A stretch of DNA of 38,450 bases from Muribaculaceae bacterium. Its GTDB lineage: Bacteria; Bacteroidota; Bacteroidia; Bacteroidales; G3-4614. The position numbers and the translations under genes are program-made. The stretch spans positions 77,574 to 116,023 of the forward strand of contig JAFYRT010000032.1 of assembly GCA_017546805.1 (NCBI GenBank), in the 5' to 3' direction. The notes below the pieces were generated by a model that searched no databases, was not told where the DNA came from, and worked only from the letters and a program-made list of their open reading frames with translations. The number at the start of each line of letters is the position of its first letter. Position 1 is the first letter of the stretch. Shown piece after piece: positions 1-38,450 of this stretch.

Positions 1-312
1 TATTCCCTCTCCACAATTCATTGGTTGAGAATCGGTAATATATTTCATAGGGAAGTATAGTTCTCTGCCCAAGATGATTTTTGCAGATTCTGTATCGTCA
101 ATATCCTCAAACTTTATAAGAGCAGTTACATCACTTTTAAAGCGGTACTCCTCAATAAAGAATGGAACAAATATTCCATCGATGTCTGCAACCAAATATG
201 GAGTATCCTCCTCTCCGAAGATATCGTTGATAAAGGTACACGATAACTCACCTGATACTCCATGAGTTTTAGTTACCTTTCCTATTTTTATTACCTCTTG
301 CGGTTTAATCAT
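1..312 (-). CDS. rimM: Ribosome maturation factor RimM (N-terminal part, runs off the window)
   Basis: RimM binds ribosomal protein S19 and helps process and assemble the head of the 30S subunit. The reading frame from the ATG at 312 is open to the left edge (104 codons). Its first residues contain the family signature (VIKIGKVTKTHGVSGEL), followed by an N-terminal beta-barrel domain to about residue 85 and the start of the PRC-barrel part (GRELYFP). The start overlaps the end of murA by 8 nt (ATGATTAA), so the two are translationally coupled. The C-terminal part lies outside the window. Confidence 0.9.
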   Translation of the reverse strand, partial: MIKPQEVIKIGKVTKTHGVSGELSCTFINDIFGEEDTPYLVADIDGIFVPFFIEEYRFKSDVTALIKFEDIDDTESAKIILGRELYFPMKYITDSQPMNCGEGI

Positions 313-1618
313 TGCTAATACGTTGAATTGATGCTCCTAATGCGTTTAATCTCTCATCTATCTTTTCGTAACCTCGGTCAATTTGATCGATGTTGTCGAT
401 TTTACTTGTTCCCTGTGCCGACATTGCCGCAATCAACAACGCAATTCCTGCTCTGATATCGGGCGAAACCATTGAGGTTGCACGCAATGGGTGTTGTTTA
501 TCTTGACCAATCACAACTGCTCTATGGGGGTCGCAAAGGATAATTTGTGCGCCCATATCAATAAGTTTATCAACAAAGAACAGACGGCTTTCAAACATCT
601 TCTGGTGTATCAACACACTACCTTTAGCCTGTGTTGCCACCACCAATATCACACTCATAAGGTCGGGAGTAAGTCCCGGCCATGGAGCATCGGCAAATGT
701 CATAATAGAACCATCCATAAAGGTCTCTATTTCGTAGTGGTCGTGTTTGGGGATATACAAATCGTCACCCTCCTCCTTTATGGTAATTCCAAGGCGACGG
801 AATGCATCGGGTATTATCCCTAAATCTTTTATTGATACGTCTTTGATACGAAGCTCTGAACTTGTCATTGCCGCCATTCCTATAAAGCTTCCTATCTCAA
901 TCATATCGGGCAACAAACGGTGAGAACATCCACCTAAACTCTCCACACCTGTTATGGTTAAAAGGTTTGAACCAACACCCTCAATTTTTGCACCCATCGA
1001 GTTTAGCATTTTTGAGAGTTGTTGCAAATAGGGTTCGCATGCCGCATTGTATATTGTTGTCACTCCTTTTGCCAAAACAGATGCCATAAGAATATTAGCA
1101 GTTCCTGTTACAGAGGCTTCGTCTAACAACATATAACAACCGTTCAAGCCATTAGATGTAATTTCGTAAGCATGGCGCTCCTCATCATATGAAAAGTTTG
1201 CTCCAAGTTTTTGAATTCCCAAGAAGTGAGTATCCAATCTGCGACGACCAATTTTGTCGCCTCCCGGCTTAGATACAACCGCTTTGCCAAAACGTGCCAC
1301 CAATGGGCCAACAATCATTACAGAGCCTCTCAATGATGAACATTTCTTTAAGAAGTCGTCGCTATTGAGATAATTCAAATCAATGTTGTCTGCCTTGAAA
1401 GTATATGCTCCAACGCCAATGCGTGTAACCTTAACTCCCATATCAGCCAAAAGCTCAATAAGGTTGTTTACATCTCTAATATCGGGCACGTTGGTTATTG
1501 TTACCTCCTCGCTTGTAAGCAGAACTGCACATATTACTTGCAATGCTTCATTTTTAGCACCTTTGGGAGTTATGGTTCCATTCAAATGGCAACCACCCTT
1601 TATTATAAATGATGACAT
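305..1618 (-). CDS. murA: UDP-N-acetylglucosamine 1-carboxyvinyltransferase, Cys-to-Asp type
   Basis: MurA transfers enolpyruvate from PEP to UDP-GlcNAc in the cytoplasm, the first committed step of peptidoglycan synthesis. The protein has 437 residues, about the usual family length. It has the substrate-binding Lys22-Asn23 in the GAKNEAL motif. The catalytic loop reads PGGDKIGRRRLD, so the residue equivalent to E. coli Cys115 is Asp121. Enzymes with Asp here are known to be active and insensitive to fosfomycin. The gene follows DUF4290 after 5 nt and overlaps rimM, so it is mid-operon. The identification is secure. Confidence 0.97.
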   Translation of the reverse strand: MSSFIIKGGCHLNGTITPKGAKNEALQVICAVLLTSEEVTITNVPDIRDVNNLIELLADMGVKVTRIGVGAYTFKADNIDLNYLNSDDFLKKCSSLRGSVMIVGPLVARFGKAVVSKPGGDKIGRRRLDTHFLGIQKLGANFSYDEERHAYEITSNGLNGCYMLLDEASVTGTANILMASVLAKGVTTIYNAACEPYLQQLSKMLNSMGAKIEGVGSNLLTITGVESLGGCSHRLLPDMIEIGSFIGMAAMTSSELRIKDVSIKDLGIIPDAFRRLGITIKEEGDDLYIPKHDHYEIETFMDGSIMTFADAPWPGLTPDLMSVILVVATQAKGSVLIHQKMFESRLFFVDKLIDMGAQIILCDPHRAVVIGQDKQHPLRATSMVSPDIRAGIALLIAAMSAQGTSKIDNIDQIDRGYEKIDERLNALGASIQRISND

Positions 1619-1623
1619 AGATT

Positions 1624-2238
1624 CTATTTTTTATTATGGCGGTTATTGCGATTGTTGTTATTATTTGTCTTCTTTGCTTGAAGTTCTTTTATTGAACGCA
1701 ATTTCAAATCTTCAACAGTAATATCTCCCACAACGTCTCCAATATACTCTTTAATATCTTTCAATATTCTCTCATCCTCCACAATCTCCTTTGTTGAGTT
1801 ATATAGAGTCTTTTTCATGTTGTTTGCCAACAAGGAGAGCAACTGTTTACGCTCTTGGCTATCTTCGGGGAAGGAAGATATTTTCTTCATCATATCCTCC
1901 AATAGCTTTCCGTAATGACGATATTTAATTGGAGTTAATTTATATGGTATAGATTTGGGACGAGTATAAAGATTGTCGGGCTTTAAAACCTCGTATGGAT
2001 AATCAATATCGAGTTTAAAATCAGACATAATAGCCAAATGGTCCCACAACTTATGTTTGAAATCGTCAATATCTCTTAAATGTGGAAATAGATTTCCCAT
2101 TGTTGCAATTATTGCATAAGCACAACGTGTACGCTCCTCGCGATTCTCAATTTGTGTACAATAGTCAACCATTCGTTGTATGTTACGTCCATACTCCGGC
2201 AACTCTAATTTCTTTAACTGTGTGTTATAATCCAACAT
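1624..2238 (-). CDS. DUF4290 family protein
   Basis: A 204-residue soluble protein that I recognise as the Bacteroidota family DUF4290; its function is unknown. It starts MLDYNTQLKKLELPEYGRN and is mostly helical and charged. It ends in a low-complexity Asn/Arg/Lys tail (about residues 190-204). There is no signal peptide or membrane segment. Its ATG shares a base with the tsaB stop (TAATG), and murA begins 5 nt downstream. The conserved linkage to murA suggests a cell-envelope or translation-linked housekeeping role, but this is inference from position only. Confidence 0.85.
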   Translation of the reverse strand: MLDYNTQLKKLELPEYGRNIQRMVDYCTQIENREERTRCAYAIIATMGNLFPHLRDIDDFKHKLWDHLAIMSDFKLDIDYPYEVLKPDNLYTRPKSIPYKLTPIKYRHYGKLLEDMMKKISSFPEDSQERKQLLSLLANNMKKTLYNSTKEIVEDERILKDIKEYIGDVVGDITVEDLKLRSIKELQAKKTNNNNNRNNRHNKK

Positions 2239-2948
2239 TATTTGTTTGATATATTATTTAATACTTTGTTTTTGGGAGTTGTTGCTTGAAACTCCTTTAA
2301 ATAGAAGGGTTGATAGTAGGCAGTATCTTGGAAATCCTGATTACGGAAAGCTCGCTCAGATAGTGCCAACATCCATTTTGCCAATGGTGCTATACCCGAT
2401 ATAAATATGGCATTCTCGCTCTTAATTACATCTTTGCACTTCTCGGCACCATCGCCAAAGAATACCACTTTACGCTCCTTTAAAATATCAGAGAAACTGT
2501 TTTCGTCAATTATATTGGCAGCTATTGGCAAGGTTGGTTGCAATGCTCTGTCGTAGATTGCTGAATATACCTCCATACGGCGAGCATCAATCATTGGACA
2601 TAACAGAGCATCCTCATCGGCATTGGGATTGAACATTACTGCACACGCCATAATCTCTGTTGTATCGAGCGCAATCAAAGGCACATCTAAACCAAAGCAC
2701 AAACCTTTTGCCATTGACACTCCTATTCTCAATCCTGTATATGAACCCGGACCGCCACTTACGGCAACCGCATCTACTTTTAAATTATTCGATTTTACAA
2801 ATTCAAGTGCATCATTGACATATCCACCCAATAGCGATGCATGTGACGGGCCATCGAAATGTTCACGATTAAACGCCACCGATCCGTCAACTGTTACTGC
2901 CAATGAACACACCTTTGTTGAAGTTTCTATATTTATTATGCAAGGCAT
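2238..2948 (-). CDS. tsaB: tRNA threonylcarbamoyladenosine biosynthesis protein TsaB
   Basis: TsaB is the inactive ASKHA-fold partner of TsaD in the complex that makes t6A37 in ANN-decoding tRNAs. The 236-residue protein has the N-terminal phosphate-1-like motif INIETSTKVCSLAV and the highly characteristic GPGSYTGLRIGVSMAKGL stretch (about residues 66-83). It lacks the metal-binding histidines of TsaD, which separates the two paralogs. It is the first gene of the minus-strand tsaB-DUF4290-murA-rimM operon. A short TATCTTCG promoter-like element lies upstream at 3099-3106. Confidence 0.93.
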   Translation of the reverse strand: MPCIINIETSTKVCSLAVTVDGSVAFNREHFDGPSHASLLGGYVNDALEFVKSNNLKVDAVAVSGGPGSYTGLRIGVSMAKGLCFGLDVPLIALDTTEIMACAVMFNPNADEDALLCPMIDARRMEVYSAIYDRALQPTLPIAANIIDENSFSDILKERKVVFFGDGAEKCKDVIKSENAIFISGIAPLAKWMLALSERAFRNQDFQDTAYYQPFYLKEFQATTPKNKVLNNISNK

Positions 2949-3185
2949 ATGTAGTTTTTAGTTGTTAGTTTTTAGTTGTTAGTTAACGAGCCTTCGCTCG
3001 TTGAAGCCGCTCACGCTCAACAATACTCAAACAAGTTTGTCATTGTATTCGCTTACTCGCGGATTTGTTAGTTATTAATTAGTTTATATTTATTTCTGCG
3101 AAGATAATATTTTTTTTTCAGTTTTTAGTTAACACAATGGGGTAAATGAAGTTGTTATTAACAAACATTTTGTTTGTTGAAATAA

Positions 3186-3250
3186 CTAAGGGAATACCGC
3201 GCGGACATCAACTACCCCGTAGGGGCGGTTGAGTTTACGAAACCGAAAAC
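3186..3250 (-). pseudogene. Possible remnant of a second FSU-paralog (variable-region) gene end
   Basis: The minus-strand frame ends in DVRAVFP followed by TAG. It shares the block TGTCCGCGC with the intact lipoprotein 3' end (SVRAVCE, around 3385-3394). C-terminal SVRPV/VRAV endings are typical of Fibrobacter succinogenes major-paralog domains. Only about 20 codons are preserved, there is no start, and sequence upstream of it does not match the domain. It may be a decayed duplicate or chance. Confidence 0.3.
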
Positions 3251-3325
3251 TAAAAACTAACAAAGCCACGAATAAGCGAGTGCAAAGTTATACTTGCATA
3301 AACTTTGCCGAGCGTGAGTGGGTTC

Positions 3326-3343
3326 GAGAGATGAATATCTCTC
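3326..3343. repeat. Inverted repeat, 7-bp stem with 4-nt loop
   Basis: GAGAGAT and ATCTCTC flank a GAAT loop, read on the plus strand. This is the second of two hairpins downstream of the lipoprotein gene ending at 3373. No T-run follows on the minus strand, so it is a poor intrinsic terminator. See the DGR finding for another reading. Confidence 0.6.
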
Positions 3344-3348
3344 AACTG

Positions 3349-3372
3349 AATTAAATGCCATAGCATTTAATT
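3349..3372. repeat. Perfect 10-bp inverted repeat with 4-nt loop directly after the stop codon
   Basis: AATTAAATGC and GCATTTAATT enclose the loop CATA, abutting the stop codon of the lipoprotein gene at 3373-3375. The geometry (stem of 7-10 bp, loop of 4 nt, just downstream of a variable C-terminal coding region) matches the DNA hairpin/cruciform known to assist DGR retrohoming. It could instead be a weak terminator, but no T-tract follows on the minus strand. Confidence 0.7.
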
Positions 3373-4704
3373 TTACTCGCAAACTGCGCGGACAGATAGC
3401 CCGCTGTAACGGTTATAGTCGTTCCAGTCCACGTAGCTCGAATTGAAGACCAAGTAGCAGGCGTAGTAGCTGTCGTCCGTGCCGAGCGAACTCGACCTGT
3501 AGTAGCCGTAGTCGCCTGCACTGTAGAGACCGCCGTCGAGGCGACAGCCCGCCGCAGGAAGAAATATGGAGTTTCCGTTCTTTTTACTTGTTACTTTATA
3601 GCCTTTTACTCCGTTTTTAGTGGTCCAAGTCCAAGTGCAATTTGAGGTATTGCGTAATTCAGCTTGTTCTTCGCTTGTTGGCATTCGCCAATTGCCTCCC
3701 CAATTTACTCTCGCTGCATCGTCTGATAGTTGAAGTTTGGTTTTATTATCTACTGTGCCATAATATGAATTTACACAATATTTGGTCATTGAATATTTAT
3801 CACCATTACAATATTTGTAGGTGCTCCATTCGTATATTGTCTTTGGTGAGGTTTCGCCCCAAGCAAAGTAATCGCCGTAACCTTCGGGTGTGGTGGCTCC
3901 TACATTACAGGTTGCCCATTTTATTCCACTGGGCAAGCCAAGGTCAATATATTCGGGTATAAATTCCTCAAAATTTGCGACAAACTCTGTGTCTGCTGTT
4001 ATTGTTGCCGTATATGGATTCGCGGTTGATACTTCTGACCCGTTTACTGTCCAATTAACAAAACCATATCCGTCGTTGGGAGTAGCGGTGAGGGTTACCT
4101 TTCCGTTAGGTGCTAATTGCGTTTTATCCACTTTGGCTGTTCCGCCTTCGCTTGATACTACGGTTACTTTATGTGTGATAAAGTTAGCTTTAAACTCTGT
4201 ATTTGCTATTATTGTCGCTGTATATGGGTTCGCGGTTGAGACTTCCTCTCCGTTGACTGTCCAATTTACGAAACGGTAACCCTCTTGTGGTGTAGCTGTT
4301 AAGGTTACTTCTCCGTTATACCCTACTTCTGTTTTTGAGGCTTTGGCTGTTCCGCCCTCGCCTGCTGTTACTTTTATTGTATATATCTCTTTTTCAAAGT
4401 TTGCTCTAAATTGTGTGTTGCAAATTATTAATGCTGTATATGGGTTCTCTTTTGATACCTCTTTTCCTTCCACTGTCCAATTGACAAATCGGTAGCCTTC
4501 TTGTGGGGTGGCGGTTAAGGTTACTTCTCCGTTATACCCTACTTGTGTTTTTGAGGCTTTGGCTGTTCCGTATTCCATTGTCTCAAATGATACGGTGTAT
4601 GTTCCTAATGTGGGGTCAAAATTTGGATTACACGATATTAAACTAACTGATATTAATATTATAAGTATTCTTATAATGTGGGCGTAGTGTTTTATATTGT
4701 TCAT
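3373..4704 (-). CDS. Surface lipoprotein with three InlB-like repeats and a FSU-paralog C-terminal domain; possible DGR target
   Basis: A 443-residue predicted lipoprotein with lipobox LISC (Cys25). Residues about 36-103, 107-175 and 178-245 are three near-identical repeats (core GYRFVNWTVNGEEVS) of the Flg_new/InlB B-repeat type, a surface spacer. From about 251 the protein has the Fibrobacter succinogenes major-paralog domain (YIDLGLPSGIKWATCNVG, WRMPT, FLPAAG), a C-type-lectin-like fold. The last ~60 codons are far richer in G+C than the rest (58% by hand count over 3421-3540, against 28% over 3721-3780). They are dominated by xxC codons (GAC, TAC, AGC, GGC), as expected when AAC template codons are mutagenised. 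A cruciform-like hairpin follows. The lipoprotein assignment is good; the DGR assignment is inferred because no reverse transcriptase or template is in view. Confidence 0.85.
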   Translation of the reverse strand: MNNIKHYAHIIRILIILISVSLISCNPNFDPTLGTYTVSFETMEYGTAKASKTQVGYNGEVTLTATPQEGYRFVNWTVEGKEVSKENPYTALIICNTQFRANFEKEIYTIKVTAGEGGTAKASKTEVGYNGEVTLTATPQEGYRFVNWTVNGEEVSTANPYTATIIANTEFKANFITHKVTVVSSEGGTAKVDKTQLAPNGKVTLTATPNDGYGFVNWTVNGSEVSTANPYTATITADTEFVANFEEFIPEYIDLGLPSGIKWATCNVGATTPEGYGDYFAWGETSPKTIYEWSTYKYCNGDKYSMTKYCVNSYYGTVDNKTKLQLSDDAARVNWGGNWRMPTSEEQAELRNTSNCTWTWTTKNGVKGYKVTSKKNGNSIFLPAAGCRLDGGLYSAGDYGYYRSSSLGTDDSYYACYLVFNSSYVDWNDYNRYSGLSVRAVCE

Positions 4705-4865
4705 AATTATTTATTTTTTATAGTGTATGCAAATTGCGTTATTATTTATGCAAAATAATGTTATTTTTTTCAGATAAGCAAAGTAATGGCTGATAAAAGA
4801 GCAGATGTAAAAGGTGCTGTAAAAGATATTTATTTTAAAGTATATGCTATGTGCATATTTATGTG

Positions 4866-4873
4866 TACCTTTG
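4866..4873 (+). promoter_or_regulatory. Bacteroidetes -7 element for the DUF5020 gene
   Basis: TACCTTTG matches TAnnTTTG exactly, 17 nt before the ATG at 4891. No clear TTTG is seen 18-20 nt upstream, so the -33 element is weak or absent. Confidence 0.5.
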
Positions 4874-4890
4874 TTTAAAATTCACACATT

Positions 4891-5610
4891 ATGAAAAAAT
4901 TATTTTTAACTCTTGTTTTTGCTGTTGCATCGTTTAGTTTGTTTGCTCAGCTTAATATTCAGATGCACTACGATTTTGGTAATGTTGCATACGGCAATCA
5001 ACTTTCGAACCGTCCTCATTTAACTGCGACAATAGAGAATTTTACTCCTGACAGATTTGGTAGTACTTACTTCTTTATTGATGGTAATTTTGGTGGCAAT
5101 ACAATGATGAGTGCATATGCAGAGCTTTCTCGTGAGTTCCGTTTCTGGAAAGCTCCTGTTGCTATTCACATTGAGTATAATGGTGGTTTGCAAGAGGGGT
5201 TTGGTTATGATGATGCTTACCTTGCCGGTATTGCTTATAACTGGGCAAGTGCAGATTTTAGCAAAACTTTCTCGTTACAAGCTATGTACCGCTATGTTGC
5301 AAGACAAGAGAAGGGTTATAAACACAATTGGCAGTTGACTACTGTTTGGGGTATTAATTTTGCCAAAGGGTTGTGTACATTCTCGGGTTATGCCGACCTA
5401 AACTTTGACAAAAAATTAAACGGGTATCTTATGTTTACAAGCGAACCTCAATTCTGGTTTAACCTTAATGCTTTGAAAAAGGTTAATGACAACATGAGGT
5501 TGAGTATTGGAACTGAGTTGGAATTGAGCCAAAACTTTATTTGGCCTACTGACGGATTTAACAACCGTTTTTATGCTATTCCAACGATAGCCGCAAAATG
5601 GACTTTCTAA
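4891..5610 (+). CDS. DUF5020 family outer-membrane protein (Tsx-like barrel)
   Basis: A 239-residue protein with a clear signal peptide (MKKLFLTLVFAVASFSLFAQ, cleavage about residue 20). The rest alternates aromatic and polar residues and ends in Trp-Thr-Phe, the C-terminal aromatic signature of outer-membrane beta-barrels. I recognise the DUF5020 family, related to the nucleoside-specific channel Tsx. A transport substrate cannot be assigned from sequence. It has its own promoter-like element and stands apart from the next operon. Confidence 0.75.
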   Translation: MKKLFLTLVFAVASFSLFAQLNIQMHYDFGNVAYGNQLSNRPHLTATIENFTPDRFGSTYFFIDGNFGGNTMMSAYAELSREFRFWKAPVAIHIEYNGGLQEGFGYDDAYLAGIAYNWASADFSKTFSLQAMYRYVARQEKGYKHNWQLTTVWGINFAKGLCTFSGYADLNFDKKLNGYLMFTSEPQFWFNLNALKKVNDNMRLSIGTELELSQNFIWPTDGFNNRFYAIPTIAAKWTF

Positions 5611-5698
5611 AAGCAGATTATTACTCTTTAAACAATGTTTTTACAGGAGATATTTGTATCTTCGTACACTTAATTTAGATAAAACTTAATATATTATT

Positions 5699-6571
5699 AT
5701 GTTATACTCAATGACAGGATATGGGAAGAGTGTTGTAAAACTTCCTTCTCGTGATATTACAATAGAGATTAAATCGTTAAATAGCAAACAGTTGGATTTG
5801 TCTGTTAGAATTCCTTCGGTATACTCGTCTATTGATGGAAGCATCAGAAGCAAAATTGCGAAACTTGTTGAACGCGGTAAGGTTGAATTTTCGATGAGAG
5901 TTGAAAATATTTCTTCATCGAATGGTGCTTGCGTGAATATTCCTGTTATTAAAAAGTATAAGGAGCAGATTGTTGATGCTGCCTCTGAAATTGGTGCTGT
6001 TGTTCCTGAGAATTGGTTTGAGATTCTTTTACGTATGCCCGAAGCTATCACTACTGAAGTGAAAGAGGTTGACGAGGAGGAAGAGTCTGCTATATTGGCT
6101 GGTGTTGACGAGGCTATTGAGGCTCTTTGCAAATTCAGAGAGCAAGAGGGTGCTATGTTGCAATCGTTCTTTGAGAGCAAACTTCAAAACATCAGAGAGC
6201 TATTGAACAGTGTTGAGCCTTACGAAAAAGAGCGTATTGAGAAGATTAAAGCAAGACTTATTGAAAATCTTGAAAAAATAAAAGAGGTTGATTACGATAA
6301 AAACCGCTTTGAACAAGAGCTTATCTTCTATATCGAAAAACTTGATATCAACGAGGAGAAGCTACGTCTTGACAACCACTTGAAATACTTTAAGGAGACT
6401 ATGGATGGGAAACAAGGTCAAGGTAAAAAACTTGGCTTTATTGCTCAAGAACTTGGTCGCGAAATTAACACTATGGGTTCAAAAGCCAATAATGCGGAAC
6501 TACAACGTATTGTGGTTGAAATGAAAGATGAGTTGGAACAAATTAAAGAGCAAGTTCTAAACGTCTTATAA
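5699..6571 (+). CDS. yicC: YicC/YloC family endoribonuclease
   Basis: A 290-residue protein with the family's invariant start MTGYGKS (residues 5-11), an N-terminal YicC_N domain, and a C-terminal DUF1732 segment. The latter contains the conserved RFEQELIFYIEKLDINEE stretch and a closing helix. Characterised members are RNases involved in small-RNA turnover. The start MLYSMTGYG fits family alignments. It begins the plus-strand group yicC-gmk-nadD, a linkage common in Bacteroidetes. A TATCTTCG promoter-like box lies at 5657-5664. Confidence 0.9.
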   Translation: MLYSMTGYGKSVVKLPSRDITIEIKSLNSKQLDLSVRIPSVYSSIDGSIRSKIAKLVERGKVEFSMRVENISSSNGACVNIPVIKKYKEQIVDAASEIGAVVPENWFEILLRMPEAITTEVKEVDEEEESAILAGVDEAIEALCKFREQEGAMLQSFFESKLQNIRELLNSVEPYEKERIEKIKARLIENLEKIKEVDYDKNRFEQELIFYIEKLDINEEKLRLDNHLKYFKETMDGKQGQGKKLGFIAQELGREINTMGSKANNAELQRIVVEMKDELEQIKEQVLNVL

Positions 6572-6584
6572 TTGATTGTTAACT

Positions 6585-7154
6585 ATGAAAAGAGGGAAAT
6601 TGATTATTTTTTCGGCTCCTTCAGGCTCGGGAAAATCTACTATAATAAACTATTTATTGGGGTGTAATTTGGATTTGGCTTTTTCTATTTCTGCCACATC
6701 GCGCGCTCCAAGAGGTAACGAACAAAATGGAGTGGAATACTTCTTTTTGACTCCCGATGAATTTAGAGCAAAGATTGCCAACGACGAATTCATTGAGTAC
6801 GAAGAGGTGTATAAAGACAACTTTTACGGCACTCTTAAGAGCGAAGTTGAACGTATCAGAGAGAATGGTATGAATGTTGTTTTTGACATTGATGTTGTTG
6901 GTGGTGTTAATATTAAAAACATTTTTGGCGAGGAGGCTCTGTCGATGTTTATTATGCCTCCAAGCGTAGATGAGCTTCGTAACAGACTTGTTGGTAGAAA
7001 CACCGATAGTGCCGAGACTATTGAAAAACGTTTGGCTAAAGCCGAATATGAGATTGGTTTTGCTGATAAATTTGACAAGGTTGTTATAAACGACAATCTC
7101 GACAGCGCAAAAGCCGAGGCTCTATCAATTATTAAAGAATTTATTGAAAAGTAA
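6585..7154 (+). CDS. gmk: Guanylate kinase
   Basis: Guanylate kinase phosphorylates GMP to GDP with ATP in the cytoplasm. The 189-residue protein has the P-loop SAPSGSGKST (about residues 9-18), the GMP-binding segment SATSRAPRGNEQNGVEYFF, and the FDIDVVGG region, giving the family's full length. The start chosen is ATG (MKRGKLII) at 6585; an in-frame TTG lies 9 nt upstream but adds nothing conserved. The stop overlaps the nadD start (TAATG), indicating coupled translation. Confidence 0.96.
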   Translation: MKRGKLIIFSAPSGSGKSTIINYLLGCNLDLAFSISATSRAPRGNEQNGVEYFFLTPDEFRAKIANDEFIEYEEVYKDNFYGTLKSEVERIRENGMNVVFDIDVVGGVNIKNIFGEEALSMFIMPPSVDELRNRLVGRNTDSAETIEKRLAKAEYEIGFADKFDKVVINDNLDSAKAEALSIIKEFIEK

Positions 7155-7726
7155 TGGAAATTGGTTTCTTCGGAGGGTCGTTCAACCCAATTCATATTGG
7201 TCATCTGATTATTGCCGAGCATATTTGCAACAATGCCGGATTGGATGAATTATGGATTAGTGTTACGCCTAAAAATCCGTTGAAAGCCGACTCTTCGCTT
7301 TTGGATGAGAAGCATCGTGTTGAGATGGTGAAAAGAGCCATTGAGCGTTTTGATAAGATTAAATATTGCGATATCGAACTCTCTCTGCCTATCCCCTCTT
7401 TCACTGCCAATACTTTAAGAGAGTTGTGTAAGCGTTATCCCGAACACAACTTCTCGCTTATTATCGGGGCTGACAACTGGTTGCTTTTTGACAAATGGAG
7501 AGAATTTGATTTTATACTGAATAATTTTAAAATTATTGTTTACCCTCGCCCGGGATATGATATTGACATAAATAGTCTGCCAAATGGTGTTACCTTATGC
7601 AATACTCCCGAGATAGGAATTTCTTCGACTATGGTAAGAGATAGTTTCAAGTGTGGTAAACCTGCACACTCATACGTTGCCGAGGCTGTAAGCAATTATA
7701 TTGTTGAGAATAATTTATATACCTAA
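7154..7726 (+). CDS. nadD: Nicotinate-nucleotide adenylyltransferase
   Basis: NadD adenylates nicotinate mononucleotide to deamido-NAD in NAD synthesis. The 190-residue protein shows the nucleotidyltransferase signature GGSFNPIHIGHLIIAE (residues 6-21), including the HxGH motif. Near the C terminus it has ISSTMVRDS, the ISSTxIR nucleotide-binding motif. It overlaps gmk by one base. The DUF5063 gene follows after 12 nt. Confidence 0.95.
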   Translation: MEIGFFGGSFNPIHIGHLIIAEHICNNAGLDELWISVTPKNPLKADSSLLDEKHRVEMVKRAIERFDKIKYCDIELSLPIPSFTANTLRELCKRYPEHNFSLIIGADNWLLFDKWREFDFILNNFKIIVYPRPGYDIDINSLPNGVTLCNTPEIGISSTMVRDSFKCGKPAHSYVAEAVSNYIVENNLYT

Positions 7727-7738
7727 ACCAATAGGAAT

Positions 7739-8308
7739 ATGGACGAATACGTTTATGGCAAAAACAGTGTAGAGTTTGTTACTGTTTGCGTTGAATTTTG
7801 TGCATTGATTGAGGGTGCAAACAACCAAGAGAGAGTTGAATTTATTAATAAGGCTTCAAAAATTTTGCCTTTGCTATATATTAAAGCTTCGCTTATTACT
7901 CCCGAGGAGAGTTTTGTTGACTATCCCGAACGCTTTGTTTCGGAAGAGATGTATAATGCTGTTAAAAGTGGCATTGAGCAACAACTTGGACACAACGATG
8001 CTTATTTGGAGGTATTCATGGAGGGTATGCAATATAGCGACACTCCTATCACTGCTTTTATATCGGAAGATTTGGCTGATATTTGGCAACCTATTCGCGA
8101 CTTTTTGGAGATATACAGGCTTGGGGATGAAGATAACTCAAGAGCTGCATTAAGCGATTGCTTGGAGGCTTTCAAAGAGTATTGGGGTCAAAAATTGGTA
8201 AACGTTTTGCGTCCTTTACACTCTTTGCTCTACAACTCTGAGAGTTTGGAGAGCGACGAAGATTATGATATGGACTTTAACAACGAGGAGATTGATAATG
8301 AGTATTGA
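7739..8308 (+). CDS. DUF5063 family protein
   Basis: A 189-residue acidic, helical, soluble protein of a Bacteroidota family recognised as DUF5063; its function is unknown. There is no signal peptide or membrane span. The C-terminal ~25 residues are strongly acidic (ESLESDEDYDMDFNNEEI). It overlaps the next gene, a 3'-5' exonuclease, by 11 nt, so the two are probably made together and may act together in nucleic-acid metabolism; that link is inferred only. Confidence 0.8.
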   Translation: MDEYVYGKNSVEFVTVCVEFCALIEGANNQERVEFINKASKILPLLYIKASLITPEESFVDYPERFVSEEMYNAVKSGIEQQLGHNDAYLEVFMEGMQYSDTPITAFISEDLADIWQPIRDFLEIYRLGDEDNSRAALSDCLEAFKEYWGQKLVNVLRPLHSLLYNSESLESDEDYDMDFNNEEIDNEY

Positions 8309-8915
8309 GAATGTAAAAAACATATCAAACAATAATATAGATTCCAATCTTATAAAAATTTCGAAAGAGGATGTTGCCCTATTGGAAAAGGATTTTTTCG
8401 AGGGGAGAATAATTGTTATTCAGTCGAACGAGGAGGCTAAAAAGGCAATTGCTTATCTATCTGAATTTAAAAATGTTGGAATCGACACTGAGAGTAAACC
8501 CTCTTTTAAGAAAGGACGCCAAAATAAAATAGCTCTATTGCAAATTTCAACTGATGAATGTTGTTTTCTGTTCAGATTGAACATTATGGGACTCTCTCCT
8601 GAACTTGCAACATTCTTAGAAAACCCAAACATAACAAAGGTTGGACTGTCGCTTAAGAATGATTTCATGATGCTTCGCGGCATATCGGCATTCACACCAA
8701 AGGGCTTTGTTGATATTCAATCGATTGTAGATAATTATGGTATTGGAGAAAAGAGTTTGCAAAAGATATACGCAATTTTGTTTGGCAAGAAAATTTCAAA
8801 ATCGCAAAGATTGTCGAATTGGGAAGCTGACGTTTTAACAGATGCTCAAAAACGCTATGCTTCAACAGATGCTTGGGCTACACTTAGAATATACAAAAAA
8901 CTTTTATCGCTTTAA
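8298..8915 (+). CDS. 3'-5' exonuclease, RNase D-like DEDD family
   Basis: A 205-residue protein comprising a single exonuclease domain. Motif Exo I is GIDTES, Exo II lies in GLSLKNDFMML, and Exo III is YASTDAWATLRIY, which together supply the metal-binding DEDDy residues. The HRDC domains of true RNase D are absent. The chosen start (ATG at 8298, MSIENVKN) overlaps the end of DUF5063. A longer in-frame start at 8265 would lie well inside that gene. The substrate (DNA or RNA) cannot be told from sequence. Confidence 0.88.
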   Translation: MSIENVKNISNNNIDSNLIKISKEDVALLEKDFFEGRIIVIQSNEEAKKAIAYLSEFKNVGIDTESKPSFKKGRQNKIALLQISTDECCFLFRLNIMGLSPELATFLENPNITKVGLSLKNDFMMLRGISAFTPKGFVDIQSIVDNYGIGEKSLQKIYAILFGKKISKSQRLSNWEADVLTDAQKRYASTDAWATLRIYKKLLSL

Positions 8916-8983
8916 TTCCTATAATTAGTTAGTCAATAAAAACCTTTACCATTCTCATATGTTTATAACATACGTATGGTTAA

Positions 8984-9190
8984 ATGGTTATGATTAAACT
9001 TTACAATATTATCACCCTTATTCTTATTGCATATATAGCCGTAATGGCTTATTGGGCAAGAGATTTGATAATAATAGATAAGAACTATTTGGAGTTCTCG
9101 ATACTTATAGGTATCAGTCTGATTGCTATTTTTCTGCTAAGATACTCCATTAAACTGAGAGATAGAAAAAATAACGATGATGATGAGTAA
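8984..9190 (+). CDS. Small two-TM membrane protein
   Basis: A 68-residue hypothetical protein with two hydrophobic segments (about residues 5-24 and 37-54) and a charged C-terminal tail (RDRKNNDDDE), predicted to be in the inner membrane. No family was recognised. The start could also be the ATG at 8990. An imperfect inverted repeat (ACCAT...ATGTT/AACAT...ATGGT, 8949-8981) lies just upstream. It is convergent with the phosphodiesterase gene, 3 nt away. Confidence 0.65.
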   Translation: MVMIKLYNIITLILIAYIAVMAYWARDLIIIDKNYLEFSILIGISLIAIFLLRYSIKLRDRKNNDDDE

Positions 9191-9193
9191 CTT

Positions 9194-9691
9194 TTACTTC
9201 TCTTCAAGTTCAATTACCTCCAAATCTTTAAACTCTTTTCCGTCAATTGTAAAACGCACCAACGTTCTTACTTTATGAAATCCGTACACTCCAGCCGCCC
9301 CAGGGTTTATGTGTAATAGGTTTAGAGTTTTATCGTACACTACCTTTAGAATATGAGAGTGACCCGAGATAAAGAGTTGGGGCGGACGATGAAATATTTC
9401 GGGTAAAACCTCTTTTGCATAACGTCCGGGATAGCCTCCAATGTGGGTTATCCATACCGAAACATCTTCTATCTGAAACTTTTGATGCTTGACTGTTCGC
9501 AAACGAATTTCCTGCCCATCAATATTTCCATATACTGCACGAACGGGCTTTATTGCCTCCAATTTTGCAAGTACCTCCTCGGAACCTATATCTCCACAAT
9601 GCCATATCTCATCACACTCGGCAAAATGCGTTGCATAGCGTTCGTCCCAATATCCATGCGTATCAGATAATATCCCTACCCTTTTTGCCAT
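9194..9691 (-). CDS. YfcE/MJ0936 family metallophosphoesterase
   Basis: A 165-residue phosphodiesterase of the calcineurin-like fold. Its metal-binding motifs appear in order: DTH (ILSDTHG), GD (WHCGDIG), GN (VYGNIDG), H (THIGGYPG) and GHSH (ISGHSHI). The start is set at MAKRVGILSDTHG (9691). The longer frame from 9724 would begin upstream of a TATCTTCG promoter-like element at 9713-9720, so the longer version is unlikely to be transcribed whole. The physiological phosphodiester substrate is unknown. Confidence 0.9.
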   Translation of the reverse strand: MAKRVGILSDTHGYWDERYATHFAECDEIWHCGDIGSEEVLAKLEAIKPVRAVYGNIDGQEIRLRTVKHQKFQIEDVSVWITHIGGYPGRYAKEVLPEIFHRPPQLFISGHSHILKVVYDKTLNLLHINPGAAGVYGFHKVRTLVRFTIDGKEFKDLEVIELEEK

Positions 9692-9712
9692 ACCTTTTAT
9701 AAAGTTTGTATG

Positions 9713-9720
9713 CGAAGATA
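9713..9720 (-). promoter_or_regulatory. -7 like element that argues for the shorter phosphoesterase start
   Basis: TATCTTCG on the minus strand is a one-base variant of TAnnTTTG. It lies within the extended reading frame and upstream of the conserved start at 9691. No good -33 TTTG is visible. Confidence 0.4.
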
Positions 9721-9763
9721 ACATTTAAATTTGTTTTAAAGGTTCTATCTCAGTGCTTTTTTG

Positions 9764-9771
9764 TAATTTTG
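9764..9771 (+). promoter_or_regulatory. -7 element for the exchanger gene
   Basis: TAATTTTG matches TAnnTTTG exactly, 29 nt before the ATG at 9801. The -33 element is not evident. Confidence 0.5.
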
Positions 9772-9800
9772 CGAACTATTTAATTTTTAATAAATAAAGT

Positions 9801-10763
9801 ATGGATGTATTTCTTTCCGCAGGAGGTTTTATTTTAGGTATAGCACTTATTTTATATGGTGCTAATTTTCTTGTAAGAGGTGCTTCGGCTCTTGCTCGCA
9901 AATTTAATATAAGCGAACTTATTATTGGTTTAACAATTGTGGCCTTGGGTACGTCGTTGCCCGAATTGGTTATTAGTGTAGGATCTGCTATTAAAGGTTC
10001 TTCGGGTATTGCACTTGGTAATGTTGTAGGTAGTAATATCTTTAACGCTATGTTTATTTTGGGAATAACAGCTCTTATTACTCCCATTAGATTTAATGGT
10101 CGCATGTTATCAAGAGAATTGCCATTTAACTTGTTGGCATCAGTTGTTTTAATTCTTGTTGCCGGTAGCATGGTTATTGGCGGAAATGAAGATGGTTTTA
10201 TAAGCCAATACAGCGGTATGATTCTTTTGTGTTTCCTTGCTATATTTATTCGCTATACATTCTCTATTCCTAATGAGGATGGCAACGAAGAGGAGGTGGA
10301 ACTTCCCCTACCCATATGGAAAATTGCTCTGTTTGTTGTTATTGGATTAATAGCTCTTATTTTTGGAGGTAAAATTTTTGTAAGCAGTGCAACAGAGGTT
10401 GCCAGAATGTTAGGTATGAGCGAGGCTATTATTGGTATTACAATTGTTTCGGCAGGTAGCTCATTGCCCGAATTGGCTGTATCGGTAAATGCAGCACGCA
10501 AAGGAAATGTAAGTATTGCCTTGGGTAACGTTTTAGGTAGCAATATTCTTAATATATTCTTTATTTTGGGTTGCAGTGCTGCCATAACTCCAATATCACT
10601 AAACGGCTTCAGCCCCATTGATTTCTTTGTTCTTTTGGCTGCATCTGTTCTTGTATATATTGTTGGTAAGTTTGGTGGTAAAAACGTTATAAACCGATAC
10701 GAAGGTGCTGTTCTTACCTTAGGATATATTGCTTATACAACATATCTTATATTGAATGCTTAA
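9801..10763 (+). CDS. Calcium/sodium antiporter, CaCA family (YrbG-like)
   Basis: A 320-residue inner-membrane protein with about ten hydrophobic segments. It has the two inverted alpha-repeats of the CaCA family: GTSLPELVIS...GNVVGSNIFN in the first half and GSSLPELAVS...GNVLGSNILN in the second, which form the ion-binding core. A short acidic loop (NEDGNEEEVELP) joins the halves. This is the full length for YrbG-type exchangers. The ion (Na+/Ca2+ or another cation) is inferred from the family. It ends at a bidirectional terminator shared with groEL. Confidence 0.92.
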   Translation: MDVFLSAGGFILGIALILYGANFLVRGASALARKFNISELIIGLTIVALGTSLPELVISVGSAIKGSSGIALGNVVGSNIFNAMFILGITALITPIRFNGRMLSRELPFNLLASVVLILVAGSMVIGGNEDGFISQYSGMILLCFLAIFIRYTFSIPNEDGNEEEVELPLPIWKIALFVVIGLIALIFGGKIFVSSATEVARMLGMSEAIIGITIVSAGSSLPELAVSVNAARKGNVSIALGNVLGSNILNIFFILGCSAAITPISLNGFSPIDFFVLLAASVLVYIVGKFGGKNVINRYEGAVLTLGYIAYTTYLILNA

Positions 10764-10811
10764 GATGATTTTGTTAGTTGTACGGTGCTACGTGCCTTAG
10801 TTTATAGTAAA

Positions 10812-10849
10812 AAGAGGGTGACTAAAAGTAATTTTTTAGCCACCCTCTT
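10812..10849. terminator. Bidirectional intrinsic terminator between the exchanger and groEL
   Basis: AAGAGGGTG pairs with CACCCTCTT, and the inner CTAAAA pairs with TTTTAG. A- and T-rich runs are inside the stem and on both flanks. It lies between two convergent genes and can serve both. Confidence 0.85.
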
Positions 10850-10872
10850 GCTATTTATGGTAATTAGGAATA

Positions 10873-12537
<1,665 letters not shown>

Positions 12538-12542
12538 TTATA

Positions 12543-12815
12543 TTATTTTATGATTGCAAGAATGTCAGATTGACGCATGATAAGATATTTTACTCCATCA
12601 AACTCAACCTCTGTTCCTGAATATTTGCCATACAATACGTTATCGCCTTGTTTTACAACCATCTCCTCGTCTTTTGTTCCGTTACCTGTTGCAACTACTT
12701 CTCCTTGAAGAGGTTTCTCTTTTGCTGAATCAGGAATAATAATTCCGCTTACTGTTTTCTCTTGTACAGGCGCTGGTTTTACCAACACTCTGTCTGCTAA
12801 TGGTTTAATTTCCAT
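12543..12815 (-). CDS. groES: Co-chaperonin GroES (10 kDa)
   Basis: The 90-residue lid of the GroEL chamber. It starts [16 protein letters not shown], has the mobile-loop region [18 protein letters not shown]-type sequence (about residues 18-34), and ends in [11 protein letters not shown]. It is first in the groES-groEL operon. No CIRCE inverted repeat is seen upstream; instead there is a sigma-54-like sequence about 70 nt before the start. Confidence 0.98.
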
Positions 12816-12884
12816 AATTATTGTTTTTTAATTTTATATATCTTTTAAATGTGTAAGAGTTTATTTACTTACGTTTATATCTAT

Positions 12885-12900
12885 ACCAATTCTGTGCCAA
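12885..12900 (-). promoter_or_regulatory. Sigma-54-like promoter sequence upstream of groES
   Basis: The minus strand reads TTGGCACAGAATTGGT: a good -24 half (TGGCAC), then, at the correct spacing of ten bases, GT where the -12 consensus has GC. The mismatch in -12 makes this tentative. The usual TAnnTTTG element was not found in this upstream region. Confidence 0.3.
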
Positions 12901-12937
12901 TTTTTTTATCTATTAAAATATGACAAAAAGACAGAAC

Positions 12938-12968
12938 AACGCAACCTTGCTACTGACAAGATTGCGTT
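12938..12968 (-). terminator. Intrinsic terminator for the PAP2 gene
   Basis: On the minus strand AACGCAA...TTGCGTT forms a 7-bp outer stem with an inner CTTG/CAAG pairing. A TCTTTTT run follows a few bases further on. It separates the PAP2 gene from groES, both on the minus strand. Confidence 0.65.
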
Positions 12969-13006
12969 TATTTATAACACATACCCTATATTTTTTGTTT
13001 TAGGTA

Positions 13007-14296
13007 CTAAAACATAACAGATGTTGTTGCTGTAAGGTATAGTTCGTGTTGTGGTTTTTCTGAAATATGTGACAAGAATTTAAGATGATAATCACACATT
13101 AATGATATGCGTAATTTCTCTGTTGCCAAAAATGCAAATGAACCTCCTGTTGTCATTGTTGCACTTCCGTTGTTTGTTGCAATATTGTAATTGCTCCACG
13201 ATGATCGGTTGTTGTATAGGTCATATCCAAAAAGAAGTTTTGACGATAATGCCCATCGTGAAGATAGTGGCACATCAAAATATGAACCTGCATTTAGAGA
13301 TAGAGTCTTTAGTCCATCTTCCAAAATTACATCGCCCTTTGCCATTATATTTTCACTAACTGTTGCTCTCATTCCCACTCCTACGTTTTTATGAGGGAAA
13401 TATGCTCCTTCTACTCCGACAACACTTCCGGGCTTTATTCTTAAGTTTTCTTTTGTAAGGTTGTCGCCCACAACAAATGATACTCCCGCCACTGTTGCAA
13501 AGAATGATGGTTTACGTCCATACTCCCAACGAGGGGTATCTTTTTGATACTTCAATCCTTTTTCTTTGAATATAAGGTCGGCAAAATAATATCCTAATTC
13601 GGCTGATACTACTCCTATTCCCGCTCCTACCAATACGTCGCTGAGCCAATGGCGTAAATTTAGCTGACGACCTACTGCTGTTGCCGATGCCAAAGCATAT
13701 GAGGTTATGGGTATCCATGGCGAAAGGTGACCAAACTCTTTATTCAACAGCGTTGCCGACATAAAGGCTGTTGCTGTGTGTCCTGATGGGAATGAATTGG
13801 TTGCTCCTCCTGTTGGTCGAGGCATTGTTATTGTATATTTCATCGTATTTACAGTGGCCGCCATAATTGCCGCTGCAAAAGCATCTGATACAAACATTCT
13901 TAACCACGATGAACGACCTTTTACTCCACATGCCTTCATTATATACTTGGCTGCCAATGGCGCATATTGAGTGTAATCATCGAAAGAGTTTTTAAAGGTT
14001 GAAGGGTATGGTCGCAAATAGTTTGAAAACCTGTTATCTTGAGGTTTTATGGCAAGTGCCGTTACTATAATAGGGACTCCAAAGCCTGCTATTTCAAATG
14101 CTTTTGATGATGATATTCTGTCAAATGCAGTTGTTTTATAGTAGACTTTACCCAAATCCCCCATTTTAGAATCAATGGTTTCAAGTTTTATTGTATCTGT
14201 AAATCTTATTGTAGAGGTTATGTTTGTATTTGGGTAATATGCAAATGCTTTTACTGTTACGAACAATAACAATAGTGTTATTATCTGTTTACGCAT
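13007..14296 (-). CDS. PAP2 superfamily phosphatase with C-terminal extra domain
   Basis: A 429-residue protein with an N-terminal signal sequence (about residues 1-19). The acid-phosphatase signature is complete: K153-x6-R160-P161, PSGH at 170-173 and R210-x5-H216 with WLSD. That implies a periplasm-facing lipid-phosphate phosphatase, such as an undecaprenyl-diphosphate or lipid A phosphatase. From about residue 240 an additional ~190 residues have the alternating pattern of a beta-rich, possibly barrel-like domain ending TATTSVMF. Many PAP2 enzymes lack such an extension. The substrate is not determinable from sequence. Confidence 0.85.
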   Translation of the reverse strand: MRKQIITLLLLFVTVKAFAYYPNTNITSTIRFTDTIKLETIDSKMGDLGKVYYKTTAFDRISSSKAFEIAGFGVPIIVTALAIKPQDNRFSNYLRPYPSTFKNSFDDYTQYAPLAAKYIMKACGVKGRSSWLRMFVSDAFAAAIMAATVNTMKYTITMPRPTGGATNSFPSGHTATAFMSATLLNKEFGHLSPWIPITSYALASATAVGRQLNLRHWLSDVLVGAGIGVVSAELGYYFADLIFKEKGLKYQKDTPRWEYGRKPSFFATVAGVSFVVGDNLTKENLRIKPGSVVGVEGAYFPHKNVGVGMRATVSENIMAKGDVILEDGLKTLSLNAGSYFDVPLSSRWALSSKLLFGYDLYNNRSSWSNYNIATNNGSATMTTGGSFAFLATEKLRISLMCDYHLKFLSHISEKPQHELYLTATTSVMF

Positions 14297-14323
14297 ATAA
14301 ATTATATTTTCAATGTTTTAGAC

Positions 14324-14331
14324 TACAAAAA
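14324..14331 (-). promoter_or_regulatory. -7 element for the PAP2 gene
   Basis: TATTTTTG on the minus strand matches TAnnTTTG, 27 nt before the ATG. A TTTC lies near the -33 position at slightly long spacing (21 nt). Confidence 0.45.
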
Positions 14332-14399
14332 TAGATAAAATAAACTATATTAGAAAATTAGTTTTATTTGTGTGGTATGTGTTATTTGTATATTGAAGG

Positions 14400-14568
14400 T
14401 AAACGTCGAATATACTACCGCTCGCTCAAAAAATATTCAAGCAAGCTTGATATTATTTTGCTCGCTTATTCTTTGATATTTGACTAAACGTCGAATATAC
14501 TACCGCTCGCTGTAAAATATTCAAGCAAGCTTGATATTATTTTGCTCGCTTATTGTTATATTTGTACT
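14400..14568. repeat. Tandem duplication of an ~85-bp unit upstream of recQ
   Basis: Two adjacent copies (14400-14484 and 14485-about 14568) start TAAACGTCGAATATACTACC. They share an internal inverted repeat (CAAGC-AA-GCTTG) and the end TTTTGCTCGCTTATT. They differ at a few positions, most in the last 20 bases. There it changes GATATTTG in copy one to TATATTTG in copy two, which makes a perfect -7 promoter element in the copy next to recQ. Confidence 0.85.
14557..14564 (+). promoter_or_regulatory. -7 element for recQ, inside the second repeat unit
   Basis: TATATTTG matches TAnnTTTG. A start of transcription near 14570 would exclude the upstream part of the long reading frame beginning at 14531. 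It favours a RecQ start at 14573, 14585 or 14588. Confidence 0.5.
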
Positions 14569-14584
14569 AATAATGTTGGATTAT

Positions 14585-16495
14585 ATGATGAGTGAAGAGA
14601 GAGATATTCATAGTGTTTTAAAACGATATTGGGGTTACGACTCTTTCCGCCCACTACAGGAGGATATTATAAACTCTGTTTTGGATGGCAAGGACACCTT
14701 GGGTCTTATGCCCACGGGTGGTGGAAAGTCGATAACTTTTCAGGTGCCTGCCCTTACTATGGACGGTACTGCTATCGTTGTGACTCCTCTTATCTCGTTG
14801 ATGAAAGACCAAGTTGACCACCTGAGAGATTTGAATATTAAGGCTACATACATTCACTCGGGAATGAGTAGAAGAGAGACTAATATTGCTCTTGAAAATT
14901 GCATTTTCGGTAATTATAAATTCTTGTATGTATCGCCCGAACGTCTTTCGAGTGAGATGTTCTTGGAGAAGTTCCGACAAATGAACATCTCAATGATTGT
15001 GGTGGATGAGGCACACTGTATTTCGCAGTGGGGTTACGACTTCAGACCTGCATATGTTAATATTGCAGATATCAGAAAGATTTTCCCCAAAGTTCCTGTT
15101 CTTGCTCTTACTGCCACTGCTACTCCCGACGTTATTAAAGATATTCAAAACAAACTTCTTTTTAAAGAGGAGAATGTTTTTACAAAGAGTTTTGCTCGTA
15201 AGAATATTGCATATGTTGTTCGCGATACCGAGGATAAGAGTGGCGAACTTATAAGAATTTTAAACCGAGTAAAAGGTAGTGCCATTGTTTATGTTCGTAA
15301 CCGTAAACGCACAAAGGAGGTTGCTTTGGAACTTCAAGAATGCGGTATATCTGCCGACTTTTTTCATGCCGGTTTAGGTAATGAAGACAAGAACAACAAG
15401 CAACAAAAGTGGAAAGATGACGAGTGTAGAGTTATTGTTGCAACTAATGCTTTTGGTATGGGTATTGACAAACCCGATGTAAGGGTTGTTGTTCATATGG
15501 ATTTACCCAACTCTCCTGAAGAGTATTTCCAAGAGGCAGGACGTGCAGGTCGCGATGGCAAAAAGGCGTACGCTGTTATTCTTTACTCTAAAAAAGACAA
15601 AACTAAGCTAAATAAACGTATTGCCGATTCATTCCCCGAAAAGGAGTTTATTGTCAAATGCTACGATGCTTTGTGCAACTATTACGAGATTGCTGTTGGT
15701 TCGGGTGAGGGGTTGGTTAAAGAGTTTGACATCAACAAATTCTGTTCTATTTTCAAATTCCCTGTTTTGGCAACATACAATGCAATTAAAATTGCAGAAC
15801 TGTGCGGATATGTGGAATATGTTGAGAATGTTGACAGCGCTGCAAGAATGATGTTTATGGTCGACCGCGAAGAGTTATATAATTGGCAAGGTACTCACCC
15901 AAATGAAGAGGTTGTTTTGGAGTGTGCCATGCGCTCGTATAGTGGCATGTTCTCGGAATATGCTTATATTAATGAAGATCAACTCTCTCGACGTTCGGCT
16001 CTTTCGCAAAGGGAGGTATGCGAGGCTCTGATATCGTTAAGCAGACAGAGAATTATTCACTATATCCCACGCAAACAAAACCCTTATATATATTTTCCGG
16101 TTCCAAGAGAGGCTACTAAATATGTGCATATAGGCAAAGATGTTTATGAGGAGCGTAAAGAGAGATTCTCTAAAAGGATTGAGAGCATGATTACATATGC
16201 CACTCATGATAAAAAATGTAGACAACTTCTGCTTTTGGAATACTTTGGAGAGAAAAGCGACAAATGTTGCAACGTATGCGACAACTGTCTTAAATCGGAT
16301 AATGAAGATGTTGACAAGAGAGAGTTCTCTGAAATTGAAAGGATGATAAATGAACTTCTCGAAAACAGACCTTGTAATATCAATCAGATTGTTAATGCCA
16401 TTCCTTTAGACAGGGAAAAGGTTATTGAGGTTGTACGCTTTTTGGTTGATGAGGAGTATATTGTTTACGATGAACCTTTGTATAGATTAAAATAA
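14585..16495 (+). CDS. recQ: ATP-dependent DNA helicase RecQ
   Basis: RecQ is a 3'-5' superfamily 2 helicase for recombination and fork repair. Motifs in order: the N-terminal FRPLQEDII Q-region motif, Walker A TGGGKS, DEAH in VVDEAHCISQWG, TATATPDV, FHAGL, and GMGIDKPDVR with the arginine finger motif QEAGRAGRDG. A zinc-binding RQC cysteine set follows (CRQLLLLEYF...CCNVCDNC). The C-terminal ~70 residues form a winged-helix-like segment in place of a typical HRDC. The start MMSEERDIH at 14585 is favoured by the promoter position; the in-frame sequence from 14531 is a hydrophobic read-through of the repeat. Confidence 0.93.
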   Translation: MMSEERDIHSVLKRYWGYDSFRPLQEDIINSVLDGKDTLGLMPTGGGKSITFQVPALTMDGTAIVVTPLISLMKDQVDHLRDLNIKATYIHSGMSRRETNIALENCIFGNYKFLYVSPERLSSEMFLEKFRQMNISMIVVDEAHCISQWGYDFRPAYVNIADIRKIFPKVPVLALTATATPDVIKDIQNKLLFKEENVFTKSFARKNIAYVVRDTEDKSGELIRILNRVKGSAIVYVRNRKRTKEVALELQECGISADFFHAGLGNEDKNNKQQKWKDDECRVIVATNAFGMGIDKPDVRVVVHMDLPNSPEEYFQEAGRAGRDGKKAYAVILYSKKDKTKLNKRIADSFPEKEFIVKCYDALCNYYEIAVGSGEGLVKEFDINKFCSIFKFPVLATYNAIKIAELCGYVEYVENVDSAARMMFMVDREELYNWQGTHPNEEVVLECAMRSYSGMFSEYAYINEDQLSRRSALSQREVCEALISLSRQRIIHYIPRKQNPYIYFPVPREATKYVHIGKDVYEERKERFSKRIESMITYATHDKKCRQLLLLEYFGEKSDKCCNVCDNCLKSDNEDVDKREFSEIERMINELLENRPCNINQIVNAIPLDREKVIEVVRFLVDEEYIVYDEPLYRLK

Positions 16496-16509
16496 TTTTG
16501 ATTTATATA

Positions 16510-16539
16510 TTTGAATATAGATTTTCAATTTTAAATTTG
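16510..16539 (+). promoter_or_regulatory. Bacteroidetes promoter for the DUF3298 lipoprotein operon
   Basis: TTTG (16510-16513), an 18-nt spacer, then TAAATTTG (16532-16539). A second -7 match, TACTTTTG, immediately follows at 16540-16547. It lies between the recQ stop and the lipoprotein ATG at 16578. Confidence 0.65.
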
Positions 16540-16577
16540 TACTTTTGTATATTACTTTATTAACTGTTCGATACGTT

Positions 16578-17405
16578 ATGAAGAGATTTTTTATACTTAT
16601 TTCTATTGCGGCAATTTGTTTTGGTTGTGTAAATAATTCAAACAAAGCCAACGAGAGTAAGATTACAGTGGAGAGTAATTTTCCCTCTGATAAATTGGAA
16701 TTTGCTTCGTTTATGGATACTACGGTATACCATATTGCAAACATCGATTCCATGCCTTGTTTGAATGTTACTTTTGATATTACATATCCTTTGGCTACAG
16801 GGGTTGCAGGAAACGACCAACTTCTAACAAAAGATTTTATCGCAAACTGTGTTGGTAAGGAGTATGCAAATAAATCATCTATTGAAGAAGCTGTAAAAGC
16901 ATTTACAAATAGCGAAATAAAGAGATATAAGAGTGAAGTTTGTGGCTCTACTCCTGAGAATAAAATTGTTGGAGAAATTTGGATGAACTACGAATATTAT
17001 GCAAAAAACAGTATTCTATATAATGCTCACGGTATTTTAAGTTACTCTTGCTATGTTTATACATTCACAGGTGGCGCGCATGGAATGAACACGACCTCGT
17101 GCTACGTTTATGACGTATACGAAAATCAAGAGATTGGAATTAACTCAATCTTTAAAGAGGAGTCATTACCCAATGTCCTTTCTCTTATAAAAGAACAACT
17201 TGCTCTTCATGAGGGTGCTGAAAGCATTGATATGAGTTATGTTAATGTAACAGAGAATTTCTATGCTGATGAAATAGGTATTCACTGGATATATAACCCC
17301 TATGAAATTGCTCCATATGCTGTTGGCTCTATCGAGGTGGTTCTACCCTACTCTAAAATTGAAAATTATTTCTTAGAAAACACTCCTATAAAAAGCATTT
17401 TATAA
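16578..17405 (+). CDS. DUF3298/RsiV-like lipoprotein
   Basis: A 275-residue predicted lipoprotein with lipobox CFGC (Cys17). The body has the features of DUF3298/RsiV-type proteins: a DUF4163-like N-terminal half with TFTGGAHGMNTTSCYVYD, then the C-terminal ADEIGIHWIYNPYEIAPYA...VVLPYSKIENYF segment. RsiV homologs bind lysozyme and control a sigma factor, but no ECF sigma gene lies here, so that role is not implied. The start at 16578 (MKRFFIL) gives a normal signal peptide and fits the promoter. rsmG follows after 11 nt. Confidence 0.85.
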   Translation: MKRFFILISIAAICFGCVNNSNKANESKITVESNFPSDKLEFASFMDTTVYHIANIDSMPCLNVTFDITYPLATGVAGNDQLLTKDFIANCVGKEYANKSSIEEAVKAFTNSEIKRYKSEVCGSTPENKIVGEIWMNYEYYAKNSILYNAHGILSYSCYVYTFTGGAHGMNTTSCYVYDVYENQEIGINSIFKEESLPNVLSLIKEQLALHEGAESIDMSYVNVTENFYADEIGIHWIYNPYEIAPYAVGSIEVVLPYSKIENYFLENTPIKSIL

Positions 17406-17416
17406 ACTATTGAATT

Positions 17417-18052
17417 ATGGAGAATATTAAACGATATTTTAAAAATCTTACCGAGACTCAAATCTCCCAATTCGAGGCTTTGGATGCTCTATATCGCGAT
17501 TGGAATGAGAAGATTAATGTAATTTCTCGCAAAGATATTGACAACCTATACGAACACCATATTTTACACTCATTGGCAATTGCTAAGATTATTGAGTTTA
17601 CTCCCGAGTCTAAAATATTGGATGTTGGTACAGGTGGAGGTTTCCCTGGTATTCCTTTGGCTATTATGTTCCCAGAATGTAAATTCTTATTGGTTGACCG
17701 CACAGGTAAAAAGATTAGAGTTGCAGAGGATATTGCAAACCAAATAGGATTGAAAAATGTATCGCTTCGTCAATGCGGTGTTGAAGAGGAGAAGGGTCTA
17801 TTTGATTTTGTTGTCAGTCGTGCAGCCATGCCTATGAACGAGTTATTTAGAATAAGCAGAAAGAACGTGGCTAAACATCAACAAAACGCTCTTCCAAACG
17901 GTATTATTGCTCTTAAAGGTGGTGATTTGACTGCCGAAGCTGCTCCATTTAAAAATATTGCAGTTACATACGATCTTACCGAATTCTTTTCGGAGGAGTT
18001 CTTCAAAACTAAAAAAGCTTTGTTTGTTCCTGTAACAAATCGAAATAAATAA
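17417..18052 (+). CDS. rsmG: 16S rRNA (guanine527-N7)-methyltransferase RsmG
   Basis: RsmG (GidB) uses SAM to methylate G527 of 16S rRNA. The 211-residue protein has the N-terminal RDWNEKINVISRKD motif, the SAM-binding loop ILDVGTGGGFPGIPLAIMFP (about residues 68-87), and a VVSRAAMPMNEL motif, all diagnostic of RsmG. It has the normal family length. It sits between a lipoprotein (11 nt) and an MBL hydrolase (5 nt) in one probable transcript. Confidence 0.95.
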   Translation: MENIKRYFKNLTETQISQFEALDALYRDWNEKINVISRKDIDNLYEHHILHSLAIAKIIEFTPESKILDVGTGGGFPGIPLAIMFPECKFLLVDRTGKKIRVAEDIANQIGLKNVSLRQCGVEEEKGLFDFVVSRAAMPMNELFRISRKNVAKHQQNALPNGIIALKGGDLTAEAAPFKNIAVTYDLTEFFSEEFFKTKKALFVPVTNRNK

Positions 18053-18057
18053 GAGGT

Positions 18058-18699
18058 ATGCTTAAAGTCAAATGTTTTGTTTGTAACTCGTTTTGCGAAA
18101 ACAGTTATGTTGTTTATGACAGCAACACCAAGGAGTGCGCCATTATTGATGCAGGATTTTACTACGCAGATGAAGAGGATGCAGTTGCTCACTTTATAGA
18201 GAGTAACGATTTAACTGTAAAGTACCTGCTAAACACTCACCTTCATTTAGATCACTGTTTTGGCGTTACATTCATTAGCGAACGCTATGGCGTGGAATTG
18301 AGTGCAGACAATGCAGATGAAATGCTTCTTAAGCTTATTCCTCAACAATGCGAGATGTTTGGCATAAAACTAAATGCTCCTGTTCCGAAACTTAAAAATA
18401 TTATTAAAGAGGGGGATACGATTGTGATTGGCAACTATACTCTCTCTGCAATAAGTGTTCCCGGACACTCTCCCGGAAGCTTGTGCTACTACTGCAAAGA
18501 GGATGGGCTATTATTCTCGGGCGATGTTCTTTTCAAAGAGAGTATTGGCAGAACTGATTTATATGGTGGTAGCTACAAGGCTCTTAACGAAAATATTACC
18601 TCTAAAATTTTCACTTTACCCGACAACACTATTGTCTATTGCGGACACGGTCCTACAACCACTATTGGGTATGAGAAGGAGTATAATCCTTATTTTTAG
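18058..18699 (+). CDS. MBL-fold metallo-hydrolase (glyoxalase II-like)
   Basis: A 213-residue metallo-beta-lactamase-fold hydrolase with the metal motif HLHLDH (residues 61-66). Further ligands are in VPGHSPGSLCYY, SGDVLF and YCGHGPTT, in the arrangement of small glyoxalase II-like enzymes common in Bacteroidetes. Whether it hydrolyses S-lactoylglutathione is doubtful, since the C-terminal substrate-binding domain of true glyoxalase II is absent. It overlaps the end of the convergent DUF1294 gene by 4 nt. Confidence 0.88.
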   Translation: MLKVKCFVCNSFCENSYVVYDSNTKECAIIDAGFYYADEEDAVAHFIESNDLTVKYLLNTHLHLDHCFGVTFISERYGVELSADNADEMLLKLIPQQCEMFGIKLNAPVPKLKNIIKEGDTIVIGNYTLSAISVPGHSPGSLCYYCKEDGLLFSGDVLFKESIGRTDLYGGSYKALNENITSKIFTLPDNTIVYCGHGPTTTIGYEKEYNPYF

Positions 18700-18983
18700 T
18701 TTGGCAACAGTTGCTCTGCAAAGAGTAATAGTAACATAGCTATTTGAAGCACCAATATAAATGGTACTCCTATTGTAAATTTTTTGTGCTTTGTCTTGTG
18801 ACGAAACACTCTCATTGCCAATAAAGCGCCTATTGAGCCTCCTACAAGTGCGGAGATTATAAGTGTTCTTTCTGAAATTCGCCATTTCGTATTTTTTGAT
18901 TTATGTTTGTCTATTCTGTATAAAATATAGGCAAACAAATTTACTGCAACGATATAAATGGCAAACAAATATTCAAACTTCAT
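18696..18983 (-). CDS. DUF1294 family membrane protein
   Basis: A 95-residue protein with three to four hydrophobic segments. It has the DUF1294 signature YRIDKHKSKNTKWRISERTL then GGSIGALLAMRVFRHKTKHKKF. The function is unknown. It is expected in the inner membrane. It is convergent with the MBL gene, sharing TTAG for both stops, and begins just downstream of the glycogen phosphorylase terminator. Confidence 0.9.
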   Translation of the reverse strand: MKFEYLFAIYIVAVNLFAYILYRIDKHKSKNTKWRISERTLIISALVGGSIGALLAMRVFRHKTKHKKFTIGVPFILVLQIAMLLLLFAEQLLPN

Positions 18984-18998
18984 TTGTTATAAAAATAT

Positions 18999-19024
18999 GG
19001 GAGAGTATTTTGCAATACTCTCCC
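18999..19024 (-). terminator. Terminator of the glycogen operon
   Basis: A perfect 11-bp stem, GGGAGAGTATT with AATACTCTCCC, encloses a TTGC loop. On the minus strand it is followed by ATATTTTTATAAC. It lies 38 nt beyond the phosphorylase stop. Confidence 0.8.
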
Positions 19025-19061
19025 GGTTTTCATAGTTTTAGATTTATTCAATCTCCTATTA

Positions 19062-21629
19062 TTAATCGTTAGTAGTTGTGAACCACTTAACGTATGCAAA
19101 GTCTTGACGGTGAGGCAATGCTGGGTTTTTAGGATATACGCGGAACGCATATTTGAATGAACCTGCACGCAATACTTGATAATCATATTTAAATGTTGTC
19201 AAGTCGCCATCTGTTTTAACAACCTCAAGTTCTTTAATTATACGGTGCTCTTTTCCGTCTTTGTCCTCAAGAACAACCAACTCAACACCTAAACAGTTAG
19301 GTAATCCTTTGCGGTCGATAGTAACCTCGATAGGATATGACTTACCTACTTGTAGTCCTGCCTCATAGTTGTCAGGAGTTTTTACGTCAACTACGCTGAT
19401 TGCATCCCATTTCTCAGCAACCATTTGTTTCCAAGCTGCAATTTCTTTAGCCAATTTGTAGTTGTCTGCTTTCAACAATGCACTGCGTGAAGCCTCTTTT
19501 GAGTAGAAACGATCTACATAATCAAGAATCATACGGTTCATTGTAAACTCAGGTGCGATTTGTGCAATTGAGTTTTTGATATATTGAATCCACTCAGGTG
19601 AGTATCCTTTGCTGTTTTTAGCAAAGTATAGAGGTATGATTTGGTTCTCCAACATTGAGTAGATTGTAGCTGCGTCCAATTGGTCTTGTTGTCCTTGATC
19701 TTGGAAAGTACGTTTTTCTGTCAATGCCCAACCTGCACCGTCTTTGTAACCCTCGTACCACCATCCATCAAGTACTGAGAAGTTAAGAACACCGTTCATC
19801 TCTGCTTTCTCACCAGATGTACCTGATGCCTCAAGAGGACGAGTTGGTGTGTTCAACCAGATATCAACACCAGAGATAAGACGTTTTGATACTTGCATAT
19901 CGTAGTTCTCCAAGAAGATAATCTTACCGATGAACTCAGGACGACGTGAAATCTCAACAATTCTCTTAATCAAACCTTGACCTCCACCGTCAGCTGGGTG
20001 AGCTTTTCCAGAGAAGATGAATTGTACTGGGAAGTTAGGATTGTTAACGATTTTAGCCAAACGATCCAAGTCTGTGAACAATAGGTGCGCACGTTTGTAT
20101 GTTGCAAAACGACGAGCGAAACCGATTAACAATGCGTTAGGATTGATTTTCTCAAGAACTGATACGATACGAGAAGGATCGCCTTGGTTTTTCAACCAGT
20201 TCTCACGGAAGTCCTCGCGAACATAGTTAACAAGTTTGTTTTTCATCTCTTTACGAAGGTTCCAAATCTCCTCATCGGGCACATCGTAAATTTTGTTCCA
20301 CATTGCACGATCTGCTTGATTTGTCAAGATATCTTTACCTAAGTTTTTCTCATAGAATGATTTCCACTCTGATGATGCCCAAGTTGGAAGGTGAACACCG
20401 TTTGTTACATAGCTAACATGCAACTCATCGGGGCTGTATCCTTTCCAGATTGGTTGGAACATGTTTTGAGAAACTTTTCCGTGCAACCAGCTCACACCGT
20501 TTACCTCTTGGCAAGTGTTACAAGCAAATACACTCATTGAGAATTTCTCGTTAGTTCCTGGGTTCTCTCTACCCATATCCATCAACTCTCCGAATGAAAT
20601 TCCAAGACGCTCTGGGAACTCATACATATATTTTCCGAACAATGACTCGTCAAAGCTGTCGTGTCCTGCAGGAACAGGAGTGTGAACTGTATATAATGAA
20701 GAAGAACGTACTACCTCAAGTGCCTCAGCAAATGAAAGTTTCTCCTCTTGTACATAATCTACCAAACGTTGAACGTTGATAAGAGCTGCGTGTCCTTCGT
20801 TACAGTGGTAAACCTCTTTTTTGATACCAAGACGTTTCAACATCAACATACCACCGATACCCAACATATACTCTTGTTTCATACGGTGTTCCCAGTCACC
20901 ACCATAAAGTTGGTAAGTGATTGAACGATCGTACTCACTATTTTGATCCAAGTCAGTATCAAGCAAATACAAAGGTACACGACCTACGTTTACTCTCCAG
21001 ATGTGAGCGTAGATTACTCTTCCTGGGTAAGGTACTTCAAGAACAATAGGTTTACCTGTTTCGTCACATACTTGGTCAAGAGGCAATTGGTTGAAGTTTT
21101 GAGCCTCATAGTTAGCAAGTTGTTGTCCGTCCATTGATAGAGTTTGTTTGAAGTATCCATAACGATACAAGAAACCAACTCCTGTCATATCGATATTAAC
21201 ATCACTTGCCTCTTTTAGGTAGTCACCTGCCAATACTCCAAGACCTCCTGAATATATTTTCAATACGTTTGACAAACCGTACTCCATACTGAAATATGCT
21301 ACTGAAGGCATATCTGTACGACGAGGCTCGTCCATATATTTACGGAAGTTTTTGTATACAGCGTTGATGCGAGTCATCATTGCTTTATCAGCAGCAATCT
21401 CCTCAAGACGCTCATAAGATAGTTTTTGCAACATCAACACAGGGTTTCCTGCTGTGGCACGCCACAATTCTGCGTCTATATCTTTAAATAGATTTGTTGC
21501 TTCTGAAGTCCAAGTCCAAAAAATATTTTTAGACATCTCTTGCAATGCCTCAAGTTTCTCGGGAACGTCAAACTTTACAGTTACATTTCCCCATTTGGGC
21601 ATGTTTGTTTCACTTACTTTTACTTTCAT
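19062..21629 (-). CDS. glgP: Alpha-glucan (glycogen) phosphorylase, GT35
   Basis: The enzyme releases glucose-1-phosphate from alpha-1,4-glucans using a pyridoxal phosphate cofactor. The 855-residue protein belongs to the TIGR02094-type phosphorylases, with an N-terminal DUF3417-like region ([18 protein letters not shown]). It has [23 protein letters not shown] and the PLP-lysine region [14 protein letters not shown] (about residues 605-618). It also has a C-terminal beta-sandwich-like extension. It is 26 nt downstream of the glycogen synthase gene, so storage and mobilisation enzymes are co-transcribed. Confidence 0.94.
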
Positions 21630-21655
21630 TTCTGTATAATTTATAAGTTATTTGC

Positions 21656-23299
21656 TTATTTATTTGATTTTTTGTTTTGTGCTAATGCTTTAACATATAC
21701 CTTCTCGTACTCTGCGATGAAGTTGTTCCACAATGCTTTTTTAGATGTTGCTGTTGCAGCCTCGCTCAAAGCTGTGTAGTCTTTCTCTTTCATCTCTGCA
21801 ACCGATGCAATTGTCTCGGCTATCTTTGTTGAAAGTTCGTCGTAGTTAGAGTCGGTACGAGGTATTACATATACTCCGCTTCGTTTTGAAACTTTACTTA
21901 CCTTCTCCATTACCCACATTCCAAATCCTGAAAGTGAAGTTGTTACTGTAGGTATTCCAAACGCTACGCTCTCAAGTGGTGTGTAACCCCATGGCTCGTA
22001 GTATGATGGGAAGATTGTCAAATCGAATCCCGGTAATACTTGATAGTAGCTCTTATTCAAGATTCCGTCATCTCCTTTTAGGTAAGAAGGAACGTAAATT
22101 ACTTGAATCTTGTCGTCAGCCGAAGCATTGAACGATAATGAGCGTATTTTGTTGATAATGTTATCCTCGTTGAAATTGTGGATTGCGTGTGTTACAAATG
22201 GTGCGTCTAATTGAGTTGCATCTGCAGGAAGTTTTTTCATGCGAGCAACTACATCCTCACGAGCATCTCCAGCCCATGCAGGCACCAATATAAATGCTAT
22301 AATTTGACGCTCTCCATTATATGAATCTGATAGTTTTTTCAAAGAGTCAAGGTACAAATCAATTCCTTTGTTGCGGAACTCGTTACGACCTGAAGTTGTT
22401 ACCAATAACGCATCATCTGCAGGTTTTTTACCTGATAATGCTGCAGCTACTTGCAACAATGTTTTACGAGCCGCTGTACGAACCTTAGTGTACTTCTCAG
22501 CTGTAGGAACCATCTCCTCCTCAAATCCGTTAGGAGTAACATCAGGTTTGCGACCTATAAGTTGTGTACTCTCTTTTGCGGTGATGCTACTTACTGTTGT
22601 GAATGCATCAGCATTTAGCGCTGCATTCTTCTCAACAGAGTGCTTTGATACCATATTCAATTCGGCAGCCATTTGATCTCCAAAATAACCTGGTAGATAG
22701 TCGTATAATGGTTTGCCGTTTGATGCTATTGAACGCCCTACTGATGTAGCATGTGTTGTGAATACTGTTGCAATAGAAGGAAGGTTTTTCTTAACATAAA
22801 GCAATCCCATTCCTGTTGTCCACTCATCAAAGTGTGCTACTACATTGTATTTCTCTCCTTCAATGAATTTATAGAAACTCTCCATTGCTCGAGCTACAGA
22901 TACAGCAAACATACATGCTTCATCGTAATCGCCATATGCAGGTAACGAATCGATACCGAAATCGTTCCACATTTGACCATAAATTGCATCACGTTCAGCA
23001 AATGTATCTTTGAAATCAACTAAAATTGCTATGGGAGTTCCGGGTATTTGCCAACGACCTACTTTTACTTTCAATCCGGCATCGGTAGCAGCTTTGCGCC
23101 AACCCTTTAAAAGTGTTGCACTCTCTTTGAATGCGATATTACCGCCCTCTAAATCAGGACCGAAGAATATTACTTTATCTTTGTTTTTTTCTTGAAGTGT
23201 TCTTGCTTTTGTTGATAGTACAGTATATATACCTCCTACAAGGTTACATACTTCCCAACTTGCCTCAAATATATAATCAGGGGTAGTTTGTTTCTTCAT
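21656..23299 (-). CDS. Glycogen synthase, GT3 (eukaryote-like) family
   Basis: A 547-residue retaining glucosyltransferase that extends alpha-1,4-glucan. The N-terminal EASWEVCNLVGGIYTVLSTKA is characteristic of GT3 glycogen synthases of fungal and animal type, found also in Bacteroidetes, and not of bacterial GlgA (GT5). The C-terminal half has PSYYEPWGYTPLESVAFGIP, with the catalytic Glu of the GT-B donor site. UDP-glucose is the likely donor by family. It heads the operon and precedes the phosphorylase. A promoter is visible 97 nt upstream. Confidence 0.92.
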   Translation of the reverse strand: MKKQTTPDYIFEASWEVCNLVGGIYTVLSTKARTLQEKNKDKVIFFGPDLEGGNIAFKESATLLKGWRKAATDAGLKVKVGRWQIPGTPIAILVDFKDTFAERDAIYGQMWNDFGIDSLPAYGDYDEACMFAVSVARAMESFYKFIEGEKYNVVAHFDEWTTGMGLLYVKKNLPSIATVFTTHATSVGRSIASNGKPLYDYLPGYFGDQMAAELNMVSKHSVEKNAALNADAFTTVSSITAKESTQLIGRKPDVTPNGFEEEMVPTAEKYTKVRTAARKTLLQVAAALSGKKPADDALLVTTSGRNEFRNKGIDLYLDSLKKLSDSYNGERQIIAFILVPAWAGDAREDVVARMKKLPADATQLDAPFVTHAIHNFNEDNIINKIRSLSFNASADDKIQVIYVPSYLKGDDGILNKSYYQVLPGFDLTIFPSYYEPWGYTPLESVAFGIPTVTTSLSGFGMWVMEKVSKVSKRSGVYVIPRTDSNYDELSTKIAETIASVAEMKEKDYTALSEAATATSKKALWNNFIAEYEKVYVKALAQNKKSNK

Positions 23300-23395
23300 T
23301 AAATAAATATTAAGTTAACACTGAATTGCCCATAAAACCTACGTTTACGGACAACTTTACATTTGTCTAATTTCTACTTTTCTAAAATTAGACCG

Positions 23396-23426
23396 CAAAA
23401 GTACTCATTTTTTTTGAGTTATGAAA
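23396..23426 (-). promoter_or_regulatory. Promoter of the glycogen operon
   Basis: Minus strand: TTTC (23426-23423), a 19-nt spacer, then TACTTTTG (23403-23396), an exact TAnnTTTG. The predicted transcript start near 23390 gives a leader of about 90 nt. Confidence 0.65.
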
Positions 23427-23629
23427 ATTATATTATTACAAAGTTATCAACAATTAAGCCATTTTTCTATACAAATTTCCATTAAAATGGGCATATTAAT
23501 TTACGATTTGCCAATATTCAATAATATTTGCGAAATCTTTTACAAAGTCTGAATAAATTTTAAACAAGAGCTAAATTCTGTAAAATTTCATGTTTTTTAT
23601 CGAAGCTGAATACATTTTACGGCTTTTAT

Positions 23630-23660
23630 TTTGAAATAACAATGCTAAATTCTATTTTTG
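23630..23660 (+). promoter_or_regulatory. Promoter of the glycosyltransferase gene
   Basis: TTTG (23630-23633), a 19-nt spacer, then TATTTTTG (23653-23660): a perfect Bacteroidetes consensus. The ATG at 23692 follows after a short leader. Confidence 0.8.
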
Positions 23661-23691
23661 TAGGATATAAAAAGCATACACATAAATTTTA

Positions 23692-24420
23692 ATGAAACCT
23701 TTAAAATCTGATTCTGTTGTAATAATTCCAACTTACAACGAGATTGAAAACATTAGAGATATTATCACTGCAGTAATATCGCTACCTCAACGATTTGATG
23801 TTCTTATCGTTGACGACGCATCTCCCGATGGTACAGCCGATGCTGTAAGAGAGATGCAATCAAAATTCGAAAACAGAATATCTCTTATAAGCAGAGAGGG
23901 GAAATTGGGCTTGGGCACTGCATATATTACAGGCTTTAAATGGGCTCTGAAAAACGAATATGAATATATATTTGAGATGGATGCCGATTTTTCGCACAAC
24001 CCCAACGACCTTATTAAACTTTACGAGGCTTGCAACACAGAGGCCGACGTAGCAATTGGTTCTCGCTATATTTCGGGAGTGAATGTCGTAAACTGGCCTA
24101 TGGGCAGAGTTATTATGTCGTATTTTGCTTCGAAGTATGTAAAACTAATAACAGGAATGAAAGTTGCCGATGCCACAGCTGGTTTCATGTGCTATCGCCG
24201 TAAAGTTTTGGAGAGCATCAATCTGGATAAAATTCAATTTAAAGGTTATGCATTCCAAATTGAGATGAAGTTTAAAGCATACAAATTAAACTTTAAAATT
24301 AAAGAGGTACCTATCATTTTCATAAACCGCACTCTTGGTACAAGCAAAATGAGTGGAGGAATCTTTAGCGAAGCCTTTTTTGGGGTAATAAAACTTAAAC
24401 TTAATAGTATTTTCAAATAG
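23692..24420 (+). CDS. Polyprenol monophosphomannose synthase-like glycosyltransferase (GT2)
   Basis: A 242-residue cytoplasmic-face glycosyltransferase. It has the GT2 nucleotide-binding motifs VVIIPTYNEIENI and VDDASPDGTAD, the DxD-type EMDADFSHNP and the DPM1 signature GSRYISG...FKGYAFQIEMKFKAY. No membrane segment is present, as in soluble DPM1-type enzymes. It probably loads a sugar from a nucleotide donor onto a polyprenyl phosphate for glycolipid or protein glycosylation. It is 65 nt upstream of dihydroorotase, likely one transcript; this pairing is common in Bacteroidetes. Confidence 0.9.
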   Translation: MKPLKSDSVVIIPTYNEIENIRDIITAVISLPQRFDVLIVDDASPDGTADAVREMQSKFENRISLISREGKLGLGTAYITGFKWALKNEYEYIFEMDADFSHNPNDLIKLYEACNTEADVAIGSRYISGVNVVNWPMGRVIMSYFASKYVKLITGMKVADATAGFMCYRRKVLESINLDKIQFKGYAFQIEMKFKAYKLNFKIKEVPIIFINRTLGTSKMSGGIFSEAFFGVIKLKLNSIFK

Positions 24421-24457
24421 TTTTTAGTTGTTAGTTTTTAGTTGTTAGCTAAAAACT
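24421..24457. repeat. TTTTTAGTTGTTAG repeat and hairpin between two genes
   Basis: Two head-to-tail copies of the unit end in a perfect 9-bp inverted repeat, AGTTTTTAG (24433-24441) with CTAAAAACT (24449-24457). The same unit occurs downstream of 2949. It is probably a dispersed intergenic repeat, and the hairpin may act as an attenuator before dihydroorotase. Confidence 0.6.
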
Positions 24458-24485
24458 GATGGCTAATAGCCAAAAGCTAAAAGAG

Positions 24486-25826
24486 ATGATTTTAATAAAG
24501 AACGCAACGATAGTAAATAGAGGAGAGAGCCAAAAAGGCTCTCTGCTTATAAATGAGGATAAAATTGAGAAGGTTGCCTATGGCGAGTGTCCCCAAGAGT
24601 GGATTGCAGATGCAAAAGAGGTTATTGATGCCGAAGGCCTTTGGCTTATACCTGGAGCTATTGATGACCAAGTACACTTCAGAGAACCAGGCTTGACTCA
24701 CAAAGCAGATATTGCAACCGAATCGCGTGCAGCAGTGGCAGGAGGTATTACTTCATTTATGGATATGCCAAACACAAACCCACAAACAACTACCATAAAT
24801 GATGTTAATTGGAAGTTTGACCGTGCTGCAGAAACGTCTCTTGCCAACTACTCATTCTACATTGGTGCAACAAACGACAATATTGACGAACTTTTAAAGG
24901 CAGATTTTAACCGTATTTGCGGAGTTAAACTTTTCTTGGGTTCATCAACAGGAAATATGTTGGTAAACGAGAGCGAAACTCTTAACAGAATTTTCTCAGA
25001 GGTTGATGCAATTATTGCCATACACTCCGAATCTGAAGAGGTTATAAAACGCAATAAAGAGTTTTACATTGGCAAATACGGCGAGGATTTACCTGTTAAA
25101 TTTCACCCACTTATTAGAGACGCCGAAGCATGTTACGCATCAACAGCCAAAGCCGTTGAACTTGCCACTCGACACAATGCCCGCTTGCACGTTTTGCATA
25201 TATCAACAGCAAAAGAGCTTACTCTATTAGAAAATAAACCATTAACAGAAAAACGTATTACATCTGAAATATGCACTCATCATTTATATTTTGATGATAG
25301 GGATTACGAAAAATATGGCAACCTTATAAAATGGAACCCATCCATTAAGAGCCAAGCAGACAGAGATGCGTTAAGAGCAGGATTCAACAACAACCTAATT
25401 GATGTTGTTGCAACCGACCATGCTCCTCACCTACCATCAGAGAAAGAGGGTAACTGCCTAAAGGCGGCATCAGGAGGACCACTGATTCAACACACTCTGC
25501 TTGCTCTGTTTGAAATGGCTAAAGCAGGAGTATTCCCAATTGAAACAGTTGTTGCAAAAAGTTCTCACGCCCCTGCACTTTTGTATGGAGTAGAGAAACG
25601 CGGATATATTAAAGAGGGATACTTTGCCGACATAGTTTTAGTAAACCCCAACAAACCATACACTGTTGAGAGTAGCAATATATTGTCAAAATGCGGATGG
25701 TCTCCATTTATCGGACACACATTCCCCTGCTCTATTGAAAAGACATTTGTAAACGGACGTTTAGTTTACGACAACGGAACAATCATAGAGAACCAAGGCA
25801 ACGCTAAGGAATTGAGGTTTGTATAA
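24486..25826 (+). CDS. pyrC: Dihydroorotase
   Basis: Dihydroorotase cyclises carbamoyl-aspartate to dihydroorotate in pyrimidine synthesis. The 446-residue amidohydrolase has the metal motif region DDQVHFREPGLTHKAD, the carboxylated-Lys region GVKLFLGSSTGNM, HSES, HVLHIST and the catalytic ATDHAPH. The first His of the usual HxH is Gln62, a substitution I recall from other Bacteroidetes members. The start is set at MILIKNATIVN (24486); a longer in-frame start at 24459 lies within the intergenic repeat and adds unconserved residues. Confidence 0.92.
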   Translation: MILIKNATIVNRGESQKGSLLINEDKIEKVAYGECPQEWIADAKEVIDAEGLWLIPGAIDDQVHFREPGLTHKADIATESRAAVAGGITSFMDMPNTNPQTTTINDVNWKFDRAAETSLANYSFYIGATNDNIDELLKADFNRICGVKLFLGSSTGNMLVNESETLNRIFSEVDAIIAIHSESEEVIKRNKEFYIGKYGEDLPVKFHPLIRDAEACYASTAKAVELATRHNARLHVLHISTAKELTLLENKPLTEKRITSEICTHHLYFDDRDYEKYGNLIKWNPSIKSQADRDALRAGFNNNLIDVVATDHAPHLPSEKEGNCLKAASGGPLIQHTLLALFEMAKAGVFPIETVVAKSSHAPALLYGVEKRGYIKEGYFADIVLVNPNKPYTVESSNILSKCGWSPFIGHTFPCSIEKTFVNGRLVYDNGTIIENQGNAKELRFV

Positions 25827-25875
25827 TTGACGTAAAGAAACATTTAATAAATTCTCAACTTCAACATAATAAAAA

Positions 25876-25913
25876 ATCACACCCTCTGATGCCAAACATT
25901 CAGAGGGTGTGAT
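25876..25913 (-). terminator. Strong terminator downstream of the channel genes
   Basis: A 14-bp perfect stem (ATCACACCCTCTGA with TCAGAGGGTGTGAT) encloses a 10-nt loop. On the minus strand it is followed at once by a run of T. It lies between the convergent dihydroorotase and channel genes and best serves the minus-strand channel operon. Confidence 0.88.
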
Positions 25914-25934
25914 GCATATTGAGCATAGGCTCTA

Positions 25935-27641
25935 TTAATCTACATAATCTTGCATTCCAAAGTCTTTGCCCGAAGGACGAGTTACCATTTCAGGAGGTAA
26001 CACTTTCTCCACTTCAGGTTCAAGAGCGGCATTAATTCCATCGGCAAGAGTTTTAATAAATGCAACGCGACGTTGATCCATCATCCATACAAAGCACTCA
26101 ACTCGCATTGTAAATACATTCTCTGCAGTTATATAGTGAGCAATATTATCTTTGCTAACAGCATACCACTCATTCTTATCACAATTGTAGTCGTATGTCT
26201 TTTTAAGTTCTTCAGAAATGATATTATACAACTTATCGAACTTTTCAAAGTCTTTTACTCTACTCAATGGATCGTTATACGAATCGTCATGTTTTTTTGA
26301 GTTGTAGCAGAAATGCACTTGTTGAGGTCTTGAACGTGGTCCGATAGCACCCAAGAATGGAATTGCCCAACTTCCAGGTCGAGACGTCAAACGATTTATA
26401 TCATCAACAAAGAGTTTAAAATTAGGACACTCTTTAGCTGTAGATATATTATAATAAGATATAGTAGAGTTAGGATCAATCTCAACCTCTTTTGACACAT
26501 AGTTAAAGCCACCAATTTTTGCAATATGGTATGCCAACCATCCTGTACAAGGTTCGGTATGTCCCGAAGTACTTACTATTGTTACCTTTGAACCCCTGTC
26601 AATACAGCATCCATAAGGAGTGTTACGTTTATAGTTGATAATAACAATCTTATCTGTTTGACTATCCACAGCATTTGAAGCATTAGCCATATTGTATAGA
26701 TGCAGACAATCTGAAGCTTCAACAGCTTTTACCACATCTTCAGTTGTAAGGAATTTACGAGTAAGAACCGTATTTAAATCTTTATAACGAGGAACCACAA
26801 ACAGAGATGTATAGTGTTGATCTTTCTCAAACTTAAAAGAATGAACTATTCTCTTAATATTATTCTCAATCTCCTCTTTTTTGGCATCATCTTCCATAAT
26901 CTCGCTGAAGCCCGAACCTATAAGACCTGCAGGCACAGCAAAAATAGCAATTCCCAGAACACCTATTATAACTGCAATAACTCTTCCCACGAAAGTAATG
27001 GGTGGTGTATCGGCAAAGTTTCCGGGGTCACCAATGTATTGTGTAAATGCCCATACAACAGATGTCCATCCGTTATTATACACATCGGGTTGAGCATCGT
27101 GTTCAACAAAAAACAGAACGAATGATAGTATTAAAGTTACAATGGTAAGAAATTGTAATGAAACTACCATTTCATCTTTTTTAGACTTTACTACTCTCGA
27201 AAGCACGTTGAAAGCCTTCATGTAACGGAATATGCGCAATAGACGAGCAATACGGAATGCCTTTAATGCTACATAAGGAACTTGCATAAAGAAGTTTAAA
27301 TAGAATGGGAAGGTTGATATCATATCAATAAACCCATAAAATGAGAAGCAATATCTTATTCTACCCCAAAATCCTTTATACTTAGGGTCTATTAAATCAG
27401 CACACCATATTCTTAACGAAACCTCAATGGTAAACACCGCTGTAGTAACATAATCAATAATATGCAACCACTTACCATATTGTTCCACAATACCATCATA
27501 GGTTGAAAGGAACACCTCAAGGGTTGATATTAAAATCATTCCAATAATAACATAGTCAACAATGTTGTGCCACTGTTTTGTATGGAGTTTGTCATCAAAA
27601 ACTCTACTTAAATCTTGTTTAAACTTCTGAACCTTAGTCAT
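25935..27641 (-). CDS. Voltage-sensor ion channel with atypical pore and large cytosolic domain (paralog A)
   Basis: A 568-residue six-TM channel. S1 to S3 cover about residues 27-47, 59-80 and 97-119. S4 has regularly spaced positive charges at R130, R133, R136, R139 and K142. S5 is about 159-180, the pore loop WTSVVWAFTQYIGDPGN lies at 192-208, and S6 (IAVIIGVLGIAIFAVPAGLI) covers about 222-241. The S6 AVPAGLIGSGF motif resembles K+ channels, but the filter reads TQYIGD, not TVGYGD. Residues ~250-568 form a soluble domain with PYGCCIDRGSK, IGGFNYVSKEV and WMMDQRRVAFIKTLADG, not recognised as any known family. It sits downstream of paralog B. Ion selectivity cannot be assigned. Confidence 0.8.
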   Translation of the reverse strand: MTKVQKFKQDLSRVFDDKLHTKQWHNIVDYVIIGMILISTLEVFLSTYDGIVEQYGKWLHIIDYVTTAVFTIEVSLRIWCADLIDPKYKGFWGRIRYCFSFYGFIDMISTFPFYLNFFMQVPYVALKAFRIARLLRIFRYMKAFNVLSRVVKSKKDEMVVSLQFLTIVTLILSFVLFFVEHDAQPDVYNNGWTSVVWAFTQYIGDPGNFADTPPITFVGRVIAVIIGVLGIAIFAVPAGLIGSGFSEIMEDDAKKEEIENNIKRIVHSFKFEKDQHYTSLFVVPRYKDLNTVLTRKFLTTEDVVKAVEASDCLHLYNMANASNAVDSQTDKIVIINYKRNTPYGCCIDRGSKVTIVSTSGHTEPCTGWLAYHIAKIGGFNYVSKEVEIDPNSTISYYNISTAKECPNFKLFVDDINRLTSRPGSWAIPFLGAIGPRSRPQQVHFCYNSKKHDDSYNDPLSRVKDFEKFDKLYNIISEELKKTYDYNCDKNEWYAVSKDNIAHYITAENVFTMRVECFVWMMDQRRVAFIKTLADGINAALEPEVEKVLPPEMVTRPSGKDFGMQDYVD

Positions 27642-27764
27642 AATTCTATTTTCTATTAATCTTTACCTTTTTTTTTGCCAACCATATTTTATCTGCACTT
27701 ATTTCAATTGAATCATGTATAAATGACTCAACAATCTCACCTTGTTTATCTATTTTACCCCATT

Positions 27765-27782
27765 TACCATTCAATCATGGTA
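27765..27782. repeat. Inverted repeat in the gap between the channel genes
   Basis: TACCAT and ATGGTA enclose a 6-nt loop (TCAATC), partly extended by CCA/TGG. It lies in the 172-nt gap upstream of paralog A. It could be an operator or an mRNA hairpin. Confidence 0.35.
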
Positions 27783-27813
27783 TGGAGAAACTAATACATT
27801 ACCATTTTATCTA

Positions 27814-29511
27814 TTAATATCCACTCTTTTTAATTTTTAAATCGGGAGTATATTCTTTTACAACATCCGATTCAAAGTGACGGTTAAGCGCATCTGCAAT
27901 AGTTTTTGCAATTGCTATGCGGCGTGAATCCCAAAGACAAGCACTCCAAGCAGTACGCAAAATAATGTTGTTACGACTACCTTTGCCCTCCTCAAACTTA
28001 CGAACATAAAGGTTAGGCATAGTACCATTGTGATATCTTTGATGATCTGAAGCCATTCCAAACTTATCTAATAATTCTGCAGTTACATCTTCATAGAATT
28101 TGCGATATGCTGCTGTATCCTGCACTACTAAGTTTTCACCTTCAAAACTCTCATCACCCTTAGCACCACCAATTGTGAAGTGGAATATTGTTGGATAAGC
28201 AGGTTCGTTTGCACCGCTTGCTACAATCGAAGTTAAAGTCCAACTACCATCTCTTGAGGTTAGTCTCTCTAAATCCTCCATAAACAAAGGAAGATTCTCT
28301 TCATGATTATATCTATCAGCAAAAGTGTAATACGAACGATATGGGCGCATTACTCCAACCTCTCTACTTATGTAGTTAAAGCCTCCGATAAGAGCAATAT
28401 AATAAGAGAAACTACCTATACATGGGTCTATAAAACTTGATGTTGCAACAATAGTAATTTTTGAACCTCTATCAATACAACAACCATAAGGACGGTTTAC
28501 AATAAAGTGCTCTACTGCAAGTTTATCTTGTGGATGCTCATCAATAGTTTGTGTCATTGCAAGATTAATTATACGAAATTGATTACTCGCTTGAACTGCA
28601 TCAAAAATTTCATCCTCTTTCAAACCTATTCTTGCTTGAATATCATAGAATGATAAATAGGGAGGAAGAACTTGAAAAGTTGTTGGTCTGTCCAATTTTC
28701 TTTCATAAACAATTTTTAATTTTTCAATGTTATTAGCAATACTCTCCTGTTTAACATCCTCTTCCATGATTTCGCTGAATCCAGAACCAATAAGACCTGC
28801 AGGTACAGCAAAAATAGCAATTCCTAAAACACCAATTATTACAGCTATCATTCTTCCAGCGAATGTAATTGGTGGTGTATCGGCAAAGTTTCCGGGGTCA
28901 CCAATGTATTGTGTAAATGCCCATACAACAGATGTCCATCCGTTATTATAGACATCGGGTTGAGCATCGTGTTCAACAAAAAACAGAACGAATGATAGTA
29001 TTAAAGTTACAATGGTAAGAAATTGTAATGAAACTACCATTTCATCTTTTTTAGATTTTACTACTCTCGAAAGCACGTTGAAAGCCTTCATGTAACGGAA
29101 TATGCGCAATAGTCGAGCTATACGGAATGCCTTTAATGCTACATAAGGAACTTGCATAAAGAAGTTTAAATAGAATGGGAAGGTTGATATCATATCAATA
29201 AACCCATAAAATGAGAAGCAATATCTTATTCTACCCCAAAATCCTTTATACTTAGGATCTATTAAATCAGCACACCATATTCTTAATATAACCTCAACCG
29301 TAAATACCGCAGTTGTTACATAATCCACAATATGCAACCACTTACCATATTGTTCCACAATACCATCATAGGTTGAAAGGAACACCTCTATGGTTGATAT
29401 TAAAATCATTCCTATAATGAGATAATCAACAATATTATGCCACTGTTTGGTGTGTAGATTATCATCAAACACATTGTTTAGTTCGCTCCTAAATTTCTCT
29501 GTCTTTGTCAT
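27814..29511 (-). CDS. Voltage-sensor ion channel with atypical pore and large cytosolic domain (paralog B)
   Basis: A 565-residue paralog of the next gene downstream. Residues 1-250, from S1 through S6, are almost identical between the two, including S4 and the TQYIGDPGN pore. The C-terminal ~315 residues diverge strongly but keep PYGCCIDRGSK, IGGFNYISREV, DLERLTSR and CLWDSRRIAIAKTIADALN. The domain therefore belongs to the same unnamed family and may sense a different signal. It is 48 nt downstream of the outer-membrane protein gene with no evident promoter between. DNA identity with paralog A is sharply uneven. Confidence 0.8.
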   Translation of the reverse strand: MTKTEKFRSELNNVFDDNLHTKQWHNIVDYLIIGMILISTIEVFLSTYDGIVEQYGKWLHIVDYVTTAVFTVEVILRIWCADLIDPKYKGFWGRIRYCFSFYGFIDMISTFPFYLNFFMQVPYVALKAFRIARLLRIFRYMKAFNVLSRVVKSKKDEMVVSLQFLTIVTLILSFVLFFVEHDAQPDVYNNGWTSVVWAFTQYIGDPGNFADTPPITFAGRMIAVIIGVLGIAIFAVPAGLIGSGFSEIMEEDVKQESIANNIEKLKIVYERKLDRPTTFQVLPPYLSFYDIQARIGLKEDEIFDAVQASNQFRIINLAMTQTIDEHPQDKLAVEHFIVNRPYGCCIDRGSKITIVATSSFIDPCIGSFSYYIALIGGFNYISREVGVMRPYRSYYTFADRYNHEENLPLFMEDLERLTSRDGSWTLTSIVASGANEPAYPTIFHFTIGGAKGDESFEGENLVVQDTAAYRKFYEDVTAELLDKFGMASDHQRYHNGTMPNLYVRKFEEGKGSRNNIILRTAWSACLWDSRRIAIAKTIADALNRHFESDVVKEYTPDLKIKKSGY

Positions 29512-29559
29512 ATCTATATTTCCTTAATTATCCTTATCCTTTTATTCTAAACAACCGCA

Positions 29560-30312
29560 CTACTTTTTGGGATTATTTATTTGCCATGCAAATCCTGCGC
29601 TTACAGACCAACACTCAATAGGATTTCGAGCATCTATATTTGCAGCCAAATCGAGTTGAACACGCTCCGAAACCATATAGTTGAACCCGAAGTCTAAACC
29701 ATAAAAGTTTCCGTAACGGGCAAAGTTGTTATAGCTTTCAGCAAAACAACCAAGGCGTTCGTTTATTGAAAATCCAAGGCATAATGCCACAAATGCCGAT
29801 GGAGTTGTAGTTGCACCGTCCCACTCTGCACCAACATTATAACCAATGCTTAACCAATCGTTTACGGGATTTTCGAACAATAAGTAAACCGAAGGAGCCA
29901 ATCGTTCAACAACAAAGCCCTCGCTTCCTGTTTTAGGCAATGCAAGGTTTGCCAATAACGATACTGCAGGAATGGCATCTTTACCCTCAAAGCATGCAAT
30001 CTTTGTACCTATTGTCAAGCCCGAAAAAGCAGGACGCCATTTTTCTGAATCGTTATAAATAAAGCCATCGCCACTCAATCGTAACTCAACACCTTTAAAC
30101 AAACCATAACGGAACAGTGTGTTACTAAATGTAAATTGACCACGTCCACCGTCACCATCGTACTGAACACCTTGTTCCCACTGTATTACATTTTTACCCA
30201 CTACCGCAGGACCTGTTGATGCACCCGGACGGTCGGCAGTAAACTCTATTTCTTGTGCATTTGAAACAAATATTGATATGCACAAAATTAAAAGTGTTGT
30301 AATCCTCTTCAT
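29560..30312 (-). CDS. Outer-membrane transporter-like beta-barrel protein
   Basis: A 250-residue protein with a signal peptide (MKRITTLLILCISIFVSNAQ). The start of the mature protein is EIEFTADRPGASTGPAVVGK, followed by an aromatic-rich, alternating pattern ending in FAWQIN. I recognise the general type annotated as transporter or MetA-pathway outer-membrane protein in Bacteroidetes, but not a specific function. It appears to be the first gene of the run leading into the two channels, which suggests a common envelope-level role. Confidence 0.75.
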   Translation of the reverse strand: MKRITTLLILCISIFVSNAQEIEFTADRPGASTGPAVVGKNVIQWEQGVQYDGDGGRGQFTFSNTLFRYGLFKGVELRLSGDGFIYNDSEKWRPAFSGLTIGTKIACFEGKDAIPAVSLLANLALPKTGSEGFVVERLAPSVYLLFENPVNDWLSIGYNVGAEWDGATTTPSAFVALCLGFSINERLGCFAESYNNFARYGNFYGLDFGFNYMVSERVQLDLAANIDARNPIECWSVSAGFAWQINNPKK

Positions 30313-30409
30313 CTCAATATGTATTTTTTAAAAATTAACTATTGTATGTAAAATAAATTGATATTATAAGTTCCAACTTTCAGTCTTAATTTTCTTATTT
30401 CAAATTTTA

Positions 30410-31306
30410 CTAAAACTTAGAGTCATAACCTTTAAATAAATTGTGTAACAACATCATATTTGGTAATTCCCAAAACTTTGAAATAGTTACCGGACATGAA
30501 TCCAAATCATAAATCTTTGCTTCTTGAATAGCCAACAAAAAGGGAGAGTGCGTTGCTATAATAAATTGACAACCAAAGTAACGCGCCGAACGCTCGATAT
30601 ACTCAGCAAGTTTCATTTGCAATTCGCACGACAAACTATTTTCTGGTTCATCAAGAAGATATAGTCTATCTGGTACAATTCCTTCAATAAAACGCATAAA
30701 TCCTGTTTCTCCATTTGAGAACGTTTCAACCTCTGCACCCAAATTCTCGCTAACATATTGATAGCATGTTTGTTTTTTTGCCTTTTTTGTGTGTTTATAT
30801 TCATCAAGGCCCTCTCCTGTCTCAAAATTTATATGCTTAATACGAGACTTTCTCGCATCAAACCAATCATCAATAACTTTATCACGACGAATATTTACAT
30901 AACCATTCTTTTGGCGAGTATCAAGCATATATTTAAATATATCATCGCTTGTTATAAGAGTTGTTTTATCTTTTAAATCCAATATGTACTCTTCTGATTC
31001 ACCCTCCTCATAATCACACATACTAATATATTCATCATAAAACTCTTTATTTGCTTTATTGTATGCAGAATTACGAGCCACCCCCAATTTATTAGCAATA
31101 GCATTCAATGCTGTAGATTTTCCAGAGCCATTACCTCCATACAATAATGTTATTCTTTCAAAATCTATAGAATAAAATTCCTTTACAGATAAAACTTTAA
31201 ATGGATAAAGTTTATTCATACTGCAAGGATTTTCAGAGAAATACCAACTAAGATAATTTTCCTCTTCTTCTAATGATGGAAAATGAAAGCTGTCTAAATA
31301 TATCAT
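30410..31306 (-). CDS. SMC/ABC-like AAA ATPase
   Basis: A 298-residue predicted ATPase of the AAA_21/AAA15 type. It has Walker A GGNGSGKST (residues 57-65), an ABC-like signature (FSNGE), Walker B RLYLLDEPENSLS and a switch histidine in IIATHSPFLL. The segment between Walker A and the signature (about 90-190) is a helical insertion. It is a standalone ATPase with no nuclease or partner in the neighbourhood that would identify an anti-phage role. It is 34 nt downstream of the pyroglutamyl peptidase gene, probably co-transcribed. Confidence 0.85.
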   Translation of the reverse strand: MIYLDSFHFPSLEEEENYLSWYFSENPCSMNKLYPFKVLSVKEFYSIDFERITLLYGGNGSGKSTALNAIANKLGVARNSAYNKANKEFYDEYISMCDYEEGESEEYILDLKDKTTLITSDDIFKYMLDTRQKNGYVNIRRDKVIDDWFDARKSRIKHINFETGEGLDEYKHTKKAKKQTCYQYVSENLGAEVETFSNGETGFMRFIEGIVPDRLYLLDEPENSLSCELQMKLAEYIERSARYFGCQFIIATHSPFLLAIQEAKIYDLDSCPVTISKFWELPNMMLLHNLFKGYDSKF

Positions 31307-31340
31307 TCTTGGTTATATTCCTTTATGGTTATTAATCATA

Positions 31341-31967
31341 TTAAAGATAAAATATTTTTTCTATTATTATTTGCACTGCCTCAGCCATTGTATTTAGAGA
31401 TAATGTTGGTAATGAGTCATCAGGCAATGTTTGCCCTTTGTAGTATGGCAGATGAACAAATATGGCTTGTATTTCAGGATTTTCTTGACAGATTGTTAAT
31501 GCTTCGTAATAGGTGCGATTACAAACATACAATCCACATGAGTTTGAAAGTTTTACAGGTATTCCTTTACGTGCTACCTCAGCAACCAAACTTTTTATGG
31601 GTGTTGATGTAAATAGTGCTGTCGGGGCATTTATATTTATTGGTTCTTCATCGGGGATATAACCATCATTATCTGCTTTTTGAGCATCCATAAGATTAAG
31701 AGAAACACGCTCTACTTTCACATAATCTATTCCACCCGACTGACCAAGCAGTATAATTATGTTTGGAGAATGTTTTTTAACAACCTCTCTCAACCTGCCT
31801 CCTACCCTAAAAAAACTCACCGGAAGTTGTTCAATTACGATGTCGGTATTATCTACACCGAAGGCGGCAACCTTTTCGGCAACCGCCCACGATGAGTTTT
31901 GTTTATTTTGTAAAAAAGGCTCGAAACCTGTTACAAGAACTTTCAAAGCTTTAGAATTACTCAACAT
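31341..31967 (-). CDS. pcp: Pyroglutamyl-peptidase I
   Basis: Pcp removes N-terminal pyroglutamate from peptides. The 208-residue cytosolic cysteine peptidase (family C15) has the full catalytic triad: Glu86 in VERVSLN, Cys149 in YVCNRTYY and His172 in FVHLPYY. The N-terminal LVTGFEPF motif is also canonical. The protein carries a short nonconserved N-terminal extension of 8 residues before this motif; a start elsewhere is not obvious. It lies upstream of the AAA ATPase. Confidence 0.93.
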   Translation of the reverse strand: MLSNSKALKVLVTGFEPFLQNKQNSSWAVAEKVAAFGVDNTDIVIEQLPVSFFRVGGRLREVVKKHSPNIIILLGQSGGIDYVKVERVSLNLMDAQKADNDGYIPDEEPININAPTALFTSTPIKSLVAEVARKGIPVKLSNSCGLYVCNRTYYEALTICQENPEIQAIFVHLPYYKGQTLPDDSLPTLSLNTMAEAVQIIIEKIFYL

Positions 31968-32099
31968 TCGTGATTTTTATTACTCCAATATTTATATGAT
32001 ATAATAGTGATATAAAAAGTTTTAGCGCAACTATCATTTCGTGTATTTACGAGGAACATCAATAATACTTGATTTCATTTTGCTCTTATTATATTGTTA

Positions 32100-33380
32100 C
32101 TAATTGTTTAACGAATATTTTGTGCGATAATAGACTGTATTTGGGACAACGGCTTCTACCTCTACCCAAAGGTAGTTTGTGTATCGCATACGCTCGTTTT
32201 CAAAAGCAAGGTATATTGTTTTTAAGCCTTTTACTGGTATGCGTCCATTACATGACTGTGTTCCCAATGTTGAGTAATCAACATCGTAACTAAGTTTCGA
32301 AACAGGTTGTGAACCATCTTGAAATTGTTTGGCTTGAGTTTTATTACGGAATACATACATATTACAATAGGCATCCTCATCTCGCAATGGGCGATTGTCA
32401 TCGAGTATAGTGTTTAAAAGTCCGTTGCTCGACGATTTCTCATATAGAGGCAATCCCATAAATTTTATATTTGTGTAAGAACGAGTTAGATTATCGTGAA
32501 ACTCGCCATCGCTTGAACGATCCTGCTCACTTGTAGCAATTCGCATTGAGTACAAAATATCGGTTGCTCCGGTTGGAACTTGCACTGCGACCAAAGCCTT
32601 GGCACTACCCGAGAATGCAGCTTTTAACTGACCACGAAGAGTAAATTTACGGGGCTCTTCAAAACATTTACGCATATCGATTCCGGGAACAGCTTTTGCT
32701 CCAAATTCACCTTTTTGACACTCAATCTGCTCTGTTTCAATAGAAGTTGCATTACACAAACGCTCCATAGTTGTGGGTTTGTAATAAATCTCATAGTCGA
32801 GATATTGCGTTCCGTTTGGAATAATCTCAACAAGATATATTGCAGTGTTCTTAATTGGCATCACCTCTTGAATGGCTGTTTTATTGGCAAACGTTTTTAA
32901 TACGGTGCGACTATTTGCATTGCTTATTTTTACGGTTACCGATTTTGATGCCGAGACATTAACTTTAAGAGTCTCGCCTTTCAAAAGATATACAGGAAAT
33001 GTTTCGGATGTTTCAAAAAGGCAATCGCTCTCTTTATAGGGATATATTGCCATTTCTCCAATCTGTTCGTTTGTTTTGGTGATTATCTCCTCTTTCAACG
33101 TTTTAACCCTCTCTTGAAGGTCTTTGCATGCAACCACTTGTTCGGGTTTTAAGTCCATAGGATTGTATGAGTAATACAAATCTTTACCAAGATCGTGCAG
33201 TTGGCGGATCTCATTTCCCGAAAAAGTACTCAGGTCGGAACTTGCAAGAAGTTGTTCCAATTCTTGAACTTGTGCAAATGTATTATTATACTCCTCGAGT
33301 GTCTGCTTTGCAATTTTACTTCCACAACTACTTGTTATAACAATAATAGCAAATAGAATAGATTTTGTTAATATTCTCAT
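32100..33380 (-). CDS. Uncharacterised lipoprotein
   Basis: A 426-residue predicted lipoprotein with lipobox ITSSC (Cys19), then a helical stretch (about residues 22-105). The rest is beta-rich, with no family recognised. It is 18 nt downstream of a TerB-like membrane protein gene, so it is likely in the same operon as the 33-38 kb cassette. I cannot assign a function. The position suggests it is the envelope-facing end of that cassette. Confidence 0.75.
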   Translation of the reverse strand: MRILTKSILFAIIVITSSCGSKIAKQTLEEYNNTFAQVQELEQLLASSDLSTFSGNEIRQLHDLGKDLYYSYNPMDLKPEQVVACKDLQERVKTLKEEIITKTNEQIGEMAIYPYKESDCLFETSETFPVYLLKGETLKVNVSASKSVTVKISNANSRTVLKTFANKTAIQEVMPIKNTAIYLVEIIPNGTQYLDYEIYYKPTTMERLCNATSIETEQIECQKGEFGAKAVPGIDMRKCFEEPRKFTLRGQLKAAFSGSAKALVAVQVPTGATDILYSMRIATSEQDRSSDGEFHDNLTRSYTNIKFMGLPLYEKSSSNGLLNTILDDNRPLRDEDAYCNMYVFRNKTQAKQFQDGSQPVSKLSYDVDYSTLGTQSCNGRIPVKGLKTIYLAFENERMRYTNYLWVEVEAVVPNTVYYRTKYSLNN

Positions 33381-33398
33381 AACTATTTGTTTATAAAA

Positions 33399-33776
33399 TT
33401 ATTTCGATTTCTTTTTTGCATTCGCATCAACACGAACATTATGTTTTTTTAAACGTGCATCAACCATAATTTCTGCCTCATCACGATCAAATCCATCATT
33501 AACCATATTTTGAATTAATATTTCTCGTTCTTTTGGAGTTATTACACCATCTGATGCAGCAGCCTTAATAAGTTTTCTAAAGCTAACAGGTCTCTTTCCG
33601 TTTTTGCTAAATTTACCTCGCCTCCTCATTATAAGGAGGATGATTGCAATAATAAGCAAAATGACAAGAAGTAACACCCACCAATATTCAAGCGCCAAGG
33701 TTATTGCATCAAGTATAAGTGCTATTATGAGAATAATAACAAAATATTTAATTCCATTTAACAAACATCCTCCCAT
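33399..33776 (-). CDS. Membrane protein with C-terminal TerB-like motif
   Basis: A 125-residue protein with two adjacent hydrophobic segments (about residues 11-28 and 31-50), a basic linker, and a C-terminal helical stretch FRKLIKAAASDGVITPKEREIL to ARLKK (about 66-110). That stretch follows the TerB/DUF533 pattern (A-x2-DG-x-I-x3-E). TerB proteins belong to stress- and tellurite-linked systems, but here the similarity is by pattern only. It lies between a coiled-coil protein gene and the lipoprotein gene. Confidence 0.7.
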   Translation of the reverse strand: MGGCLLNGIKYFVIILIIALILDAITLALEYWWVLLLVILLIIAIILLIMRRRGKFSKNGKRPVSFRKLIKAAASDGVITPKEREILIQNMVNDGFDRDEAEIMVDARLKKHNVRVDANAKKKSK

Positions 33777-33832
33777 GACTCAATAAACATTTCATTTAAT
33801 AAAATTCAATATTCTTCTATGATATTTGAGTA

Positions 33833-35107
33833 TTATACAGAAACCTCATACTTATCAACTACACGTTGAAGTTTAGTTTGGTAAAAATTAATCGACTCAT
33901 TTATTGGATCAATAATATCAGACACAGCACCTATCTTCTGTCGGCACACCATAGCTTTATGCTCTACACTATTAATCTCAGCTTGTAAAGATGCTATATG
34001 ATTTTGCATAGCCCTTTTACGATCACCCTGCAATAACATAGTGAACTTTTTAAGTTCAGACTCTGCACTCTTTATATCACTATCAAATTTTGCAAGTTGA
34101 GTCTCATAACCATTCAACTCGCTTTGCAATGTACGTCTAATATTAATTATAGAATCATAATCCATTACTTTGCGTGATTGAGTAACTTGATTAAAGATAT
34201 CGAAAATTTGTTTTACAACTGAGTCTTTTTCGTTTGTAGATAAAGTGTGTTCAGCATTATTGGTAAATGATTCTATACGTAAACCCTCCTTTTCATCAAT
34301 TTTGTTAGCAACAGATTCATATAACGAAATCTTATATCTCTCTAACAATCCATCGGCATAGCGTCGTAACATGCCATGCAAAAGAATGGATGGACCTACT
34401 AACTCGGCATACTTATCGAGTGTATCAAAAATAAAGTTAAGTGTTTTATCAAACTCAGCTTTCTTCTCTTCTATAAGAGCTTTCTTTCCCTTTGCCATAA
34501 TCAAGCGACCGAGAAAAGTACGCTGAGTATTTTGTTCGGCAAACACATTTACCATTTTAGGTAACGCATGGGTTATATTAATTCCTGACGCCACCATCAT
34601 TGCCGTATTGCTTACACTCGACATCAACAAATCTCCTGCATCGGCAAGTAAACACACAGCCTCGTCTCGATTACTATCAATCTCATAGCGCAGACGAGCT
34701 TCAGTTACAAAAATAAAACTCTGTAAAACGGATGTAAAACTCTCACGCAACAACTCTTTTTGTTGCTCATTTTCTGCTGTTTTAAGAGCCTTATGGAGAC
34801 AGAGCATAACATTGTCTATTGCCATAAGGGTCATTGTAGGCGACTGCACATATTTGAGTATCTGCATCTGCGATTGTAAAACATTCACTACAACAGGAGA
34901 TGCTTCAACTTGCAATGTCTGAAGATAGATGTTAAGCGAATCGATTGAGTCAATTACACGGTTGCCACTCCCCTCCTCAACCTCTTCTTGCGTAAGATTG
35001 TTATCAGTTTTAAGAATTGAATTCGAAACTGAAGTAACCTTTTCAATTGCCTTATCAACACCTATTTTCTTCAATACACCAAGGGCATCGTTCAGTTTTA
35101 GAGCCAT
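33833..35107 (-). CDS. Large helical coiled-coil protein, function unknown
   Basis: A 424-residue soluble protein, nearly all helical, with no signal peptide or membrane segment. The C-terminal part (about 330-400) is heptad-like and highly charged (AKFDSDIKSAESELKKF). No known motif was identified. It starts 35 nt after the small basic open frame and is followed by the TerB-like gene. Its role in the cassette could be structural or in complex assembly, which is inference. Confidence 0.75.
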   Translation of the reverse strand: MALKLNDALGVLKKIGVDKAIEKVTSVSNSILKTDNNLTQEEVEEGSGNRVIDSIDSLNIYLQTLQVEASPVVVNVLQSQMQILKYVQSPTMTLMAIDNVMLCLHKALKTAENEQQKELLRESFTSVLQSFIFVTEARLRYEIDSNRDEAVCLLADAGDLLMSSVSNTAMMVASGINITHALPKMVNVFAEQNTQRTFLGRLIMAKGKKALIEEKKAEFDKTLNFIFDTLDKYAELVGPSILLHGMLRRYADGLLERYKISLYESVANKIDEKEGLRIESFTNNAEHTLSTNEKDSVVKQIFDIFNQVTQSRKVMDYDSIINIRRTLQSELNGYETQLAKFDSDIKSAESELKKFTMLLQGDRKRAMQNHIASLQAEINSVEHKAMVCRQKIGAVSDIIDPINESINFYQTKLQRVVDKYEVSV

Positions 35108-35142
35108 TGTTATCTTCTCTTTTTACCGAATACAGCATTCAT

Positions 35143-35274
35143 TATTGCGCCACCAATTTTGCGTTGTAAACCCTGTTTAGTTGTAGGAATACCAACTTTC
35201 CTTGCTACTTTAGTTTTTAAGCCAGAAATTCCAATTGCTCTTTTAAGTGAGAATGATAATCCAGGTATTTTCAT
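35143..35274 (-). CDS. Small basic protein, possibly frameshifted
   Basis: A 43-residue open frame, MKIPGLSFSLKRAIGISG to LQRKLVAQ, rich in Lys/Arg. After GLQRK the frame ends early, but a shift of one base at a run of A's (minus strand, complement of 35158-35160) would continue as IGGAIMNAVFGKKRR, giving 54 residues and ending immediately before the next gene. Small basic proteins of this kind (ALGI...RKIGIPTTKSGRQRKIG) are familiar from Bacteroidetes. The longer version therefore looks ancestral. It may be a sequencing error, a frameshift mutation or a programmed shift. Confidence 0.5.
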
Positions 35275-35303
35275 AACATAAAAATTTAATTACTATTGAA
35301 AAA

Positions 35304-35702
35304 TTAATTCTCTTTTATACTTTTACCCAAAGTCTTTAAGCCTTTACCAATCATTTTGCCTGCTATACCAACAACAGGCACAACGCCCGATACACTCTCA
35401 ATAACTTGTCCTGCGGTATCAAGAACTTTACCACTTACGTTTTTTAAATTGTCACTTTTCTCTTTACCCTTCATATATTCATAGAATTCCAAGCCATTCA
35501 TAGCTTGTAAGTCTATTTGATAGACTTCAAGTTTATGAAGTTTTTCCTCTGCCGCAGCAATTGCTTTTTTGTCGGTAGTACCAAAAAATCCCTTAGGTTT
35601 ACTAACCTCTTGAAGTTCCTTTTTAGCAATCTCTATTGACATTTCGCACTTTTTAATCTCAGCTTGCAACAATCTCTCTCCACGTTCTTTATCTTCGTCC
35701 AT
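35304..35702 (-). CDS. Hypothetical helical protein with glycine-rich hydrophobic C terminus
   Basis: A 132-residue protein. The first ~75 residues form a charged amphipathic helix (QAEIKKCEMSIEIAKKELQE). The C-terminal ~45 residues are Gly/Val/Ile-rich (VVPVVGIAGKMIGKGLKTLG), which may be membrane-active or amphipathic. No family was recognised. The small basic frame follows after 29 nt. A 162-nt gap upstream separates it from the 80-residue gene. Confidence 0.65.
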   Translation of the reverse strand: MDEDKERGERLLQAEIKKCEMSIEIAKKELQEVSKPKGFFGTTDKKAIAAAEEKLHKLEVYQIDLQAMNGLEFYEYMKGKEKSDNLKNVSGKVLDTAGQVIESVSGVVPVVGIAGKMIGKGLKTLGKSIKEN

Positions 35703-35733
35703 GATTCTATGTTTATATGATTAAATACATCAA

Positions 35734-35799
35734 CTATTTCCACTCGCCTTTCTTACAGCCATTCTTCTCGCACTCGGTGTTGAATGCAGCTATTTTATT
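35734..35799 (-). pseudogene. Possible small gene remnant rich in Cys and Lys
   Basis: In an otherwise gene-free gap, the minus-strand frame reads NKIAAFNTECEKNGCKKGEW followed by one Lys and TAG. It is protein-like in composition and codon use. The frame is open upstream to about 35840 without an ATG. A short ATG frame ending EGEDE overlaps it one base out of phase, so a frameshifted gene is possible. Confidence 0.25.
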
Positions 35800-35864
35800 C
35801 GTCTTCTCCCTCAAATTTAATACCTGGATAATCGTGCATTACTTTTAATAAGTAAATGCTCAGT

Positions 35865-36107
35865 TTATCTACAACGTTTAAGTGATTCTTTTGCACTCTC
35901 TATTTGGCGTTTATAACTCTCTATATTACGATCATGACGAGCTGCAGCATCGATTTTTTGTTTACGATAACTCGCCTTTGACGATGGTGATGATGCACCT
36001 TTAATCAACGAAGCATAACGTTCATTATCGCGTTTTTTTGAATCTTTCTCTCTCGCTATATCGGCACGAAGGTCGATAATTCTCTTTTTGTAATACTCTT
36101 TGCTCAT
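35865..36107 (-). CDS. Small highly charged helical protein
   Basis: An 80-residue protein, strongly basic and predicted to be a long helix or coiled coil (KKRIIDLRADIAREKDSKKR), with a Ser-rich hinge (ASSPSSKASYRKQK, about residues 38-51). No function was recognised. It lies between the two small paralogous protein genes and the 132-residue protein gene. Lys/Arg content suggests it binds a nucleic acid or an acidic partner, but this is not demonstrated. Confidence 0.65.
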   Translation of the reverse strand: MSKEYYKKRIIDLRADIAREKDSKKRDNERYASLIKGASSPSSKASYRKQKIDAAARHDRNIESYKRQIESAKESLKRCR

Positions 36108-36176
36108 GATTGAAAATTATTTAGTTATTGTTATGTTATACTTTTTACGGGCGCAAACACGTCTCTTCAATAGTGA

Positions 36177-36202
36177 TATGTGGGGCGATCAAACCCCACA
36201 TA
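36177..36202 (-). terminator. Hairpin downstream of the 105-residue protein gene
   Basis: TATGTGGGG and CCCCACATA form a 9-bp stem with an 8-nt loop, 23 nt beyond the stop at 36226. No strong T-run follows on the minus strand, so it may be a weak or partial terminator or an mRNA-stabilising hairpin inside the operon. Confidence 0.5.
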
Positions 36203-36225
36203 CCTAAGATAATGTGCAGAGATTA

Positions 36226-36543
36226 TTATTCTTTACCTGCAGCTGTTAAAGTGATGCTGTTGTCAGCAAGTTTGCTATCGTCAGCATTTGCTACTTGTAC
36301 TCCGATTCCATACATTTCAGCAACTTTTTTCTCGAAGTTACCTACTTGCATGTTACCTTTTACTACAAGTTCACCACCTTTAGCTCCTTCACCACGGATT
36401 GATGCTAGTGTTGCATCTTCGTCAGCGAAAGCTCCTTTACATGATACTGCTTTGTACACGCGTAGTGTTGCACCAAAATTCTTTTTGAAATTAGCCTTTA
36501 AAGTTTTTACTTTTGTGCGGCCGTCTAATGAAAAATCTGCCAT
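36226..36543 (-). CDS. Small paralogous protein B, unnamed family
   Basis: A 105-residue protein with no signal peptide or membrane span. Conserved blocks are TLKANFKKNFGATLRVYK (about residues 14-31), ELVVKGNMQVGNFEKKVAEM (about 54-73) and GIGVQVANADDSKLADNSITL (about 75-95). These align with the neighbouring 120-residue protein (TISADFKKSFNLSLIFYK, KIKASMKVGAAEKLF, VTVQIKDAKGTKLVPNEITI), so they are paralogs. I recall similar small proteins in other gut bacteria but know no function. Confidence 0.75.
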   Translation of the reverse strand: MADFSLDGRTKVKTLKANFKKNFGATLRVYKAVSCKGAFADEDATLASIRGEGAKGGELVVKGNMQVGNFEKKVAEMYGIGVQVANADDSKLADNSITLTAAGKE

Positions 36544-36615
36544 AATTTTTTTGTTTTAAATGGTTAGTTAATTGGTTAATAGATTATTTAAAGTTATAAT
36601 TGTTATATATTATTC

Positions 36616-36978
36616 TTAATACTCGCCTCGTGCTGCTTGTCCTATTGTTATTTCATTAGGTACAAGTTTTGTTCCTTTAGCATCTTTTATTTGCACTGTT
36701 ACTCCAAAGTTTGTGTCAAATAGCTTTTCTGCTGCTCCTACTTTCATGCTGGCCTTGATTTTTAAGCCGTCGGCTTTTGAGTTTACATCTTTGGTTGTTT
36801 TTTTATTCAATGCTGCAAGTGTTAACTCTCCATCTGCTATTTGCGCTCCTTTGTAGAATATTAGCGATAGATTGAATGATTTTTTGAAATCTGCTGAAAT
36901 TGTTTTTAACTTTTTGTTTGGTGCTACTGTAAATTCAGCATTCTTAAAATTGTCTAATAGATTGTTTAATAGTCCCAT
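36616..36978 (-). CDS. Small paralogous protein A, unnamed family
   Basis: A 120-residue protein, paralog of the next gene downstream (see its shared blocks). It has an extra N-terminal ~17 residues (MGLLNNLLDNFKNAEF) that could form an amphipathic helix. It starts 22 nt after the OmpA-like gene, which suggests one transcript and a functional link with that membrane protein. The fold is likely small and beta-rich by the alternating pattern; the function is unknown. Confidence 0.75.
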   Translation of the reverse strand: MGLLNNLLDNFKNAEFTVAPNKKLKTISADFKKSFNLSLIFYKGAQIADGELTLAALNKKTTKDVNSKADGLKIKASMKVGAAEKLFDTNFGVTVQIKDAKGTKLVPNEITIGQAARGEY

Positions 36979-37000
36979 ATCTTTAGTTTTTTAATATTTA

Positions 37001-37891
37001 TTATTCTATTACTATAAACTCTGTGCGGCGATTTGCCTCGGGGTTGTTCTCATCGATTGGTTCGCTTGAGCCTCGTCCTTCTGCTTCAAGACGGTCGATT
37101 GATACTCCTCTGCCTACCAAAAAATCGACTGCTGCTTGCGCTCTGTCTTCTGATAGTTTTTGGTTAAACACTGGGTCTCCCTCTGATGAGGTGTGTCCTA
37201 CTAGTTTTACTTTTAGTTCGGGGTGTTTTGCCATTAGTTGTGCAAGGTCGTGCAATACGAATTTTGCATCGTCCGATAAATCGGCTTTTCCGACAAAGAA
37301 TGTTGCCGCGTTGAAGTCTTTTTCTATCTCCTCTACTCTATCGATGTAGACGATTTTTTCTACTTCTACTATCTTTTCCACCTCTACTACTTCTGGCTTG
37401 CGTAGTGCAAACACTGCTATTGCAGCTGCAAGTAATACGGCTAATAGTATCCATAACCATAAGAGTGATTTTTTCTTTTCGGGTACAGGTGGTACATATC
37501 CGTTTAGATACTCTAAGCGGAAGCCTCCTCTTTTGCCTCCTTTGTCGGCTGCCTCAAATTTTGCTACCTCTATATCGTATAGTTTAGCATGTTCTACTAT
37601 GCGCTCAAAACTGGGTTTTGTCCACATCATTACTACCGATACTTTGCGTCCGTCGCCCATTGTTAGCAACTCGTCGTCTTTTTTGAAATAGTTGTTCCAA
37701 TCGCCTGTTGAGCCTTTTTCTTCGGCAAAGATGAATATTTCAGAACTTCCTCTGTCGGGGTTTATTTCATTGGGGAATGCTTTACGCAAATCTTCAATTG
37801 TTGCTTGGGGATACATCACCATGTAGGCGTGCATTATTCCTAATGCTGTACGGTTTTGAGCTTTTCCGTAAACTCTTACTTTACTTGCCAT
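37001..37891 (-). CDS. Inner-membrane protein with unnamed cytosolic domain and periplasmic OmpA-like domain
   Basis: A 296-residue protein with no signal peptide. Residues 1-130 form a soluble domain (GKAQNRTALGIMHAYMVMYP, LRKAFPNEINPDRGSSEIF, MMWTKPSFERIVEHAK) that is not a known named family to me. A single membrane segment lies at 142-163. A repeated VEVEKIVEVEKIV linker leads to the OmpA-like peptidoglycan-binding domain (about 195-296), with VGHTSSEGDPVFNQKLSEDRA and NRRTEFIV. The topology is N-in, with the OmpA domain in the periplasm bound to peptidoglycan. It heads the cassette. Confidence 0.85.
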   Translation of the reverse strand: MASKVRVYGKAQNRTALGIMHAYMVMYPQATIEDLRKAFPNEINPDRGSSEIFIFAEEKGSTGDWNNYFKKDDELLTMGDGRKVSVVMMWTKPSFERIVEHAKLYDIEVAKFEAADKGGKRGGFRLEYLNGYVPPVPEKKKSLLWLWILLAVLLAAAIAVFALRKPEVVEVEKIVEVEKIVYIDRVEEIEKDFNAATFFVGKADLSDDAKFVLHDLAQLMAKHPELKVKLVGHTSSEGDPVFNQKLSEDRAQAAVDFLVGRGVSIDRLEAEGRGSSEPIDENNPEANRRTEFIVIE

Positions 37892-38008
37892 AATCGTTTG
37901 TGTTTTATAATTTGTTTATTATTTCCACTTTACGCAACTTTTTATTGCGTTTTAACGATTATATCCCTAAAGTGCTTTGATTGGTGTGACGCTTAATGAT
38001 GCGTTTAT

Positions 38009-38062
38009 GAGGCAAAGGTTTTTAAGGACTATCGTTACTTTTTGTGAGTATTCCTTTGCCTC
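38009..38062. repeat. Perfect 10-bp inverted repeat with wide spacing
   Basis: GAGGCAAAGG at 38009-38018 and CCTTTGCCTC at 38053-38062 are exact reverse complements, separated by 34 nt. It lies immediately beyond the predicted 3' end of the structured RNA on the minus strand. Confidence 0.6.
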
Positions 38063-38064
38063 TT

Positions 38065-38280
38065 AAAAAAATTGGCATAGGCAATGCTCCATGTTCTGCT
38101 GATAGGTCCTAGGAAAACCGTGGTAAAGAAATAGAAACAACAGCCTACGCCAAGTCCATATATATAGTGTGAGTATATATGTATAGACTTACACAAGCGC
38201 TTGTTTTCTCTTACCGGTTGAATTTCCTAGGTTCATCAGCGAGATAAACAAACTCTTTGAGTGTTTATTTTAATATGTCA
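38065..38280 (-). ncRNA. Rod-shaped structured RNA, possibly 6S RNA
   Basis: A long irregular hairpin is visible. GCTGAT (38098-38103) pairs with ATCAGC (38235-38240), CCTAGGAAA (38108-38116) with TTTCCTAGG (38223-38231), and ACCGTGGTAAAGA (38117-38129) with TCTCTTACCGGT (38207-38218). At the apex AAGTC...TATATA (38152-38166) pairs with TATATA...GACTT (38174-38190). Bulges and internal loops interrupt the rod, as in 6S RNA. The minus strand has a perfect promoter 5 nt upstream and ends in a run of seven T (38071-38065). The strand is inferred from these; the family assignment is uncertain. Confidence 0.5.
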
Positions 38281-38284
38281 TCTG

Positions 38285-38315
38285 CAAACTTATAATTTTA
38301 ATATATAAAATCAAA
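38285..38315 (-). promoter_or_regulatory. Promoter of the structured RNA
   Basis: TTTG (38315-38312), a 19-nt spacer, then TAAGTTTG (38292-38285): a complete Bacteroidetes consensus on the minus strand, with no reading frame downstream except the RNA locus. Confidence 0.75.
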
Positions 38316-38426
38316 ATATATTTTAAGTTTTTTAGACATATTTTTCGTAGACTGTTGTTTTGCAAATATATAATTTTTATTAAATATTAAAAATTGTCTT
38401 TTTTTGTCTTTCTGCGTCTTTTCCCC

Positions 38427-38450
38427 TAACTAACTAACTAACTAACTAAC
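38427..38450. repeat. TAAC tetranucleotide tandem repeat at the window edge
   Basis: Six uninterrupted TAAC units run to the end of the window and may continue. Read on the minus strand they are GTTA units, the same core as the GTTTTTAGTTGTTA intergenic repeats at 2951 and 24421. Confidence 0.85.

Follow-up and report, generated by a model that had tools for sequence, protein, structure and literature searches.

In Treponema denticola, a diversity-generating retroelement (DGR) with TvpA-type targets has one core, which in the type strain serves up to seven or so dispersed lipoprotein targets of C-type-lectin fold. Templates of two types are present, and some isolates keep targets without the core (PMC4891356). 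Thiohalocapsa PB-PSB1 carries 15 target genes with 21 variable regions (VRs) and nine DGR loci, where loci lacking a reverse transcriptase (RT) are served in trans and targets have spread by duplication (PMC10907252). DUF1566 and Fib_succ_major domains are common gut DGR targets, lipoproteins among them (PMC4159848), and DGR fimbriae of Bacteroides are treated in a paper cited in PMC12632263. The DGR of Bordetella phage BPP-1 transfers sequence from a template repeat (TR) to the C-terminal VR of a phage tail fibre by adenine mutagenesis, with its core in cis (PMC3240598). Metagenome surveys of DGRs search near the RT and, by their own account, miss remote targets (PMC8144416).

Here we describe a gene in a 38,450-nucleotide stretch of a Muribaculaceae draft genome (the window) that is almost certainly a remote DGR target, its VR having been written by adenine mutagenesis from a shared template. 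It resembles the T. denticola system in the features listed above, but differs from it in that at least 16 VRs occur in one Bacteroidales genome, the lectin domain is Lcl_C/FISUMP-like and no core is assembled. The gut DUF1566 and Fib_succ_major targets form a closely comparable domain class, known there from metagenome contigs and found here as a fleet dispersed over the genome. Many targets, RT-less loci that appear to be served in trans and spread by duplication are shared with Thiohalocapsa PB-PSB1, whereas its targets belong to conflict systems and those described here are predicted surface lectins with no local core. The likeness to BPP-1 lies in the mutagenic transfer and the C-terminal position of the VR. 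The mechanism is already known; what stands out is how large the fleet is and that no assembled core accompanies it. The features of the locus are as follows.

3373-4704, minus strand: proposed DGR target gene, an ORF of 443 aa encoding a predicted surface lipoprotein.
4630-4704, minus strand: lipoprotein signal peptide with an LISC lipobox, a lipobox-like start recognized by eye from the sequence.
3970-4611 (limits approximate), minus strand: three divergent InlB-type B-repeats (Flg_new_2; PF18998, E 1.2e-35, 3 stretches).
3376-3963, minus strand: C-terminal domain of ~190 residues with a predicted C-type-lectin fold, Lcl_C/FISUMP-like.
3379-3564, minus strand: VR of ~186 bases, 62 codons running from FLPAAG to SVRAVC, delimited by comparison of VR copies.
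3349-3372, minus strand: perfect 10-bp hairpin with a TATG loop, abutting the stop codon.
3326-3343, minus strand: second hairpin, GAGAGAT-ATTC-ATCTCTC, common to the flanks of other VR genes.
3128-4800, no strand assigned: segment containing the target gene and missing at the matching site in four sister species, a species-specific gain.

The lipobox suggests that the protein would be displayed on the cell surface, with the B-repeats probably serving as a stalk. A first-pass annotation of the DNA had picked out the last ~180 coding bases as GC-rich and rich in NNC codons, and the composition bears this out: their GC content is 0.60, where the remainder of the gene has 0.40 and the window 0.37, and no other 180-base stretch in the whole 38 kb is richer. 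The encoded C-terminal end is FNSSYVDWNDYNRYSGLSVRAVCE, in which NNC codons are abundant.

The same annotation had likened this end to C-type lectins, a reading that holds by fold. The AlphaFold2 model of the C-terminal domain has a mean pLDDT of 97 and was built on an alignment of 55 sequences; it supersedes a first model from a shallow alignment, which was poor and gave no fold matches. Several sequences with in-frame stops were left out of alignments. The best structural match is the C-terminal domain of Legionella Lcl (8q4e; Z 7.5 over 102 residues, rmsd 2.7), and C-type lectins rank next. A Foldseek search with the domain model gave no match at E <= 0.001, and the experimentally characterized DGR targets TvpA and Mtd were absent among the fold matches, which still leaves room for a common fold. 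Profile scores fall below the curated cut-offs both for Pfam Lcl_C (PF07603; 18.0 bits, cut-off 34.9) and for NCBIfam FISUMP (TIGR02145; 17.7 bits, cut-off 41.65), and Lcl_C matched weakly in 28 of 30 family members. The domain is therefore a relative of the Lcl_C/FISUMP families and is not filed as a member. The predicted fold places the VR within a C-type-lectin-type domain, and on this basis the domain may bind a ligand.

The VR has at least 16 matches in its own draft genome (75 contigs, 96.6% complete), dispersed over many contigs; 15 are complete, and the sixteenth is truncated where contig C43 ends. In a codon alignment of the 15 complete VRs, NNC and NNT codons are variable at their first two bases, with the third base nearly fixed within each column. 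Averaged over 26 variable codons, the share of the commonest base rises from 52% at the first codon position to 61% at the second and 91% at the third; over 69 conserved codons upstream, the third-position share is 76%. Variation at the first two bases also extends to ATG (seen as TTG/GTG/ATG) and CAA (CTA/CGA). The variable sites lie in a binding-type domain and alter amino acids, as ordinary diversifying selection on the lectin binding face, with no DGR involved, would produce. However, third bases that are frozen in the variable codons and drift in the neighbouring conserved ones speak against it, because selection on function would not fix the wobble base only at codons where the amino acid changes; the variation of ATG argues in the same direction.

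The VRs are also more alike than the genes that carry them. Just upstream of the VR, in the same domain, divergence among the genome's paralogs is ~22% and reaches 37% at third positions, as against 2-5% at non-adenine sites among the four freshest VRs of haplotype I. By this comparison of sequences, the similarity of the VRs reflects copying from a template, not gene duplication. The last five codons differ in their wobble bases even among freshly homed copies, so the copied tract spans ~3394-3564, with its 3' transfer limit near 3394. Linked differences at non-adenine sites define two haplotypes, GCT..GCG..GTA and GCG..GCA..GTG, and at least two template versions have therefore served the fleet. 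The VR of locus L009 is a mosaic joining both haplotypes. This mosaic, together with the many paralogs and a slight excess of pairs with four consecutive variable codons in common (8 against 3.1 expected, P 0.02), would fit gene conversion or domain shuffling among paralogs as the source of the diversity. Yet the longest common run is only those four codons, not above that in shuffled columns, long shared blocks are absent, and conversion leaves the adenine specificity described below unexplained; we regard this origin as very unlikely. Separately, in-frame insertions of 2-4 codons occur in the VRs at L083 (about 806-1000), L089 (698-895) and L088 (1501-1698); one is a tandem GDY duplication, and they look like copying slippage.

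A template query was built from the genome's own VR copies alone, with A set at the variable positions, and searched against 149 genomes comprising the own genome and relatives. The two top matches, G004:C92:18637-18819 (94%) and G002:C5:181509-181691 (90%), both adjoin DGR RTs in Bacteroidales metagenome-assembled genomes (G002, SIG122; G004, RGIG9119, from water deer rectum). In G002 the template lies between an accessory ORF and an RT of 384 aa, which is RVT_1 positive, close to the phage RT family phrog_1423 and carries the motifs IGNLTSQ and YVDD, corresponding to the DGR RT pattern (I/V/L)GxxxSQ plus YxDD (PMC3521204). Gene order in G004 is the same, with the RT cut by the contig end, so that the core in these sister species reads target, accessory protein, TR, RT. 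The accessory ORF between target and TR (181-187 aa; L107 3859-4422 and L108 7937-8482) has a weak match to MutS domain I and is not an obvious Avd. An ORF that looks integrase-like by eye (L108 2593-3792) lies upstream of the DGR target gene of G004, ~2.9 kb away, and the start of the own contig C1 matches it at 74% DNA identity. In a viral collection, seven contigs carry target, TR and RT with the same target domain, showing 15-25 adenine changes compared with 0-3 at other bases. Scans of viral contigs with single-protein queries gave no relatives for the RT and two distant relatives for the target-domain protein.

Differences between VR and TR are concentrated at template adenines in both sister species, including for VRs on other contigs (overall 20-35 of 53-56 adenines versus 0-4 of 130-133 other bases). 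The cognate VR of G002 differs from its TR at 20/53 adenines and 0/133 other bases, and its remote VRs at 23/53 and 22/53 adenines with 1/133 others each; in G004 the cognate VR differs at 29/56 adenines and 0/130 others, the remote VRs at 27-35/56 and 1-4/130. The window VR nearly repeats these two sister templates at the 3' end of its gene and shows the same bias. Against the G004 TR, the 94% match, 30/56 adenines and 12/130 other bases are changed (Fisher 2.1e-10), and against the G002 TR 28/53 and 21/133 (6.3e-7). Across all 15 own VRs, 53% of adenine cells are changed relative to the G004 TR, compared with 8-15% for the other bases. Against an inferred own template, the window VR differs at 37/66 adenines and 1/84 others; such per-copy counts are supportive and not independent, because the own templates were inferred partly from those VRs. 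Of the 34 TR codons with an adenine, not one could be turned into a stop codon by adenine mutation.

Since the changes match the adenines of a template that sister species supplied independently, we consider diversifying selection extremely improbable as the source of the pattern. These alignments establish both the mutagenesis of adenines and the copying from a common template, and the proposal of the first-pass annotation that the gene is a DGR target altered by mutagenesis of AAC-type codons thus gains the codon pattern, the sister templates and the adenine-biased differences in its favour. In the mechanism we propose, a template RNA rich in AAC, AAT and TAC codons would be reverse-transcribed by an error-prone DGR RT that puts random bases opposite template adenines, and the cDNA would replace the last ~171-186 bases of the window gene. 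This would randomize the putative ligand-binding end of a lipid-anchored protein with a C-type-lectin fold and create no stop codons. The core responsible would either lie in an assembly gap or have been recently lost.

The perfect 10-bp hairpin with a 4-nt loop that had been noted at the stop codon is indeed present at 3349-3372, as AATTAAATGC-TATG-GCATTTAATT. Stems of >=10 bp arise in ~0.1% of random 60-mers from the window, and a post-stop stem of >=9 bp follows 2 of the 36 other window genes. The hairpin resembles the required element of BPP-1 in its position just 3' of the VR and its 4-nt loop; in contrast to the GC-rich stem and GRNA loop there (PMC3240598), its stem is A+T-rich and its TATG loop does not follow the 5'-GRNA consensus. 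Several recently homed VR copies have no hairpin at all.

Segment 3128-4800 is absent at the equivalent site in G001, G002, G005 and G006, so the species split preceded the gain of the target gene. The end of the own contig C47 holds a 92% copy of the gene's N-terminal part. Other repeats and paralogs occur in the window. At 2960-3080, intergenic repeats with TTAGTTTTTAGTTGTTAG... and GAGCCTTCGCTC hairpins number dozens of copies across most genomes of the genus, at identities of 76-92%; two tandem potassium-channel-like paralogs of ~565 aa at 25935-29511 have near-identical membrane halves and divergent C-termini; and two small paralogs of 105 and 120 aa (SADFKK..., ANFKKNF...) are adjacent at 36226-36978.

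Action in trans is inferred from the lack of a core near the window gene, which supports one part of an earlier claim, that a remote RT drives this target. The other part, an RT elsewhere in the same genome, found no counterpart: the own draft yielded no RVT_1 or sister-RT match, no TR and no accessory gene. The genome search suggested at the time for both RT and template thus came back empty in this draft and successful in G002 and G004. It is possible, and we hold it at somewhat over a third likely, that a DGR made the VRs and its core has since been lost, leaving the targets frozen. This would agree with the missing core genes in a 96.6% complete assembly and with the own genome's counterpart of the G002 core site, which is cleanly empty (C25:42589|42603). 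It would also agree with G001 (RGIG7307, a Bacteroidales genome from water buffalo cecum), the closest sister at the window locus, where the core has decayed to a truncated accessory ORF and an RT without its N-terminus, the TR being missing, and with G006 (99% complete), which has VRs and in which no DGR RT was found. A load of 6-12 non-adenine changes in some own VRs is likewise what a lack of recent homing would produce.

The freshest own VRs, the window VR included, point the other way, with 0-2 non-adenine changes per 84-90 sites, whereas 18% of third positions in a neighbouring gene differ between the own genome and G001. Homing was therefore recent, well after the split from G001, and any loss of the core must likewise be recent. 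Moreover, the assemblies break at just these repeats, C43 inside a VR, C47 inside a target gene and G004 at its RT, which makes an unassembled core likely. We accordingly lean modestly towards an assembly gap over recent loss. Two candidates for the missing core were rejected. An RT in G006 (C14; L110 13586-14923), on a contig syntenic to the window, does not match the DGR RT and by eye has QGSPLSP where the SQ motif would be expected; it lies 3' of recQ and looks retron-like by eye, and the window has no RT there. The own contig C51 stops 160 bp beyond the G001 core flank, and the sequence at its end shows no alignment to the RT region.

The cores of G001, G002 and G004 sit in three different neighbourhoods. 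Across the genus, we tentatively suggest, as a doubtful reading that may well prove wrong, that the DGR core travels, so that its chromosomal site changes from species to species, and decays, and that a resident and expanding fleet of surface-lectin genes outlives it, being rewritten in trans at times when a core is there. The remote target was recognized by sequence alone, and a template rebuilt from scattered copies led to the true core in sister species. The case is that of a gut Bacteroidales genome in which at least 16 segments have been diversified and whose assembly lacks a core. The fate of targets after core loss thereby becomes directly testable. If the core does travel while the fleet lasts, some species would live on a frozen, pre-diversified repertoire.
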